DNA of 64,000 nt, from contig CANQQE010000008.1 of assembly GCA_947625935.1 (NCBI GenBank), forward strand, positions 1 through 64,000. The letters run 5' to 3'. The notes under the pieces are model-generated. The model was not told the DNA's origin. It did not search any database and saw only the letters and a program-made list of their open reading frames with translations. Both the position numbers and the translations under genes were made by a program. The first letter of the stretch is position 1, and each line of letters begins with the position of its first letter. Below, in pieces: positions 1 to 64,000 of the stretch. This DNA is from an uncultured Muribaculaceae bacterium. Its GTDB lineage: Bacteria; Bacteroidota; Bacteroidia; Bacteroidales; Muribaculaceae.

Positions 1-17
1 GGTCTGGTTTCATTTTG

Positions 18-25
18 CAAAGGTA
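18..25 (-). promoter_or_regulatory. possible -7 promoter element facing out of the window
   Basis: Read on the minus strand these bases are TACCTTTG, which fits the Bacteroidota -7 consensus TAnnTTTG. No TTTG lies about 20 bases upstream, so only half of the promoter is visible. It would serve a gene to the left of the window. The rest of bases 1-239 shows no gene I can support. Confidence 0.3.
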
Positions 26-239
26 ACACTATACTCCGACATCATCCCCGCCCACCGGGAAAATCCGCTGACCCATTATATAGCAAGATCGGTGTGGGGC
101 TATTGTTTTATCCGTGGAATAGGTAATGCGAAGACCTGACTTTAGGATAAAACGAGATACAATCCTCACACCTTTTGTTTTACTTGAAAACTTTTAATGT
201 CTGTTTGGGGATAAAGGCATTAAGCAATAACTAAAGATT

Positions 240-1907
240 ATGAAAAAACTACTTCGCTTTCTCGCAATTCAATTGCTTTTATTTCTATTTCCATTTCAAT
301 TGCTTTATGCAGAGTACTATGTTAAAAATAATGGAGTCGTTTACAGCCTCATCTATGCCTCATGGAATCCTACAGAGTCAACGGCTATAGTTGTTGGAAC
401 CGATGGTTATGCTCAAGGTGAATTAAAGATATCCAGCCATGTTACGTTTCCAAAAGAATATTTTAACGGAGCGGTTTCAGAGGATCTTTCTCTGCCAGTG
501 ACACATATCTGTGATATGGATCCCTACGACTCTGATTACAGGATTCTGCCGTTAGTAACCGATGAAACCGGGCAGACTTTTAAGCAACCATATCCTTATG
601 AAATTAATATGAATAACGCCATTAAACTAAATTATATAGATGAATTCGCTTTCTATACTCCTACCAAACTGATTCTTGACAAAGGAGGTCTACATCGTTT
701 GTCAAAGATTTCCATAGGGGAGCATGTTCAGGAAATTGGACAATACGCTTTTTATTGCTGTAAATGGCTAACTGATTCATCTCTTATACTACCTCCCCAT
801 GTAAGGAGAATCGATCACGGCGCATTTGCCGAATGCAATATTAAAACTTTAGTGATTCCCAGTTCCGTAACATATTTGGGATCTGATAATCTACGTAGCA
901 CTGGCGTTTTTGAAGATTGTGCGGACCTTGAAACCATTGAGCTGAATGCTAATGTTATTTCGATACAAGGTAACGCTTTCAGGCGTTGCGTGAAATTGAG
1001 GTCTGTAGTTTTTCCAAAAAGAGTAAAGACGGTTTATATGGACGCTTTTAATGGTTGCAAAAGCTTGGAATATATCAAATTCAACGAAATGATTGAAACC
1101 ATCGAGCCTGGTGTTTTTTCGGGATGTGTATCTCTCAAAACAGTGATTTTGACCAATGGTCTGAAATATTTAGGAGCTTTTCCCGAAGGATGTCAGCCTC
1201 CAATCGATCGTATAATTAACGGTCTGTTCAATGGTTGTGTTAGTTTGCAATCTATAGAAATACCGAATACGGTAGAGGCTATAGGTCAAGATGCTTTTAA
1301 AAATTGTACGGGATTAGCTTCGGTTACTCTCTCTGAAAAACTAAAAAGAATAGAGGATTTTACCTTTTATGGATGTATGAACCTATCCTCAGTTGGTTAT
1401 TTGGCCGAAGAAGCAGCAACCCCAGCCATGAACAGTTTTGTTGAAAATAATAGCCCTGAGATAGTTCTTGGGGAGGGTATTGAAACAATAGGTAAATCTG
1501 CTTTTCAAAATTGTTTAAACATAAAGACACTTCGTTTGCCTGAGTCCTTGAATGAAATATCTTCATCAGCGTTCAAAGGATGCTTGGGAATAAACGACGT
1601 TTATGTTGCTGCAACAACACCGGCTACGATGAATCCCGATTGTTTTGATGCTAAGGTTTACACTGAGGCAATCTTGCGTGTGCCGGCGGGTTCTCGTGAG
1701 TCTTACAAATCAGCGGAAGGCTGGCGAAATTTTGAAAACATCGAGGAGACTGGAGTTTCATCTGTTGAAAAATCCACAATAATCAACACAGACGGCGTTC
1801 CTGTTTCATATTTCAATATGCAGGGAACCAAAGCATATAAACCGTGGCAAGGATTAAATATAGTGGTCTACAGCGACGGGGCTACCCGAAAGATAATGTA
1901 TGAATAA
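240..1907 (+). CDS. secreted BspA-like leucine-rich repeat protein
   Basis: The protein has 555 residues. It starts with a Sec signal peptide (two lysines, then a hydrophobic stretch to about residue 24). The body is a run of TpLRR/LRR_5 repeats, recognisable by the recurring AFxxC core followed by a leucine: AFYCC, AFAEC, AFRRC, AFNGC, VFSGC, LFNGC, AFKNC, TFYGC, AFQNC and AFKGC are all present, about 23 residues apart or more. BspA-family proteins are surface adhesins or glycan/host-binding proteins; the ligand cannot be read from sequence. The last 35 residues (YFNMQG... then GLNIVVYSDGATRKIMY) match tails on two other secreted proteins in this window and resemble a short type IX secretion sorting domain. 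It is the only rightward gene left of 30 kb and stands alone. Confidence 0.85.
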   Translation: MKKLLRFLAIQLLLFLFPFQLLYAEYYVKNNGVVYSLIYASWNPTESTAIVVGTDGYAQGELKISSHVTFPKEYFNGAVSEDLSLPVTHICDMDPYDSDYRILPLVTDETGQTFKQPYPYEINMNNAIKLNYIDEFAFYTPTKLILDKGGLHRLSKISIGEHVQEIGQYAFYCCKWLTDSSLILPPHVRRIDHGAFAECNIKTLVIPSSVTYLGSDNLRSTGVFEDCADLETIELNANVISIQGNAFRRCVKLRSVVFPKRVKTVYMDAFNGCKSLEYIKFNEMIETIEPGVFSGCVSLKTVILTNGLKYLGAFPEGCQPPIDRIINGLFNGCVSLQSIEIPNTVEAIGQDAFKNCTGLASVTLSEKLKRIEDFTFYGCMNLSSVGYLAEEAATPAMNSFVENNSPEIVLGEGIETIGKSAFQNCLNIKTLRLPESLNEISSSAFKGCLGINDVYVAATTPATMNPDCFDAKVYTEAILRVPAGSRESYKSAEGWRNFENIEETGVSSVEKSTIINTDGVPVSYFNMQGTKAYKPWQGLNIVVYSDGATRKIMYE

Positions 1908-1935
1908 GGAAAACACACATTTATATTCAGGCAGA

Positions 1936-1965
1936 TGGCGCATCTCTAATCTAATCGGTGCGCCA
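1936..1965. terminator. hairpin between convergent genes
   Basis: TGGCGCA (1936-1942) pairs with TGCGCCA (1959-1965). Flanking bases add partial pairing and a weak T-rich run follows. It lies between the rightward leucine-rich repeat gene and the end of the leftward tubulin-like operon, so it could stop transcription from either side. Confidence 0.4.
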
Positions 1966-2057
1966 CCTGTTATTTAAGAAAAGTCCTATTAGGAATTCCC
2001 ACCCATATACACCTCGGTATCGTCAAGATTGCGGCGGGAAAATAGACAACCTGAAAA

Positions 2058-2789
2058 CTACTTTCTCCAGGGGGTGAAACGCGATGCCAACTCCCGCATT
2101 TCCTTAGCTACGGCCCGATCAAGGCCGTCGGGGACAAAAGTGATGGTGGCCGGGTCACGACCCGTTATCATGCCATACTCCATGCAGGCGGCAAGATATG
2201 ACGCCCTTAGCGACGGATGGCAATAATCATTGTAAAGCAAGCCGGCCGCAGCCGCTCCACCCCGCTCAAACACATCGGCCACAGCATCGCCCACAGGGCA
2301 TACGCGCACACCGGGGATATCGCGGGCAACGTTCATGAAACTCTTGTGGAGAGCCTGCGAATCCTCCTTGAATCTCTCCCACTCGCCGGAATACGCCCAA
2401 TTCATCGGAATGATAATCTCAGCCTGCGGATTCGGACAGTTGGCCATAATAAACTTCTTCCAAAGTTTCACCGACTCAAGCAGCGTCTCGGGCATAGTGC
2501 GTGGCAGCGAACTCTGTTCCTGTAAAATGATGATGTCCCAAGGCTGGGAAGCGACAAGAGCCTTCGACAGCTCGTCATTGTAATGAAACAGCAACGTGCG
2601 TCCGAGCTGGGTGCGCTTATCCCATCTCATATCAAGTCCGTCGGCGGCAGCCATCGCGTTAAACATCGCCGTCTGGCCGTTTACCTCAATCAGGCTGTTG
2701 TTCAGCGAAAGTATGCGCACCGGCTTTTGAGCCGGTGCGACAAACGCTGCAAGCAGCGAAACGATAATCGCTATTGAAATCTTTCTCAT
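2058..2789 (-). CDS. secreted DUF4886 / SGNH-like hydrolase
   Basis: The protein has 243 residues with a signal peptide (cleavage probably after AFVAPA). The fold appears to be the SGNH hydrolase type used by DUF4886 proteins. The N-terminal block reads LSLNNSLIEVNG, where related proteins usually have GNS. The C-terminal block DYCHPSLRASYLAAC supplies the DxxH dyad. DUF4886 proteins are exported and often sit in Bacteroidales carbohydrate loci; a specific substrate is not known to me. This is the last gene of the leftward series that starts at 12.3 kb, nine bases after the phosphoesterase gene. The NNS in place of GNS at the nucleophile block may mean altered activity. Confidence 0.65.
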   Translation of the reverse strand: MRKISIAIIVSLLAAFVAPAQKPVRILSLNNSLIEVNGQTAMFNAMAAADGLDMRWDKRTQLGRTLLFHYNDELSKALVASQPWDIIILQEQSSLPRTMPETLLESVKLWKKFIMANCPNPQAEIIIPMNWAYSGEWERFKEDSQALHKSFMNVARDIPGVRVCPVGDAVADVFERGGAAAAGLLYNDYCHPSLRASYLAACMEYGMITGRDPATITFVPDGLDRAVAKEMRELASRFTPWRK

Positions 2790-2798
2790 GCGAATTGC

Positions 2799-3806
2799 TT
2801 ATTTCTTTTTCGATGCCGGGTTGAAGCTATACTCATCGAGGGTGGTGCCGTCGGCGAGCCTTATCCAGGTCTTGACCGCCTTGGGCGACTTCTCGTCGAG
2901 GACTATGACGCGCGCGCCGTTGGTGCCGAGATGGTTGTAAACCGTCTTGCCACCGGTGTAACGGCCATACGCGAGCAAAATGTCGCGATAGGTGATCAGG
3001 AAGTCATTGTCATGGTCATGGCCGCAGAAAACCGCCGTGATGTCCCCCTGCTCCTTCAATGCAGTGAACATCCCGGAGTTAAGCGCGCTGCAGCAGATCT
3101 GTTTGTTTTTCTCTTTCCAACGCCCCAGCAACTTGTCGGGCGCACCCTCGGCGGCAAGTTTGTACTCAGGCAGCGGTATGTGGATGAACAGCAACGCGCC
3201 GACAGGCTCGCCGCCGTTGAGGCGAGCGTAACCGTCGCTTGTTTTGCGGTACCACTCTATCTGCGGGAATGTGAGCCAGTCATATCCGCCACCGATTTTG
3301 TTGGCCGCCGATTTGTCGTGGGTATCCATGCAATACAGCACCCTGTTCACCGCACGACCGTCGTTCGAGTAGACCGGCAGCGCATAGTCAGGGCTGTCAG
3401 CATCGCCGCGGGGGGGCATCACCGAGCAATCCTGGCTCTGCAAGAGGTCGTACATTTCCGGCCGCGTCATGTCAAACTGATGGTCATGGTTGCCGAAAAT
3501 AGCGGCGTAGGGTATGCCGCGCTCAATCAAGGGAGCCGTCAGAGCCTTCAGCGAATTTTCCACCCCCTTTGAGTAGACCTGGTCGCCGGTGAAGATGACA
3601 AAGTCGGGGTCCTCGGCATCAACCACCTCCGTGATGCAATTGAGCGCTTTGTCCGAAGCCTTCTTACCCCATTTTATATGCGTATCGGTAAACTGCACGA
3701 TCTTGAATGTGCCGTCACAGTTGAATTTCAGTTTTGGCTGGGTCTGCGCTACGGAAATTGCACAAAAAAATAACAGCACTATTGCGACAAACGATATTTT
3801 TTTCAT
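2799..3806 (-). CDS. secreted calcineurin-like metallophosphoesterase
   Basis: The protein has 335 residues and begins with a signal peptide (MKKISFVAIVLLFFCAISVAQ). All metal-binding motifs of the calcineurin-like phosphoesterase family are present in order: FTDTH, GDQV, GNHDH, HIPLPE and GHDHDND. The family contains dinuclear-metal enzymes that cleave phosphomonoesters or diesters; this one would act in the periplasm or at the cell surface and resembles Dcr2/purple-acid-type phosphatases. The frame stays open to a TTG at 3818, but the ATG at 3806 places the lysines directly before the hydrophobic core and is preferred. It follows the sulfatase-modifying-type gene by 20 bases, consistent with one transcript. 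Confidence 0.85.
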   Translation of the reverse strand: MKKISFVAIVLLFFCAISVAQTQPKLKFNCDGTFKIVQFTDTHIKWGKKASDKALNCITEVVDAEDPDFVIFTGDQVYSKGVENSLKALTAPLIERGIPYAAIFGNHDHQFDMTRPEMYDLLQSQDCSVMPPRGDADSPDYALPVYSNDGRAVNRVLYCMDTHDKSAANKIGGGYDWLTFPQIEWYRKTSDGYARLNGGEPVGALLFIHIPLPEYKLAAEGAPDKLLGRWKEKNKQICCSALNSGMFTALKEQGDITAVFCGHDHDNDFLITYRDILLAYGRYTGGKTVYNHLGTNGARVIVLDEKSPKAVKTWIRLADGTTLDEYSFNPASKKK

Positions 3807-3826
3807 CTTTTTTAACAATAGTAAGG

Positions 3827-4987
3827 TTATAAATCCATCACAACTCGCAGACCGAGCGAACGCGCGCGACCGTCCTGCTCGATGCGGCGACGGTAAGCCG
3901 TGCGGAGCTGGTTGCGGTTATCGCTGTCCCATCCACCACCGCGGCGCACACGGTTCTTATTCTTGGCGGGCTTGGTGCAGAGATAGTCAACTGCCTCACC
4001 CTTAGGATAATCGTTCTTGTAATCCTCACAAAGCTCCCATACGTTTCCGCTCATGTTGTAGAGGCCAAGCTCATTGGGTTTCTTTGATTTGACATTGTGG
4101 GTGCGCCCACCGGCGTTGTCCATGAACCAGCCTACCTCGGTGACGTCATCGCTCCCTGAGTAGCGCGTCGGTGTCCCCGCCTTGTGTCCACCGCGTGCCG
4201 CATACTCCCACTCAGCTTCGGTGGGCAGGCGGAATTTCACGCCTGTGATCTGGCTCAGACGCTTGCAGAACTCCTGAGCCTCCTCCCAAGTGATGTTTTC
4301 AACCGGGAGATCATCGGTTTCATCCTTGATAATCGAGGGATTATCGGCCATCACATACTCCCAAAGAGCTTGCGACACTTCGGTCTCACCGATGTAGAAA
4401 TCGCGGGTGAAGCGCGCCCAGTGGACCGGAAGCTCATCTTCCTCGGCACTCGACTGTTCGGGAGTTGCGCCCATCTTGAACATACCGCTCTTGACGAGAA
4501 TCATGTCAAACTTCACCGGGTCACACCCTTTCTGTTTGCGGCCACCGATGGAGACACCCGCCCCCTTTGCCGGAAGCTCGATGGGGATGCGCACGGTCTT
4601 TGCCAAAGAGCCGCCATCACCGCTGGGTGCGGCGAGCGTCAGTATGTATGTGGTGTTGCCTTTCAGAGGGCCGAAATTATCATCGATACGCAAAGGAGTA
4701 TACTCAGATGTCTTGACAGTCAGCCAATTGGCACCATCCACCATATACACCCAATATTCACCGTCCTTGTATTCGCTCTTGATAATGTCGCCCTCGAAAG
4801 TGGCGTTGGGAACCGTAAGCCCCACTTTTACAAGGGCGCAAGGGTCACCGTTTAGGTCGGCCACCTGATGTACAACGGCACTGAGATCTGACGCGTCGGC
4901 CTTGAAATCAATCACGTCAAGCGACTGAGCTGACGCGACAGCACCGAAAAAGACAGTTGCAAGCAGAGATAATATCAGTTTTTTCAT
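3827..4987 (-). CDS. exported SUMF1/FGE-fold protein lacking the catalytic cysteines
   Basis: The protein has 386 residues with a signal peptide ending near residue 20. Residues about 25-150 look like a beta-rich N-terminal domain. From about residue 165 the formylglycine-generating-enzyme (SUMF1) fold is clear: GMFKMGATPE, YIGETEVSQALWEYV, PVENITWEEAQEFC, FRLPTEAEWEYAARGG, SGNVWELCEDY and RVRRGGGWDSDNRNQLRTAY. True formylglycine-generating enzymes carry two copper-binding cysteines after RGG; here those places hold D/N residues, so oxidase activity is unlikely. Similar cysteine-less domains occur in GldJ/GldK and in PvdO-like proteins, where they are structural or catalyse other reactions. 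It belongs to the leftward tubulin-like operon, 37 bases after its upstream neighbour. Confidence 0.8.
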   Translation of the reverse strand: MKKLILSLLATVFFGAVASAQSLDVIDFKADASDLSAVVHQVADLNGDPCALVKVGLTVPNATFEGDIIKSEYKDGEYWVYMVDGANWLTVKTSEYTPLRIDDNFGPLKGNTTYILTLAAPSGDGGSLAKTVRIPIELPAKGAGVSIGGRKQKGCDPVKFDMILVKSGMFKMGATPEQSSAEEDELPVHWARFTRDFYIGETEVSQALWEYVMADNPSIIKDETDDLPVENITWEEAQEFCKRLSQITGVKFRLPTEAEWEYAARGGHKAGTPTRYSGSDDVTEVGWFMDNAGGRTHNVKSKKPNELGLYNMSGNVWELCEDYKNDYPKGEAVDYLCTKPAKNKNRVRRGGGWDSDNRNQLRTAYRRRIEQDGRARSLGLRVVMDL

Positions 4988-5024
4988 AAATCAAAAATGA
5001 GAATAATATCAGATTGATTATTTT

Positions 5025-5987
5025 TTAAGGAAGTTTAAAGTCATTGAGCTTGAAAGTTTCCTCAGATATGGGTTGCCATGTGCGCACATGAATCTTGGGA
5101 GCGTCCTCGTCGGTGAAATCCCACACAAGGAACACCGTGCCGAGATCCTGATAGCTTTTAGTGGCCCATTTCTGAGTCAAGGTGACTCCATAGTACTGAG
5201 GCTTAGACGGATGCCGCACAATTCGGTAGTCATCAAACTTCACGTTGATATAGGGCTGCGTGCGGAATATGGTGTAGAGATTGCTCAGATACTGGCGTTT
5301 TGTCTTGGTGACATATTCTACCTTTGCACCGCTGTTCATCGCTATGTCGCTCTTGGCGCGCGTCATCTTGAGCTTCCCGGTGATAATCAATGCGTCATCG
5401 CTGAAAATGGCCTCCATGAACGCTTTGTTTTTGTCACGGTAGGCTTTAGCAAATTGCTCACACCAGTGGATAATCTGGAGACGCTGGTCGAGGTCGTCGA
5501 GCTGTTCGCCGGTTTTAAGCAGACCGACGTAGACGTGAGTTGGCATCGTAAAGTTGAAATCGACTATGCGGCCTGTAGGGCTGAAATCGATACTTATTTC
5601 CTGACGCGGCTCCCCGTCGTAGTTACGTCCCGACATCATCACGCCTATGTTGCGCACCTGATAGCCTCTAATCACACCGTTTTTCTTTTTCAAAGTAGTG
5701 GCAAATGTTACAATCTCGGGGTCTTCAGTGCGGAAATGGGCCTGGTTCCAGCTCATGCCTATGGTCTGAGAAGCGAGGTTGTCGATGTCAATGCCGGTGT
5801 AATTGATGGGAGAACCGGCGCTCTCGGCGGCATTGATGGCAGTCAGGAGCTTCGCCGCCTGTGTCTCTATGCGCTTGCGTGTCTGGGCAGAGCCTATACC
5901 CCCGGTGATCTCAAATGTCACATCATCCTGTGCCATCACCGGCAGGCTTAACAGGACAGCTAATGATAAAATTATTCTTTTATACAT
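5025..5987 (-). CDS. exported protein of unknown function with an NTF2-like half
   Basis: The protein has 320 residues. The start is set at the ATG at 5987; upstream only a TTG is available, and this ATG gives a normal signal peptide (MYKRIILSLAVLLSLPVMAQ). I do not recognise the N-terminal half. From about residue 170 the pattern WCEQFAKAYRDKN...FSDDALII...VYLSNL-like spacing and the closing alternating beta strands look like an NTF2/SnoaL-type alpha-beta cone, a fold used for binding small ligands or partner proteins. It lies between two other exported proteins in the tubulin-like operon, so a periplasmic partner role is plausible. The function is unknown. Confidence 0.6.
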   Translation of the reverse strand: MYKRIILSLAVLLSLPVMAQDDVTFEITGGIGSAQTRKRIETQAAKLLTAINAAESAGSPINYTGIDIDNLASQTIGMSWNQAHFRTEDPEIVTFATTLKKKNGVIRGYQVRNIGVMMSGRNYDGEPRQEISIDFSPTGRIVDFNFTMPTHVYVGLLKTGEQLDDLDQRLQIIHWCEQFAKAYRDKNKAFMEAIFSDDALIITGKLKMTRAKSDIAMNSGAKVEYVTKTKRQYLSNLYTIFRTQPYINVKFDDYRIVRHPSKPQYYGVTLTQKWATKSYQDLGTVFLVWDFTDEDAPKIHVRTWQPISEETFKLNDFKLP

Positions 5988-6023
5988 GATTTTCTTAATT
6001 ATCAAGGCTTAATGATTCTATGA

Positions 6024-6797
6024 TTAATAAAATTCAAACCACACGGCGTTGTAGCCGGAATAGTTTCCGAGACTATCATCCGAACCGTTAGCGTAGTTCT
6101 GGCGGGAGTCAGCACCGGGGCCGAGTATGGCGGTCACCGTCATTTCGGGATTGCTCTCGGCGATAATCCAGTTGCTTGCCGCCGCGTTACGGCAATCGCG
6201 CATGGTGCCATATCGTTTGACGATATTCTCTGATTTCAGTTTTGCCAGATGCTTAACCGCCGATGCAAGGTCACCCTTGCCCAAAAGCTCGTCGATAGCC
6301 TGACGGCGCAACGGGGTCAAGGCCCCTGTGCCAACCGATTGCACAGTCCGTGGAACCGGTGCGGTGTCAGCAGATGATTCCTCTGCGACATCTGACCCTG
6401 CGCTGTCATCAGAATCAATACCGCCAATCGCGGCATCCATTTCCGGTTCCTGGTAGTTGGGAACATAGACGCTGCGGTGAACGTAAGCGAACACGCGTAT
6501 GTTGTCGCCGCGTTTCATGGATTTATACTGCACACCTTCAAGTGATTCGGAAGTCACGCGGTCAACACCTGAGATTCCGTTGTCCTTGACATAATCGTTT
6601 ATGAAATTGGCCAGCAACACATTGGCCGCTTCTGTAGCCTCGGTTTCCGACGGGAGTGTCGACTCGGCATAGAAATAATTGGGCGAACGCTTGATCTCGT
6701 TTATGGCCCGTCGCGTGTCATCGTCCTGAGCCATCGCTGAGAGCGCGCCGGCCAGCATGAACGCCAGAAGGAGTATAGATTTCAAAGTTTTAGACAT
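6024..6797 (-). CDS. exported protein of unknown function
   Basis: The protein has 257 residues and starts with a signal peptide (MSKTLKSILLLAFMLAGALSAMAQ). The mature part opens with a charged helical segment, then a beta-containing region (IRVFAYVHRSVYVPN), an acidic low-complexity linker rich in D, S and A (about residues 122-150), and a C-terminal helical/beta segment that ends in WFEFY. I recognise no family. The two folded parts joined by a flexible acidic linker suggest an adaptor rather than an enzyme. It lies 36 bases upstream of the NTF2-like gene (measured to the preferred ATG of that gene) in the same leftward transcript. Confidence 0.6.
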   Translation of the reverse strand: MSKTLKSILLLAFMLAGALSAMAQDDDTRRAINEIKRSPNYFYAESTLPSETEATEAANVLLANFINDYVKDNGISGVDRVTSESLEGVQYKSMKRGDNIRVFAYVHRSVYVPNYQEPEMDAAIGGIDSDDSAGSDVAEESSADTAPVPRTVQSVGTGALTPLRRQAIDELLGKGDLASAVKHLAKLKSENIVKRYGTMRDCRNAAASNWIIAESNPEMTVTAILGPGADSRQNYANGSDDSLGNYSGYNAVWFEFY

Positions 6798-6840
6798 ATA
6801 TACACTGTGGTTTTCAGATTAAACTTCTTTATAATTCAGA

Positions 6841-7944
6841 CTATTTAAATTCATCAAATATGTTTGTGATTTTCGAGACCGGGATATAGCTGACGAGGCG
6901 CGCGTCTATCTTACCACCACGATTAATCAGGTCGCTTTCACGCATCGTAATTTTCATAGCGTGGCAATATCCCTGGCCGGGGTTTACAAACAACGACTCA
7001 CCGACAATTTCACCACCCTCAAGTTTGATAATCCCGAAATAGGGCTGGCAACCGCGGCTGATAAAATAACCCACAAGTTGCGACACCGGGACCGTGAAAT
7101 TATCCGTCTTATAGTCGTATTTGCGAAATTTGACGTTTATGTCAAACTGATTGTCGAGGTCGGTGCCTGTCAAAAGGTTAGCAACCGTGTGAGCCGGGAA
7201 ATCAAGGTCATACAGAGGTTTCATCTCACCCTCGTATTCCTCAAAATAGCGCGCCGATGTCAGTCCTTCAAGGAAGTAACTCCCGTGGGGCGTGACATAT
7301 AAGCCCAGCTCCTCGTCGAGCGTCAATTCAGGAGGCACAGCAGTGTCAAGCTGCGGACTAAACGCCTTAATCTCGGCCGGCAGACGCCGCTCGTTTTCGT
7401 CGATGTCACAACCGCTCAACAAATCATAGCTCAACGGGAACTCTATTGAATGGCTCGGCTTGGCGCCTTTGAGCCAGCTAACCCTGTAACGGCGACCGTT
7501 GATGTTGCTGACACTGACATTTAGCGTCGTGTCAACCGACAGACGCGGTAGAGTCTGCAAAGTGCAGCCGGTCAAGTTAACGTCATCTTCAAGCAACTGT
7601 TTGTTGAGCGTTTTCATGCGCTGCATCGGTAAGGCCGCTTCAAGAGCGTAACGCTCCACAAAGTCAAACGCCGGAGATTCCATAGCCCCACGCTGTGAAC
7701 GACTGAACAGTCTGTAGCCGAGATGATTGACACGGCCATAGCCATCGGTAGCAACCGCAACAGGGAGCCGGTTGTATCGAAGCGTGTCGATGCCGTCACC
7801 ACTCACCGATTTCAGTCCGATCATACGGCCCATAGCCTCGAGACGGTCAGTAGTATATGTGAGCGTATCAGCTTCCATGGCCGACAGTTGACAGACTGCC
7901 GGCCATAGAAATGACACTATTAATATTAAGCGGTTGATTTTCAT
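6841..7944 (-). CDS. exported protein of unknown function
   Basis: The protein has 367 residues with a signal peptide (MKINRLILIVSFLWPAVCQLSA). I recognise no catalytic motif. The mature chain is rich in predicted beta strands and has two cysteines that could pair (NLTGCTLQ and LSGCDIDE). The C-terminal third contains a repeated strand-turn pattern ending in KITNIFDEF. Placement directly after the zinc-ribbon gene (11 bases) and before two further exported proteins makes it a likely periplasmic component of the same machine. No function is assigned. Confidence 0.6.
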   Translation of the reverse strand: MKINRLILIVSFLWPAVCQLSAMEADTLTYTTDRLEAMGRMIGLKSVSGDGIDTLRYNRLPVAVATDGYGRVNHLGYRLFSRSQRGAMESPAFDFVERYALEAALPMQRMKTLNKQLLEDDVNLTGCTLQTLPRLSVDTTLNVSVSNINGRRYRVSWLKGAKPSHSIEFPLSYDLLSGCDIDENERRLPAEIKAFSPQLDTAVPPELTLDEELGLYVTPHGSYFLEGLTSARYFEEYEGEMKPLYDLDFPAHTVANLLTGTDLDNQFDINVKFRKYDYKTDNFTVPVSQLVGYFISRGCQPYFGIIKLEGGEIVGESLFVNPGQGYCHAMKITMRESDLINRGGKIDARLVSYIPVSKITNIFDEFK

Positions 7945-7955
7945 CTATCTGTCAA

Positions 7956-8642
7956 CTAAATGGCACCGAAGGCCATCCATGTGCGCGACCCGTCGGCACT
8001 GTGAAGCTCGCCCTGGACGAGTTTGCCATCTTTGAATTTCGCACCGACAACCATATCACCGGGGCCGGCATCGACGCTTCCACTTGTGGTTTCAAAAGTG
8101 TGGGGACGGTTGATTTTGATGGTACCAACACCTGTGGGGTAGCTACCGCTATAATAACCGTAACCGAGATTCTTGCCCGAAGCCGCGGGAGCCGATTCCT
8201 TAACCTTGGCGGGGGCGGCCTCCTTGGCCTCTTCTTTAACGCCTTCTTCCTGAACGGCTGCCTCCTCGGCGGGTGTAATCTCGATTGACGCGCTGTCTTC
8301 AACGATAAAATCGCGGGTATCGACGTCAGTTTCGGGTATGTCCATTGTCAGGCTACCGTCGGCGTCCTCTACAAGTTCCTCGCTTTCGGTCTTAGAGTCA
8401 AACCAGCCCATAGCGAAACCGCATCCCACCACAGCACCGATTGCGACAACAGCACCGATGATGATGGGTATGAGTTTATTGGCCGAACCACCTGATTTAG
8501 CGGGAGCTGCCGTAACCTCTTTCAGCGGCGCGCCGCATTCTGAACACACGAAGTCATCTTTCTCGGCCTCCTGAACAGTCTTGTTGAACGCAAGCGAGCA
8601 GTCGCCGTCGATATTCTTACAGATACCTTTAATTTTTGCCAT
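7956..8642 (-). CDS. zinc-ribbon protein with one membrane helix and an extracytoplasmic tail
   Basis: The protein has 228 residues. An N-terminal zinc-ribbon-like module holds cysteines in CKNIDGDC (about 7-14) and CSECGAPL (about 33-36). A single hydrophobic helix follows (about residues 51-75, LIPIIIGAVVAIGAVVG). After it comes an acidic, Pro/Ala/Glu-rich linker (about 80-145) and a C-terminal glycine-rich beta module (GYGYYSGSYPTGVGTI) vaguely like a MORN repeat. With no signal peptide the ribbon should be cytosolic and the tail periplasmic, so the protein could link the tubulin-like GTPase (its gene ends two bases upstream) to the exported partners. This is inference from topology and gene order. 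Confidence 0.7.
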   Translation of the reverse strand: MAKIKGICKNIDGDCSLAFNKTVQEAEKDDFVCSECGAPLKEVTAAPAKSGGSANKLIPIIIGAVVAIGAVVGCGFAMGWFDSKTESEELVEDADGSLTMDIPETDVDTRDFIVEDSASIEITPAEEAAVQEEGVKEEAKEAAPAKVKESAPAASGKNLGYGYYSGSYPTGVGTIKINRPHTFETTSGSVDAGPGDMVVGAKFKDGKLVQGELHSADGSRTWMAFGAI

Positions 8643-8644
8643 GA

Positions 8645-11600
8645 TTATAAGTCTTTTAATTCGTTTTCAAATAATTGGATACAAAGATTGCGATAAGCCT
8701 GATAGATGGGGTTGAATTCGTTGTTCTCTACCAGCGGATGAGGAAGAATCACCGTCTGCACTATGTCGACGAGCCTCTGACGCAAGGCCGCTTTCTGCTC
8801 GTTGCTTCGTGCAGCGACCTTCATCTGCGACTCAACCTCTTTTTTCAGGCGTGTGGCCTGTTCAAAGTTCTGTGCGATTGTGTCGGTGACAGTGATAATA
8901 TCGGGACCGATGCGCTCCCACTTATCGCCGAACGCGTCTTTGACCTTCATCGCGTCAAACTTCTGCCCGGTCGTGGGGTCAGAAGTCTGCTTGATAAGCC
9001 CGAGAGCATAAGCGAGCATGATGGGGCGTTTCATCATCTCCTTGACATCGCCGGTCTCCATCTCGAAAAGCGAGGGCAGCTCGTCCTTGAAGCTCTCGGT
9101 GTGTAGCACCATTCGGTTAAGCTCCTTGTCCTGAGCGTGAAGCATATCCTCATATTTCTTTTTCAGAGCCTCGACATTGGTGACATAGCGCAACGGGAAT
9201 CCGGCCTTGGCCGCAACCACTACAATCTGGTTGGGTTTGGGGTTGACGGCGACATCCTGCGAGGGGATGAAACCCGGAGCCGCTTCGGCAAACGCATTGA
9301 TGAGTTTCTGGCGGAAACCGGTGGTGTCGTCGGGATATTCGGGCAGACACAACTGTATGAGCGATTCCATGCCTCCGCCGGCGTTTGAGAACTTCATTGC
9401 AACCTGTTTCTGGTTGAACTGCAGGAATGTCTTTGCCGAATCGACAAGCGACTTGACGAAGTTCTGAAGTTTTTCATCGGTGTTATATTCCTGTTTGATT
9501 TTCTCAAGTATGTTCACACCGACCATTTTCTTTGTGGCGTCCTCGGCGGCTGTGTTAATCATAGCCGTGTCGGCGTTTTTCTGGCACACGTCGATGACCA
9601 CGTCGACTGTTGTGTCGAAGTCGGCGTGCTCAAACAGCGCGCCAAACGAGCGTTCGCCGTCCTCGCCAAGCATCTCGACAAGTTTCTGTCTGATGGCACC
9701 GGCATTTGTTTTCTGTGTGTCCTGATTAACCACGCAGCTTTTTGTGAACCGCTCCACAAGGTCGTGGTCATATTTCTTCAGCGTCATGTCGTCGGCGATA
9801 TCTTCCTTGCGGCACTTGGAACCGGCCTGTCGGGTTACCTCCTCAAGTATGTCGTTGAGCATATGTCGATAGGAGTTTACGCCGTCGAGCATCTTGGTTA
9901 GCTGCTCTATGATGGCCTGCAACAGGACTGTGGCGAAATTGTAAGCCTCCACCCAAGTAGCGGCGGTGTAGAAGTCGCAAGTCGCCGTCTTGTAGGCACT
10001 CAGTGTCTTCTTTGACGCACCCGTGATTGCATCGCGGAGCCAACCGATGTTGTCCCACTCGACATTGGCCGCCTTGATGGCTGCGTTAGCGCTCTCCATC
10101 TCCTCTTGCTTGGTTGAGATGCGCTCTTTGAAATCGGTGATGCGACGCTCGCAGTTTGAAATGAGCAGTCGGGTGAACATCTCTATGTTGAGCAGGCTGC
10201 GTTCGCCGCTGCGCCACTCGTTGAAGAGCATTGTCTCGATATGGTTCCTAATGAACTTGGCGTAGGCAGTGCGCTCCTGACGCTGCAAGTCGTAGAATTT
10301 CTTGACACCGAGCGCACGGAAATTCTTCTCGTAGTAGTCGCGGCAGTCGTCGGAGAACAGGCGCAACCAACTCTTTTTGTCGGCGTTGGTCTGCGCATCG
10401 TCGGCAAACATCTGAGTGCGCGACTCCCAGGTTTTGGTGAGATCCATCCACCGTTTAGACTGCGGGGTCTCGATTATCGGGGTTGAAAGGGTGAGATGGC
10501 TGACAGAAAGCAACCATTTGGGATAGTTTTTCTTATCTTCCACTTCTGACGACAGCCCCACTCCTGCCTCCTCCATGGAGCATTCGCCATAGCCCACACC
10601 CTCCTGCCAGTTGTTGAACTGGAGCTGCAAGGCGGCCTGACGGGCGAAGTTGTAGGTTACATATTCCTCAATTTCAGTCTCGGGGTATTCGACGCGTTTG
10701 ATACCGAAACCCATGAACTTGCGTGAACGGGTGGGATTATTGGCCTGGTCGTACTCATCGCCCGCACCATCGTTCTCACACCCCATCAGGTGGGCCATCT
10801 GCCCTGTCTCATGCTGACCTGACGCACCATTAGCGGTCATGGCCGGGGCCACGATTTTCTGGAACATGAAATCGGCCACTGCAGCAGGGAGCGCGTTGGT
10901 GATGTCAAGAATTTTTCCGGATTCGTTGATATTTGAATAGAGGTAGGCCGCATCGAAAGCGTTTTGGTCGCCCAGCAGACGCTGCACCTGCCCTGTGAAA
11001 TTATCTTTTTGACCTGAAATATCAAGCGGATGATATACACGCACGCTCATAGCGTTAAGCTCACAAAGCGCGGCATATCCGTTTGACTGATAGAATCCGG
11101 CGTCATGATTGTGGTAGACGACATTCATTTCAGGCACATAGAGATAGAGCAGCAGCTTATATTTCAAACCACCTTCCACAGGGGCGAACTGTTTGCGAAT
11201 CTGCGCTATCACATCGACTATAGAACCTGAGCCTGTTCCGCCGGCAAGTCCGGCACATACATGGAATGTCACGTCGGCGTCGCCTGAGGTATTGGTCAGG
11301 GCGTTGACCGAAAAGCCGAGACGATGAGCGAAGTTATTGTTGTCACTGACGCTCATGTTGTTGGCCAGCAGGGTGCGGCCGAGGCGTCGACGCTGACCGC
11401 CGATTCCGGCGGTCACCAACGGTCCGAGCCGCGAGGTCATCAGCCTCACATCTTCGGGATTCAGGAATCCGTTGATGCCCGGGTACATCTGTAGATTTTG
11501 AAACATCGTCGCACTGATGCCGTGAATCGACACCTTTTGCGCCTCACTCAGATGCACCGGTTTTCCGAGAGCTTTCCAGCCCGTGCGGTCGTTGAGGTCA

Positions 11601-11746
11601 GCCGGCGACGAGTCCACATATAAGTAACTGATATTGATATTTCCGGTAGGTTCGTTGGATCGGAATTCTTCGTAAATGCGTTTGCGAAGCTCGCGGAGCA
11701 CTTTTCCGCCTGTTCCTCCAAGCCCGATAATCAGATGATTAGCCAT
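8645..11746 (-). CDS. tubulin/FtsZ-like GTPase of the Tubulin_2 type
   Basis: The protein has 1033 residues. The N terminus (IIGLGGTGGKVLRELRKRI) is the first nucleotide-binding loop of tubulin-like proteins. Near residue 168 the sequence CAGLAGGTGSGSIVDVI contains the tubulin/FtsZ signature GGTGSG. This pattern fits the large bacterial tubulin-like family (Pfam Tubulin_2, related to the FtsZ-like families that Makarova and Koonin proposed to be involved in membrane remodelling). The GTPase domain is followed by about 600 residues of mainly helical sequence with coiled-coil-like stretches, far longer than FtsZ (about 400). There is no signal peptide or membrane helix, so it is cytosolic. It is translated just upstream of the zinc-ribbon gene (two bases apart) and 49 bases after the membrane-protein gene. 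Family assignment is firm; cellular role is not known. Confidence 0.85.
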   Translation of the reverse strand: MANHLIIGLGGTGGKVLRELRKRIYEEFRSNEPTGNINISYLYVDSSPADLNDRTGWKALGKPVHLSEAQKVSIHGISATMFQNLQMYPGINGFLNPEDVRLMTSRLGPLVTAGIGGQRRRLGRTLLANNMSVSDNNNFAHRLGFSVNALTNTSGDADVTFHVCAGLAGGTGSGSIVDVIAQIRKQFAPVEGGLKYKLLLYLYVPEMNVVYHNHDAGFYQSNGYAALCELNAMSVRVYHPLDISGQKDNFTGQVQRLLGDQNAFDAAYLYSNINESGKILDITNALPAAVADFMFQKIVAPAMTANGASGQHETGQMAHLMGCENDGAGDEYDQANNPTRSRKFMGFGIKRVEYPETEIEEYVTYNFARQAALQLQFNNWQEGVGYGECSMEEAGVGLSSEVEDKKNYPKWLLSVSHLTLSTPIIETPQSKRWMDLTKTWESRTQMFADDAQTNADKKSWLRLFSDDCRDYYEKNFRALGVKKFYDLQRQERTAYAKFIRNHIETMLFNEWRSGERSLLNIEMFTRLLISNCERRITDFKERISTKQEEMESANAAIKAANVEWDNIGWLRDAITGASKKTLSAYKTATCDFYTAATWVEAYNFATVLLQAIIEQLTKMLDGVNSYRHMLNDILEEVTRQAGSKCRKEDIADDMTLKKYDHDLVERFTKSCVVNQDTQKTNAGAIRQKLVEMLGEDGERSFGALFEHADFDTTVDVVIDVCQKNADTAMINTAAEDATKKMVGVNILEKIKQEYNTDEKLQNFVKSLVDSAKTFLQFNQKQVAMKFSNAGGGMESLIQLCLPEYPDDTTGFRQKLINAFAEAAPGFIPSQDVAVNPKPNQIVVVAAKAGFPLRYVTNVEALKKKYEDMLHAQDKELNRMVLHTESFKDELPSLFEMETGDVKEMMKRPIMLAYALGLIKQTSDPTTGQKFDAMKVKDAFGDKWERIGPDIITVTDTIAQNFEQATRLKKEVESQMKVAARSNEQKAALRQRLVDIVQTVILPHPLVENNEFNPIYQAYRNLCIQLFENELKDL

Positions 11747-11795
11747 TGTGTGTTATGATATTTGATTTTTAATAATTTATCTGCAATGTGTTTTT

Positions 11796-12323
11796 TCAGA
11801 AGTCATCGACATTGTTTTCATAGTGTCTTGAGCGAACCGGCGCGACACGCCGTCGCTGAGTAGCCGCCTGCCTGCATCCGATAACCAATGCCAACACAGA
11901 AAAAACCGCCATCCATATCACCATTTTCCATGCGGTCGATGTCAGAGATGACGAAAGCTCCTCCAAAGCAGCCACTACGGTATCGGTCGCGGCAGATGAA
12001 TATATCTCAATACCACCAAGATAAGTCGCAATCCACGATGGAATATCAATCGCTCCGCCGGCGGCGACAACGTCAATAACCCCATTCACAGCCGAGTTTA
12101 ACTTGATTGCGCCTACCGCCACAGCCGCAAGGATCAAAGTGATCAATCCATACGCAACCAGCCCAAGCCACCCTAATGCCGTTATATCAGCCTTGACATA
12201 TAAACCTCTGATAATAAAAACTATAGATAAGGTCAGGCCAATAGCGACGAGTAGCCCCCACAGCACGCTTGTAGCTGCATTGGCCAGCACATCAAAAAAA
12301 ATCATCGATATTGTACCGATCAT
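11796..12323 (-). CDS. small multi-pass membrane protein, first gene of the tubulin-like operon
   Basis: The protein has 175 residues. Hydrophobic segments lie at about residues 7-35, 48-72 and 130-150, and a basic C-terminal tail (RQAATQRRRVAPVRSRHYEN) should face the cytosol. The segment between the second and third helices is Ala/Ile/Ser rich and could be periplasmic. The frame is open to a TTG at 12353, but that codon lies inside the promoter, so the ATG at 12323 is chosen. I recognise no family. As the leading gene of an operon with a tubulin-like GTPase it is a candidate membrane anchor or channel. Confidence 0.65.
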   Translation of the reverse strand: MIGTISMIFFDVLANAATSVLWGLLVAIGLTLSIVFIIRGLYVKADITALGWLGLVAYGLITLILAAVAVGAIKLNSAVNGVIDVVAAGGAIDIPSWIATYLGGIEIYSSAATDTVVAALEELSSSLTSTAWKMVIWMAVFSVLALVIGCRQAATQRRRVAPVRSRHYENNVDDF

Positions 12324-12350
12324 GCTCTGTGTTTTGAAAGAGTTTGTTGG

Positions 12351-12382
12351 CAAATTTAAAAATAAAATCGGCTAACGGCAAA
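12351..12382 (-). promoter_or_regulatory. promoter of the tubulin-like operon
   Basis: On the minus strand TTTG (12382-12379) is followed after exactly 20 bases by TAAATTTG (12358-12351), an exact fit to TTTG-N19-21-TAnnTTTG, the sigma-ABfr consensus of Bacteroidota. Transcription should start near 12344, which rules out the TTG start at 12353 and supports the ATG at 12323. Confidence 0.75.
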
Positions 12383-12395
12383 TAAATCACCATAA

Positions 12396-12438
12396 AAACA
12401 CGGTTCCAAAGCATTATAGTTGCTTTGGAACCGTGTTT
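12396..12438 (-). terminator. rho-independent terminator of the aspT-aspD operon
   Basis: An 18-bp perfect stem (12396-12413 with 12421-12438) with a 7-base loop follows the end of aspD. Read leftward it is followed by a T run (12395-12391 region). It separates the aspartate operon from the tubulin-like operon promoter. Confidence 0.85.
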
Positions 12439-12456
12439 CATATTCAAAGAATAGCA

Positions 12457-14106
12457 TTATTTTTTAGTAGCAAGATAGGTTTCATAATATTGATCGAGCA
12501 ACTTTCGTATAGCTGTGCCTATTTTAAGATAGGAGTCTTTGTCAAGATTGGCGAGCGAGGCTCGCACTGACCATTCAGGGCCGTCAAAACCATCTCCATT
12601 AAGCAACACGACAGCCGTTTGATTGGCAAGTTTTATCACAAAATCAATTGATTCATAATTATCTTCGAGGTATTTGGCAAAATCCTCACCATAGAATTTT
12701 TTGGCCCAGACCATGATATCTATCTCTGAATAATAACCAGCGCGCAAGGGGTCGGGAAGCAATGTGAAGCCAGTTGTGGACCAAAGGGCGTCAAGACGGT
12801 CGGTGATTATGCTCTGCATTTTCTGCTTGTAGGTATCTTTTTTATCAAGCAGACACATTGCGGCAAACAGTGACATCTGAATCTGTTGTGGGGTGGAGAG
12901 CCCGGCAGTGTGGTTTAGAGCGACCATTCGGCTGTCGGCGACCATTCGATCGATAAATTTGATTTTCTCAGGATCAAGAGCAAGCGAACCATAACGGCGA
13001 TTAAGAAAATCTTTCTCAGAGTGAGGAAGATCCGCTATCATCTTATCGAACACGTTGTTTCGGTTGATGGCTATGACTGCAAGCCGCCATCCAGTTGCGC
13101 CGAAATATTTAGAGAAAGAATAAACAGTCATCGTGTTTTCAGGCAACTCATACATCAGGGATCTGAAATTTTTAACAAACGTGCCATAAACATCGTCGGT
13201 CACAATCATAAGGTTAGGATTGTCGTTCTTTACAATGCTGACTAACCTATCAATGGTGTGCTTCGACAGAGTGTAAGAGGGGGGATTTGACGGATTTACC
13301 AGGCAAAGCACCTTTATTGAAGGATCACGAAGCTTGTCAATCTCTTCATCAGGGTATTGCCAGTCGTGATAACCGTTTTTCTCAACTTTGTTGGCACTGA
13401 TGTTTATAACATCAAAACTAAAACGGTCGAGATTGGGAATTTCGATATACGGAGTGAAAATAGGTGTCATCAGTGCCATTTTATCGCCTTTTTTCACAAG
13501 TTTGTTTTCTTGCATCGAATCAAATACATAACACATGCCGGCAGTGCCTCCCTCCACAGCGAAAAGATCAAATAATGGTGTATCGGGATCGGCATGCCCA
13601 CCCATTTCCTGGGCGAGATAGTCACGGACAATAAGTTCAGTATATTTCAAGATACGGTCAGGTGTGGGATAGTGGTCGCCAATTATGCCGTCGGCCCATT
13701 CATTGGCAATCTCATCGGCATCTCCACCGCGTGCCACAACATATGCAAGAGTATCTTTGAGCAAGTCTGCTCCAGGCTCAGAGGCGTTATCATCAAGAAA
13801 CGTCGTGAAGCGATCAGCGCACCCTCGTTTTGAAGGGGAGCCTGAGATGCCTATAGGATCGGAATATACACGGCTGCACTCAGTAAGAGCCCATTTACCC
13901 AGTAGGAAGAATGCCTCACGGGGAATGGTCGATATCCAGTTAGGATTCCCGCGGCCAGCGTTAAGGAATGTGGCGGTAGACCGACGGGCATCTTCTTCGG
14001 CAAGTTCAATCAACTTGTTTTTCAGCTCAAACGGACTCAATGTCGATAATTGTCTCTCACATTCACGACTCTCTATATCGGTCTTACATGAATCTTGGTT
14101 TAACAT
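12457..14106 (-). CDS. aspD: aspartate 4-decarboxylase (bifunctional aspartate aminotransferase)
   Basis: The protein has 549 residues, the usual size for AspD and clearly longer than ordinary class I aminotransferases. The PLP-binding block YSFSKYFGATGWRLAVI places the Schiff-base lysine at residue 333. LVNPSNPPSYTLS and VTDDVYGTF supply the cofactor-binding asparagine and aspartate/tyrosine. It converts L-aspartate to L-alanine and CO2, with side transamination activity, in the cytosol. The gene lies 35 bases downstream of aspT. Together they exchange aspartate for alanine while decarboxylation consumes a proton, which yields proton motive force and acid resistance in known systems. Confidence 0.93.
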   Translation of the reverse strand: MLNQDSCKTDIESRECERQLSTLSPFELKNKLIELAEEDARRSTATFLNAGRGNPNWISTIPREAFFLLGKWALTECSRVYSDPIGISGSPSKRGCADRFTTFLDDNASEPGADLLKDTLAYVVARGGDADEIANEWADGIIGDHYPTPDRILKYTELIVRDYLAQEMGGHADPDTPLFDLFAVEGGTAGMCYVFDSMQENKLVKKGDKMALMTPIFTPYIEIPNLDRFSFDVINISANKVEKNGYHDWQYPDEEIDKLRDPSIKVLCLVNPSNPPSYTLSKHTIDRLVSIVKNDNPNLMIVTDDVYGTFVKNFRSLMYELPENTMTVYSFSKYFGATGWRLAVIAINRNNVFDKMIADLPHSEKDFLNRRYGSLALDPEKIKFIDRMVADSRMVALNHTAGLSTPQQIQMSLFAAMCLLDKKDTYKQKMQSIITDRLDALWSTTGFTLLPDPLRAGYYSEIDIMVWAKKFYGEDFAKYLEDNYESIDFVIKLANQTAVVLLNGDGFDGPEWSVRASLANLDKDSYLKIGTAIRKLLDQYYETYLATKK

Positions 14107-14141
14107 AATAGTTCATATTTAGGTTATAAGTAATTTTTTGA

Positions 14142-15845
14142 CTAAGCCATCAACAGCACTATCACCACTCCCCATAGAATCAGGAGTGTGTTGCCTATCG
14201 CATATGTCACAGTATATCCCATTGCGGGAATAGGGCTTTCGAGGGATTCTTCTATAGCACCGAGCGCAGCCGTTGTGGTTCTGGAACCGGCGCAACATCC
14301 AAGATTGACGGCAGGATGGAATTTAAATATTTTCGAACCTACAATCACTGCCAGAACCAATGGAATCGTTGTGGCGATAATACCGGCAAAGAACACCCCG
14401 AATCCGACCTCTTTCAATGCAGTCACGAATGTGGGTCCGGACGTTATTCCGATAACTGCGATAAACATATTGAGACCAAGGTTATTGAGCAACCATACGG
14501 ATGATTGCGGAATATGTCCGAAATCGGGACTCTTGGTACGCAACCACCCGAAAACAAGTCCGGCTATCAATGCGCCACCACTTGTGCTGAGGCTGATGGG
14601 GATACCACCGAGATGTATGGTGATGGCTCCGACAAGTCCACCTATCAAAATGCCAAGTCCCACGAAAATAAGGTCGGTCTGGTTTGAGTTTCGATCCACA
14701 TGTCCAAGTTTTGGGGCAGCAATATTGACCTCTTTAGCGAATCCTGTCAACGTTATCGTGTCACCGGGATGGAGCTGAGTCTGGGCAAACACAGGAATAT
14801 CGACATTGCCACGGCGCAAGCGGGCTATCATTATGCCATACATATAAGTTTGCGCTCTGAGCTGATCGACTGTCATATTACCTATGCCTTTTTTTGTCAG
14901 CAATACATCCACTTTCTCAACCGGGAAATCAAGGAGCTGATTATCGGCAACCTCCGTGCCTATCCAACTTTCATCCTGAATGACAAACTCACGGCGGCCG
15001 CTCAAAACCACCTCATCACCTTTTCTGACCATGGTATCAGGGGTTACGTTTTCGATTATTTTACCGTTCTGTCTCACACGTTCCACGAATATGCGACGGC
15101 CCATAGAGATAAGATAATCCTCTATATCTTTCACTTTGCGGTCATTAACGAAGAAATCGCTCTCAGCTTTATATGCGCGGAAGACCACTGGACGGTTTGC
15201 ATTTATAAAAGCGGGATCGTCGGTCAATGAACTCTGGTTCATCTTATGGGCAAGTTCAACAGTCTGTGCCTTAACTTTATCAAGCCCACCAAGCAACCAC
15301 GGACCTATGACGCTTAACAGATAAGCAGAACCGATTGTGCCGAATATATATGTCAGGGTATAGCATACGGGTATCATGTCAAGCCATTCTTTTTTCTGGG
15401 CTTCAGTAACATCAAGACCGGAGATAGTATCGGTGCTGACCCCGATGACAGCTGAAATAGTCTGTGACCCTGAGAGGATTCCGACTGTCTCACCAACATT
15501 ATAACCGAACACTTTAGCGACGCCCCAACAAGATAGGAGACAAAATAGGCATACAACCACTGCGAAAAGCACTTGTTTCAGACCGTCGCCTTTTAGAGAG
15601 TTGAAGAATTGCGGACCCACACTATAGCCTATAGAAAATAAGAACAAAAGGAAAAATACAGATTTCACAGGTCCTGGGATGGAAATATCCATTTGTCCGA
15701 CCACCACTCCCACGAGGAGCACGGAAGTCACAATGCCGAGTGAAAACGCTTTATATCTCAATTTGCCTATCCAAAATCCCATACCTATCGTCAGAAATAT
15801 CGCTAAGGAGGGATATTCGCGAAACGTGTTCAGTAGCCATTCCAT
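14142..15845 (-). CDS. aspT: aspartate:alanine exchanger, AAE family
   Basis: The protein has 567 residues from the ATG at 15845 (MEWLLNTFREYPSLAIFLTI). The frame is open a further 19 codons, but those are polar and lie in AT-rich leader sequence. The layout is typical of AspT/AAEx transporters: a block of five or six membrane helices, a central cytosolic pair of TrkA-C (RCK_C) domains at about residues 195-380 (both close with GDEVVLSG- and GDTITLTG-type strands), and a second block of helices containing CCAGSRTTTAALGA. It imports aspartate in exchange for alanine at the inner membrane. Pairing with aspD immediately downstream supports the substrate. Confidence 0.92.
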   Translation of the reverse strand: MEWLLNTFREYPSLAIFLTIGMGFWIGKLRYKAFSLGIVTSVLLVGVVVGQMDISIPGPVKSVFFLLFLFSIGYSVGPQFFNSLKGDGLKQVLFAVVVCLFCLLSCWGVAKVFGYNVGETVGILSGSQTISAVIGVSTDTISGLDVTEAQKKEWLDMIPVCYTLTYIFGTIGSAYLLSVIGPWLLGGLDKVKAQTVELAHKMNQSSLTDDPAFINANRPVVFRAYKAESDFFVNDRKVKDIEDYLISMGRRIFVERVRQNGKIIENVTPDTMVRKGDEVVLSGRREFVIQDESWIGTEVADNQLLDFPVEKVDVLLTKKGIGNMTVDQLRAQTYMYGIMIARLRRGNVDIPVFAQTQLHPGDTITLTGFAKEVNIAAPKLGHVDRNSNQTDLIFVGLGILIGGLVGAITIHLGGIPISLSTSGGALIAGLVFGWLRTKSPDFGHIPQSSVWLLNNLGLNMFIAVIGITSGPTFVTALKEVGFGVFFAGIIATTIPLVLAVIVGSKIFKFHPAVNLGCCAGSRTTTAALGAIEESLESPIPAMGYTVTYAIGNTLLILWGVVIVLLMA

Positions 15846-16087
15846 GAGTTTAATATTTGATGTTGATAAATTTAGTAGCTTGTATCGACTAAATATTAAC
15901 AATATCTTGACATTTATAGTTTCACATTACAAATGTTAAACTCTCCAATAAGAATACGATATGCTACTATTTGAAAAAAATAAATAATATAGTCGTGAAC
16001 CAATCAGATGCTGCAATGTTGTAATAGTACATAGCAAAATTACTTTTTCCATTGCAAGAAATGTGATAATGATTGGTTTATTATCTT

Positions 16088-16120
16088 AGCGAGGAGATTC
16101 CGTGACGGCATTTCCTCGCT
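16088..16120. terminator. hairpin of uncertain direction
   Basis: AGCGAGGA (16088-16095) pairs with TCCTCGCT (16113-16120) and is followed on the plus strand by a T-rich stretch. No rightward gene ends here, so it may be a relic or may act with the next hairpin. Confidence 0.35.
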
Positions 16121-16146
16121 TTGATTTTGTATCACCCCAAAAACAC

Positions 16147-16173
16147 GACCGCTCCATTCAAGTTAAAGCGGCC
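16147..16173 (-). terminator. possible terminator of the acyl-carrier cluster
   Basis: GACCGCT (16147-16153) pairs with AGCGGCC (16167-16173) with one G-U/mismatch position. Read leftward the hairpin is followed by GTGTTTTT. It lies downstream of the leftward acyl carrier protein gene that ends at 16368. Confidence 0.45.
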
Positions 16174-16204
16174 ACTATGCGTTTTATATAATAATTTTTG
16201 GGAT

Positions 16205-16370
16205 TAAGTAAGTCGTGGATATTAGTTTATATCAGGATTGGAAGTTGATATGGATGAGATTCCATCTTACGCCAAAGGCGCATAGCCGTAGCTCTGTAAC
16301 TGCGGAGTAAGACGGAATATCGCTGTAGCAACGACAAGATTGGTATAAATTAATATCCACGACTTACTTA
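16205..16370. repeat. 166-bp nested palindromic element (MITE-like or large hairpin)
   Basis: The outer arms 16205-16224 and 16351-16370 are perfect 20-base inverted repeats, with further imperfect pairing inward for about 10 bases. Inside, a second pair (the ATTCCATCTTAC and GTAAGACGGAAT blocks) matches at 11 of 12 places. The right outer arm contains the stop codon of the acyl carrier protein gene. No open frame for a transposase is inside. It could be a non-autonomous mobile element or a long structured 3' RNA end. Confidence 0.6.
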
Positions 16371-16589
16371 CTTTGTTTTATTTTTAATAATGCTTTTCAC
16401 GGCCGCGAAGCTCTTCATTTCTGAAATCTCCTCCGGCTCAAATTCCATGTCAAACGCCTCCTCAAGCTCAACTATGAAATTAAGGTGATGGAGCGAATCC
16501 CATGTCTCGCAGTTGGCTTGTGATGTGGTAGAGTCTATATCGCCGCTTCTGAATACCTTGCGCATTGCTTCCAATATTTTTTCGTCCAT
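16368..16589 (-). CDS. acyl carrier protein
   Basis: The protein has 73 residues, the standard length. The phosphopantetheine attachment serine lies in WDSLHHLNFIVELEEAF, with the DSL motif and the following acidic helix II. It would hold acyl intermediates as thioesters in the cytosol. It lies 11 bases after the FkbH-like gene, and FkbH proteins are known to load a three-carbon unit onto a dedicated carrier protein. Its stop codon lies inside the palindromic element, so the last residues (KNKTK) may be set by that insertion. Confidence 0.85.
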   Translation of the reverse strand: MDEKILEAMRKVFRSGDIDSTTSQANCETWDSLHHLNFIVELEEAFDMEFEPEEISEMKSFAAVKSIIKNKTK

Positions 16590-16600
16590 GATTGCTGTAT

Positions 16601-18178
16601 TTATTTATATGTTATTGTATAATAATCATCTATAACAGTCGGCTTAGTCAGTATCATACCATAATACTTTTCACCGTTTTTCTCGTCAAGAAGCGTCATG
16701 CCATGCCTTTCATAGAAATCGGCCACCTGCGCATTTTTAGCAGTGGGGATATAACATGATTGAAGTTCTTTGACACCTTGCTCCAATAGTTTGTTGACTA
16801 TCGAATAAAAAAAGGCTGATTCTATGTTTTTGCCGAGTATGCGGCAGCTCAACAGGAAAGTGTCAATCTTGGCCGTCGAGCCTTCACGGTTGACAATCAT
16901 AGCACCTGTTATGCCGTTGTCGCCGAAACGGTCACGCACCGATATGCAATACACATCCGCCCCCGCCCCGATTAAACCGTTTATATCCGCCTCGGTATAA
17001 CGACGGGTCGTGAGGTTGAACTGATTGGTCTTTTGGGTCATTTGCGCAATACGAGGTAAATTGAACTCGTCGACACACATTATGTCAATCTCAATCTCAA
17101 GACTGCGTATGAAGTCGGTCAAGTTAGTGAACTGTTGTTGAGACAAATTACGTCGAGCATTTGCCTTGTACTGTTCGTTTTTTTTGAAATCCTCGTCTGT
17201 CAGCAGATACGCACGGAAATAATCATCAAGTAATTTGGCATAAAACGCCATCAAACCGTATGGTTTTTTCGGAAATTCGGGAACCGCAACCATAGGCAAC
17301 TGTTGACGTATCAATTCACGTTCCGTCGGATTATCATCTACAAACACCATGCTGTCAAGGCCGATGTTTAACTCCTTCGCGATAGAGCGCACATTGTCGG
17401 CTTTGTTATCCCAATTGATGCGATGAGCCGAAATATGGTCGCTTTTAAGTTTTATGAATGGATTTTTATTCCACGCTTCAAATACATCGGCTTCATTATT
17501 CTTGCTGCAAACGGCCAACATTACCCCCATTTTCGAAAGCGTCACGAGTGCCTCCTGAAAATAGAGGAAAGCGTTCCCTGGGTAATCACCTCCGATTTTT
17601 ATGCCTTGAACACCGTCCTCGCCAAGCACTCCGCCCCAAAGAGTGTTATCAAGGTCAAGCACGAGACATTTTTTCCTCGCGCCGCGTATTTGAGCTATGC
17701 GTTGGTTAAACCAATCTTTGAATCCTGCCGCCACAACAGGCGACAATATCATCTGTGATATAAAATAGAAACGCCAATTAATCCATTCCTCCGCAGGATA
17801 TTTCGACAAGAATTCTCCGAAATCCAAAAAACGTACGGCTGGATTTGTTGCCGCCAAATCCATAGCGAGACGATTAAATCCACTGACGGCATCTTGCAAA
17901 GATGTGTCAGTGTCAGAGTAGCGCAAAGGGAATAAGTTTTCCAACGACAGCACATAGAGAGACTGTCCGGGAGCCAATGACGCAACCACAAACTGTAATT
18001 TAGATCTAGTGATTTCGATTTCTTTCAATTGAGACTGCAAATCGAAATTCAGAGGCACTTGATAAAACCATACCAACTGATTCTCCTTATCGGGAATCAA
18101 TGAGATATCTCCATAGCCCGAGAATGCGGTATCCTCACCAAATAAACTCTCAACGGTATAATTGCGAAAAACGAACAT
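16601..18178 (-). CDS. FkbH-like HAD-family protein
   Basis: The protein has 525 residues. Residues about 1-150 form an SGNH-like or unassigned N-terminal part. The HAD subfamily IIIC core is LVLDLDNTLWGGVLGEDG (DxDxT nucleophile block near residue 175), followed by AVCSKNNEADV and VFVDDNPTERE. The C-terminal 170 residues look like a GNAT-type acyltransferase (TRRYTEADI, FGDNGITGAMIV, SCRILGKNIE). FkbH proteins move a glyceryl unit from 1,3-bisphosphoglycerate to an acyl carrier protein, or act in related acyl chemistry. Two carrier-protein genes are in the cluster. The product here is unknown. Confidence 0.85.
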   Translation of the reverse strand: MFVFRNYTVESLFGEDTAFSGYGDISLIPDKENQLVWFYQVPLNFDLQSQLKEIEITRSKLQFVVASLAPGQSLYVLSLENLFPLRYSDTDTSLQDAVSGFNRLAMDLAATNPAVRFLDFGEFLSKYPAEEWINWRFYFISQMILSPVVAAGFKDWFNQRIAQIRGARKKCLVLDLDNTLWGGVLGEDGVQGIKIGGDYPGNAFLYFQEALVTLSKMGVMLAVCSKNNEADVFEAWNKNPFIKLKSDHISAHRINWDNKADNVRSIAKELNIGLDSMVFVDDNPTERELIRQQLPMVAVPEFPKKPYGLMAFYAKLLDDYFRAYLLTDEDFKKNEQYKANARRNLSQQQFTNLTDFIRSLEIEIDIMCVDEFNLPRIAQMTQKTNQFNLTTRRYTEADINGLIGAGADVYCISVRDRFGDNGITGAMIVNREGSTAKIDTFLLSCRILGKNIESAFFYSIVNKLLEQGVKELQSCYIPTAKNAQVADFYERHGMTLLDEKNGEKYYGMILTKPTVIDDYYTITYK

Positions 18179-18190
18179 ATACGATTTTTA

Positions 18191-19240
18191 TTAGTATTCC
18201 ACAATATCCGAAATTTTGCAATCCTTGAAATGAATGTTAGCGGTTCCCCATGATAATCCGGCTCCAAAACCGCACATAACCACGTTTTTGCAGTCATTGA
18301 GTTTACCTTGCAGCTCCGATACGATAGTTAATGGAACAGACGCTGAACTTGTGTTTCCAAAACGTCCAATGCAATAAGGAACTTTTTCGGGATCAAATTT
18401 CAGTTTTTTTGTGAAGAAATCTGTCATAAAGCGATTAGACTGATGAAAAACCAAATAGTCTATGTCATCAATGGCGGTCGAAGTGGCACTGAGAATGTTC
18501 CTGACTCCTTTTGGAACCACTCGTATGGCAAAATTGAACACCTCCATTCCATCCATATATACCTGAAGGTCATTGCGCCAATTGCCATTTTCACGTTCTT
18601 TTTCCTCACAGGATTGCGATGTAACGGGGTTCCTCATTCCAGCCGGAATCTTAACGGCATCCTCTCCTGATCCGTCTGTATTTAAAATGAACACCGACTC
18701 ATCAAAGTCGCCTTTCTCTACAAGTGTTGCCGTTCCGGCATCGCCATATAGCGGCACATTCACTTTGTCGCGGGGGTTTACCAATTTTGAAAACGTCTCT
18801 CCATCAAGTAACAACACTCTGTTGATTCCAGGCAATGACGCATAGGCCATGGCACAAGATAGTGAATAAACGTAACCCGAACAAGCCAAACTCAAATCCA
18901 TGGCGGCACATTCTTTCGATAAACCAAGGCGATGCTGAAGTATGCAAGCTGTAGCCGGACAACGATAGTCAGCACTTTGGCTCATGAAAAGGAGCATATC
19001 AATTGACTGTGGGTCTATGCCATTATCATCAATCAACTTTTTAGCGGCGGCATAGCAAAGATCGGAGGCGCAAGTGGTGTCATCGCATGTGCGACGCTCG
19101 CGTATGCCTACCGATTCTATCATTTTCTCAGCTTCCTCTTCCGACATAATGCCAGTGAGATCTTTATTATATTCTATGTTTCTTGGCACGCAAGCAGCCA
19201 TTGCAGTGATGCCAACTTTTTCGTATCTAATTATTGCCAT
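18191..19240 (-). CDS. 3-oxoacyl-ACP synthase III-like enzyme
   Basis: The protein has 349 residues and follows the FabH/KAS III thiolase fold. The catalytic triad is visible: Cys120 in LSLACSGYVYSL, His266 in VFHQSNRFM and Asn296 in GRFGNTSSASVPL. Such enzymes join an acyl-CoA or acyl-ACP primer with malonyl-ACP to give a 3-oxoacyl-ACP. It is unlikely to be the housekeeping FabH, because it sits between FkbH and an SDR gene rather than near fatty-acid genes. A cluster with a carrier protein, KAS III and reductase is also used in some glycosylation islands to build short hydroxyacyl groups for amino sugars. Confidence 0.88.
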   Translation of the reverse strand: MAIIRYEKVGITAMAACVPRNIEYNKDLTGIMSEEEAEKMIESVGIRERRTCDDTTCASDLCYAAAKKLIDDNGIDPQSIDMLLFMSQSADYRCPATACILQHRLGLSKECAAMDLSLACSGYVYSLSCAMAYASLPGINRVLLLDGETFSKLVNPRDKVNVPLYGDAGTATLVEKGDFDESVFILNTDGSGEDAVKIPAGMRNPVTSQSCEEKERENGNWRNDLQVYMDGMEVFNFAIRVVPKGVRNILSATSTAIDDIDYLVFHQSNRFMTDFFTKKLKFDPEKVPYCIGRFGNTSSASVPLTIVSELQGKLNDCKNVVMCGFGAGLSWGTANIHFKDCKISDIVEY

Positions 19241-19246
19241 ATTTCG

Positions 19247-19990
19247 TCAGATTGTATAACCTCCGTCAACTTTTATATTTGTACCTGTCAAGTAGGCCGA
19301 GGCATCAGATAAAAGATATAAAACAGCATAAGCCACTTCTTCGGGCTTACCCCACCGTTTCATGGGTATGCGGTCGATTGTTTCCTGCAACTTTGTTTCG
19401 TCAACGGCACCTTTAGTTTGCATCGGAGTCAGAATCATTCCGGGAGAAACAGTGTTGACCCGAATTTTTTTGCCAGACATCTCCAAAGCAAAATATTTCA
19501 AAAACGAAGCAAGCGCCGCTTTTCCAGAGCCGTATATTCCGTTTGCTACTTCAAATTTAGATATACCGGCAACAGAGTCAATAGCCACCACGGAGAGCCC
19601 AGGGTTAAACAATCTCTTTTTTACCACTTGACGCAACAATTCGATAGGGGTAAATAAATTTGTGGCAAGGATTTTATCAAATTTGCTTTTAGAGGCAAAC
19701 AGCACCGGTATCATTTCAACCACACCAGCCGCCAACACTATGCCATCCAAACCCGATAACGAGCCTAACAAGTCTTTTAACCCATCTTCATTAGAAAGGT
19801 CAGCTACGATTAATTTATGTCCTGTCCCTACAAGTGATGAAAACGTCTGTCGCAAACGCTCTTCGTTTCGGCCAGAAATAATGACTGCAGCCCCCATCTT
19901 GGCACATTCGACAGCAACAGCTCGGCCGATGCCAGATGACGCACCAGTGATGAGTATCGTTTTTCCTTCAAGTGAAAACGGATTACTCAT
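19247..19990 (-). CDS. SDR-family 3-oxoacyl reductase-like enzyme
   Basis: The protein has 247 residues. The cofactor loop TGASSGIG (residues 15-22), the LAAGV block, Ser139 and the YGSGK pair (Tyr153, Lys157) mark a classical short-chain dehydrogenase/reductase. The end KVDGGYTI is typical of FabG-like reductases. It would reduce the keto group made by the adjacent KAS III to a hydroxyl, using NAD(P)H. The gene overlaps the acyl carrier protein gene by four bases (ATGA-type), so translation is coupled. Confidence 0.88.
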   Translation of the reverse strand: MSNPFSLEGKTILITGASSGIGRAVAVECAKMGAAVIISGRNEERLRQTFSSLVGTGHKLIVADLSNEDGLKDLLGSLSGLDGIVLAAGVVEMIPVLFASKSKFDKILATNLFTPIELLRQVVKKRLFNPGLSVVAIDSVAGISKFEVANGIYGSGKAALASFLKYFALEMSGKKIRVNTVSPGMILTPMQTKGAVDETKLQETIDRIPMKRWGKPEEVAYAVLYLLSDASAYLTGTNIKVDGGYTI

Positions 19991-20217
19991 AGTTTTGATT
20001 GAATGATGGAGAAAATATCTGCTATTGTTTCAGCTTGGCGCACATCTTCGGCTTTCAATTCCACATCAAATTCCTCGTCAGCGAGAGCCAATAACCCGAG
20101 AGCACTTAATGAGCTCCATTCGTCAAGTTCGCGGAATTTGGTTTCGGCTGTCAATGCCGATGCGTCGGTATCGTCGAAAATCTCGGCGAATTTACCTATA
20201 AATTCATCTATCTCCAT
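19987..20217 (-). CDS. second acyl carrier protein
   Basis: The protein has 76 residues. The attachment site reads DEWSSLSALGLLALADEEF, with SSL in place of the usual DSL; the serine before leucine should still carry phosphopantetheine. An acidic helix II follows. It overlaps the SDR gene by four bases. Having two different carrier proteins in one cluster suggests two loading steps, one for FkbH and one for the KAS III/SDR pair. Confidence 0.82.
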   Translation of the reverse strand: MEIDEFIGKFAEIFDDTDASALTAETKFRELDEWSSLSALGLLALADEEFDVELKAEDVRQAETIADIFSIIQSKL

Positions 20218-20246
20218 TGTTGTGAAAATTTAGATTATTAAGTATT

Positions 20247-21194
20247 CTATTTAAAACTAAGTCCATCGATGGCCAAATTTACATTCTGATTCATTTTGCG
20301 ACATTTGCCATAGATGCTTTTTCCGTTCTTTAGCAATTGACAATATCTGTGAGACAGAGCGTAAGCGTCTATGTCATATACAAAGCCCTCACCCAACGGA
20401 TAGCGTTTTATATATCCAAGATCAATCCCATCTTTTTCAAAAAACGAACTGTCGCGCCTTATCGAGGTGAATTTGTCATGAACAATGGTTTCCACCTCGA
20501 CAATTTCCCCTGATTGCGTGACACATTTGACATGATAATTTTTCTTAGCATAGATATTTTTGACAGGATAATAACCGCCTAAAGCATCCTCAACCGCATG
20601 TATAAAAGTAATATTGTTCAATGTCGCGCCAAATAGTATCACATGAGCTTTATTGGCTATCAATTTATAATATGGACTATTAGGACCAAATGGTGTTTTG
20701 TCACAATGATGGGACACCGTGTAAAACTCTTTATCTTTTCCGAGAGCCACTACCGAATGCGTAGGGTGAGCGCTGCGGCATGCATATTCCATGGAGGCTA
20801 TGCGCTCGTTGACGGCACCCATCGCTATCGGAGCTGTCCTGACATCGAAAACCATGTCGTCGGTGAGATAGTCGGCGAAAGCTCCGAAATAGGGCAACGC
20901 TGACACTACCAGGGTGTGGTTTTTCAGATCACAGTGCTTCACTATCGTTTCAGCCAGCCATTTAGCACCGCCGGCTATGCGTCCAATGTTGATAGTGGAA
21001 GTATGGAGCATGATGTCGTGATTGAAGTCTATTTTTCCGAGTATTTCCTCAACCTGCTCTTTTGATACTTTACACCGCTTGTAGCGTGCCATTCCGTCAT
21101 CAAGCCGCTTTTTCTCTATGCGCTTGTGGATGGCTTTTTTGAGAGGTGCTGGGGAGAAATATAGCATATATTTCACTAACGTCCTTAAACTCAT
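20247..21194 (-). CDS. AAC(3)-family N-acyltransferase
   Basis: The protein has 315 residues. It matches the aminoglycoside 3-N-acetyltransferase fold: LHTSTINIGRIAGGA near the start, then RSAHPTHSVVALG with the family's catalytic histidine, HHCDKTPFGPNSPYYKL, and VILFGATLNNITFIHAVED. Family members transfer acyl groups to amines of sugars. The genomic setting (carrier proteins, KAS III, polysaccharide deacetylase) argues that it acylates a cell-envelope amino sugar rather than an antibiotic. The start codon overlaps the stop of the deacetylase 3' part by four bases. Confidence 0.82.
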   Translation of the reverse strand: MSLRTLVKYMLYFSPAPLKKAIHKRIEKKRLDDGMARYKRCKVSKEQVEEILGKIDFNHDIMLHTSTINIGRIAGGAKWLAETIVKHCDLKNHTLVVSALPYFGAFADYLTDDMVFDVRTAPIAMGAVNERIASMEYACRSAHPTHSVVALGKDKEFYTVSHHCDKTPFGPNSPYYKLIANKAHVILFGATLNNITFIHAVEDALGGYYPVKNIYAKKNYHVKCVTQSGEIVEVETIVHDKFTSIRRDSSFFEKDGIDLGYIKRYPLGEGFVYDIDAYALSHRYCQLLKNGKSIYGKCRKMNQNVNLAIDGLSFK

Positions 21195-21562
21195 GGCTTT
21201 TGCAGAATTTGTGACACGGTTTTAAACACCGCGCCGTTTGACTTCATATATTCCAGACAATCACCGAGACGGCTGAGCGAATAGGGAGTGGCGAGTTTCG
21301 GGTGTCCTATCACGGTAAATGCGGTGTGTCCCTGTTTTTTAGCTTTGGCAAACGCTTTTTTCAAATATGATATTTTAGATTCGTCGATTGTGGCAAAACC
21401 GTTGCTACGTCGAGTCAGACGTTGGCGTATGGAAGACCCTGCCGTTTTAACCGAAATCCCATCCCCAATGCGTCGATGCCTTGGATTCTTGCTCAGACGT
21501 TGCAGAACCAATCGCCAGTAAAAAAGAGGGCTTACGCTATAGATTGATAGTGGTAGCTCAAA
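21191..21562 (-). pseudogene. 3' part of the polysaccharide deacetylase, out of frame with the 5' part
   Basis: This frame continues from the tandem repeat as GHFELPLSIYSVSPLFYW and ends HTAFTVIGHPKLATPYSLSRLGDCLEYMK, a typical end of NodB-fold deacetylases with the late catalytic histidine in IGHP. Its stop overlaps the next gene's ATG by four bases, which indicates that this frame is the one normally translated. It is shifted by one base relative to the 5' part. Loss of one 16-base repeat unit (or gain of two) would join them. I list it as broken in this copy, but reversible switching is more likely than decay. Confidence 0.75.
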
Positions 21563-22298
21563 GTGTCCCACGCGTTGCGTGTCCCACGCGTTGCGTGTCC
21601 CACGCGTTGCGTGTCCCACGCGTTGCGTGTCCCACGCGTTGCGTGTCCCACGCGTTGCGTGTCCCACGCAACGCGTGGGTAGGTACGCAAATGTCATCTT
21701 CAAAATGATATATAGTGCCGTGGGGAGCATTTGAATAGTCGTATTTTTGTTGCAGAGAATGATACACGTTCCCTGGATAAACTGAACTATCGATATAAAT
21801 TTCGTTTTCTTCAAAAAGTTTTTTAAGAAGCGATGTCGGTTGAGCCGAAAATCCACCAGCACGGAAAGCTATGGGTCGTTTTCCTGTTATTTTTTGTATC
21901 AGCTCACAACCATCGCGGAAAGCTTTTTGAGCTTCGTGTTCAGTTATGTCGGACAGTTTATAATGTTTCTGGTCAATCTCCCACCGGCCATTGACATAGT
22001 TGGAATAGAGCCATTGCGGATGGATGTGAAGCTGAATGTCGTGACCTTTGTCAGAAAGTGATTTCAATTCTCTGACTATCGTCGTGTAATCATGCCACAG
22101 GTTTTTATCGCTATCTGAATCTGAGAAATTATCAAGTCTAATCAAATAGGCCGTGTCGACAAAGATAGTGAATTTAGCATTATGCTTTTTTGCAATCCTA
22201 TCCAATTGTTCCATGGGGCGTATGAGACAATTTTCAATCGTTCCTGATTGAGCACCGAGAAAAAGTTCAAAGTCTAAAGTCAAAAATGTATCAATCAT
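21558..22298 (-). CDS. polysaccharide deacetylase, 5' part, truncated by repeat-induced frameshift
   Basis: The frame gives 246 residues. NodB motifs are present: LTLDFELF (metal-binding aspartate block), LHIHPQW (two metal-binding histidines) and AFRAGGF. After VPTHALRGT the chain runs into the translated repeat (16-residue period, RNAWDTQRVGHATRGT) and stops at TGA just past it. The product as read here lacks the C-terminal third of the fold, so it should be inactive. Such enzymes remove acetyl groups from N-acetylated sugars. It is the most upstream member of the acyl-carrier cluster, 40 bases after the unknown 175-residue gene. Confidence 0.75.
   Translation of the reverse strand: MIDTFLTLDFELFLGAQSGTIENCLIRPMEQLDRIAKKHNAKFTIFVDTAYLIRLDNFSDSDSDKNLWHDYTTIVRELKSLSDKGHDIQLHIHPQWLYSNYVNGRWEIDQKHYKLSDITEHEAQKAFRDGCELIQKITGKRPIAFRAGGFSAQPTSLLKKLFEENEIYIDSSVYPGNVYHSLQQKYDYSNAPHGTIYHFEDDICVPTHALRGTRNAWDTQRVGHATRGTRNAWDTQRVGHATRGTL
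21563..21679. repeat. 16-bp tandem repeat (six full units plus a partial one) ending in a perfect hairpin
   Basis: On the plus strand the unit GTGTCCCACGCGTTGC occurs six times without mismatch from 21563 to 21658, then a partial unit leads into an inverted copy. Bases 21647-21661 and 21665-21679 form a 15-bp perfect stem with a 3-base loop. Sixteen is not a multiple of three, so each unit gained or lost shifts the reading frame of the deacetylase gene. The repeat has no stop codon in any leftward frame. Confidence 0.95.
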
Positions 22299-22338
22299 AT
22301 TATGGCAAAATAAATTTATAATTCACTTCCATCGCCAA

Positions 22339-22866
22339 TCAGAGCATTGCGAGAGCCCGCAGTTCTTCGATAACCTCGCTGCGGGTCAGGCTGCGTCGAG
22401 CCGATAGGGTTCTGGCGAAGTCGTTGGCCACGGCTTGAACACCATTGTGGTTAAACAGCCGATGAAGATAGTTGTAGCTTTTGACAAACATACCGTTTAT
22501 TTCATCGTCGTCGAGCGAACAGGTGTCGCGCCCTTCGGCCGAAGCTATCTCCATCATCGCTTTGCGCATATCGTCGCTGATTGCCGTATGGCGGCATACA
22601 TAGTGGCGGCACATGACATTGGAAATCATCATAGCAGTGGAAAGCTGGAAATGGCGCAATATCTCGTTCCAGGCTATTTTAGCCGACAGACGCGGATTGC
22701 CTGAAAAATAATATTCTGACGTGAATTTTATAGAATCGCCGGAATCAGCGTCAAGCGAGAGCGAATCAAGCAGTTCCTCACTATCAAGAGCCACTATGCC
22801 GATAGCCATGCCCGTCACTCCATAGCATTTGTCGTTTTCGTCGGTATATTTTAAGCTTGTTTCCAT
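22339..22866 (-). CDS. protein of unknown function
   Basis: The protein has 175 residues, without signal peptide or membrane helix. It appears mostly helical from about residue 60 on (AKIAWNEILRHFQLSTAMMISNVMCRHYVCRH...) and ends in an Arg-rich helix (RRSLTRSEVIEELRALAML). I recognise no family. It follows porZ by 34 bases on the same strand and precedes the deacetylase by 40 bases. Base composition resembles porZ and leuS rather than the AT-rich acyl cluster, so it probably belongs with the upstream genes. Confidence 0.6.
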   Translation of the reverse strand: METSLKYTDENDKCYGVTGMAIGIVALDSEELLDSLSLDADSGDSIKFTSEYYFSGNPRLSAKIAWNEILRHFQLSTAMMISNVMCRHYVCRHTAISDDMRKAMMEIASAEGRDTCSLDDDEINGMFVKSYNYLHRLFNHNGVQAVANDFARTLSARRSLTRSEVIEELRALAML

Positions 22867-22900
22867 CTATCAAATCTATTTTTGATGGCTATTCGCATAT

Positions 22901-25402
22901 TTAGTTTACCACAAGTATTTTGGTGACGGCACCCTGAGTGTTGACTCCGTCGCCGCTCTTTGAAGCGTAGACATAGTATACGCCTGTGCGCACACGCTCA
23001 CCGTTACGATTGCATCCATCCCAAGTCACCATACCACCTTCAGACACGGTGTCGAGGAACACACTTCCCGATGCGTCGGCTATTTTCACGCGGGAACCGT
23101 CGATCAGACCCTTTATGGTGATCCAACCTGTGTAGTCGGGACGGACGGGGTTGGGGAATGCGTAGACGTTGCTGTAGTCGTCGGCTCCGGGCGCGACCTT
23201 GCCGTTGTAGCGGAAGACGCCGTCGGGGGTCGCTACAAACACGTCACTGCCATTTTTGTCGCAGGCAAGAGCATATATGCAGTTGTCGGTCAAAACGCTG
23301 TTGTCTATGTCGTGGCTCTCTATAATCTCATCGCCGTCGGCACTAATATAGAACAGTCCGGATGATTGCGTTCCAGCCCATTTTCGGTTGGAACCATCGA
23401 CAGCAAGCGATAGCACCTGCTGAGTGTCGAGAAGGTAATCGGCAAATCCCGATCCGTCACGACGGGGCACTTTAAGACGATTGAACACCATGTTTGGGTT
23501 TGTTGCGTTGGCGGGATTGGATATTTCGATTATACCGTTGGCTGTACCGATCCACACTTTACCATTAAAATCTTCGATAATCGATGTCGCACGGCCCTGG
23601 GTTAATTCTTTGCCATCCTGATCTGTCCATTTTTCCCACACATAGTAGGTATCATCGTCGAAACTGGCGGTGCCTTTAGTGTCATAGGCAAGAATGCGTG
23701 TACCATAAGCACCGTCAAGTACAAATATCATGTTTGATTTCTGACATACAAGTATTCTTGGATCAAATCCCGAACCAAAGTTACTAACCGGTATCGTGAT
23801 CCAGTCAGATGCGGTCACAACATCTTTTTTACGCGCAGCCGCAGGTAACACATAAATAGGATATTGACTCGGATTGGGTTTGAGGTCGCCTCGGCCATTC
23901 ACAAGCCATAGATTACCAAATTTATCAAAATTTATAGCTGAAACCAACACCATGTTTTCAATGGATTTCGCTATAGGTGAATTGTTGATGTAGTAGTGTG
24001 CTGATTCGACATAGTTGCCTTCCGCATCTTTAGTCAATTTAAAAACGCCTTCCCATATTGTCGCGGCATAATATGTGTTGGGGTCGTCCGGATCTTCGAT
24101 GACATCACACACATCTCTTATTATTTTTTCACCCATCGAACCGGCAGGTCCTTGTTTATTGAGATTGGTAACATTAGTGGCGGTAACGTCAGAAAATGTT
24201 CCGTTATCTAATATTGAAGTCTTTTGAAGCCACCATGTGCCGGTTCCCAAAATATTGGATTTTGTCATCTGGTTGATATACAAACGATTCGATGGTGAAA
24301 TTTTCAGTTTGTTAGCTTCACGCAAATTCAACAAATTCAGTTGGCTGTAATCTTTTTTTACAGTAACTGGAGATGTGGTTATGTCAAACTGCGCTATGCC
24401 TTTACTATTGGCAGTCCATAATAAGCCAGGTTTATCATACATAGCGATAGCTTGGTCAGGAAGAGGGGATGGCAAATCGGCTACATCAACAGTACCGTCG
24501 GTGTTGATATAGATAATTTCTTTATCACCTTTCACATAATAGCTTCCGTCTTTAAGCTTCACGGGATAATCTACTGGCTTTTCATATAGCCATGTCATTT
24601 GAGCGGTACGCTTTTCAAAATTAAGTTCCACACATGATAGTTGATAATTGCTTTTTTCTCTACGAGCCCTAACAATTACCTTATTATCTTTTAATAGACG
24701 CAAAGAATTAGAATAACCTTGCCAACCATAGTTCCAAGGGAAAGGAGTGAACTTGTTTAAATTATTTATACGTTCATTTGTGGATATATAACTCAAAATT
24801 CCTGCCTTATCTTTTGGACAATTGACATCATTACTAAGCATTACTAAGTAATCCTCTACAATTGCAAGTGTATTTACTGATATCTTATATATTCCCGAAT
24901 CAACTACATAATGTTGTTTATCGTCAAATATCACTATACCAAACTCCGTGGCCACATAAATCCTGTCGTTATCAAATGCGACATCGTTAATGGTCTTGGA
25001 GGAGGTGAGAGTGGCGTCTTTGATATCGGGGAGATTCACAATCTTTCCGTCGTCATATATAAGGTCGATGTTTCCCGATTCGTAAGCAACGAAGATATAT
25101 TTGCCTGACTCGTTATACCATATGCCTTTCACAACGCTGTCGCTAAGTTTGTTGATGGCTGAGAAGGCATAGGTTTCCTGGGTGTCTTTATCGTATGAGA
25201 ACAGACCGTTCTGCGAGACATAGTAGACTTTGTGGGGTGTATCGACAAGCCTGTATCCTACAAATTTATCGTTCAACGAATTGTTTCCATAGTTTGAAAC
25301 ACCGTCATAGGCGTTAAACAGTTCCCATTCACCAACGGCGAGTTGAGCGTTTGAAACCAGCGGTAAGGCTGCTACCAGTATGGCTAATAATCTATTTATC
25401 AT
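22901..25402 (-). CDS. porZ: PorZ-like beta-propeller protein of the type IX secretion system
   Basis: The protein has 833 residues with a signal peptide (MINRLLAILVAALPLVSNAQ). Two seven-blade propellers are suggested by repeated blades such as VYYVSQNGLFSYD, IYVATEFGIVIFD, VWIGTANGIIEIS and VFVATPDGVFRYN. The C-terminal domain begins VYAFPNPVRPDYTGWITIKG and ends with WDGCNRNGERVRTGVYYVYA, a type A sorting-like domain. In Porphyromonas PorZ helps attach anionic LPS to secreted cargo at the surface. Propeller-type two-component regulators share blades but have different ends, so that alternative is less likely. It follows rdgB by 39 bases. Confidence 0.72.
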   Translation of the reverse strand: MINRLLAILVAALPLVSNAQLAVGEWELFNAYDGVSNYGNNSLNDKFVGYRLVDTPHKVYYVSQNGLFSYDKDTQETYAFSAINKLSDSVVKGIWYNESGKYIFVAYESGNIDLIYDDGKIVNLPDIKDATLTSSKTINDVAFDNDRIYVATEFGIVIFDDKQHYVVDSGIYKISVNTLAIVEDYLVMLSNDVNCPKDKAGILSYISTNERINNLNKFTPFPWNYGWQGYSNSLRLLKDNKVIVRARREKSNYQLSCVELNFEKRTAQMTWLYEKPVDYPVKLKDGSYYVKGDKEIIYINTDGTVDVADLPSPLPDQAIAMYDKPGLLWTANSKGIAQFDITTSPVTVKKDYSQLNLLNLREANKLKISPSNRLYINQMTKSNILGTGTWWLQKTSILDNGTFSDVTATNVTNLNKQGPAGSMGEKIIRDVCDVIEDPDDPNTYYAATIWEGVFKLTKDAEGNYVESAHYYINNSPIAKSIENMVLVSAINFDKFGNLWLVNGRGDLKPNPSQYPIYVLPAAARKKDVVTASDWITIPVSNFGSGFDPRILVCQKSNMIFVLDGAYGTRILAYDTKGTASFDDDTYYVWEKWTDQDGKELTQGRATSIIEDFNGKVWIGTANGIIEISNPANATNPNMVFNRLKVPRRDGSGFADYLLDTQQVLSLAVDGSNRKWAGTQSSGLFYISADGDEIIESHDIDNSVLTDNCIYALACDKNGSDVFVATPDGVFRYNGKVAPGADDYSNVYAFPNPVRPDYTGWITIKGLIDGSRVKIADASGSVFLDTVSEGGMVTWDGCNRNGERVRTGVYYVYASKSGDGVNTQGAVTKILVVN

Positions 25403-25441
25403 TTATGCTAATTGTTTTTCTGTGTTATTTTATGTTATTTT

Positions 25442-26029
25442 CTATAAGGTTGCCAATTTATTCAACAATGCCTCGACCGCCCGTCGGCGATGGCTAATGG
25501 CATTTTTTTCAGAATCGGTCATCTCGGCAAAAGTCTCAGATCCGCCGGCAGGCCGGAACACAGGGTCATAGCCGAAACCATTCTGACCAGACGGATCAGT
25601 CGTAATCTCACCGTTGACCACTCCATCGACAATCACCTCCTTGTCGCCAAGCAGAAGCGCAATGACCGTGCGAAAACGCGCCGAGCGGTCAGTCACACCC
25701 TTCATATTGTCAAGGAGGAGTCTCATGTTGGCCTCGGAGTCATGACCCGGGCCAGCATATCGAGCGGAATAGACTCCGGGCGCTCCTCCAAGCGAGTCCA
25801 CTTCAAGGCCGGTATCATCGGCGAAACAGTCGAATCCGTATTTATGCTTGACGTAGCGGGCTTTGAGAAGCGCGTTACCCTCAAGAGTCGATGCCGTTTC
25901 GGGTATGTCATCATGACAATTAATGTCACTGAGCGACAACACATTGTAGCGGTCTCCAATCATCATCCTGATTTCATGGAGCTTGTGCTCGTTGTTTGTG
26001 GCAAAAACTATAGAAGGTAACTTATTCAT
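25442..26029 (-). CDS. rdgB: XTP/dITP diphosphatase
   Basis: The protein has 195 residues, normal for the HAM1/RdgB family. Landmarks are [12 protein letters not shown] at the start, [25 protein letters not shown] (metal and substrate site), and the closing FGYDPVF...[18 protein letters not shown]. It hydrolyses deaminated purine nucleoside triphosphates to monophosphates and keeps them out of DNA. It lies 44 bases downstream of leuS but also has its own -7-like element. Confidence 0.95.
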
Positions 26030-26031
26030 AG

Positions 26032-26039
26032 CAAAGGTA
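26032..26039 (-). promoter_or_regulatory. -7 element before rdgB
   Basis: TACCTTTG on the minus strand, followed by C, ends three bases before the rdgB ATG. It fits TAnnTTTG, but no convincing TTTG lies 20 bases upstream, and the closeness to the ATG would require a leaderless message. Confidence 0.3.
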
Positions 26040-26073
26040 TAGCAATTGTATAAACGAGAAAAACGCTTGTTTA

Positions 26074-28845
26074 TTATGCCACTACGATGTTGACTATCTT
26101 ACCGGGGACCACAATTATTTTTTTGACAGTCTTGCCATCGAGCCATTTCGCCGCGCCTTCGTTGGTCAACGCCGCTTTCTCAACTTCTTCCCTTGGCATA
26201 TCGACCGGAAGGGTTATGTTGAAGCGCGCCTTTCCGTTGAACGACACGGCATAGGTCGCATTGTCCTCTTTGAGATATTGCTCGTCGCATACAGGCCAGT
26301 TGGCGTCGCATACCGTTGTGTCGTGACCCATGTCGTGCCAAAGCTGCTCACAGATGTGCGGAGCGAACGGCGCAAGCACGACCACAAGTTTCTCAAGCAC
26401 TTCGCGCGAGTGGCACTTATCGGCTGTCAGCTCGTTTACACATATCATGAATGCACTTATCGAAGTGTTGTAGGAGAAACTTTCGATATCGGCTGTCACT
26501 TTCTTTATCAGTTTGTTTATGGATTTCAGAGCGGCTTTTGACGGAGCTTCGTCGATGACAAGGAAATTGTCGCCCTTGTAGAAAAGCGACCACATTTTCT
26601 TGAGGAAACGGTTCACGCCGTCAATTCCGTTAGTGTCCCACGGTTTGCTCTGTTCGAGCGGGCCGAGGAACATTTCGTAGAGACGCAGCGTGTCGGCACC
26701 GTAGCGATCGACGATGTCATCGGGATTAACGACATTGAACATCGATTTCGACATTTTCTCAACGGCATATCCACACACATATTTTCCATCTTCGAGTATG
26801 AACTCGGCAGTGGCGAACTCAGGGCGCCAGTTTTTGAATTTTTCAATATCGAGGATATCGTTGGAAACGATATTGACATCCACATGAATAGGTGTGGTGT
26901 CGTAATCTTTTTTCAGATTGTAAGAAACGAACCGGTTTGTATCCTTGATGCGGTAAACAAAGTTACTGCGGCCTTGAATCATGCCCTGGTTTATCAGTTT
27001 CTTGAAGGGTTCGTCCTCGCACACCTCACCGAGGTCATAGAGGAATTTGTTCCAGAAACGGCTATATATAAGGTGGCCAGTGGCGTGTTCCGTGCCACCA
27101 ATATAAAGGTCAACATTACGCCAGTATCCGTTGGCATCTTTCGATACCAGAGCATCGTTGTTGCGCGGATCCATGTAACGGAGATAGTAGGCCGACGACC
27201 CGGCGAAACCAGGCATTGTGTTAAGCTCTATGGGGCATCCCTCCCCGGTGACCCAGTTTTTGGCGCGTCCGAGCGGCGGCTCGCCTGACTCGGTGGGTAG
27301 ATATTTGTCGACTTCGGGAAGAAGAAGCGGAAGTTTATCGACATCCATCATGTGGGGTACACCATCCTTATAATATACGGGGAATGGCTCGCCCCAATAA
27401 CGCTGACGGCTGAAGATGGCGTCGCGGAGACGATAGTTGACCTTGACTTTGCCAATGCCTTTTTCCTCTATATAGCTCTTAGTGGCTGCGATGGCATCTT
27501 TGACATCAAGTCCGTTAAGCGAGAAATCGGCGTTGGCAGAATTAATCATTTTGCCCGATTTGGCATCGAAACTTTCCTCGCTGACATCGGCACCCTCAAT
27601 CAACGGTATGATAGGAAGATCAAAATGACGAGCGAAAGCATAGTCGCGGCTATCGTGGGCCGGCACAGCCATAATGGCACCTGTCCCATATCCCGCAAGC
27701 ACATAATCGCTTACCCACACGGGGATTTTCTCGCCTGTCAGAGGGTTGACCGCATAGGCACCCGTAAACACACCAGTGACTTTTTTGTCGATCATGCGCT
27801 CGCGCTCCGTCTTGTGTTTGATGGCTGCTATGTATTGAGCGACGGCTTCTTTTTGAGCCGGAGTGGTCACCATATCGACATAAACGCTTTCGGGAGCAAG
27901 TACCATAAACGTTACACCAAACACTGTGTCGGCACGGGTGGTGAATATCTCAAGCTCAACATCGCTGTCGGCAATCTTGAATTTCATCTCGGCTCCCTCA
28001 GAGCGTCCGATCCAGTTACGTTGTGTCTCCTTGAGGGAATCAGTCCAGTCAATTTTTTCGAGACCGTCGAGCAAACGCTGCGCATAGGCCGACACCCTAA
28101 GACACCACTGGTACATCAATTTCTGCTCCACAGGGTAGCCCCCGCGTATCGACAACCCTTCGCTCACCTCGTCGTTGGCAAGGACTGTACCGAGCTGTGG
28201 GCACCAATTGACCATTGTGTTGCCAAGGTAGGCGAGACGATAGTTCATCAACGTGTCGCTCTTTTCTTTCTCGTTCATCTTGCTCCATTCGTCGGCGGTG
28301 AACTCAAGCTCCTTGGAAGCTGCGGCTGTCAATGAATCGGTTCCCTGCTTTTCAAAATGAGCTATCAGTTTTTCGATAGGCTGTGCCTTGTCGACAGCGG
28401 TGTCGTAGTAGGAATTGAACATCTTGATGAACGCCCACTGAGTCCATTTATAATATTCAGGGTCGCAGGTTCTTATCTCACGCGACCAATCGTAGCAGAA
28501 ACCTATTTTGTCGAGCTGCTCACGGTAGCGCGCAATGTTTTTGCGCGTTGTCACTTCAGGGTGTTGCCCCGTCTGTATGGCGTATTGCTCAGCGGGAAGC
28601 CCGTAAGCGTCATATCCCATGGGATGAAGCACGTTGTAACCCTGCAGACGTTTGTAGCGCGAGAAAATATCGCTTGCTATGTAGCCCAGCGGGTGTCCGA
28701 CATGCAGCCCAGCTCCCGATGGGTAGGGGAACATATCGAGCACATAGAATTTTGGACGCCCGTTGTCAATATCTACTTTATAAGTATTATCATCTTTCCA
28801 TCGCTGCTGCCAGCGGCTCTCTATATCTTTGTGGTTATATTCCAT
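26074..28845 (-). CDS. leuS: leucyl-tRNA synthetase
   Basis: The protein has 923 residues, somewhat longer than the E. coli enzyme (860), as usual in Bacteroidota. The class I HIGH-type motif is in [18 protein letters not shown] near residue 41, the CP1 editing domain shows the threonine-rich [12 protein letters not shown] block and [18 protein letters not shown], and KMSKS is exact in [11 protein letters not shown]. It charges tRNA-Leu in the cytosol. It may share a transcript with rdgB and porZ downstream. Confidence 0.97.
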
Positions 28846-28898
28846 TGCTTCTTTTTAAAACTTTATCCGTATATATTTATGTGTAATGAAAATCGATT

Positions 28899-29855
28899 TT
28901 ACTTTGACAGCTCAAGCATTCTGACAATCGGCTGTCGCGCCCTGTCTATTATGGTCTCGTCTACCTCAATAGCGGGCGACATATCCCGCAGACAGTCGCG
29001 CAACTTCTCAAGGGTGTTCAGCTTCATGAAGTTGCAATCGTTGCAGGCGCATGAACTATCGTCGGGAGGGAGTGGGATGAATGTTTTATCGGGACACTCT
29101 TTTCTCATCTGATGAAGAATGCCGCTCTCAGTAGCCACAATAAATTCCTTGTCGCCGCTTTCTTTGGCATATTTGAGCAAAGCCGCCGTAGACCCCACTA
29201 CATCGGCCAAAATCAAAAGAGCCTTCTTGCATTCGGGATGGGCGAGCACTTTTGCGGCGGGGTGCTGTTTTTTCAGCTCCACAAGTTTCTCAATAGAGAA
29301 TTGCTCATGGACGTGACAGGCACCGTCCCATACCAACATATCACGCCCTGTGACACTGTTAATGTAGTTTCCGAGGTTTCGATCGGGACCGAATATGATT
29401 TTCTCGTCGTGTGGCAATGTGTCGACAACCGCTTTGGCATTGGAAGAAGTGACCACAATATCGGTCAACGCTTTCACCGCAGCCGAAGTGTTGACATAGC
29501 TTATCACCGTGTGACCGGGATGAGCGTCGATAAACTCCTTGAACTCCTCGGGGCGGCAACTGTCGGCAAGGGAGCATCCGGCGTTGAGGTCAGGCACGAG
29601 CACTGTCTTCTCAGGGCAAAGAATCTTGACGGTTTCCCCCATGAAATGCACGCCACACATCACCACTACCGGCTGGGTGAGCTTAGTTGCGATCTGGGCG
29701 AGTGCGAGGCTGTCGCCAATGAAATCGGCCAAATCCTGAATCTCGCCTTTCTGGTAATAGTGACCGAGAATAACAGCGTTTCTCTCTTTTTTCAACCGCA
29801 GAATCTCCTCCTTCAGATTTTCGGTTTTGACATCTGCATAATTGTCGACATTCAT
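28899..29855 (-). CDS. nadA: quinolinate synthase A
   Basis: The protein has 318 residues. LGHYYQKGEIQDLADFIGDSL is split here for length: the HYYQ block and the DFIGDSL block mark the family's substrate site. Cysteines for the 4Fe-4S cluster lie in VMCGVHFMG, in the WDGACHVH region and in CACNDCNFMKLN. It condenses iminoaspartate with dihydroxyacetone phosphate to quinolinate for NAD synthesis. Neither nadB nor nadC is in the window. The gene begins immediately left of the proposed replication origin and is transcribed away from it. Confidence 0.95.
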   Translation of the reverse strand: MNVDNYADVKTENLKEEILRLKKERNAVILGHYYQKGEIQDLADFIGDSLALAQIATKLTQPVVVMCGVHFMGETVKILCPEKTVLVPDLNAGCSLADSCRPEEFKEFIDAHPGHTVISYVNTSAAVKALTDIVVTSSNAKAVVDTLPHDEKIIFGPDRNLGNYINSVTGRDMLVWDGACHVHEQFSIEKLVELKKQHPAAKVLAHPECKKALLILADVVGSTAALLKYAKESGDKEFIVATESGILHQMRKECPDKTFIPLPPDDSSCACNDCNFMKLNTLEKLRDCLRDMSPAIEVDETIIDRARQPIVRMLELSK

Positions 29856-29914
29856 TATTATAATTCTGAATTTTTCTTTTTGAAAAAAATTTTTCTATGT
29901 TTGTTTATATAGGC

Positions 29915-30255
29915 TGTTGATAACCGCGATAACTTTTTGCCATAAAAGTTGCATATTAACTTATAAATATCTCATAAACACTACCGACATGGTTATCAAC
30001 ATCAGTTGCGTTTGATATTTAGGCTTTTAAGATAGTTATCAACATAGTGTTTACAACCTGCAAAGTTAATAACTTTCACTCATTTATGCTACTTATAACT
30101 TTACTTTTCCCGGTTGATAACATGGTTAAATCTTAATGTTAACTTATTTTGCGGCTTTCTCAGGTATATTTTATAGCAGTAGGGATAAATAAAGCAAATA
30201 AAGTTGTTAAAAACTGTCTAAAAGTTATTGAAGGTTATGAACACTGTTATCAACA
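29915..30255. other. candidate chromosomal replication origin (oriC)
   Basis: The 444-base gene-free interval 29856-30299 is very AT-rich. It holds exact TTATCAACA at 29993-30001, 30036-30044 and 30247-30255 (plus strand) and at 29923-29915 (minus strand), and TTATCAACC at 30120-30112 (minus strand). These differ by one base from the standard DnaA box TTATCCACA. The stretches 29941-29980 and 30180-30240 could be unwinding elements. All supported genes from 2058 to 29855 run left and those from 30300 to 37273 run right. G/C bias in same-strand genes reverses here. dnaA itself is not in the window. Confidence 0.68.
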
Positions 30256-30299
30256 TAGGGTTGTTATAAAAATAAGACACTCTTTTAAGACTAAAATAG

Positions 30300-33080
30300 A
30301 TGAAAAAATATTACACTCTCTCCTTGCTTGGAGTATCGGCATTGCTGAGTCTCCATGCTCAGGTCGTCACCACCTCTCCGGCCATAGTGCAGCAGACTAC
30401 CGAAAACATAGTGGTGACCTATCATGCCGACCGCGGTAACAAGGGGCTTATGGGTATAAAACCGCCCACAAAAGTCTATGCCCACACCGGTGTGATAACC
30501 AATCTCAGTGAAGGTCCGTCGGACTGGAAGCACGCTCCGACGTGGGGTACCAACACGCCAAAGTATGAAATGAAATGGGAGTCGGCCAATACGTGGACTC
30601 TCACCATTCCGTCGATAAATTCTTATTACGGGATAACAACGGGCGAGGTAGTAGAGAAACTCGCTTTTGTGTTCAGAACTGCTAACGGCTCGGCCGAGGG
30701 TAAGACCGAGTCGGGCGGTGACATATTTGTCGATGTGCTTCCACCCGGTTTTCAGATACAGTTGATTTCGTCGGCTTCTTCATCGGTGGTCGACGGCAGT
30801 CCTGTGAAATTCACTGTCAACTCCACCGAGCCTTCACAGTTGGCCATCTATATCAATTCTGTCACGTCGACCCCCATCTCACAGGCGACATCGGCCACGT
30901 CGCTTGATGCCACCTATACTTTCACCAAATCTGGGAGCTATGACATCATAGCCGTGGCAAAGACGGCAACAGAGAGCCGGAGCGTGTCGATGAAAGTGAC
31001 GCGTTTAGGTCAGCCGGTGGCTAAGGAATTTCCCGGCGGTGTTCCTAAGATGGGTTACACTGTTGGCACGAACGGCGATGTGACGTTTTGCGTGGCTGCC
31101 CCTAACAAGACCTCAATGGTGATTGTTCCGTCGTGGGACAACTATGATGTGCTTGATTCCAACATGATGTTTTATCATGATTATAACGGCACGAGATATT
31201 TCTGGATTACAAAGAGCGGCCTGAACCCTGATGAGTATTATCCCTATTATTATCTTGTAGATGGAGAGAGAAAGGTGGGCGACCCTTACGCCCGGCTTGT
31301 GCTTGACCCGTGGAATGACAAATACATACCATCGAGCGTTTTTCCGGATATGCCAGTTTATCCGACCGATAAGGTTCAGAATGTGCCATTGGCGGTCTAC
31401 AAAGGCAATATTGACAAGTATGACTGGCAGGTCAATGATTTCAAGCGCGGCCCTCAGAGCGAGCTAATCATCTATGAGCTGCTCATCCGTGATTTCTCGG
31501 GCACTGAAGGTAAAGCCAACGGCGAGGGAACGATAGCGGGGGTGATTGAAAAACTCGATTATCTCAACCAACTTGGTGTCAACGCTGTCGAGCTGCTTCC
31601 AATCATGGAGTTTAACGGCAACAATTCCTGGGGTTACAACACTAACTTCTATTTCGCCCCGGATAAGGCTTACGGTACGCCCGACGATTACCGCCGTCTC
31701 ATCGACGAGTGCCATCGCCGGGGTATGGCTGTGATTCTCGACATTGTTTTCAACCAGTCAGACGGTCTGCACCCGTGGTATCAGATGTATGACATAGCGA
31801 AAAATCCGTTCTACAACGGTTCGGCTCCCCATGACTATAGCGTGCTTAACGATTGGAACCAGGATAATCCATTAGTACAGCAGCAGTGGCATGACTGTCT
31901 TAACTATTGGCTCACGGCTTACAGAGCTGACGGTTTCAGATTTGACCTCGTCAAAGGTCTCGGAAACAACGACAGCTACGGCAACACATATTATCCGGCA
32001 ACGAATACCTGGGGTCCGCCGAGCGCTGCCAACACTAACCGCTTCAACGCCACGCGAGTGGCCCGCATGAAAGCCCTACACGACGCCATGCGTCAGGTTG
32101 CTCCCGATGCCTATTTCATCAACGAGAATCTCGCCGGCGCTCAGGAGGAGAACGATATGGCCAAAGATGGTGAGACCAACTGGGCCAATGTCAATTACGC
32201 TTCATGCCAGTTTGCCATGGGGTATAGCAGCGGTTGCGACATGAACCGTTTCTACGCTCCGCTCGACAGCCGCACATGGGGCAGCACGGTCTCATATGCC
32301 GAGAGCCATGACGAGGAGCGCATGGCCTATAAGCAAAACACATCGGGTGTGGCCGGTGTCAAGGGCAATCTTGAGGTGTCGATGCGCCGTCTCGGCTCGG
32401 TGGTCGCTCAGATGCTTTTGACCCCGGGTGCGCATATGATATGGCAATTCCAGGAATTCGGGGCCGACCAGACCACAAAAAATTCATCGGGTAACGACAC
32501 ATCTCCCAAGAAAGTGGTATGGAGCTATTTGGACAATGAATATCGTGCCGGGTTGCACCAGAGTTATATTGAGCTGTGCAATCTGCGCAAATATAACCCG
32601 AAGATGTTTAAACAGGGGGTATCGACCACCGTCAATTTCGGTGCTTCAAACTGGGTGGCAGGCCGAACGCTGAAACTTGTCGACGGACAAAGCGAGCTGT
32701 ATCTGATAGTGAACCCGATGCCCTCGACCACACGCAATATCACCCCCGGTTTCACCAAACCCGCCTCGTCCTATCGTCTGCTTAGCGCAAGCTATAATTT
32801 CGAGCCTGTGATAAACGGTTCGTCGGTGTCGATGATTCCCGGCTCTTACGCGGTTTTTGCCACAACCGATATTTCGGGAGTCGAAGAAATAGAACCTGAT
32901 GGCGCAGGACATGACAAGAACTTGGTCTATGGCGGTGAGGGAGTCATAGTGATTGAGGGTGAGTATGGCCGGGCTGATGTCTACACCATTGGCGGACGTT
33001 CTGTCGGGTCGCTGACAGTACCAGCCGGATTGTATATAGTCAACGTTGACGGCAACGCTACAAAGGTGTTTGTGCGTTAA
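30300..33080 (+). CDS. secreted alpha-amylase family (GH13) enzyme with N-terminal beta-sandwich domains
   Basis: The protein has 926 residues with a signal peptide (about 20 residues). Residues 20-230 hold immunoglobulin-like or starch-binding-type sandwiches; about 240-350 resemble CBM48/isoamylase N-terminal modules (YYPYYYLVDG...VGDPYARLVLDPW). The GH13 barrel follows: AVELLPIMEF, VILDIVFNQSDG, the nucleophile aspartate in GFRFDLVKG, the acid/base glutamate in YFINENLAG and the third aspartate in ESHDEER. This points to a pullulanase or branching-type alpha-glucan enzyme. The last residues (YTIGGRSVGSLTVPAGLYIVNVDGNATKVFV region) resemble a type IX sorting tail. It is isolated from SusC/SusD genes. 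Confidence 0.88.
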   Translation: MKKYYTLSLLGVSALLSLHAQVVTTSPAIVQQTTENIVVTYHADRGNKGLMGIKPPTKVYAHTGVITNLSEGPSDWKHAPTWGTNTPKYEMKWESANTWTLTIPSINSYYGITTGEVVEKLAFVFRTANGSAEGKTESGGDIFVDVLPPGFQIQLISSASSSVVDGSPVKFTVNSTEPSQLAIYINSVTSTPISQATSATSLDATYTFTKSGSYDIIAVAKTATESRSVSMKVTRLGQPVAKEFPGGVPKMGYTVGTNGDVTFCVAAPNKTSMVIVPSWDNYDVLDSNMMFYHDYNGTRYFWITKSGLNPDEYYPYYYLVDGERKVGDPYARLVLDPWNDKYIPSSVFPDMPVYPTDKVQNVPLAVYKGNIDKYDWQVNDFKRGPQSELIIYELLIRDFSGTEGKANGEGTIAGVIEKLDYLNQLGVNAVELLPIMEFNGNNSWGYNTNFYFAPDKAYGTPDDYRRLIDECHRRGMAVILDIVFNQSDGLHPWYQMYDIAKNPFYNGSAPHDYSVLNDWNQDNPLVQQQWHDCLNYWLTAYRADGFRFDLVKGLGNNDSYGNTYYPATNTWGPPSAANTNRFNATRVARMKALHDAMRQVAPDAYFINENLAGAQEENDMAKDGETNWANVNYASCQFAMGYSSGCDMNRFYAPLDSRTWGSTVSYAESHDEERMAYKQNTSGVAGVKGNLEVSMRRLGSVVAQMLLTPGAHMIWQFQEFGADQTTKNSSGNDTSPKKVVWSYLDNEYRAGLHQSYIELCNLRKYNPKMFKQGVSTTVNFGASNWVAGRTLKLVDGQSELYLIVNPMPSTTRNITPGFTKPASSYRLLSASYNFEPVINGSSVSMIPGSYAVFATTDISGVEEIEPDGAGHDKNLVYGGEGVIVIEGEYGRADVYTIGGRSVGSLTVPAGLYIVNVDGNATKVFVR

Positions 33081-33104
33081 CAGCAGAATCTCTCTTTAAA
33101 GCAG

Positions 33105-33141
33105 GAGGAACGCCGTGATTTTGATGCGGCGTTCCTCTTTT
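33105..33141 (+). terminator. rho-independent terminator after the GH13 gene
   Basis: An 11-bp perfect stem (33105-33115 with 33127-33137) is followed by a T-rich end. It lies 25 bases past the GH13 stop codon. Confidence 0.85.
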
Positions 33142-33185
33142 ATAATATATACGCCTAAGATGATTTTTTGGCTCTGAAACGAAAT

Positions 33186-33217
33186 TTTGGATAAAAGGCG
33201 GGAAAACAGTAACTTTG
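33186..33217 (+). promoter_or_regulatory. lysS promoter
   Basis: TTTG at 33186-33189 is followed after exactly 20 bases by TAACTTTG at 33210-33217 and then C, an exact match to the Bacteroidota consensus. Transcription should begin near 33224, about 60 bases before the lysS ATG. Confidence 0.8.
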
Positions 33218-33285
33218 CGCTAATTTTAGCGGAGAATCGCTTGTAGTGTTTTTCCGCATTTAAAATTCTGAAAAATCAGTTGTAT

Positions 33286-34800
33286 ATGAGCATATCACAG
33301 TTAAGCGAGCAGGAAATAGTGCGTCGCGGAAGTCTTGAAAAGATGCGCGAGATGGGAATAGAGCCTTATCCCGCAGCCGAATATCCCGTAAATGCCTACA
33401 CCGAGGAAATCAAAGCCTCATTCAATGATGAGGCCGAACCCCGCGACGTTGTCGTTGCAGGCCGTCTGATGTGCCGCCGTGTCATGGGCAAGGCGTCGTT
33501 CATGGAGTTGCAGGACTCTCAGGGCCGCATACAAGTTTATGTGAACCGCGATGAGCTTTGTCCCTGGGAGGATAAAGACCTCTATAACGTGGTTTTCAAG
33601 AAATTGCTTGACATAGGTGATTTTGTCGGGATAAAGGGATTTGTGTTCCGCACACAGACGGGTGCCGTCTCTATCCATGCAAAGAGTCTCACAGTGCTCA
33701 GCAAGTCGCTTCGCCCGCTTCCCATAGTGAAATACAAGGACGGTGTGGCCTACGACGCTTTCGATGACCCTGAGATGCGTTATCGCTGCCGTTACGTCGA
33801 TCTGGTTGTCAACGACGGTGTCAAGGAGATTTTCATAAAGCGCACCAAGGTCTACAACTCTATGCGCCAATATTTCAACGATCACGGCTACATGGAGGTC
33901 GAAACCCCGATACTCCAGTCGATACCCGGAGGTGCGTCGGCTCGCCCGTTCATAACCCACCACAACGCTCTCGACATTCCTCTTTATCTCCGCATCGCCG
34001 ACGAGCTTTATCTGAAGCGTCTGATCGTAGGCGGTTTTGAAGGTGTCTATGAGTTCTCGAAGAATTTCCGTAACGAGGGTATGGACCGCACACATAATCC
34101 GGAGTTCACCTGCATGGAGATTTATGTGGCCTACAAGGACTATAACTGGATGATGGATTTCACTGAGAAGATGCTCGAAAAAATCTGTCTTGACGTGAAC
34201 GGCACTACCGAGGTTAAGGTGGGTGATAACGTCATATCGTTCAAGGCTCCTTTCCCCCGCGTGACCATGACACAGGCCATCAAGGATTTCACCGGCGTCG
34301 ATATCACAGGGATGAATGAAGACCAGTTGCGCGAGACCGCCAAAAATCTCGGCATAGAGGTTGATGCCTCGATGGGCAAAGGGAAACTTATCGACGAGAT
34401 TTTCGGTGAAAAGTGCGAGGGCAACTACATCCAACCCACATTTATCATCGACTATCCGATAGAGATGTCGCCTCTGACCAAGCGTCACCGCGAGAATCCC
34501 GAGCTTACCGAGCGTTTCGAACTTATGGTCAACGGCAAGGAGCTTGCCAACGCCTACTCTGAACTTAACGATCCCATCGACCAGTATGAGCGTTTTGTGG
34601 AGCAGATGAGACTTAGCGAGAAGGGTGATGACGAGGCTATGATTATCGACAAAGATTTCATACGCGCCCTTGAGTACGGTATGCCCCCGACATCGGGCAT
34701 GGGTATCGGTATGGACCGCTTAGTGATGCTTATGACCGGGCAGACCACCATCCAGGAGGTGCTGTTCTTCCCCCAGATGCGTCCTGAAAAACATTCTTGA
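33286..34800 (+). CDS. lysS: lysyl-tRNA synthetase, class II
   Basis: The protein has 504 residues from the ATG at 33286; the frame also contains a TTG two codons earlier, which is less likely. An N-terminal OB-fold anticodon-binding domain ([22 protein letters not shown]) is followed by the class II core: motif 2 [20 protein letters not shown] and motif 3 [13 protein letters not shown]. An insertion between motifs 2 and 3 (about residues 320-385) is normal in this family. It charges tRNA-Lys. Confidence 0.97.
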
Positions 34801-34890
34801 CCAAGTAAGCAGGGTCGAGAGAGAAAGATGATAAAGCGTGTGTCGACAACCGCGCTGTAACATTGTGTTAACCTGAGTCAGAAAAAGATC

Positions 34891-35886
34891 ATGAATTTCC
34901 CCGGCAAGATAGCGGTGATGGGCGGCGGCAGTTGGGCCACCGCCTTGGCCAAGCTGCTTTTGCAGAACTGTGACAACATATTATGGTATATGCGCCGCGA
35001 CGACCGCATAGAAGATTTCAAACGTTTGTGCCGCAATCCGGCCTACCTGACCGACGTGCAGTTTGACTGCCGTCGCATAGAGTTTTCCAGTGATATCAAC
35101 GCCATCTGTGAAGCCGCCGACACATTGGTGCTGGTTATGCCGTCGCCTTATTTCAAGGAGCATATATCAAAAATCAAAGTCGATATCAGCGGTAAATCGG
35201 TGGTGTCGGCGATAAAAGGGATTGTGCCCGACGAGAATCAGCTTATAACCGATTTCATGGTAGAGCGATTTGGCATCAAGCCCGACAATCTGTTGGTAAT
35301 CAGTGGCCCTTGCCATGCCGAGGAGGTTGCTCTCGACCGTCCGTCATATCTCACCATCGGTTGCCACAATATAGAGCGCGCGGCTGATTTCGCCGGATGT
35401 ATAGCCGGGAAGCACACTCACACCATCACATCGTCGGATGTCGATGGAATAGAGTATGCCGCCGTGCTGAAAAACGTATATTCAATCGCCGCCGGTATAG
35501 TGCACGGACTGAAACAGGGTGACAACTTCCTTGCGATGCTTGTTTCCAACGCCATCAGGGAGATGGAGCGGTTTATCGATGCGGTGAACCCGCGTCCGCG
35601 ACAGATATGCGACTCGGTCTATCTCGGTGACCTGCTTGTCACCGCTTACTCGCGTTTCAGCCGCAACCATAACTTCGGTGCGATGATAGGTAAGGGTTAC
35701 TCGGTCAAAGCAGCGAGGATGGAGATGGAACAGACCGCCGAGGGATACTACGGCACTAAGTGCATCCATGAAATAAATACCTGCTATGAGGTTGAGATGC
35801 CGATACTTAACGGAGTCTACGATATACTGTACCGCAATGTGTCTCCATCGAGGGCGATAGCGTCGATGGCTCCCTTCTTTGTCTGA
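34891..35886 (+). CDS. gpsA: NAD(P)-dependent glycerol-3-phosphate dehydrogenase
   Basis: The protein has 331 residues. The Rossmann loop is MGGGSWATALAKLL. The catalytic lysine lies in AAVLKNVYSIAAGIVHGL, and LGDLLVTAYSRFSRNHNFG fits the family's second substrate block. It supplies sn-glycerol 3-phosphate for membrane lipid synthesis. It lies 90 bases after lysS on the same strand with no terminator between them. Confidence 0.95.
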   Translation: MNFPGKIAVMGGGSWATALAKLLLQNCDNILWYMRRDDRIEDFKRLCRNPAYLTDVQFDCRRIEFSSDINAICEAADTLVLVMPSPYFKEHISKIKVDISGKSVVSAIKGIVPDENQLITDFMVERFGIKPDNLLVISGPCHAEEVALDRPSYLTIGCHNIERAADFAGCIAGKHTHTITSSDVDGIEYAAVLKNVYSIAAGIVHGLKQGDNFLAMLVSNAIREMERFIDAVNPRPRQICDSVYLGDLLVTAYSRFSRNHNFGAMIGKGYSVKAARMEMEQTAEGYYGTKCIHEINTCYEVEMPILNGVYDILYRNVSPSRAIASMAPFFV

Positions 35887-35935
35887 ATCTCAGCGAAAAC
35901 AAGATAATTCATCACACAAACACATAGATTTCTCT

Positions 35936-37273
35936 ATGAAACACTACCGATCGATAGCGATTGCCTTCGTGACGGCGTTGCTCTCTGTCGCCGGGTTGCA
36001 GTTGTCGGCCCAGCAACACCCTAACCGTCCCGGCAAAGGCCGTCTCAAATATGTCATAGGCGACAATGTCAACATCAGTGACAGTGTCAACGCCTACAAG
36101 CTACTGTTTGAGAACATACCGCTTGACAAAGATTTCATCAACGACCCGATTTTCGCCATTGTCGGTAAGAACCGTTCGTTTTATTTCAGCATCGGCGCCA
36201 ATCTGAAATTTACTTCCTGTTTTGACTGGGGCAACCCGTCGGATGACCCCAGCGGTATCACCGTAGCGGGCATACAGAAGGCCGCTCCGGGCGACAATAC
36301 ACTCTATCAGATGACGGCGCAGGGGAGCAACATCTATTTCAATATCATCGGTTTTCCGTCGTCGGCTCATCAGATAGGGCTTTTCATAAGCCTCGCCATG
36401 GACGGCGAGCCGGGTAACTCGTACAAAGTGCATGCCAGCAACGTCTATATGCGTTACCGCAACTTCACGTTCGGCTACACGTCGAGTCTTTACAACGACA
36501 AGGCTGCCGACCCCTATACCATAGACGGCCACGGCCCTATAGCATCGGGGAGCCATGACAACATACAGATGAATTTCCAGAAATTTGTCTCTCCCCATAT
36601 CAGAATCGGCGCAAGTATCGAGGCTCCCAAAAGCGACTACACATCTTATATCCCCGACGATCCTGAATCAGACGACCGCCAGCCTGAATTGCGTCAGCAT
36701 CTGCCTGACTTGCCGATGTATGTCACCTATGCTTTCAATTCGACCAACCACGTCAGGCTGTCGACCGTGCTGCGCGGCCTGTCATACCGCGACCATGTGG
36801 CTCACCGCAACCACACCCTGTTCGGTTGGGGTCTGAAGCTGACAAGCGCAGCCAAGTTCGGCCCTGTGGTGGCTTATGGTATGGCCCAGACCGGGTGCGG
36901 AATATCAAGCTATGTCCAGGAAAATAGTGATTTAGGTCTTGACCTTGTGCCCGATATGTCGCAGCCCGGACGTCTCAAAGAGCCGTGGGCATGGGGGTGT
37001 ATCCTCGGACTGCAGTATAACTTTAAGCCCAATTTGTTTGCCACGGCTGTCTACAGCTATATGCGCAATTATGTGGATCCCTACACCAACGGTTCCTCAA
37101 TTCCCTACGGTGACCAATTGCGCTACGGCCAGTATGGGCTTTGCAACGTCATCTGGCAGATTTCACCGCTTTTCCGCACGGGCATAGAATATGTGCACGG
37201 GCAGAAAAACACGTTCTCTCATTCGCGTCTCTCGAACAACCGCGTATCGGCACTCCTATCTATGTCGTTCTAA
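35936..37273 (+). CDS. outer-membrane porin-like protein (DcaP-type)
   Basis: The protein has 445 residues from the ATG at 35936; the frame opens further upstream at a TTG inside gpsA, which is rejected because the ATG gives a clean signal peptide (MKHYRSIAIAFVTALLSVAG then QLSAQ). The mature chain is made of alternating amphipathic strands and ends in a phenylalanine (LLSMSF), the usual end of an outer-membrane beta barrel. The order FYFSIGANLKF, VYMRYRNFTFGYTSSLYND and IDGHGPIASG resembles DcaP-family trimeric porins. The substrate is not evident. Confidence 0.65.
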   Translation: MKHYRSIAIAFVTALLSVAGLQLSAQQHPNRPGKGRLKYVIGDNVNISDSVNAYKLLFENIPLDKDFINDPIFAIVGKNRSFYFSIGANLKFTSCFDWGNPSDDPSGITVAGIQKAAPGDNTLYQMTAQGSNIYFNIIGFPSSAHQIGLFISLAMDGEPGNSYKVHASNVYMRYRNFTFGYTSSLYNDKAADPYTIDGHGPIASGSHDNIQMNFQKFVSPHIRIGASIEAPKSDYTSYIPDDPESDDRQPELRQHLPDLPMYVTYAFNSTNHVRLSTVLRGLSYRDHVAHRNHTLFGWGLKLTSAAKFGPVVAYGMAQTGCGISSYVQENSDLGLDLVPDMSQPGRLKEPWAWGCILGLQYNFKPNLFATAVYSYMRNYVDPYTNGSSIPYGDQLRYGQYGLCNVIWQISPLFRTGIEYVHGQKNTFSHSRLSNNRVSALLSMSF

Positions 37274-37281
37274 GGTTGGAG

Positions 37282-37319
37282 ATTGCTGCGGGTGCGACGT
37301 CACAAAGCAGCAATTTTTG
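37282..37319 (+). terminator. terminator between convergent porin and WbqC genes
   Basis: ATTGCTGC (37282-37289) pairs with GCAGCAAT (37307-37314), followed directly by TTTT. It lies between the rightward porin gene and the leftward WbqC gene. Confidence 0.7.
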
Positions 37320-37337
37320 CCGTAAATTTAAGAAAGT

Positions 37338-38009
37338 TTATTGTTGGCTCATACGTTTGAGGTAGAGCGGGGATTCGGGTCCGAGATTGAAGATGAGGTC
37401 GAGGATGCTTAGGTTTGGAATGAATCCGAGTGTCGATTGCCTGATTTGGTAATATGGGGGTTGGTTTGTGGCGGTGAAGCCGGCTTTACGCAGGTCGGCG
37501 GTTGCGTCTGTCTCAACGGGGCCGTCAATGTATTCGGGCGCGGGGAGGCCGAGAATCCCGCAGACTTCAGAATTTATGGCTTTGTCGAGCGCGGCTATGT
37601 TGCGGTAGCGGTCGGCAGTGTCGTGAGAGAAGAACGGTTTCAGGCGGTCAATGTAAAATTCAAAATACGGTGTGCGGCCGTAGGCCGATTCAAGAGCTGT
37701 CAGGTGCTTGTCCCACCATTGTCCGTGGGTGGAGATGCCCGCATCGCTCCATGTGGGGCGGCTGTTGAAGTCGGGCTTTACTATCGGTACTGTCAGCGAC
37801 AATATCCCCCGTGTGTCGGCAATGTCACACCTGTGTGTTTCCTTGCGGCGTTTGTCGTAGGGTAGCCCGCAGTCTACCACCACACGTCCGTGGCAGGCCG
37901 CCACGGCGTAATAGGATGCCGCGGGGAAGTAGAGTAGCGGCATGACAGCGACACTGTCGGGATATAACGGGAAAGGGGAGCCTTTCCCGCAGGTGGTCGG
38001 CTCAGACAT
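37338..38009 (-). CDS. WbqC-family protein
   Basis: The protein has 223 residues. It matches WbqC-like proteins: LLYFPAASYYAV near the start (in place of the more common QPxYFP opening), TWSDAGISTHGQWWDKHLTALESAYGRTPYFEFY is recognisable by its WWDKH...YGRTPYFEFY pattern, and LDKAINSEVCGILGL follows. Family members occur in polysaccharide loci and beside lepB in Bacteroidota; the reaction is not known. It lies 11 bases after lepB, in a dapB-lepB-wbqC series. Confidence 0.8.
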   Translation of the reverse strand: MSEPTTCGKGSPFPLYPDSVAVMPLLYFPAASYYAVAACHGRVVVDCGLPYDKRRKETHRCDIADTRGILSLTVPIVKPDFNSRPTWSDAGISTHGQWWDKHLTALESAYGRTPYFEFYIDRLKPFFSHDTADRYRNIAALDKAINSEVCGILGLPAPEYIDGPVETDATADLRKAGFTATNQPPYYQIRQSTLGFIPNLSILDLIFNLGPESPLYLKRMSQQ

Positions 38010-38020
38010 GGGGTGGATTG

Positions 38021-39502
38021 TTATTTTTTGTCGGGGTTAGCGTCCTTGAGAATGCGGTTCCACCTGATTCCACCGTTGAACAGAGATTTGTCTTTGTCAA
38101 ATGAAACGAGCACTCTCCAGGGGGTTCCTACAATATGATCTTCAGGCACAAAACCCCAATAACGCGAGTCGAGCGAGTTGTCGCGGTTGTCGCCCATCAT
38201 GAAGTAATAATCCATTTTGAAGGTGTAGTAGTCGGTGGGCTCTCCGTTGATATAGACCTTTCCGTCGCTACGCAGCTCAGCCGAGGGATTGTCCTCATAG
38301 ACGCGTATGCAGCGTTGATATATTTCCCATGCTTCGGGGGTGAGACGTAGCGTAGACCCTTTCTTTGGTATCCATAGGCCGCTGTCGCCGCCGTAGTTGG
38401 CGCGGCTCCACAGGCTTGCTGTGATTTCGGGGAACAGGAATTCGCCGACCGGCGCCGGCACCTGATAGATTTTGGTGATTGAGGGGTTGTTTTCAAGTTT
38501 TGACAACATCGAGCCTGTGAGCGGAGCCACATGGATTGGAAGCATCTCCCCGTTGTTTCCCTTTTTGAACCCGAGGCTTTCCAGAATAGCGTTGTCGCCC
38601 GGCTGCGGCTGGTAGAACCCGCGGTCGGCCACGGCCACACCGAGGTCTTCCCATTGGGCATCGTCGAAGTAACCCGCCGATGACTGGAAGAAGTAGTTGA
38701 ACTGCACGTTTTCGGGTTGTTTCTGCTCCTCTCCGTCGAGATAAATCACGCCGTCGACAATCTTGATGCGCTGTCCCGGCAGGCCTACGCAGCGTTTCAC
38801 ATAGTTTTCGCGGCGGTCGACGGGGCGGTAAATTTGTCGACCAAGCTCATCGGGGTTTGACAGCACGGCTTCACGGCCATACATCTTTACGAGCGTGTAG
38901 TAGTCGGGGTTCTGCACTTTCTCCATGATAGTGTCGCCGGCGGGGAAATTGAACACCACGATGTCGCCCAACTCCACATCTCTCAGACCTTTCAGGCGTC
39001 GGTATTTCACCGACGGCGATTCAAGATAGCTGTTTCCCCCGATTACCGGCATTGTGTTGTGGACGAGGGGGAAATGCACCGGGGTCATTGGGACGCGCGG
39101 CCCGTAGGTTGTCTTGTTGACAAAAAGGTAGTCGCCTGTCAGCAACGTCTTTTCAAGAGATGACGAGGGAATCTGGTAGTTTTGCCCGATGAAGCAAAAC
39201 ACGAAATAAACGAGAATCAGGGCATAGACTATGGCATCGACCCAGCTCATGACCGACCTGACGGCTGCGTTTTTGCTCTTTTTCCACCATGTGAACGGTA
39301 TGTAGCCGGTTATGTAGATGTCAAACAGCAGGAACAGCAGCAGTCCCAGCAGCGGGCGTCCCATCCAGGCCACCCAAAGTATGAAAATAACCGCCACGAT
39401 ACCAAATCTTACCCAGCGGGTTGCCTTGACCTCGTTAAGGCGGCGGAAAAAATCTTCTTTAAACGACAGTTTTTCTTTTTGTGCGGTGGTGTTTTCCATC
39501 AC
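38021..39502 (-). CDS. lepB: signal peptidase I
   Basis: The protein has 493 residues, longer than the E. coli enzyme (324) because of insertions between the conserved boxes. Two membrane helices lie at about residues 33-65 and 88-105. The catalytic serine is Ser115 in IPSSSLEKTLLTGDYLFVNK. The catalytic lysine lies in ENYVKRCVGLPG, and the closing box is MMGDNRDNSLDSRYWGFV. It removes signal peptides at the outer face of the inner membrane. The start overlaps the dapB stop by four bases. Ser-Leu replaces Ser-Met in the first box. Confidence 0.94.
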   Translation of the reverse strand: MMENTTAQKEKLSFKEDFFRRLNEVKATRWVRFGIVAVIFILWVAWMGRPLLGLLLFLLFDIYITGYIPFTWWKKSKNAAVRSVMSWVDAIVYALILVYFVFCFIGQNYQIPSSSLEKTLLTGDYLFVNKTTYGPRVPMTPVHFPLVHNTMPVIGGNSYLESPSVKYRRLKGLRDVELGDIVVFNFPAGDTIMEKVQNPDYYTLVKMYGREAVLSNPDELGRQIYRPVDRRENYVKRCVGLPGQRIKIVDGVIYLDGEEQKQPENVQFNYFFQSSAGYFDDAQWEDLGVAVADRGFYQPQPGDNAILESLGFKKGNNGEMLPIHVAPLTGSMLSKLENNPSITKIYQVPAPVGEFLFPEITASLWSRANYGGDSGLWIPKKGSTLRLTPEAWEIYQRCIRVYEDNPSAELRSDGKVYINGEPTDYYTFKMDYYFMMGDNRDNSLDSRYWGFVPEDHIVGTPWRVLVSFDKDKSLFNGGIRWNRILKDANPDKK

Positions 39503-40239
39503 TCCTCAATGTTTTGTTTCAATAAATCGTTCATCATCTCATCCATCGTCAACACCCCTTTTCGTCCGGCCGCCCACTCGGCTGCGAGCACAGCCCCGCG
39601 CGCGAATCCCTCGCGGCTCTTGGCGCGGTGTTCGATGGTTATGGCGTCGACTTCCGATTCCCAGCTTATAATGTGGGTTCCCGGAACCTCACCCTCGCGC
39701 TCATGGTCTATGATGAGCGTGTCGGGGGCCGATACGGGGTCTTCACTCCAGCCGTTCATCATGATCGATTCGGCTATAAGCCCTTCGGCCAATGTGATGG
39801 CAGTGCCGCTCGGATGGTCGAGTTTGTGAATGTGGTGTATCTCTTTCATCCGAGGATGGTATTGCGGGAACGGGTTCATCAGTCGGGTAAGGAACTTGTT
39901 CAAACGGAAAAACAGGTTGACACCCACGCTGAAGTTTGACGACCACAGGAATGTGCCGCCGGCTTTCTCGCAAGCGGCGGTGACTTCCTCCATTCTTGCT
40001 GTCCATCCGGTGCTTCCCGACACTACGGGCATACCGATGGCGAACAGTTTCATGTAGTTGTCGACAGCCGATTGTGGCGAGGTAAATTCAATGGCTATAT
40101 CGGCACTCCTGAAAGCCTCGCTGTCGATGCTGTCTTTGGTGTCCATATCCACAATGGCCACAATCTCGTGGCCGCGGTCGCGGGCTATGCGCTCGATGGC
40201 GCGTCCCATTTTTCCATATCCTATGAGTGCAATTTTCAT
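39499..40239 (-). CDS. dapB: 4-hydroxy-tetrahydrodipicolinate reductase
   Basis: The protein has 246 residues from the ATG at 40239, which starts exactly at the cofactor loop (MKIALIGYGKMGRAIE). The active-site block is EIHHIHKLDHPSGTAITLAEG, with the family's catalytic histidine and lysine. WSSNFSVGVNLFF also fits. It reduces the product of DapA in lysine/diaminopimelate synthesis. It is the first gene of the leftward dapB-lepB-wbqC series. Confidence 0.95.
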   Translation of the reverse strand: MKIALIGYGKMGRAIERIARDRGHEIVAIVDMDTKDSIDSEAFRSADIAIEFTSPQSAVDNYMKLFAIGMPVVSGSTGWTARMEEVTAACEKAGGTFLWSSNFSVGVNLFFRLNKFLTRLMNPFPQYHPRMKEIHHIHKLDHPSGTAITLAEGLIAESIMMNGWSEDPVSAPDTLIIDHEREGEVPGTHIISWESEVDAITIEHRAKSREGFARGAVLAAEWAAGRKGVLTMDEMMNDLLKQNIEE

Positions 40240-40262
40240 CTCGGTCAATAAAAACTTTATCA

Positions 40263-40270
40263 CAAAAGTA
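40263..40270 (-). promoter_or_regulatory. -7 element before dapB
   Basis: TACTTTTG on the minus strand fits TAnnTTTG and lies about 24 bases before the dapB ATG. The -33 element is poor. Confidence 0.5.
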
Positions 40271-40431
40271 GTAAATATCCCACAATCGCCACCAATTTAT
40301 TCATCTAAACGTCATTGTAGTCGGGTGGGGATGCCGTTTCGGCTCACTTTGTTAGACGCGGTTTCACCCCAGCAAGTTTCATCGTCCCGAATTTTGTCCG
40401 ATAGGGGTGGCTCTACGCTATAAGATTACTG

Positions 40432-40461
40432 CTTGGCTCTCGACTTTTTTTTTTAACTTTG
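40432..40461 (+). promoter_or_regulatory. promoter before the YfhO-like gene
   Basis: TAACTTTG at 40454-40461 followed by C is an exact -7 element. CTTG at 40432-40435 gives a weak -33 element with an 18-base spacer. The ATG follows 30 bases later. Confidence 0.55.
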
Positions 40462-40491
40462 CCTTTCAAAGTTAAAATTATATAGTAAAAT

Positions 40492-43059
40492 ATGTCATCT
40501 TCCTGGCTATCACGATTTAAGGCGACAGTGTCGCACCCTCAGTTCTGGGGATTTTTCGTCTCGGTCGCCGTTGCGGCCGTTATCGCCATAACGTTTTTCT
40601 ATCCCGACGCTTCTCAGGGTAACCAACTGCGTCAGCACGATATGCTCCAAGGCGCGGCGATAGGTCAGGAGGCCAAGGCTTTCACTGAGGCCACCGGGGA
40701 GCCGACGCGGTGGACCAACTCGCTGTTTTCCGGGATGCCGACGTTCCAGATTTCACCGTCTTATCCCTCCAACTCGCTTTTTGACTGGTTGACGACGGTC
40801 TACGGCCTCGGTTTGCCGTCGCCGTCCAACCTGCTGTTCATGATGATGTTCGGCTTCCTGATTCTCATGTTTGCCATGAGAATCAGATGGTATTACGCTC
40901 TGATAGGAGCCATAGCCTACGGTTTCTCGACATATTTCATAATAATAATCGGTGCCGGCCACATCTGGAAATTTGTCACGCTTGCCTATATCCCTCCGAC
41001 AATCGCCGGTGTGGTTCTTTGCTATCGCGGCCGATATCTCGCAGGTGGCGCGCTGGCCGCTCTGTTTGCCATGTTACAGATTGCGAGCAACCACGTCCAG
41101 ATGTCCTATTATTTCATGTTTGTGATTTTAGGCTTGGTGATAGCTATGCTTGTGACAGCCTGCCGCAAGAAGCGGGTGGCTTCATGGCTGAAAGCCACCG
41201 GCGTACTTGCCGCGGCTGCCGCGCTTGCGGTAGCCGCCAATCTGCCGAGTCTGTATAATACTTACGAATACTCCAAGGAGACGATGCGCGGCGGTCATTC
41301 AGAGCTGACTAAGGCCGATGCCGCCCAATCGACCGGCGGACTTGACCGTGATTATATCACTCAGTACAGCTACGGGCAGTCTGAGCTGTTCACCCTGTTT
41401 ATCCCCAACATCAAGGGGGGTGCCTCGGCCAAGCCTGAAAAGGGGAGCATGGTGCCGCTCAATCTGGCTGAACTTCCCTTGGCGCAAGAGATGATGGCTC
41501 AAGGGAAACTTGACCGTATATCAGCGATGTACCTACAGTATGCGTCACAATATTTCGGGGAGCCGGAGGGAACTAACGGGCCTGTCTATGTCGGAGCGGT
41601 GATTTTCGCGCTGTTCCTGCTCGGATGCGTTATCGTCAAGGGCCCGGTCAAGTGGGCGTTGGTGATTCTCACCATTCTGTCGGCTTTGCTGGCTCTTGGC
41701 CGGAATTTCATGGGGCTGACAGACCTGTTTATCGACTTCGTGCCGATGTACAGCAAGTTCCGCACGGTCGAGAGTATCCTTGTGATAGCCGAGTTCACAA
41801 TACCTGTGCTTGCCATAATGGCGTTGCAGAAGCTACTGGGGGATGATGACCGCCGGCGATACTTCAAGCCTTTGATGTGGACGTTCGGCATCACCATGGG
41901 GCTGTGTCTGCTTGCTGTAATATCGCCGAGTATCTATGGCAGTGTCATAACCGAAAATGACCAATATATATCCCGGATGCTCGTCGAATCGCTTGTGGCC
42001 CAGGGATATGATGCCGACGCCGTGCGTGCGTTCAGTCTCGACAACCCCGCACTGGTGAGCGCCATACAGACTTTACGTTACGACATGGTGGCTGACGATG
42101 CCATGCGCAGCTTTATGTTTTTGGCTGCGGCTTTCGCCGTTTTCGCCCTCTATATGTACGGCAAACTCAACCGTTGGATAGCGGTCGGTGCTATCGGCGT
42201 GATGGTGCTCGGCGACCTCTATTCGGTCAATAAACGCTATGTCGACCACGACAGTTTCTGCACTCCCGAGATGTCGGTGACCGACCCGTTCCCTCTGTCT
42301 CCGGCCGACAAGGCCATACTTCAGGACACGGCCATGAACTACCGCGTGATGAACATACCTGATTTCTGGCGTCCCGATCCATCGTTCCACCATAAGATGA
42401 TAGGCGGGTATCATGCGGCCAAACTGACACGCTATCAGGATCTCATAGACCGACACATTGGCAATTTCCTTAACGGCGAGGCCGACGAGTCCGACATCAG
42501 GGTGCTTAATATGCTCAACGCACGCTACATTGTGGCTCCGGGCGGTGAGGTTGTTGAGAATCCCGCCGCGCTCGGCAACGCATGGTTTGTCGACTCGATA
42601 GGCTATGTATCGACTCCCGATGAGGAGATGGCGGCTCTGTCGGTCATAGAGCCAGCGGTCGAGGCGGTTGCCGACAAGCGTTTTGAGGATGTGCTCGGCC
42701 GCGTTGTACCGGCGGTGCAGGGCGACACCATCTATGAGACTTCATACGCACCCAACAGACTCACTTATCACGCGCGCTCGGCCCGGGGCGGCGTGGCAGT
42801 CTTTTCTGAGGTCTATTTCCCATGGGGGTGGACCGCCACTGTCGATGGCGAGGAGGTGCCGATAGGCCGTGTCAACTACTTGCTGAGAGCGATAAAGCTC
42901 CCCGCCGGAAACCACACGGTGACGATGACTTTCGACCCCCGGTCGCTGCACACCACAGGCGTGATAGCCACCATTGCGATAATACTGATATATCTGTTGG
43001 TAGCTGCGGCTGCTGCGTTTGCCCTGATGCGCCTGTCGGCCGCCGACCCCAAAGAGTAA
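40492..43059 (+). CDS. YfhO-family membrane protein
   Basis: The protein has 855 residues with about twelve hydrophobic helices, a large extracytoplasmic C-terminal part (about residues 600-800) and a last helix near residue 835. The pattern RQHDMLQGAAIGQEAKAF...TRWTNSLFSGMPTFQI and the ending YFPWGWTATVDGEEVPIGRVNYLLRAIKLPAG (quoted in part) are typical of Bacteroidota YfhO proteins. YfhO in Firmicutes helps glycosylate lipoteichoic acid with lipid-linked sugars; Bacteroidota members probably handle lipid-linked sugar donors too, but this is not shown. It heads a rightward series with the next two genes. Confidence 0.88.
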   Translation: MSSSWLSRFKATVSHPQFWGFFVSVAVAAVIAITFFYPDASQGNQLRQHDMLQGAAIGQEAKAFTEATGEPTRWTNSLFSGMPTFQISPSYPSNSLFDWLTTVYGLGLPSPSNLLFMMMFGFLILMFAMRIRWYYALIGAIAYGFSTYFIIIIGAGHIWKFVTLAYIPPTIAGVVLCYRGRYLAGGALAALFAMLQIASNHVQMSYYFMFVILGLVIAMLVTACRKKRVASWLKATGVLAAAAALAVAANLPSLYNTYEYSKETMRGGHSELTKADAAQSTGGLDRDYITQYSYGQSELFTLFIPNIKGGASAKPEKGSMVPLNLAELPLAQEMMAQGKLDRISAMYLQYASQYFGEPEGTNGPVYVGAVIFALFLLGCVIVKGPVKWALVILTILSALLALGRNFMGLTDLFIDFVPMYSKFRTVESILVIAEFTIPVLAIMALQKLLGDDDRRRYFKPLMWTFGITMGLCLLAVISPSIYGSVITENDQYISRMLVESLVAQGYDADAVRAFSLDNPALVSAIQTLRYDMVADDAMRSFMFLAAAFAVFALYMYGKLNRWIAVGAIGVMVLGDLYSVNKRYVDHDSFCTPEMSVTDPFPLSPADKAILQDTAMNYRVMNIPDFWRPDPSFHHKMIGGYHAAKLTRYQDLIDRHIGNFLNGEADESDIRVLNMLNARYIVAPGGEVVENPAALGNAWFVDSIGYVSTPDEEMAALSVIEPAVEAVADKRFEDVLGRVVPAVQGDTIYETSYAPNRLTYHARSARGGVAVFSEVYFPWGWTATVDGEEVPIGRVNYLLRAIKLPAGNHTVTMTFDPRSLHTTGVIATIAIILIYLLVAAAAAFALMRLSAADPKE

Positions 43060-43068
43060 AGGAACGAC

Positions 43069-43785
43069 ATGACGGCGAAGATAAAGCGATATTACACGGC
43101 GTTGCGGCGGTACAACCGCAGCAAGGGGTTCGGCATTCACTCGCCGTTTGCTTTCAGCTTTGTGCTGCGGGTTCTGCGCGAGCGGTTGCCCTATTATGCC
43201 TATGATGATATCGAGTACCGCCGTCAGTTGGCCAAATCGCTTGCCTCGACGGTGTCCCGGCACCCGAGAGTCATCTCGTCGAAGAACGCCAAGATGATTT
43301 TCCGCATCACCAACTACTTCAACCCGCGCGCAATCATGCAGATAGGCACTTCCTACGGTGTGTCGACAACCGCAGTTCTGGATGTCGATTCGCGCACTCG
43401 GCTGATACTTTATCCGGGCGATCAGCCTCACGAAGATATTTACAAAGAGATTGTCGCCGCCCATGCCTCACGCATATCGCTACACCACTCGCTGCTCGAG
43501 GCTTTCACCGCTTATGGCCGGCTTCTCGGCGGCGCAGCCCCTTTCATGCTCATCAACAGCGTGAAAGCCGATGAGCTGCCGCTCGTCGGGAGGGCTGTCT
43601 TGGAAGCGCTCGACAAGGAGGGGACGGTGATCATGCGCAATCTCTCTCGCGGCGATGAGATGGAGGCCCTGTGGCGGGGCGTGATGGAGGCCCTTGGCCA
43701 CGGCATGAGTTTCACCAACGGAAAATTAGGGGTGATTGTGGGCTACAGGCATCTCCCGCGACAGAATTTCTCCCTTTGGTTCTGA
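43069..43785 (+). CDS. methyltransferase-like protein, probably degenerate
   Basis: The protein has 238 residues and starts nine bases after the YfhO gene ends. GFGIHSPFAFSFVLRVL and PRAIMQIGTSYGVSTTAVL resemble Bacteroidota class I SAM-dependent methyltransferase-like proteins, where the second block corresponds to the SAM-binding loop. Here the loop reads IGTSYG rather than a clear GxGxG, and later motifs are weak, so activity is uncertain. It ends 12 bases before xerD. Confidence 0.55.
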   Translation: MTAKIKRYYTALRRYNRSKGFGIHSPFAFSFVLRVLRERLPYYAYDDIEYRRQLAKSLASTVSRHPRVISSKNAKMIFRITNYFNPRAIMQIGTSYGVSTTAVLDVDSRTRLILYPGDQPHEDIYKEIVAAHASRISLHHSLLEAFTAYGRLLGGAAPFMLINSVKADELPLVGRAVLEALDKEGTVIMRNLSRGDEMEALWRGVMEALGHGMSFTNGKLGVIVGYRHLPRQNFSLWF

Positions 43786-43797
43786 AAGCGTAGTGCG

Positions 43798-44715
43798 ATG
43801 CGGGAGATTTCCGACATAAACAGACTGCTGTCGTCGTTCGGGGCCTATATGCTTCTTGAGCGTGGTTTCTCCGAGAACACCCGCGACGCGTATGCCGACG
43901 ACGTCAACAAACTGGTACGTTATTTAGCCGACAGTTCCACCCGCTTGCGCGACGTCACCCTTGAGACGCTTCAGGGATTCATGGCCGATATGCACGACGT
44001 GGGCATATCGCCGCGTTCGCAGCAGCGCATCAATGCCGGCATCAAAGCTTTTTTCAGATTTCTCAGAATGGAGGGCTACATAGACGAAGACCCTTCGCTT
44101 CTGCTCGAAAATCCTAAACTGGGGCTTCATCTTCCCGAGGTGCTGTCAATTGAGGAAATCGACCGTCTGATCGGTGAGATTGATCTCGGCTCGGCCGAGG
44201 GTCAGCGCAACAGGGCTATCATCGAGACGCTCTATGGATGCGGGTTGCGCGTCAGCGAGCTTGTCAATCTTGAGATAAACCGGGTGTATGCCGATGAGGA
44301 ATATATCGTCGTGACCGGCAAGGGCGACAAGCAGCGCATAGTTCCCATCTCGCAGGTGGCTCTGGATGAAATCAGGGAGTACCTGCCGCAGCGCGCCATG
44401 CTAAAAATCAAGCCGGGCGAGGAAAACATCCTGTTTCTGAACCGCCGCGGCTCGCGGCTGACGCGTCAGATGGTTTTCATCATGCTCAACCGTCTCGCCG
44501 AGGCCGCCGGCATCACGAAGCGCATCTCCCCCCACACTCTGCGCCATTCGTTCGCCACCCATCTTCTTGAAGGTGGCGCCAATCTCCGCGCCATCCAGCA
44601 GATGCTCGGCCATGAATACATATCTACCACCGAAATCTACCTGCATCTCGACCGCTCGATGCTCCGCGAGGAGATTCTCATGCACCATCCCCGCAACACA
44701 CGCCATCAATTGTAG
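43798..44715 (+). CDS. xerD: XerD-type tyrosine recombinase
   Basis: The protein has 305 residues. An N-terminal SAM-like DNA-binding domain (ENTRDAYADDVNKLVRYLAD) is followed by the catalytic domain with all six residues: Arg in YGCGLRVSEL, Lys in TGKGDKQR, His/Arg in SPHTLRHSFATHLLEGG, His in MLGHEYISTTEIY and the nucleophile Tyr in that block. Length and absence of extra domains fit the chromosome-dimer resolution recombinase rather than an integrase. An ORF6N gene is inserted directly after it. Confidence 0.9.
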   Translation: MREISDINRLLSSFGAYMLLERGFSENTRDAYADDVNKLVRYLADSSTRLRDVTLETLQGFMADMHDVGISPRSQQRINAGIKAFFRFLRMEGYIDEDPSLLLENPKLGLHLPEVLSIEEIDRLIGEIDLGSAEGQRNRAIIETLYGCGLRVSELVNLEINRVYADEEYIVVTGKGDKQRIVPISQVALDEIREYLPQRAMLKIKPGEENILFLNRRGSRLTRQMVFIMLNRLAEAAGITKRISPHTLRHSFATHLLEGGANLRAIQQMLGHEYISTTEIYLHLDRSMLREEILMHHPRNTRHQL

Positions 44716-44719
44716 GTAT

Positions 44720-44733
44720 GGTTGAGATTTGAG
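44720..44733 (+). repeat. left copy of a 14-bp direct repeat flanking the ORF6N gene
   Basis: Identical to bases 45316-45329 (GGTTGAGATTTGAG). It starts five bases after the xerD stop codon and contains the TTG start of the ORF6N gene. Confidence 0.8.
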
Positions 44734-45297
44734 ATTGGGATAAGACATCGCTCTAAAATTTATGAAATTAGGAATCAGAAAGTTATGCTTGACCGTGATT
44801 TAGCGGCATTATATGGGGTTGAGACCCGCGTGTTAAATCAAGCGGTAAAACGCAATGCGGAAAGGTTTCCTGAAGATTTCATGTTTCAATTGAGTGCAAT
44901 GGAATGGGATAACTTGAAATCACAATTTGTGATATCAAGTTGGGGCGGAGTCAGAAAAATGCCTTATGTTTTTACTGAATTAGGGGTCGCAATGTTGTCA
45001 AGTGTTTTGACCTCGAAGGTAGCAGTGCAAGTAAATATGAGTATTATGCGTGCGTTCGTAAGTGTCAGGCAAGCGTTATCGCAATATTCGCACTCAGAGT
45101 TTGCTCAACTGAAAACTGAATTGAAGGAATTGAAGGCATATGTCAATGATATTTTAACAGACCAAAACGATATCAATGAAGATAATCGTATACAGCTTGA
45201 ATTGATTAATGAATCATTAGCCGAGTTGCAGACAAATAATAAATTATTATCCCACAAATCATACCGTAAAGTAGGATTCAATATTGATAATCCGTGA
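44722..45297 (+). CDS. ORF6N-domain protein
   Basis: The protein has 191 residues. The ORF6N DNA-binding domain occupies almost the whole N-terminal half: [33 protein letters not shown] (quoted in part), [11 protein letters not shown] and [16 protein letters not shown] coiled-coil tail ([17 protein letters not shown]) follows. ORF6N proteins are phage-type antirepressor or regulatory proteins. The domain begins 13 residues after the only possible start, a TTG directly behind the xerD stop, and no good ribosome binding site is visible. The gene is clearly AT-richer than its neighbours, and 14-bp direct repeats enclose it, so I infer acquisition by transfer. Confidence 0.82.
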
Positions 45298-45315
45298 CAA
45301 AACTCGTTTGTGTGG

Positions 45316-45329
45316 GGTTGAGATTTGAG
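45316..45329 (+). repeat. right copy of the 14-bp direct repeat
   Basis: Identical to bases 44720-44733. It lies 18 bases after the ORF6N stop codon, so the two copies enclose just this gene. Confidence 0.8.
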
Positions 45330-45361
45330 CGTGAGATTCTATGCAACGGGTGGGAAAAAAT

Positions 45362-45393
45362 ATCCGTGGCCGGCTTCACAGTCGGTCACGGAT
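45362..45393. terminator. bidirectional hairpin between ORF6N and the next convergent gene
   Basis: ATCCGTG (45362-45368) pairs with CACGGAT (45387-45393), with an inner CCG/CGG pairing. A-rich bases precede it and T-rich bases follow, so it can act in both directions. Confidence 0.65.
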
Positions 45394-45458
45394 TTTCGGG
45401 AGCGGATTGTGCTTAACTCCCGTGTGTATCTGATCAATCTACTTGTAAAGTTCCAGTG

Positions 45459-47783
45459 TCAATACAGAACCTTCATGGTTTTGCCACCTTGGCGCACTAT
45501 ATATATCTGCCCATTGGCAGGGTGAGCCACGCGTATGCCCTGAAGATTGTAGTATTCGGTTTCGTCTGAGAAATTGGTGTGGTCGACCACGATCTCCTCC
45601 ACGCCTGTAATCTGAGAATCAGACAGGTCAATTTTTGTCTCGGCGGGGAGCGCTATCATGTCAATATCGCTGATGTTGAAGTAATAGTCGCGTATGGGCG
45701 ACACGCGTCCGTCGGCAGCGCGGGTCATGCTTTCGTCGGTCACTTTGGCGACAGGCATCGGGTTGGTGCTATCATAACCGATGGTGGTTACAAGCGGGAA
45801 CAGCACGGCGAACTTGGCTGTGATTTCGGGGGCGCCGTTGAGGGTGTTGTCGGTCTCGAAGCTCTCGGCGGAGTAGCGTTTCACCGGGTTGATGTGGATC
45901 GGGAGGTATCCGCTGCGGGCAGCGATGCGCGACCAGTTGAAGCGGGGTTCCTCCTTAGAAGTTGAGCTTCCGTCGATATATTCTTTGAAATCGACATAGT
46001 CGATAGCTTCGCCGTAATCGTCGGCGGGACAACAGAGAGCAGGCACGATATCGGTCACCGATGAATCCCACCATGATCCCACGGGGTGTCCGCCATTGGC
46101 GGCGCGGGTGCCGGCGAAGCTCAGTTTCCACCAGTTGCCGGGGTCGTCGGTGTTCAGCGGGTCATGGTCACCCTCGATCTGGCATCCGGGATGGCTTGTC
46201 TCATTGTGAGGTTCGCGGTAGACGCCAAGGTGCTTGTCGCAATAGAAGAGTTTCTGCTGCGCGTCGAAGGCTATGTAGGGATACAGGTCTATGCCGCTGT
46301 AGCCGTTGATGTCAAACCCAACCACGGCGTGGGCCAGATAGTCGAGGGTCTGCAATGTGCCACCCTGGCCCTTTACCGGCTCGTCATAGTATTGGGCTTT
46401 GTATTTCGAGAATGCAACCCGCTCACGCTGTGTCGCCGTAGGCGAGGGGAAATTGATAGTCAGAGTGTTGGTCTTAGGCTCGTTGTCGAGATAGTAGGTG
46501 TTGCTGCTGTAGTCGCCTCCCGATTTGCGAGAGTAACTGAGGCATAAGCGGGCCTCGAAGGAGATTTGCGATGAACGCCCGTCGATATAATCGGAGTGAC
46601 GGCCATCGAGCGATTTCATGGTTTTAAGCGATGACAGGTCGAGGTCATAGACGTTGATTTTGTTTTCAACCTGGGGGTCTATCTTCCCCGCTTCCTGTGT
46701 CCAGTTTCCGATGAGAGACGCTTTATGCCGACTATCGATTTTTGTCGGGTCAAAAGTTTCTCCGGCCGGGATAATCGAGATGTTGTATTGTACCGACCAA
46801 TTTTCCAATACCTCGTCGGCGACATTGAGGGGATCGATGGTTATGGGTGCGACCGACTCGTTATAGTAGTCAAGATATACGGGGTCGTCGTCTTTCGGAC
46901 CTTCTGTTTCATTGTGGTCGCCGGCATGGCGTGTCACTTCAATATAATCCCAACCGCCGGGGTTTTCGGGGTCTGTTATCCATTCGGTAAAAGTCTGTTG
47001 ATAGAGGTTTGACAGTCGTCCGCCGTCGGGTTGTTTGATCGCGGGGAATGTGTAATACTCTTTCTTGAAGTCTGATTTTTGCAGATAGGGGGTATCGAGC
47101 GATATTGCGGTAACGGGTGCGACAAGTTTGGTCGATGCTTCGTCGGGCTGAAACTCAAGCAGATTCCATTGCGGGAAATATATTGTGTTTTCATCCCATT
47201 TGTCAGCGCAGGTGAGATATACCGTGAAGTTGTAGTCGGTGTCGGTGATTTCGGTGTAGGAATTGTAATCGTAGGTGCAAAGTTTACCTTTTTCGGCCAC
47301 AGTGGGGTATATGTTGTGCCACACGAGCGCGGGCATCCCGCTTGTCGAGGGCAGCTCTGACTGGTCGAAACGATGAAACCACAGGCCAGACGGGACATAT
47401 TGGTTCTCGCCCAGTCGGGCTTGAGCGTTGTTGCCGGTTGATTCCGTCCAGAAATTGTTGAAATAGTTGTGTCCGTTGTAGTAGTTATTTCTCCCTACGT
47501 CAATGGAAGTCGCTTTTTGAAGACGCGTTTTTGTGGCGTCGTCGACCACGATGATGTAGGTCATGATGTCCTTGACTGTTTTGCCGTTTTCGGCATCGAC
47601 TGTTTTGTCGATAACCCCGTCGGCGAGCGTGGCGTTGAGCTCCACATTGAACTTGTAGCGGTTCTTCTCGTCCATCTGCTGCTTTGCCGTCAGGGTGAAG
47701 GGTGCGGTGCCGGCGGCATTGACGGTGGGCGCATAGAATAATGCACAGGCTACCGCCAATAGCGAAAATAGGTACTTTTCCAT
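45459..47783 (-). CDS. large secreted protein of unknown function with a sorting-type tail
   Basis: The protein has 774 residues and a signal peptide (MEKYLFSLLAVACALFYAPTVNA). I recognise no catalytic domain. The chain is rich in aromatic and acidic residues and appears to consist of several beta-sandwich domains. The last 35 residues (YYNLQGIRVAHPANGQ then IYIVRQGGKTMKVLY) match the tails of the leucine-rich repeat protein and the GH13 enzyme in this window. This suggests export to the surface by a shared route. It has its own promoter and stands alone. Confidence 0.7.
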   Translation of the reverse strand: MEKYLFSLLAVACALFYAPTVNAAGTAPFTLTAKQQMDEKNRYKFNVELNATLADGVIDKTVDAENGKTVKDIMTYIIVVDDATKTRLQKATSIDVGRNNYYNGHNYFNNFWTESTGNNAQARLGENQYVPSGLWFHRFDQSELPSTSGMPALVWHNIYPTVAEKGKLCTYDYNSYTEITDTDYNFTVYLTCADKWDENTIYFPQWNLLEFQPDEASTKLVAPVTAISLDTPYLQKSDFKKEYYTFPAIKQPDGGRLSNLYQQTFTEWITDPENPGGWDYIEVTRHAGDHNETEGPKDDDPVYLDYYNESVAPITIDPLNVADEVLENWSVQYNISIIPAGETFDPTKIDSRHKASLIGNWTQEAGKIDPQVENKINVYDLDLSSLKTMKSLDGRHSDYIDGRSSQISFEARLCLSYSRKSGGDYSSNTYYLDNEPKTNTLTINFPSPTATQRERVAFSKYKAQYYDEPVKGQGGTLQTLDYLAHAVVGFDINGYSGIDLYPYIAFDAQQKLFYCDKHLGVYREPHNETSHPGCQIEGDHDPLNTDDPGNWWKLSFAGTRAANGGHPVGSWWDSSVTDIVPALCCPADDYGEAIDYVDFKEYIDGSSTSKEEPRFNWSRIAARSGYLPIHINPVKRYSAESFETDNTLNGAPEITAKFAVLFPLVTTIGYDSTNPMPVAKVTDESMTRAADGRVSPIRDYYFNISDIDMIALPAETKIDLSDSQITGVEEIVVDHTNFSDETEYYNLQGIRVAHPANGQIYIVRQGGKTMKVLY

Positions 47784-47864
47784 ATTAATTCGTTTTAATC
47801 GATTGGTAAGTTAATGATACAATACTCAAAAAATATGTGATGATGTTCTTTCTATTGTTTACGG

Positions 47865-47897
47865 CAAAAGTACTCGTTGACATTAAGACGGCTCAAA
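47865..47897 (-). promoter_or_regulatory. promoter of the 774-residue secreted protein gene
   Basis: On the minus strand TTTG (47897-47894) precedes TACTTTTG (47872-47865) with a 21-base spacer, and C follows the -7 element. This fits the consensus. It leaves a leader of about 75 bases. Confidence 0.7.
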
Positions 47898-47989
47898 ATA
47901 CGCAGGGTACATTAGGGGTACACAAGCGTAAAAATCGGAAATTCAACCGGTTTTATCGGGGTGCAGCCGAGGTCGGGCCTGATCATGAA

Positions 47990-48026
47990 AAAGGCGTGCC
48001 TGAGGGTTGAGACTCGGCACGCCTTT
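47990..48026 (-). terminator. rho-independent terminator of serS
   Basis: An 11-bp perfect stem (47990-48000 with 48016-48026) lies 35 bases past the serS stop codon. Read leftward it runs into TTTTTC. Confidence 0.85.
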
Positions 48027-48060
48027 CTATGGTTTGCGCGTATGTGTATGGAGGAGTTGT

Positions 48061-49332
48061 TCAGTCGATTATGTCGAAGCCTGTGTAGGGGCGGAGGCAT
48101 TCGGGGACTACTATTCCACGGGGTGTCTGGTTGTTTTCGAGGAGCGCGGCCATGATGCGCGGCAGAGCCAGAGCCGAACCGTTGAGCGTGTGGCATAGGC
48201 GGGTCTTCTTGTCGGCACCGCGGTAGCGGCATTTCAGGCGGTTGGCCTGGTAGGTCTCAAAGTTAGATACCGACGATACCTCAAGCCAGCGTTTCTGGGC
48301 GGCAGAGAACACCTCGAAGTCAAAAGTGATTGCCGATGTGAAGCTCATGTCGCCGCCGCACAGGCGCAGGATGTGCCAGGGGAGGCCGAGTTTTTCAAGC
48401 AGCCCCTGCACATGGTCTTTCATCTCCTCAAGCGCGGCATAGGAGTCCTCGGGTTTCTCTATGCGCACAATCTCGACCTTGTCAAACTGGTGGAGGCGAT
48501 TGAGTCCGCGCACATCTTTACCGTAGCTGCCGGCCTCGCGGCGGAAGCAGGCGGAGTAGGCCGTGTTTTTGATGGGGAGCTTCTCTTCCGGGATGATGAC
48601 GTCGCGGTAGATGTTGGTCACGGGGACTTCAGCGGTGGGGATGAGGTATAGCTTGTCTTCGTTGACAAAATACATCTGTCCCTCTTTGTCGGGGAGCTGC
48701 CCGGTGCCGTAGCCCGAAGCCTCGTTGACGACGTAGGGGGGCTGTATCTCAAGGTAGCCCGCTTTCCCGGCCTCGTTGAGGAAGAATTGTATGAGCGCGC
48801 GTTGCAGGCGTGCACCTTTGCCTATGTAGACGGGGAAGCCGGCACCTGTTATTTTCACGCCGAGGTCAAAATCTATAAGGTTATATTTCTTAGCGAGTTC
48901 CCAGTGGGGCAGTGCGTCGTCGGGCAGGTCGGGCATCGGGCCGCCTGTCTTTTCGACCACGTTGTCGGCGGCTGTTTTTCCGGCCGGAACCATGTCGCAC
49001 GGCAGGTTGGGGACTGACAGCAGTATATCGCGGATTTCGTTTTCGGTCCGCGTCAGCTCGTCGGCCACGGTCTTCTGGGTCTCTTTAAGTGCTGCGACGT
49101 CGGCTTTGACAGTCTCGGCTTCATCTTTTCGGCCCTCTTTCATCAGTTTGCCGATTGAGGCCGCCAGCTTGTTGAGCTCTGCCGCGCGGTTGTCGTTGTC
49201 GAGCTGCAGCTCGCGGCGGCGGGTATCTAACGCGAGCACTTTGTCGATGGGCTCTTTGCCTTCAAATCCTTTGATGGCGAGACGCTCAATGACGCGCTCG
49301 GGGTTCTCTTTGATTTGCTGAATGGTAAGCAT
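48061..49332 (-). CDS. serS: seryl-tRNA synthetase
   Basis: The protein has 423 residues. The N-terminal helical hairpin that grips the long variable arm of tRNA-Ser is visible as a charged coiled coil (about residues 28-105). The class II core shows PTAEVPVTNIYRDVIIPEEKLP in part, motif 2 FRREAGSYGKDVRGLNRLHQFDKVE in part and motif 3 NGSALALPRIMAALLE. It charges tRNA-Ser. Confidence 0.97.
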   Translation of the reverse strand: MLTIQQIKENPERVIERLAIKGFEGKEPIDKVLALDTRRRELQLDNDNRAAELNKLAASIGKLMKEGRKDEAETVKADVAALKETQKTVADELTRTENEIRDILLSVPNLPCDMVPAGKTAADNVVEKTGGPMPDLPDDALPHWELAKKYNLIDFDLGVKITGAGFPVYIGKGARLQRALIQFFLNEAGKAGYLEIQPPYVVNEASGYGTGQLPDKEGQMYFVNEDKLYLIPTAEVPVTNIYRDVIIPEEKLPIKNTAYSACFRREAGSYGKDVRGLNRLHQFDKVEIVRIEKPEDSYAALEEMKDHVQGLLEKLGLPWHILRLCGGDMSFTSAITFDFEVFSAAQKRWLEVSSVSNFETYQANRLKCRYRGADKKTRLCHTLNGSALALPRIMAALLENNQTPRGIVVPECLRPYTGFDIID

Positions 49333-49372
49333 TGTGTGAGAAATTCGTCTATGGTTGGTTTATTTTATCATG

Positions 49373-49834
49373 TTATGCTAACAGCTCTTTGACTTTGGCC
49401 GAGATGGCGCGGCCGTCGGCGCATCCGGCGAGGACTTTTGTGGCTACCCCCATCACTTTGCCCATTTCAGCGGGCGATTTCGCTCCCGTCTGCTCGATAA
49501 TCTTTTTCAACTCGGCGGTTAGCTCCTCGTCACTGAGCTGCTTGGGAAGGTATTCCTCGATAACAGCGACCTCGGCGAGCTCGCCGTCGGCGAGTTCGGG
49601 ACGGTTTTGCTCCTGATAGATGCGCGCGCTCTCGCGGCGTTGTTTCACCATTTTGACAAGGATTTTGGTGGCCGCGTCGTCGCTTAGTTGCCCATCGGCG
49701 CCCTTGGCGGTTTTCGCTTCCAGAAACTCTTTCTTGATGCCGCGGAGAGCCTCAAGTTTCACTTTATCCTTGGCCAGCATAGCGGCCTTGATATCCGCGC
49801 TGATTTTGTCGAAAAGATCCATAGTAATCGGCAT
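49373..49834 (-). CDS. GatB/YqeY domain protein
   Basis: The protein has 153 residues, normal for the family. The pattern ISADIKAAMLAKDKVKLEALRGIKKEF is seen at the start (quoted in part), then YLPKQLSDEELTAELKKII and GKVMGVATKVLAGCADGRAIS, matching the helical tail domain of GatB that occurs alone as YqeY. The role is thought to be linked to tRNA or amidotransferase function but is not settled. An internal ATG at 49822 (MDLFDKISADIK) is an equally good start. It lies 40 bases upstream of serS on the same strand. Confidence 0.88.
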   Translation of the reverse strand: MPITMDLFDKISADIKAAMLAKDKVKLEALRGIKKEFLEAKTAKGADGQLSDDAATKILVKMVKQRRESARIYQEQNRPELADGELAEVAVIEEYLPKQLSDEELTAELKKIIEQTGAKSPAEMGKVMGVATKVLAGCADGRAISAKVKELLA

Positions 49835-49849
49835 TTAATATTCAAACCA

Positions 49850-49857
49850 CAAAATTA
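49850..49857 (-). promoter_or_regulatory. -7 element before the YqeY gene
   Basis: TAATTTTG on the minus strand fits TAnnTTTG and lies 15 bases before the first ATG. No clear -33 element is visible. Confidence 0.4.
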
Positions 49858-49875
49858 GTCATTTTCCTCAACATA

Positions 49876-50859
49876 TCATGCTGAAATCACAAGATATACC
49901 ATGTAGCCTATGTAACAGGCGAGCATCAGCGCGCCCTCGGCGCGGGTGATGAGGTGGCGGCGGAAAAACCATCCGCATATCCAGAACAGCAGGCTGGCAC
50001 CCATCAGCACCCAGAGGTCGGTGTGGGTCACGCCGCCAAACTGCAGCGGCTTCACTGTGGCCGCCGAGCCGAGCACGAGCAGCACGTTGAAGATGTTGCT
50101 GCCGATGACGTTGCCGATGGCCAGGCCGTTCTCCTTCTTCAGGGCGGCGACAACCGATGTGGCCAGTTCGGGGAGGGATGTGCCTATAGAGACGATTGTC
50201 AGACCGATGATGGCGTCGCTTACCCCCATTAGGTGTGCTATGCCGGTGGCTCCGTCGACAAACTTGTCGCCACCGAATATCAGTCCCGCCAGTCCGGCCG
50301 CAATGAACACTATCGACTTCAGCACGGGCATTTTGGCGAGTCGCTCGCCGTCGGCCTCTGAGGGGTCGTTGCCGATCTCGGTCTTGTGACGGCGAGCGCT
50401 TGCAAAGGTGTAGCGCATGAACAGAAGGAAGAATATCAACAGGAAAATCCCTTCGGTGCGGGTGATTGTGTCGGTAGCGGTGCCGTCGAGCAACGAGCTG
50501 TAGCCCATGATGAGCAATATCAGCGACGAAAGCAACAGCATAGGTATTTCGTTGCTCATCACGCTTTTTTTGATGGCTATCGGTGACACTAAAGCGGTCA
50601 CTCCGAGAATCGCCAGTATGTTGAATATGTTGCTGCCGACGGCGTTGCCAACCGCGAGCGAGGCGTTTCCGCCGGTAGCCGCCATCACGCTGATCACCAG
50701 CTCCGGTGTCGAGGTGCCGAAAGCTACCACTGTGAGTCCGATGATAAGGTCGCTGACCCCCATCCTTTTCGCCACCGCCGATGCTCCGTCGGTGAGGAGA
50801 TTGGCTCCGTAGAGTATCAAGGCCAGCCCGGCAACGAGCCAAAAAATATCAATCCACAT
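49876..50859 (-). CDS. calcium/sodium antiporter, CaCA family (YrbG-like)
   Basis: The protein has 327 residues with ten or so membrane helices in two homologous halves. Each half carries the alpha-repeat signature: VVAFGTSTPELVIS...AVGNAVGSNIFNIL in the first and VSIGTSLPELATS...AIGNVIGSNIFNVL in the second. The acidic residues after GTS/P bind the cation. It should exchange Na+ or H+ for Ca2+ at the inner membrane. An overlapping arginine-rich frame on the same strand (49868-50842) is a shadow. Confidence 0.93.
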   Translation of the reverse strand: MWIDIFWLVAGLALILYGANLLTDGASAVAKRMGVSDLIIGLTVVAFGTSTPELVISVMAATGGNASLAVGNAVGSNIFNILAILGVTALVSPIAIKKSVMSNEIPMLLLSSLILLIMGYSSLLDGTATDTITRTEGIFLLIFFLLFMRYTFASARRHKTEIGNDPSEADGERLAKMPVLKSIVFIAAGLAGLIFGGDKFVDGATGIAHLMGVSDAIIGLTIVSIGTSLPELATSVVAALKKENGLAIGNVIGSNIFNVLLVLGSAATVKPLQFGGVTHTDLWVLMGASLLFWICGWFFRRHLITRAEGALMLACYIGYMVYLVISA

Positions 50860-50926
50860 TGTCGATGAAAATTAGGTTATACTCGATATAACAAATTACC
50901 GCGTAAAATTAGTCAAAAAATAGCGA

Positions 50927-50958
50927 TTTGGGGATATGGCCGAGATTTACTACTTTTG
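50927..50958 (+). promoter_or_regulatory. promoter of the polyprenyl synthase gene
   Basis: TTTG at 50927-50930 is followed after exactly 20 bases by TACTTTTG at 50951-50958 and C. The ATG lies 38 bases further on. Confidence 0.8.
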
Positions 50959-50996
50959 CAAAATATTTTCAGTATCATCAAAGATCACCACAGTAG

Positions 50997-51974
50997 ATGA
51001 CCACCATCCAGTCAATCCAGCAGTCGATAGCTCCTGAGCTTGCGAAGCTCAACGAGCGCATCGCGGATACCCTCCGCTCAAGCAATGCGCTGATGAATCA
51101 GGTGGTGGAGAATTATCTGCGCTCGAAAGGGAAACAGATACGCCCCATATTAGTGCTCCTGAGCGCGCGGCATTTCGGCGAGATCAACGACAATGTGATT
51201 GACGCCGCCGCCGCCGTCGAGCTTCTTCACAATGCGTCGCTCATTCATGACGATGTGGTGGATGACTCGAAAACGCGCCGCAGTGTCCCCACGATCAACA
51301 GCATCTGGGACAACCATATCGCCGTCCTCGTTGGCGATTTTTTTGTGTCGACAGCCCTCCAGCTCGCAATCGCTACCGGCGATCCCCGCATCATCGCCTC
51401 GCTCGCCCGTCTGGGAAAATTGCTGTCGCTCGGTGAGATTGACCAGATTTACAACGCCCGCTACCATAAGCTCGATGAGAGGGCCTATTTTGAAATAATC
51501 AACCGCAAGACCGCCTCGCTGTTTGTCTCGTGTGTCGAGATGGGCGCCTACGCCGCCGGAGCCGATGAGAGGCAGATTGACGATATGCGCCGCTACGCCG
51601 AGCTGCTCGGGCTTTGTTTCCAGATAAAAGACGATATTTTTGACTATTACACCGACGATGTCGTAGGGAAGCCCACCGGCAATGACCTAAGGGAGGGGAA
51701 AATCACGCTTCCTTTGCTCCATGTGCTTGAAAACGAGGCTTTGCCCCTGCATGATGAAATGTCGGAATTGTCGCGAAAAGAGGAGCTTACGGCCGACGAA
51801 ATAGCCACGCTCATCGACTATGCGAAAGAAAACGGCGGTATAGATTACGCTTATGCCGCGATGATGCGTCTGCGCGACGAGGCTGTCGCGTTGCTGCGGT
51901 CGTCGTCACCCTCCGACGAAACCACGGCCCAGCTCACGGCCATCTTCGATTACATCATTGCGCGCGACCACTGA
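50997..51974 (+). CDS. polyprenyl diphosphate synthase
   Basis: The protein has 325 residues. The two aspartate-rich motifs are SLIHDDVVDDSKTRR (first Asp at residue 85) and GLCFQIKDDIFDYYTDD. GKQIRPILVLLSAR and GKITLPLLHVLE also fit trans-prenyl synthases. Such enzymes make the long prenyl tail of menaquinone in Bacteroidota (octaprenyl/heptaprenyl type). Chain length cannot be read with certainty. It has its own promoter. Confidence 0.92.
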   Translation: MTTIQSIQQSIAPELAKLNERIADTLRSSNALMNQVVENYLRSKGKQIRPILVLLSARHFGEINDNVIDAAAAVELLHNASLIHDDVVDDSKTRRSVPTINSIWDNHIAVLVGDFFVSTALQLAIATGDPRIIASLARLGKLLSLGEIDQIYNARYHKLDERAYFEIINRKTASLFVSCVEMGAYAAGADERQIDDMRRYAELLGLCFQIKDDIFDYYTDDVVGKPTGNDLREGKITLPLLHVLENEALPLHDEMSELSRKEELTADEIATLIDYAKENGGIDYAYAAMMRLRDEAVALLRSSSPSDETTAQLTAIFDYIIARDH

Positions 51975-52029
51975 TTCAATTGATGTACTTACAAATAATT
52001 GTAGTTAAATAGACCGATGGCGGAAAAAC

Positions 52030-52056
52030 ACTGCCATTATTGGAATATTTGGCAGT
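52030..52056. promoter_or_regulatory. inverted repeat in the leader between prenyl synthase and AraC-type regulator
   Basis: ACTGCCA (52030-52036) pairs with TGGCAGT (52050-52056) around a 13-base AT-rich centre. It could end the prenyl synthase message or serve as an operator for the regulator downstream. A TATTTTTG at 52106-52113 fits a -7 element for the regulator, without a clear -33 partner. Confidence 0.35.
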
Positions 52057-52141
52057 ATTGTTGGCCTACGGTGGCGAATAGGGATAATAAATTACCCGAT
52101 TATCGTATTTTTGTAGCTTAAAAGCCCAAAACTCGTCGATT

Positions 52142-53053
52142 ATGGAAAAGGAACTGCAGGTTGGACAATTGTCAAAAATGGAAGCAATATCTTCAGAATT
52201 CAGTCGATTCGGAGACGACTATGTGTTTTCGCGCATAAGGCCCGACTCAGACCGAAAGTCTGTGACTCCAATGACAATACGCATAGCCGGCCTTTCCTTT
52301 TTCCTGTGCCGTTCGGGTAGCCTCACCGTTGACATCAACCTGACGCCGGAGCACGTCGGGCCGGGGATGTTGCTTTGCGTCCCTCCCCATTCGGTCATGA
52401 ACACCTATGATGTGGACTGGGCCAATCTCGATGCCGATATGCTCATACTGTCGACCGATTTCATGCGCAGCATCGCCATCGATCTCAACACATGGGCTTC
52501 GGCCGGCATACCGTTCCGACGCCCCGGCTCCAACACGCTCACCCTTTCATCGGAGGAGCAAGACGTAATAGAGCGTTACTTTGACCTTTTTCATCTCAAC
52601 ACCACCTGCAACACCGACGAGACATATGTGCGCAGCATAGCCCGCACTCTCATGGCCGCCATCATCTACCAGCTCATGCAGTTCATGAGCCGTCGCAAGG
52701 ATGAGCAGGAATCATCGTCGCAACAACCTTACTCCCGGCGTATATCCTATGTCCAGGATTTCATGAAACTCGTTCACGAGCATTTCCACCGTGAACGTTC
52801 AGTGGGTTTTTATGCCGATAAACTTTTCATATCGCCTAAGTATCTGTCGCTGATAATCAAGGAGGTGACTGGGAAATCGGCTGCCGCGTGGATTGACGAG
52901 TGTGTGATTCTCGAAGCCAAAAACCTGCTCAAATTCTCAGGAAAAAACGTGCAGCAGATAGCTTATGAGCTTAATTTCAACAACCAGTCGTCGTTCGGCA
53001 AATATTTCAAGCATCTGACCGGTATGTCGCCCACCCAGTTCCAACGGTCTTGA
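52142..53053 (+). CDS. AraC-family transcriptional regulator
   Basis: The protein has 303 residues. The N-terminal half is a cupin-like sensor domain (FFLCRSGSLTVDINL, GPGMLLCVPPHSVMNTY). The C-terminal 100 residues form the double helix-turn-helix: FYADKLFISPKYLSLIIKEVTGKS and QQIAYELNFNNQSSFGKYFKHLTGMSPTQF, both quoted in part. It binds DNA and responds to a ligand that cannot be predicted. The nearest plausible targets are its own gene, the dehydrogenase and the efflux operon downstream. Confidence 0.9.
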   Translation: MEKELQVGQLSKMEAISSEFSRFGDDYVFSRIRPDSDRKSVTPMTIRIAGLSFFLCRSGSLTVDINLTPEHVGPGMLLCVPPHSVMNTYDVDWANLDADMLILSTDFMRSIAIDLNTWASAGIPFRRPGSNTLTLSSEEQDVIERYFDLFHLNTTCNTDETYVRSIARTLMAAIIYQLMQFMSRRKDEQESSSQQPYSRRISYVQDFMKLVHEHFHRERSVGFYADKLFISPKYLSLIIKEVTGKSAAAWIDECVILEAKNLLKFSGKNVQQIAYELNFNNQSSFGKYFKHLTGMSPTQFQRS

Positions 53054-53238
53054 GGCGGCCTGTTTTGGTCAAAATCGCGGGAAAAAGCATCCAAATCCCT
53101 TAAAGGTTTTGACGGTAGAGGCAAATAAGTTAATTTAGCGGTCGCAAACGGTGACGACCGTCTGCCTTTTGGCTCGCCGTGACCGGCGACGGCCATAATT
53201 CGCGAATTTTAATAACCGAGAAAAACCATCAAAGGAAA

Positions 53239-54447
53239 ATGTCAAAAGTTATCATTATCGGAGCCGGGGGCGTTGGCACTGTCGTAGCCCACAAGTGTGC
53301 ACAGAACCCCGATGTTTTTACTGAAATAGTAATCGCGTCGCGCACCAAGAGCAAATGTGACGCTATCGCCAAAGCCATAGGCGCGCCCAATGTCACCACC
53401 GACCGGGTCGACGCCGACAGCGTGCCTCAGCTCGTTGAGCTGCTGCGCCGCCACCGTCCCGACCTTGTGATCAACGTGGCCCTCCCTTACCAGGATCTCA
53501 CCATCATGGATGCCTGTCTCGAATGTGGAGTAAATTATCTCGACACGGCCAATTATGAGCCTAAAGATGAGGCGCATTTTGAGTATTCATGGCAGTGGGC
53601 CTACCGCGAGCGTTTCGAGAAAGCCGGGCTGACGGCTATACTCGGGTGCGGATTCGACCCCGGAGTGTCGGGAGTGTTCACCGCATATGCCGCCAAGCAT
53701 TATTTCTCAGAGATGGAATATCTCGACATCGTTGACTGTAACGCCGGTGACCACGGCAAGGCGTTCGCAACCAACTTCAATCCAGAAATCAACATCCGCG
53801 AAATCACTCAGAACGGCCGCTATTATCTCGACGGTAAATGGGTTACAACCGGCCCGCTTGAAATACACGCTCCTCTCACATACCCCAACATAGGTCTGCG
53901 CGATTCATATCTGCTCTATCACGAGGAGCTTGAATCGCTCGTCCAAAACTTCCCGACAATCAAGCGCGCGCGTTTCTGGATGACTTTCGGACAGGAGTAT
54001 CTGACACACCTGAGGGTGATACAGAACATAGGCATGGCCCGCATCGACGAGGTCGATTACAACGGCACAAAAATCGTGCCCTTGCAGTTCCTCAAGGCTG
54101 TGCTGCCCAATCCGCAGGATCTCGGGGAGAATTACCACGGCGAGACCTCCATCGGTTGCCGAATCTCGGGCAAGGACAAAGAGGGCAAGCCGCTGACCTA
54201 TTACATCTACAACAACTGTAGCCATGAGGCCGCTTACCGCGAGACCGGGATGCAGGCAGTCAGCTACACCACGGGTGTGCCGGCGATGACTGGAGCCAAG
54301 ATGTTCCTCACCGGCAAATGGGTGAAGCCCGGCGTGCACAACGTCGAGGAATTTGACCCGGATCCGTTCCTCGCCGAAGTCGCCAAGCAGGGTCTGCCTT
54401 GGCATGAGATTATCGGCGGCGATCTCGAAGTCGATAAAATCGGCTGA
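53239..54447 (+). CDS. carboxynorspermidine dehydrogenase-like (saccharopine dehydrogenase family)
   Basis: The protein has 402 residues from the ATG at 53239, preceded by AAAGGA and beginning at the Rossmann loop (MSKVIIIGAGGVGTVVAHKC). The open frame extends 20 codons upstream, but that part is not conserved in character. VINVALPYQDLTIMDACLECGVNYLDTANYE is typical of this family (quoted in part), as is LGCGFDPGVSGVFTAYA. In gut Bacteroidota such enzymes reduce the adduct of aspartate semialdehyde and a diamine to carboxy(nor)spermidine for spermidine-type polyamines. The decarboxylase partner is not in the window. Confidence 0.87.
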   Translation: MSKVIIIGAGGVGTVVAHKCAQNPDVFTEIVIASRTKSKCDAIAKAIGAPNVTTDRVDADSVPQLVELLRRHRPDLVINVALPYQDLTIMDACLECGVNYLDTANYEPKDEAHFEYSWQWAYRERFEKAGLTAILGCGFDPGVSGVFTAYAAKHYFSEMEYLDIVDCNAGDHGKAFATNFNPEINIREITQNGRYYLDGKWVTTGPLEIHAPLTYPNIGLRDSYLLYHEELESLVQNFPTIKRARFWMTFGQEYLTHLRVIQNIGMARIDEVDYNGTKIVPLQFLKAVLPNPQDLGENYHGETSIGCRISGKDKEGKPLTYYIYNNCSHEAAYRETGMQAVSYTTGVPAMTGAKMFLTGKWVKPGVHNVEEFDPDPFLAEVAKQGLPWHEIIGGDLEVDKIG

Positions 54448-54482
54448 TTACCGCGGTATTACTGAATCATACGACAGCTTTA

Positions 54483-54504
54483 TCAGGCCCGTGACCGGGC
54501 CTGA
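54483..54504. promoter_or_regulatory. hairpin before the efflux operon
   Basis: TCAGGCCCG (54483-54491) pairs with CGGGCCTGA (54496-54504), a 9-bp GC-rich stem with a 4-base loop. No T run follows, so a termination role for the dehydrogenase gene is uncertain. Confidence 0.4.
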
Positions 54505-54613
54505 GGGGGTGTCGCATATCATGAGCTGTTTAAAGAATAATCACCTCGGCTATCAACATTTTAACCTTTTGAGCGGTTATATTAATGTAAATTAGATTAA
54601 ACCAATACCGACT

Positions 54614-56059
54614 ATGCGTTTCAAAGTTTTATTGATGATGCTGGGATTAGCCTTGGCGGGGGGCTTTGCCTCCGCCGAGCCTCTGTCGCTTGACTCCTGC
54701 CGGGCCATGGCGATCGCCAACAACAAGCAGATGCGCATCAAAACCGCGGCTCTGTGCGGCGCAGGCTATCAGAAAAAGGAGGCTTTCGCAGCCTATCTGC
54801 CTTCGATAGACTTCGCCGGCGGCTATATGTATAACCAGAAGAACCTGTCGGTCTTTGACAGCGACCAGCTTCTGCCCACCAAAAGTTTTGACCCCAAGAC
54901 TGGTTCCTATCAATTCAACATAGTGACCGATCCCGCCACTGGCGCGCCGGTCAAAGGTCCTGACGGGCAGTATATCCCCGAGACAGTGGCTTTGATTCCG
55001 AAAGAGGCCATGACGTTTGATGTGCACAACGTGTTTTTCGGTGCCGTGACCTTGACGCAACCCATTTTCATGGGTGGTAAAATCGTGGCCATGAATAAAA
55101 TAACCGGTTATGCCGAGCAGCTTGCCCGCGAGATGCGCGACGGAGAGGCCGAGAATGTCATCTATGCCGTCGACGCCGCATATTGGCAGGTTGTCTCGCT
55201 AAGGGCCAAACAGCAGCTCGCAGCGAGCTATGTGGCTTTGCTTGACACCCTTCAACATAACGTGAAGGCCATGCTCGACCAGGGTGTCGCCACGCGGAGC
55301 GACCTCCTAAGCGTCGATGTCAAACTCAATCAGGCTCAGGTGGATATGGTCAAGGTCGATAACGGTCTTGTGTTGTCGCGCATGGCTTTGGCCCAGCTCT
55401 GCGGATTGCCCGTGCATACACCTCTGACGGTCGCCGACGAGGGGCTCGACAGCACGTCGACCGCGATGCCGTCGCTGCTGTCTGATTTCAATATCAATGA
55501 TGTCTACGCCCGCCGTCACGACGTGAGGGCACTTGAGCTTGGCACTAAAATCTATGAGCAACAGAAACGGGTGGTGATGTCGGCAATGATGCCAAATGTG
55601 GCCCTGATAGGCTCTTATTCATTTTCCAACCCCAATATGTTCAATGGGTTCAGCAAGAAATTCGCAGGCGCGTTCCAAGTGGGTGCCATGGTCACTATCC
55701 CCATCTGGCACTGGGGAGGCAACTACAATAAATACCGTGCCGCCAAGACGCAGCAGGTCATCAGCGAGCTGACTCTGGCCGAAGCAAAAGAGAAAATAGA
55801 CCTTCAGGTCAACCAGGCTGCGTTCAAGGCTCAAGAGGCGGTGAAGACCTACGAGATGACCCGCACGAATCTCGCCAAAGCCGACGAGAACCTGCGTCAG
55901 GCCACCCTCGGATTCCGCGAGGGGGTCATGACCACCGACAACGTGATGGAGGCGCAGACCGCATGGCTTAAAGCCAACTCCGAGAAAATCGACGCTGAAA
56001 TCGACGTGCATCTCTGCGATACCTATCTGTCTAAGGTTCTGGGATTGTTAGACTATTGA
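54614..56059 (+). CDS. TolC-family outer-membrane efflux protein
   Basis: The protein has 481 residues with a signal peptide (MRFKVLLMMLGLALAGGFASA). The opening LSLDSCRAMAIANNKQM and the long amphipathic helices with conserved NQA and LGLLD-type endings define the TolC family; the two structural repeats are visible (about 25-215 and 270-475). It forms the outer-membrane tunnel for the adaptor and the permeases encoded immediately downstream (27-base gap). Confidence 0.92.
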   Translation: MRFKVLLMMLGLALAGGFASAEPLSLDSCRAMAIANNKQMRIKTAALCGAGYQKKEAFAAYLPSIDFAGGYMYNQKNLSVFDSDQLLPTKSFDPKTGSYQFNIVTDPATGAPVKGPDGQYIPETVALIPKEAMTFDVHNVFFGAVTLTQPIFMGGKIVAMNKITGYAEQLAREMRDGEAENVIYAVDAAYWQVVSLRAKQQLAASYVALLDTLQHNVKAMLDQGVATRSDLLSVDVKLNQAQVDMVKVDNGLVLSRMALAQLCGLPVHTPLTVADEGLDSTSTAMPSLLSDFNINDVYARRHDVRALELGTKIYEQQKRVVMSAMMPNVALIGSYSFSNPNMFNGFSKKFAGAFQVGAMVTIPIWHWGGNYNKYRAAKTQQVISELTLAEAKEKIDLQVNQAAFKAQEAVKTYEMTRTNLAKADENLRQATLGFREGVMTTDNVMEAQTAWLKANSEKIDAEIDVHLCDTYLSKVLGLLDY

Positions 56060-56086
56060 TTGTAAACCGATAAAACAAAAGAAATA

Positions 56087-57106
56087 ATGGCCGATACACA
56101 AAACATTTCCACTCAGGAAAAACAGGCGCGGGGCCGTCTCGTCGCCGTTACCGGGATTGTAGTGCTGCTGTTGGCAGCGTTAGCGTTAGTTGGGTTCCTG
56201 TTTCTCACGCCTCCCGCAGAAATCATAGAAGGTCAGGCCGATGCGACATCCGTGAGGGTGTCGGGCAAGCTGCCGGGCCGCGTGGTGGAATTTTATGTCC
56301 ATGAGGGTGACAGCGTCCATGCCGGCGACACTCTCGTTCACATCCATTCGTCGCTCGCTGAGGCCAAACTCATGCAGGCCGAGGCGATGCAGCAGGCCGC
56401 CGCAGCGCAGAATCAGAAAGTCGATGCCGGAACGCGTTCGCAGATTGTGCAGAGTGCCTATGAGTTGTTGCAGCAGGCTATTGCCGCCAACAACATAGCC
56501 AAGAAGACCTACGACCGCATGGAGGCCCTTTGCCGCCAGGGGGTCATAAGCGAGCAGAAGCGCGACGAGGCTCTCGCAGCCTATCAGTCGACACAAGCCG
56601 CCGAGGCTGCGGCCCGCAGCCAGTACCAGATGGCTAAGGAGGGTGCGCAAAAAGAGGATAAGGAGTCGGCGGCGGCTATGGTCAATGTGGCCCGAGGCGG
56701 AGTCAAAGAGGTCGAGGCTGTGCTTGAAGACCAGTATCTCACGGCTCCATGCGACGGACAGATAGATGTCATCTACCCCAACGTCGGCGAGCTTGTTGCG
56801 CTTGGCGCGCCTATCATGGATGTGTTGCGCCTTGACGACAAATGGGTGGTGTTCAACATCCGTGAAACCTATCTCAAGGATATACCGATGGGTAAGGAAA
56901 TCGACATAGAGATTCCCGCGCTCGGCGACCTCAAGGCAAAGGCAAAAGTCTATTATATCCGCGACATGGGCACATATGCCGTGTGGCGTGCCACCAAGGC
57001 TACAGGCGACTGGGACACGCGGACCTTCCAGATCAAGGCGCGCCCGGTCAAACCGATTCCGGATTTGCGTCCCGGCATGACCGTTATATATCGTCAACCA
57101 CAATAA
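56087..57106 (+). CDS. HlyD/EmrA-family periplasmic adaptor
   Basis: The protein has 339 residues. A single membrane helix lies at about residues 20-44. A lipoyl-like half follows (VSGKLPGRVVEFYVHEGDSV), then a long alpha-helical hairpin (about 95-215, Ala/Gln rich) and the returning half LTAPCDGQIDVIYPNVGELV. The C-terminal barrel ends GMTVIYRQP. It bridges the inner-membrane permeases to the TolC-type tunnel. Confidence 0.92.
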   Translation: MADTQNISTQEKQARGRLVAVTGIVVLLLAALALVGFLFLTPPAEIIEGQADATSVRVSGKLPGRVVEFYVHEGDSVHAGDTLVHIHSSLAEAKLMQAEAMQQAAAAQNQKVDAGTRSQIVQSAYELLQQAIAANNIAKKTYDRMEALCRQGVISEQKRDEALAAYQSTQAAEAAARSQYQMAKEGAQKEDKESAAAMVNVARGGVKEVEAVLEDQYLTAPCDGQIDVIYPNVGELVALGAPIMDVLRLDDKWVVFNIRETYLKDIPMGKEIDIEIPALGDLKAKAKVYYIRDMGTYAVWRATKATGDWDTRTFQIKARPVKPIPDLRPGMTVIYRQPQ

Positions 57107-57118
57107 TCTCATAGTCCC

Positions 57119-58279
57119 ATGACAGGTCTACTGGCAACAATACGTCGCGAAATCAGCCGTTTGTGCGGTCGCCGCATCTACTTTTGGACGATGATAATCG
57201 TCCCGGTTGCGTGCAGCCTGTATTTCTTGTCGCTTCTAAACGAGGGACTGCCCCTGAAGTCACCGTCGGCCATTGTCGATCTTGACCACACGTCGATGTC
57301 GCGACAAGCCGTGCGCTCGCTCCAGGCTATGGAGCTGATCGATATCTGCGAAAAAGCCAATAGTTTCCATGAGGCGATGGCTATGGTGGACCGCGGTGAG
57401 ATATATGGATTCTTCTATATACCCGATGGGTTTCAGAAAGACGCCATCAGCGGCCGCACCCCCACTCTGTCCTATTATTCCAACATGGCTTATTTCGTCC
57501 CGGGCACGCTATCGTTCAAGGGCTTCAAGACTCTTGCCGTGTCCACTTCCGGCTCGATAGTCAAAGCCGAACTGGTATCGGTCGGCGTTGGTAGCAATAC
57601 CGCCAACGCTATTTTGCAGCCGATGGCCGTGCAAGACCATCAGATTGGTAATCCATGGACCAACTACTCGATTTATCTGTCTAATTCTTTCTTGCCGGGG
57701 CTTGTAGAGCTGATGGTGATGCTTGTCACATCGTTCTCGATATGCCGTGAAATAAAGGAGGGGACCTCGGTCGAATGGCTCAGAACCGCCGGCGGCTCTA
57801 TCTGGACGGCTGTTGTGGGTAAACTGATTCCTCAGGCTGTCATCTTCTCGGTCGTGGGAATTTTCGTCCAGTCGTTGATGTTCGGTTATCTCCACTTCCC
57901 GCTTAATGGCAGCGTGTGGACGATGATGTTGGCGATGGTGCTTATGGTGGTAGCCAGCCAATGGCTCGCTGTGCTGTTCTGCTCGGTTTTTGTCAACCTG
58001 CGCATGGCGGTAGCGTCCTCGTCGCTGACAGCCATTCTCGCGTTCTCGATAGCCGCGTTCTCGTTCCCTGTAACGAGTATGTACGGTGGTATCGCGGCGT
58101 TCAGCTATATTCTGCCTGTCAGATACTATTTCCTGATTTATATCGATCAGGCTCTTAACGGCATCCCGCTGTTCTACTCCCGTTGGTATTTCATGGCTCT
58201 GCTGCTTTTCCCGCTGCTTTGCGGCGCGTTTTTGTGGCATCTGAAGAAAATGTGTCTCAAACCTGTCTATGTTCCCTAA
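57119..58279 (+). CDS. ABC-2-type transporter permease, first copy
   Basis: The protein has 386 residues. One helix near the N terminus (about 22-40) is followed by an extracytoplasmic domain (about 45-185) and five helices in the C-terminal half, the layout of YbhS/YbhR-type permeases. FCREIKEGTSVEWLRT-like coupling sequence (ICREIKEGTSVEWLRT) precedes the third helix. It would export a substrate together with the second permease. No ATPase gene is in the operon. Confidence 0.88.
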   Translation: MTGLLATIRREISRLCGRRIYFWTMIIVPVACSLYFLSLLNEGLPLKSPSAIVDLDHTSMSRQAVRSLQAMELIDICEKANSFHEAMAMVDRGEIYGFFYIPDGFQKDAISGRTPTLSYYSNMAYFVPGTLSFKGFKTLAVSTSGSIVKAELVSVGVGSNTANAILQPMAVQDHQIGNPWTNYSIYLSNSFLPGLVELMVMLVTSFSICREIKEGTSVEWLRTAGGSIWTAVVGKLIPQAVIFSVVGIFVQSLMFGYLHFPLNGSVWTMMLAMVLMVVASQWLAVLFCSVFVNLRMAVASSSLTAILAFSIAAFSFPVTSMYGGIAAFSYILPVRYYFLIYIDQALNGIPLFYSRWYFMALLLFPLLCGAFLWHLKKMCLKPVYVP

Positions 58280-58291
58280 ACGCATTGTGTT

Positions 58292-59485
58292 ATGAAAAGC
58301 AAGATTAACGATTGGTTTTCAGGGGTCTCCCGCACGTTTGCAAGGGAGATGTCGTTGGTGCTTAAAGATATAGGAGTGATAATCTTCTTCTTCGGGTTGC
58401 CGTTGCTCTACCCCATTGTCTACACGCTCATCTATAATCCCGAGCTTGTCAGGGACATCCCGGTGGCGGTTGTCGATGATTGCCGTACTGCCCAAAGCCG
58501 TGAACTTGCCAGAATGGCCGACGCTACCGAGGCTATGAACATAATGGGTTATCCGTCTAACATGGGGGAGGCGCGGAGGTTGATGAACGAGAAGGAGTGT
58601 TACGGCATCCTTTACATCCCCGAGGACTATTCGCGGCGCATAGGCCGCGGCGAACAGGGGGTGGTGGCGTTCTACTCCGAGATGAGCCTGCTGCTGCGTT
58701 ACCGCGCGTTTGTCTCGGCGTTGACCGACCTTCAGTTGCAGACCGGGGCGCAGATACGCCGGGAGCTTCTCGACGCTCTCGGGGCTTCTTCGGCCGGTCA
58801 GTCGTCATCGCCGGTGTCTAACGAGGCTTATTTTATAGGGGACCCCACTCAGGGTTTCGCTTCATTCATCATCCCCGGAATAATCATACTCATTCTCCAG
58901 CAGAGTATGCTTCTCGGCGTGACCATGCTTGCCGGCAACTCGGCTGAGCGCCGCCGGCGCAATGGTGGCATCGACCCGCTGGCTGTTCAGTGCCCGCAGT
59001 CGGCCGGGATGATCGGGCGAATGTTATGCTATATAGTGGTCTATATCCCCATGACCATCTATGTGCTCCACTTTATCCCCATGATGTTTGATCTCCCGCA
59101 TATAGGTGATGCCGCTGACTACCTGCTTTTCATCGTGCCGCTTTTGGTGGCTTCGGCGTTCTTGGGCATGACGCTTCAGGTCTTCGTGAAAGAACGTGAG
59201 TCGTCGATGCTCGTGGTAGTGTTCACGTCGTTGGTGTTCCTGTTCCTTTCGGGGCTGACCTGGCCGCGTTATGCCATGTCTCCGTTGTGGAAAATGGCGG
59301 GCGATTGTGTGCCTGCCACATGGGGCGTGGAGGGTTTCATCCAGATAAACTGCAACGGCGGCACGCTTTCTGAGGCGGCACATCCCTACATGATGCTTTG
59401 GGTGCTTGCGGCGGTGTACTTCCTGACGGCTTACGCTGTCATCGCATGGCAACGCCGCCGGGTGTCGCAGCGCGCGGTGTCGTGA
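58292..59485 (+). CDS. ABC-2-type transporter permease, second copy
   Basis: The protein has 397 residues, with the same layout as its neighbour: a first helix at about 28-48, an extracytoplasmic domain to about residue 185, and five further helices. It starts 12 bases after the first permease gene. The pair should form a heterodimer. In Escherichia the similar YbhF-YbhS-YbhR system includes an ATPase; here one must come from elsewhere or the complex works otherwise. A strong terminator follows. Confidence 0.88.
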   Translation: MKSKINDWFSGVSRTFAREMSLVLKDIGVIIFFFGLPLLYPIVYTLIYNPELVRDIPVAVVDDCRTAQSRELARMADATEAMNIMGYPSNMGEARRLMNEKECYGILYIPEDYSRRIGRGEQGVVAFYSEMSLLLRYRAFVSALTDLQLQTGAQIRRELLDALGASSAGQSSSPVSNEAYFIGDPTQGFASFIIPGIIILILQQSMLLGVTMLAGNSAERRRRNGGIDPLAVQCPQSAGMIGRMLCYIVVYIPMTIYVLHFIPMMFDLPHIGDAADYLLFIVPLLVASAFLGMTLQVFVKERESSMLVVVFTSLVFLFLSGLTWPRYAMSPLWKMAGDCVPATWGVEGFIQINCNGGTLSEAAHPYMMLWVLAAVYFLTAYAVIAWQRRRVSQRAVS

Positions 59486-59518
59486 CCGGCGTTGCATCCC
59501 CCTTCGCTTGACATATAC

Positions 59519-59554
59519 AAAAAACCCTGCGGCGCACTGGCCGCAGGGTTTTTT
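59519..59554. terminator. bidirectional terminator between the efflux and inositol-lipid clusters
   Basis: A 15-bp perfect stem (59519-59533 with 59540-59554) with a 6-base loop is flanked by A6 on the left and T6 on the right. It serves both convergent operons. Confidence 0.95.
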
Positions 59555-59576
59555 GTGATTATATGCTTTAATCTGA

Positions 59577-60905
59577 TTAGTCGATTTCTTCGTCGGCTTC
59601 GTAACCGCCCATCTCGCGGATAGCGTTCTTGAGCATGGTGTACTGCTGGAACAGGTGGTTGACGGGCACCTCACCCTTGGTGTAGTCGTGCATCGGGCTC
59701 TTGAGGAAGAAGCTGAGGAAACGCTGGGTTCCGTAGCGTCCGGCGCGTGCGGCGAGGTCGCTCAACAGCACGAGGTCGAGGCAGAGGGGAGCTGCGAGGA
59801 TTGAATCGCGGCAGAGGAAGTTGATTTTAATCTGCATGGGGTAGCCCATCCAGCCGAAGATGTCGATATTGTCCCAACCCTCTTTGTTGTCGTTGCGCGG
59901 GGGATAGTAGTTGATGCGCACCTTGTGATAGTATTGGGTGTCTTCGTCGTTGCCGTGTCCGTAGAGGTCGGGCTGTTCTTCGGGTACGAGGATTGATTCG
60001 AGAGTGGAAAGTTTGCTGACTTCCTTGGTGCGGAAGTTGGCGGGTTCGTCGAGCACGAGGCCGTCGCGGTTACCGAGAATGTTGGTTGAGAACCAACCGT
60101 TGAGCCCGAGGCAGCGTGTGCCGATGATGGGAGCGAAGCCCGATTTAACGAGGGTCTGGCCAGTCTTGAAGTCCTTGCCTGCTATCGGCATTTTGGTCTT
60201 CTCGGCGAGTTCCCACATGGCGGGGATGTCGACGGTGGTGTTGGGGGCGCCCATGATGAAGGGGCAGCCTTCGGCCAAAGCGGCGTATGCGTAGCACATT
60301 GACGGAGCGACGTGTTCTTTATCGTCGGCTTTCATCGCTGCCTCGAGGGCTGCGAGCGAGCCGTGGACTTTCTCGTCGACGGGAACGTAGACTTCTGTTG
60401 ACGCTGCCCAGAGGACAACAACGCGGTCAACGCCGGTCTCTTTCTTGAATTTGCGGATATCCTCGCGAATCTGCTCGGTCATGTCCCAGCGGTCTTTGAC
60501 GGTCTTGACGTTGTCGCCGGTGAGACGTTTAGCGTAGTTGTGGTCGAAAGCGGCCTTCATCGGCTTGATGGCGATGAGTTCCTCTTTAACCGGCTCAATA
60601 TCTTTTTCTTTGAGCACTTCGGCGTTGATGGCCGATTCATAAGCGTTTGCGGGATAAACGTCCCATGCGCCGAAAACGATGTCGTTGAGGTCAGCGATAG
60701 GAACAATCTCGTTATATTTCAGATATTTTTTGTCTGCACCTTTTCCGACACGGATTTTGTCGTATTGGGTCATTGAGCCCACGGGTTTCGCCAACCCTTT
60801 ACGAGCCATTAAGACACCGGTCATGAAAGTCGAGGAGACAGCTCCCAGACCCACAACCAAAACGCCAAGTTTACCCTCGGCCTTTTTTACCTCATTGTTA
60901 CTCAT
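59577..60905 (-). CDS. myo-inositol-1-phosphate synthase
   Basis: The protein has 442 residues. VVGLGAVSSTFMTGVL is the NAD-binding loop; NTTVDIPAMWELAEKTKMPIAGKDFKTGQT (quoted in part) contains the conserved lysines of the active site, and GWFSTNILGNRDGLVL also fits. It converts glucose 6-phosphate to inositol phosphate. With the four genes upstream it forms the gut Bacteroidota inositol-lipid cluster known from Bacteroides thetaiotaomicron (BT_1522-BT_1526). A 234-base gap with its own promoter-like element separates it from the other four. Confidence 0.93.
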   Translation of the reverse strand: MSNNEVKKAEGKLGVLVVGLGAVSSTFMTGVLMARKGLAKPVGSMTQYDKIRVGKGADKKYLKYNEIVPIADLNDIVFGAWDVYPANAYESAINAEVLKEKDIEPVKEELIAIKPMKAAFDHNYAKRLTGDNVKTVKDRWDMTEQIREDIRKFKKETGVDRVVVLWAASTEVYVPVDEKVHGSLAALEAAMKADDKEHVAPSMCYAYAALAEGCPFIMGAPNTTVDIPAMWELAEKTKMPIAGKDFKTGQTLVKSGFAPIIGTRCLGLNGWFSTNILGNRDGLVLDEPANFRTKEVSKLSTLESILVPEEQPDLYGHGNDEDTQYYHKVRINYYPPRNDNKEGWDNIDIFGWMGYPMQIKINFLCRDSILAAPLCLDLVLLSDLAARAGRYGTQRFLSFFLKSPMHDYTKGEVPVNHLFQQYTMLKNAIREMGGYEADEEID

Positions 60906-60978
60906 GATGTAGGTTTTCTAAAGTTGTTATTTTTAGTTTTTTAATTCGTCACTAAGTGTTTTACACGGAGATGAGCCG

Positions 60979-60986
60979 CAAATGTA
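60979..60986 (-). promoter_or_regulatory. -7 element before the inositol-phosphate synthase gene
   Basis: TACATTTG followed by C on the minus strand fits TAnnTTTG. It lies 73 bases before the ATG. The -33 element is weak. Confidence 0.5.
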
Positions 60987-61139
60987 CGGCTACTATTTTA
61001 AATGTAAAAGTATTTCTATGACAAATTTTCCTTATTATTGTAAATTTAGCTTAAATAAACGATGATTATGCCAAATAAAATGAATTTTCGGCTATAATTG
61101 GGCTGAATATGTTAACTAACGCAAATGCGGCATGGCGTT

Positions 61140-61841
61140 TCAGAGCAGTGTTTTTAGTGCTTCGATGCCCGAAATCTGTGATGGGTCGGTCTGGGCGTCT
61201 TCCTCAGGAGTCCATCCCTTGCCCTTTATCCATGCCGTGGCGCAGCCGAGTGAGCGAGCGGGAAGTATATCTTTCCGATAGCTGTCGCCCACCACGAGCA
61301 CTTCGCCGGCGTCAAGTCCGAGGGCTTCCACGCCGAGAGCGAAAATCGCAGGGTCGGGTTTGCGCACGCCCACTACCGCGCTCTCGACGACAGCCTTGAA
61401 GAATCCCCGCAAGCCGAAGTCGGCGAGTACAGCCTCGATATTGCCGTAGAAATTAGAGACAAGCACTAAGGGATATTTGCCGGCGAGATATTGCAACACA
61501 GGGCGGGCCTCGTCGACCGATTCGCGGGCCTTGCCGTAGCAGTAGGCGGCGATGCGGGTGGATTTGGCGGCCGTTGTCTCGTCGACCGCTCCCCATTGGA
61601 GCAGATAGCTCATCTCAGACGCTATTTTTTTGAGCATGACGTCGCGGAAGGTGTCGGCCGGGGTGATGACAGGTGTGCGGGCTAATTCGCGCTCGGTCTC
61701 GACATAGGCTCTGCGGAACACCTCTTTATCGATGTTGACGTCTGAGTCTCGATAGCCGTCCCAGATTATCTCGCTCCAGTGGTCGCCATGTGAGTCGATG
61801 GTTCCGCCGTAGTCAAAAATTATACCTTTAATATTTTCCAT
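61140..61841 (-). CDS. HAD-family phosphatase, probable phosphatidylinositol-phosphate phosphatase
   Basis: The protein has 233 residues. The HAD nucleophile block is IIFDYGGTIDSHG (Asp10), with VLVSNFYGN as motif II and GVRKPDPAIF plus VLVVGDSYRKDI as motifs III and IV. In the Bacteroides inositol-lipid cluster the corresponding HAD protein removes the phosphate from phosphatidylinositol phosphate. The start overlaps the phosphatidyltransferase gene by 14 bases. The assignment to this substrate rests on gene neighbourhood. Confidence 0.82.
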   Translation of the reverse strand: MENIKGIIFDYGGTIDSHGDHWSEIIWDGYRDSDVNIDKEVFRRAYVETERELARTPVITPADTFRDVMLKKIASEMSYLLQWGAVDETTAAKSTRIAAYCYGKARESVDEARPVLQYLAGKYPLVLVSNFYGNIEAVLADFGLRGFFKAVVESAVVGVRKPDPAIFALGVEALGLDAGEVLVVGDSYRKDILPARSLGCATAWIKGKGWTPEEDAQTDPSQISGIEALKTLL

Positions 61842-62799
61842 TTTTCAAATCGTTGGTAAAATGGCGGCACATTTTTTCGTGCCTTGCGTTCATGTAGACC
61901 AGCAATGCGTTGAGCACTGTAAGCTCAAAGGCGAAGTAAAGCCACGGCATCTGAAGGAACAGTGCCGCGAACAGCGTCCATGAGCGCACGTTGAACGACA
62001 GTATGTTGGTGTATTTCATCAGGGGGAGGCTTTCGCGGCGGAAATCGTCGCGGAAGCTCTGCGGAATCTTGCCGTCGGGGAACCGTTCGCGCAGTTCGGC
62101 ACGCAACGCCTGCATGGAGCGCGTGTGGGCTTCCTGGCTGACGGTGTAGTTGGTGTAGAACGATAGCGTCAGTTTGCGCCAAAAGTCGCGTTTCCACGAC
62201 AGTCCGTTTAGTTTGCGCTGCAGCGACCCTGCGTCCTCAAGCTCGCTGCCCTCCTTCCCCTTGACGAAGTAGAGGTGGAACTGGCGGTAATAGTCGGCCA
62301 TGGCCGCTTGTTTGGCGTGGCACAGCCCTGTTATCACGGCCATTACCCATATCACCCATTTGTGATCCATGAAAAACTCCGACGTGTAGTTCTCGCGGAG
62401 GCATATGGCAACATATATGGCTGCGAACCACACGTCGCCCGACAGTCCGTCGAGTATGCGTCCCAGACGGGAATATCGGCCGGTCATGCGGGCAAGCTGT
62501 CCGTCGGCGCTGTCAAACGAGTTGGCCCACACGAGGAGCAGTATACCGATGATATTGAGCCATATGTCGTTGAAATAGAACATCACGCCCGCTCCCAGAC
62601 CGAGGAATATCGACGCTATGGTGATGGCATTGGGCGACACCCCTATTTTCCTGAAAAAGCAAGCCCACGCATATCCTATGGGGCGATAAAAGATGAGGTC
62701 GAAAGTCTCCTCGGTGTCCATCGACTTGAGGCTCGCGCGGTAGCCGCGGCCCGTCGCCGGTTTATTGTCAGCAGTGTTCATCTCGTTATCGGGTGTCAT
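61828..62799 (-). CDS. CDP-alcohol phosphatidyltransferase, probable phosphatidylinositol-phosphate synthase
   Basis: The protein has 323 residues from the ATG at 62799, which overlaps the stop of the ATP-grasp gene by four bases; an upstream ATG at 62832 is possible but less economical. The complete family signature DxxDGxxARx8GxxxDxxxD is present, beginning DSADGQLARM near residue 96. Four to six membrane helices surround it. It joins CDP-diacylglycerol with inositol phosphate at the inner membrane. Confidence 0.9.
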   Translation of the reverse strand: MTPDNEMNTADNKPATGRGYRASLKSMDTEETFDLIFYRPIGYAWACFFRKIGVSPNAITIASIFLGLGAGVMFYFNDIWLNIIGILLLVWANSFDSADGQLARMTGRYSRLGRILDGLSGDVWFAAIYVAICLRENYTSEFFMDHKWVIWVMAVITGLCHAKQAAMADYYRQFHLYFVKGKEGSELEDAGSLQRKLNGLSWKRDFWRKLTLSFYTNYTVSQEAHTRSMQALRAELRERFPDGKIPQSFRDDFRRESLPLMKYTNILSFNVRSWTLFAALFLQMPWLYFAFELTVLNALLVYMNARHEKMCRHFTNDLKNGKY

Positions 62800-63662
62800 G
62801 ATTTGCGGGCTTTGATGGTGTTCATCACACATTTTGCTATGTGGGGCGCGGCTTCCATGCGGCAGGGGGCGAAACTTGGCCAGTCGTTGAAGTCGATGAT
62901 CGAGATCTGGCCGTCGGGCGATATGATGCAGTCGCCGCCATAGATTTTAACGTCGAGGACTTCCGACGCGCTTTGGCATATGGCTTTCAGCTTATCCTTA
63001 TCAAACTCAATGCCTTGGCTCTTTCCGTTGATGGCTTCGTGGCCATACTTGCTGTGGCCCATGTCGAACGGGTAGAACCAGTAGAAGAACGGGGTGCCCT
63101 GCACGCCGTAGAATTTTATGAGATCGCCGACGAGGTGACGGTTGATGACCGCGCGCTTGATGCCGCGCAGGAAGTACTCCTGCAGCACCTCCTGGGCCTC
63201 TTCGGGGTGCCTGACGTACGACACATCTTCTTTGTGCATGGCGTGGAAATCGCCGCGCTTGATCCAGCATTGGGTGAACTTCTCTTTGACAAGCTGCCCT
63301 TTGACCACCTCGTCGGTGTTGACGATGAGGCTGGGGGGATAGGGGATGTTGCTGCCTATGAGTATGCGTGTCATGCGTTCGCGGGTGCAGTTCTCAATTC
63401 CGTAACCTGAGTTGATCACAAGTCTCCCTTCATCCTCGAGCTGCTGTAACAGTGCTATTGATTTCTGCTCGCGGCACATATTGACGATTATCGGCTCATT
63501 GACTATGCCGGCAGCGAGTTGCTCCTCGTTATAGACGTTGACCTCACATCCGCGTTTTCGCAGTTGGTCGACTACGGCGTTGAAAATGGCGGCATCGTTA
63601 CCGATGTGGTTGGGGGAGTAGGCTCCCGCTCTCATGATTCCGGCAATTTTTGTCTCTGCCAT
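62796..63662 (-). CDS. ATP-grasp-like protein of the inositol-lipid cluster
   Basis: The protein has 288 residues. The middle and C-terminal parts resemble an ATP-grasp fold: QCWIKRGDFHAMHKEDVSYV (lysine and glycine-loop region), VKIYGGDCIISPDGQISIIDFNDWPSF (quoted in part) with the metal-binding acidic/asparagine residues. The N-terminal part (NAVVDQLRKRGCEVNVYNEEQL) is a pre-ATP-grasp Rossmann-like domain. A ligase role is likely, but the substrate is not known. It overlaps the phosphatidyltransferase gene by four bases. Confidence 0.78.
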   Translation of the reverse strand: MAETKIAGIMRAGAYSPNHIGNDAAIFNAVVDQLRKRGCEVNVYNEEQLAAGIVNEPIIVNMCREQKSIALLQQLEDEGRLVINSGYGIENCTRERMTRILIGSNIPYPPSLIVNTDEVVKGQLVKEKFTQCWIKRGDFHAMHKEDVSYVRHPEEAQEVLQEYFLRGIKRAVINRHLVGDLIKFYGVQGTPFFYWFYPFDMGHSKYGHEAINGKSQGIEFDKDKLKAICQSASEVLDVKIYGGDCIISPDGQISIIDFNDWPSFAPCRMEAAPHIAKCVMNTIKARKS

Positions 63663-63688
63663 AAATATATTAAAAAATGAGTGGTTAT

Positions 63689-64000
63689 TTATGATGGTTG
63701 GCTGATGAATTTCTCGGCGGTGGCAATGTCGCCCGCATGGTCCACATCGACAATTTTGTCAAACGGGAAGGCGCGCAGATCCAGACCGTCGTCGACGAGA
63801 GCGCGCTGATAGTTGCGCATTCTCGAAACGCCGCTGTCCATGCACCGGCGCAGTGTGTCGAGCGCGGGAGCGGTGAGGCCGTAAACCCCCCCAGAGATAT
63901 ATCTGACCCCTTCAAACGGTTCGTCGCGGAAAGCGGTGATGCGGTCGTCGGCGTCAACATCTATATAGAGCGGTTTCTCGTCGTCGATAAACGAGGTGAC
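63689..64000 (-). CDS. nucleotidyltransferase, partial at the window end
   Basis: This is the C-terminal 103 residues of a gene that runs off the window. Translation of the minus strand from base 64000 gives an open frame with LYIDVDADDRITAFRDEPF, ISGGVYGLTAPALD and FPFDKIVDVDHAGDIATAEKF, ending at TAA (63691-63689). This is the pattern of NTP-transferase (sugar-phosphate nucleotidyltransferase-like) domains. It is the most upstream gene seen of the inositol-lipid cluster, 26 bases before the ATP-grasp gene. A competing open frame at 63685-63960 is a shadow. The product may activate inositol phosphate or another head group. Confidence 0.72.
   Translation of the reverse strand, partial: VTSFIDDEKPLYIDVDADDRITAFRDEPFEGVRYISGGVYGLTAPALDTLRRCMDSGVSRMRNYQRALVDDGLDLRAFPFDKIVDVDHAGDIATAEKFISQPS

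Follow-up and report, generated by a model that had tools for sequence, protein, structure and literature searches.

The evolutionary unit of the tubulin-like gene cluster in the window (the whole analysed stretch of 64,000 nucleotides) is a six-gene core, g1–g6, and not the whole nine-gene operon, and the envelope half of this core is not specific to tubulin, pairing also with kinase or TIR domains. In the ORF list of the window, the cluster comprises nine leftward ORFs (g1–g9) at 2058..12382 with gaps of 2–49 bases. With the longest starts, and g1 taken from the ATG at 12323, the successive gaps from g1 to g9 were 49, 2, 11, 43, 18, 37, 8, and 9 bases; the alternative ATG starts at 5987 (g6) and 3806 (g8) change two of them to 36 and 20. 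The features are as follows.

12398..12436, minus strand: 16-bp perfect hairpin followed by TTTTATGG; arms checked, missed by the terminator scan
12351..12382, minus strand: promoter-like site TTTG-N20-TAnnTTTG, exact match
11796..12323, minus strand: g1, 175-aa membrane protein with three hydrophobic regions (ORF, hydropathy); core
8645..11746, minus strand: g2, Tubulin_2 (FtsZl1-type) GTPase of 1033 aa (PF13809, E 1.2e-53); core
7956..8642, minus strand: g3, zinc ribbon, one helix, and MORN-like domain (four invariant Cys, MORN1 structure match); core
6841..7944, minus strand: g4, exported, no assigned fold (signal-like N-terminus); core
6024..6797, minus strand: g5, exported, weakly LPP20-like (LPP20 structure, E 0.031); core
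5025..5987, minus strand: g6, exported, NTF2-like C-terminal half (Cds6_C/DUF4440 in relatives); core
3827..4987, minus strand: g7, exported FGE-fold protein (PF03781, E 1.8e-44); accessory
2799..3806, minus strand: g8, exported metallophosphoesterase (PF00149, E 5e-15); accessory
2058..2789, minus strand: g9, exported DUF4886 protein (PF16227, E 4.3e-11); in the window only among 18 core loci

The motif TTTG-N20-TAnnTTTG, which we take to be the Bacteroidetes promoter consensus, had four exact matches in the window versus 0.45 expected. Nine leftward genes with gaps of 2–49 bases behind one exact promoter had been described by the sequence-only reading, and the same ORFs, gaps, and site were found, making up a predicted nine-gene leftward operon with one promoter-like site in front. 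The minus-strand terminator scan returned a site at the g9 end (2071–2050) and a weak five-pair site within g5 (6435–6422); it decides little because terminator-like sites were rarer than in shuffles (5 vs. 14.5). The hairpin at 12398..12436 is the probable transcript end of the gene upstream of the operon.

The gene contents claimed by the same reading were borne out by Pfam for the Tubulin_2, FGE, Metallophos, and DUF4886 proteins and by hydropathy for g1, g3, and the exported proteins. The Pfam scores were 183.1 bits for Tubulin_2 (cut-off 27), 152.8 for FGE-sulfatase, 57 for Metallophos, and 43 for DUF4886, while g1, g4, and g5 had no Pfam match at E 0.1, and g3 and g6 had matches below cut-offs only. 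By hydropathy, g1 contains three hydrophobic regions, g3 a single one, and g2 none; each of g4–g9 has a signal-like hydrophobic region at its N-terminus. The GGTGSG GTP-binding signature loop of g2 (G169–G174) was invariant in all 24 aligned sequences. The FtsZ_C domain was absent from g2 by Pfam, and the host genome has its own FtsZ_C gene on contig C4, apart from g2. Against solved structures, the g2 profile reached FtsZ at E 0.86 only, beside weaker-looking helical matches at E 0.03. The g3-family profile (A5) matched MORN1 structures (E 2.5e-4), the g3 of the window itself having no Pfam MORN match, and the MORN-like domain is presumably periplasmic. Among 17 relatives of g6, searches with E up to 1 detected Cds6_C in 9 (best E 1.9e-6) and DUF4440 in 12 (best E 0.013). 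Pfam and solved-structure searches returned nothing firm for g4 and g5; hits of the g5 profile on designed pentatricopeptide and solenoid proteins (E down to 2.5e-7) span just 25–30 positions and were disregarded. The FGE active-site cysteine-pair motif, presumably to be expected near the C-terminus, was not seen by eye in g7, whose final 40 residues include no cysteine.

In total, 30 long-type tubulin loci were collected (29 in the main survey and L166 later), of which 18 Bacteroidales loci with at least 4.4 kb downstream were used for the core count. Eight were left out owing to short contigs (L034, L035, L052, L053, L056, L067, L068, and L090) and four as lacking g4–g6 (L039, L040, L140, and L166). 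Rows L036, L041, L042, and L043 duplicated loci fetched twice and were dropped; L036/L042 is also the second GTPase copy in one genome, truncated by its contig. L069–L072, proteins of roughly 555 aa that Pfam matched weakly and the GTPase profile did not match, were not counted. The genes g3–g6 were present in all 18 core loci, and in 16 of them a relative of g1 preceded the GTPase gene by at most 75 bases; none of 18 loci with other Tubulin_2 types had g1 or g3–g6. The core neighbours therefore do not vary freely among Bacteroidales. The FGE gene was found in 9 and the phosphoesterase gene in 7 of the core loci, all from the window's own family, and the DUF4886 gene in the window only. Thus, the proposed nine-gene unit holds for its first six genes, whereas among these loci g7 and g8 recur only within one family and g9 not at all. 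In the short-contig locus L035, g5 was missing between g4 and g6. A cultured species that carries the GTPase gene is Dysgonomonas alginatilytica (L032).

A zinc-ribbon membrane protein directly follows the GTPase gene in all 27 loci whose downstream sequence extends for 300 bases or more (26 from the main survey and one added). Two Zoogloea loci, G935, and Paraburkholderia are among the 27, all four without g4–g6; a zinc-ribbon profile from which they had been left out still detects them (E 1e-12 to 9e-7). Because this association is constant even where g4–g6 are lacking, g3 is probably the membrane anchor of g2. By Pfam, none of the nine window proteins contains a VWA, GTPase, or OmpA domain, as had been noted before. 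However, the zinc-ribbon part is common to g3 and the partners at the Zoogloea and G935 tubulin loci, which have PBP-OmpA C-terminal ends, and a tie to the published OmpA theme is therefore not absent.

Further evidence came from 34 additional neighbourhoods, fetched mainly for g6. Upstream and on the same strand as g4/g6, the cytosolic end was a Ser/Thr kinase in eight of them and a TIR domain in three, and CxxC was absent from the N-termini of all 11 proteins. Kinase-helix-MORN proteins were recognized in L124, L125, L126, L127, L130, and L142; the two other kinases (L128 and L144) had no MORN match, and L128 has an extra gene between the kinase and g4. The Pfam MORN model scored above its cut-off in the TIR locus L138, 22.4 of the required 22.5 bits in L142, and 18.1 bits, below cut-off, in L126. 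In L122 and L123, from two congeners of the window's species, the envelope genes g4–g8 stand beside uvrC with no adjacent cytosolic partner, and the upstream gene of six envelope loci encodes an exported repeat protein; the envelope part may therefore work without a cytosolic part. In a tree comparison of 17 loci, the GTPase data rejected the same-family group (delta lnL 775) and the g6 data rejected the GTPase group (delta lnL 169). This strong conflict indicates that the cytosolic and envelope halves have recombined. The g6 tree requires eight changes of the TUB label and three of the kinase label; its labels are clustered, as none of 500 shuffles was as low for TUB, kinase, or exported TPR, so the exchanges were few. 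The g6 sequences of L138 and L144 form long branches of unsure placement. The unit supposed to be built round a tubulin is a conserved tubulin cluster, although the same envelope half is also joined to other cytosolic domains.

From these sequence comparisons, we propose a coupling module that spans the envelope and whose cytosolic parts can be exchanged, a reading for which the chances appear evenly balanced. The GTPase g2 would lie on the cytosolic side of the inner membrane, where the zinc ribbon of g3 would be its dock and the basic tail of g1 perhaps a second one. The periplasmic MORN domain of g3 would touch a complex that g4, g5, and g6 form in the periplasm, decorated in the window by the FGE-fold protein, the phosphoesterase, and the DUF4886 protein, and the state of this complex would be linked to GTP-driven assembly or disassembly of g2. 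The cytosolic part would most likely serve an envelope sensor or assembly as its regulatory or output module, because the same envelope proteins elsewhere pair with kinase-helix-MORN or TIR-helix-MORN proteins. The trans-envelope version suggested by the sequence-only reading thus retains its GTPase, membrane linker, and exported partners as a conserved cluster and loses the tubulin specificity of its envelope half. A more far-reaching version is offered tentatively: MORN, g4, g5, and g6 might form a common Bacteroidales socket for different cytosolic devices (tubulin-like GTPase polymer, Ser/Thr kinase, or TIR domain), each plugging in via a single helix; a receptor for transmembrane signalling or immunity would then have a cytoskeletal protein as its output or input.

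Membrane remodelling, put forward for the FtsZl1 family by Makarova and Koonin 2010 (PMC2875224), would have g2 filaments deform the inner membrane, with g3 and g1 as anchors and the exported proteins shaping the envelope or attaching to it. The membrane-anchored neighbour constantly found next to the GTPase and the PBP-OmpA ends of the Zoogloea and G935 anchors agree with this idea, but a tubulin-driven machine leaves unexplained why the same envelope genes occur with kinases, with TIR domains, or alone, and a reviewer of PMC2875224 had already questioned whether remodelling by a cytosolic protein could involve periplasmic partners. We consider it unlikely; the nature of the swapped domains (kinase and TIR) makes a signalling role more likely than a tubulin-only remodelling machine.

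A defence or conflict system, in which the envelope complex, on sensing an envelope attack, sets free an effector in the cytosol (tubulin assembly, kinase, or TIR), also seems improbable. It is suggested by the TIR domains in three loci, the PP2C, FHA, and caspase-like genes that accompany the kinase in L126 and L127, the patchy distribution, and the classing of GAP1-N2 systems with tubulin or kinase/PP2C as conflict systems in the relevant section of Kaur 2020 (PMC7159879). Selection is divided: g3, g4, and g5 (dN/dS 0.08–0.35) evolve faster than g2 (0.03–0.05 in three pairs of relatives) and g6, but purifying selection acts strongly on g6 and g7 (0.02–0.06). Moreover, PADLOC yielded no family at E <0.001 for the nine proteins (best E 0.0087), and identity with a known defence system was rejected. 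Phage or plasmid carriage was likewise set aside: g2, the only protein searched, was unmatched in phage records and had one match in plasmid records, on a 1.09-Mb Paraburkholderia plasmid. Assembly or quality control of outer-membrane or surface proteins, with the GTPase merely positioning the apparatus in the cell, is very unlikely. In its favour, envelope genes can stand alone, the best NCBIfam match of g7 is GldK, and exported proteins fill the slot after g6: the one in L095 has PEGA domains, and those in L032, L033, and L091 match TPR or CarboxypepD-like families weakly. Against it, the GldK match scored far below cut-off (86 of 350 bits), by which a T9SS component was rejected, and the nine proteins had no secretion or Bam family match.

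The literature search, with most subscription papers outside its reach, found no described kinase/TIR/MORN or zinc-ribbon tubulin cluster and, for Tubulin_2, a family put forward in 2010, no function that had been tested. The constant anchor-like neighbour (zinc ribbon plus helix) and defined periplasmic partners provide directly testable protein pairs. Since a kinase or TIR domain can stand in for tubulin beside the same envelope proteins, tubulin-family polymers may be able to serve transmembrane signalling, and the better understood kinase and TIR versions offer a route to learning what the module senses.

FtsZ works with the membrane anchors ZipA, FtsA, and SepF, and the window likewise sets a cytosolic tubulin-family GTPase beside a membrane-anchored partner; it differs in that g2 lacks FtsZ_C, a zinc ribbon replaces the known anchors, and the system is accessory and patchy. 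The six kinase-helix-MORN proteins resemble the transmembrane Ser/Thr kinases of bacteria that have extracytoplasmic sensor domains, whereas in the window a zinc ribbon and a separate GTPase hold the kinase position. Tubulin_2 (PF13809)/FtsZl1 clusters, as far as described in the consulted part of PMC2875224, share with the window the GTPase family, membrane-linked partners, and separateness from the cell's own FtsZ. They differ by their VWA, GTPase, and OmpA partners, frequent but not universal and missing from the nine window proteins, and the window by its conserved zinc-ribbon-helix-MORN partner together with g1, g4, g5, and g6; filament formation was left undecided for the family by its authors. 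In the section of PMC7159879 on GAP1-N2 systems, a tubulin appears in one theme and a kinase with PP2C in another, with zinc ribbons, helices, and extracytoplasmic NTF2, PEGA, or beta domains as further likenesses. Those systems have GAP1 and zinc-ribbon GTPase genes, whereas the nine window proteins have no P-loop GTPase or VWA Pfam match, and that section describes neither exported proteins like g4–g6 nor a TIR variant. Alternation of a tubulin with a kinase, as it appears there, already has a precedent in the GAP1-N2 systems (Kaur 2020, PMC7159879).

The nine leftward ORFs, g1 to g9, were found to span positions 12323-2058 with intergenic gaps of 2-49 bases, and the exact promoter-type site TTTG-N20-TAnnTTTG is located ahead of g1 at 12351-12382, as the sequence-only reading had it. 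A terminator-like site was detected at the 3' end of g9, the last operon gene. A BspA-type leucine-rich-repeat protein (240-1907; LRR_5, 218 bits) adjoins the operon. The host genome (3.69 Mb, with the window as its contig C8) contains a single match each to Tubulin_2 (the GTPase g2) and to g4, and a separate FtsZ_C gene elsewhere.

Profiles seeded with the window proteins served to annotate 29 long-type loci, which carry a GTPase like g2, and one more locus was added later; the core was counted over the 18 Bacteroidales long-type loci having at least 4.4 kb downstream. The zinc-ribbon protein g3 and the exported proteins g4, g5, and g6 were codirectional in all 18, and the membrane protein g1 in 16, where it lies at most 75 bases upstream of the GTPase gene. 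The earlier proposal of a nine-gene unit holds for these six genes and not for the remaining three: the FGE-fold protein (g7) recurred in 9/18 loci, the metallophosphoesterase (g8) in 7/18, and the DUF4886 protein (g9) in the window only. All loci with g7 or g8 belong to the window's family, and only one of its ten core loci (L046) lacked the FGE protein. Deviations from the core order comprised a g1-like gene downstream instead of upstream (L032), no g1 found at the locus (L095), other genes intervening before g6 (L058), a small ORF between g3 and g4 (L093), and, on a shorter contig, no g5 between g4 and g6 (L035). An extra short g6-like gene precedes the full g6 in L037 (15750-16268), L060 (3564-4013), and L063 (194 aa). 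In L092 (9435-12563), an in-frame TAG breaks the GTPase gene, and the adjoining g3-g6 are open.

Genes g1 and g3-g6 were absent from all 18 loci whose Tubulin_2 protein is of another type (695-1085 aa). The GTPase of a second type (about 926 aa) is preceded by a gene of 570-640 aa, which matched VWA weakly in the two scanned loci (L044:7411-15252 and L097:5517-12202); L045, L047, L048, L050, L051, L057, and L062 were assigned to this type by size alone. The gene after the GTPase in L044 (1085 aa) carries a papain-like protease domain, and a similar-sized gene occupies this slot at most other second-type loci.

The tubulin-like system is patchy and accessory. Of 199 genomes from the window's family, 34, the window's own among them, contained Tubulin_2 of one type or another (29 above the cut-off). 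The window GTPase was found in one of four genomes of the genus, namely its own, and matched 16/393 at the order level (eight over most of the length, eight in short weak stretches only), and its family profile matched 7/395 genomes of the phylum, three at full length. L042 (G005:C25) holds a second GTPase copy of genome G005, cut by the contig, with its own g1 and 67-68% identity to the window protein.

The g3 protein consists of a zinc ribbon with four invariant cysteines, one helix, a linker, and a MORN-like domain. A zinc-ribbon protein directly follows the GTPase in all 27 loci with at least 300 bases downstream, including two Zoogloea loci, L140 (another family of the phylum), and a Paraburkholderia plasmid, all four without g4-g6. 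A zinc-ribbon profile made without these four recovered them with E-values of 1e-12 to 9e-7. Behind the helix, the Zoogloea and L140 proteins have a periplasmic-binding-protein and an OmpA domain, and the Paraburkholderia one yet another tail. Since the ribbon is kept in 27/27 loci while the post-helix part varies, the constant pair is the GTPase and the zinc-ribbon/helix protein; the ribbon probably tethers the GTPase at the membrane.

The g6 search revealed relatives in 51/199 family and 49/393 order genomes, many being the C-terminal half alone within proteins of about 600 aa. Thirty-four neighbourhoods were fetched, most, not all, chosen because they hold a full-length g6 away from the known tubulin loci. 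In eight, a Ser/Thr kinase-helix protein is encoded upstream of g4/g6 (with one gene intervening in L128), with a MORN match in six. All eight kinases had a Pfam match above the cut-off and a DFG motif; the catalytic-loop pattern was found in six. Two of these loci, L126 and L127, additionally hold PP2C, FHA, and exported caspase-like genes, contiguous with kinase-MORN and g4-g6 (L126:4649-13448, L127:235-9899); both runs are preceded by a gene looking LytTR-like by eye. Three neighbourhoods, from two families of the order, encode TIR-helix-MORN proteins beside g6-type genes:

L138, 11978-12952: TIR_2 above cut-off
L146, 8129-8935: TIR_2 slightly below cut-off (27.6 of 28 bits); no g4 match
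L147, 9710-10864: TIR_2 above cut-off; no g4 match

An exported protein is located upstream in six: five are related (695-735 aa; the one scanned, in L135, was Sel1-type by Pfam), and the sixth (L129) is a caspase-profile match. Two (L122 and L123) have g4-g8 without a cytosolic partner; in two (L132 and L148), the zinc-ribbon/MORN gene comes first, at a contig end, and the GTPase lies at another contig end of the same genome. The others were classed as other (L134, L136, and L143), contig-cut (L141, L149, L150, and L154), L140, or g6 C-terminal half alone (L139, L151, L152, L153, and L155), three of the last five having a weaker kinase-profile match three genes downstream. L151, L152, L153, and L155 repeat one cluster in four family genomes: a 1165-1186-aa gene, an about 300-aa gene, the g6 half, and a g7-like protein.

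The two halves have different histories. The window GTPase shares 62-64% identity with those of L031, L037, and L038 and 49% with that of L032, compared with 23-24% for own-family loci L054, L059, L060, L061, and L063; g6 shows the opposite, with 48-51% to the same own-family loci versus 35-37% to L031 and L032. Over 17 shared loci, the same-family grouping fits the GTPase data far worse (delta lnL 775), as does the GTPase grouping the g6 data (delta lnL 169), and each is rejected with p below 1e-49. These p-values should not be read literally because the groups were picked after the identities were known and the GTPase tree (LG+G4) has some long branches; the lnL differences are nevertheless very large. 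On a g6 tree of 42 rows, the labels required 8 changes for tubulin (shuffled mean 13.4), 3 for kinase (7.5), and 2 for exported TPR (5.8), with 0/500 shuffles as low for each. Therefore, the labels are clustered and exchanges few, though not limited to a single one for either tubulin or kinase. The closest g6 (78%) occurs in two species of the window's genus with g4-g8 beside uvrC and without the GTPase; no g4-g8-type genes were found at uvrC in the window genome. Both the cluster and the cytosolic half have moved. The dN/dS values of three pairs of relatives, one near synonymous-site saturation, indicated strong purifying selection on the GTPase (0.03-0.05) and g6 (0.02-0.03), and weaker on g3, g4, and g5 (0.08-0.35).

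Most likely, the helix of the MORN protein would couple a cytosolic device to a periplasmic complex. In the window, this device would be the GTPase, possibly polymerising at the membrane, and in other genomes a kinase or TIR. A g5-g6 contact is supported by their fusion in one locus:

L139, 5802-10162: a 591-aa protein joining g5 to the g6 C-terminal half, accompanied by a gene of 127 aa and an FGE protein of 726 aa

Many genomes of the Bacteroidales encode further proteins, about 600 aa long, that contain the C-terminal half of g6.

This gene set was not found described in the portions of the literature searched, and the context supplement of Makarova and Koonin 2010 (PMC2875224) may tabulate part of it. 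In that paper, whose alignment contains a Bacteroides member, the family was suggested to remodel membranes together with VWA, GTPase, and OmpA partners; a reviewer raised transport or signalling instead. A 2023 survey did not place Tubulin_2 proteins within the FtsZ/tubulin family proper. As described in Kaur 2020 (PMC7159879), the GAP1-N2 systems have tubulin as one theme and kinase/PP2C as another, and they offer a close precedent for the tubulin-kinase alternation, although their core genes differ.
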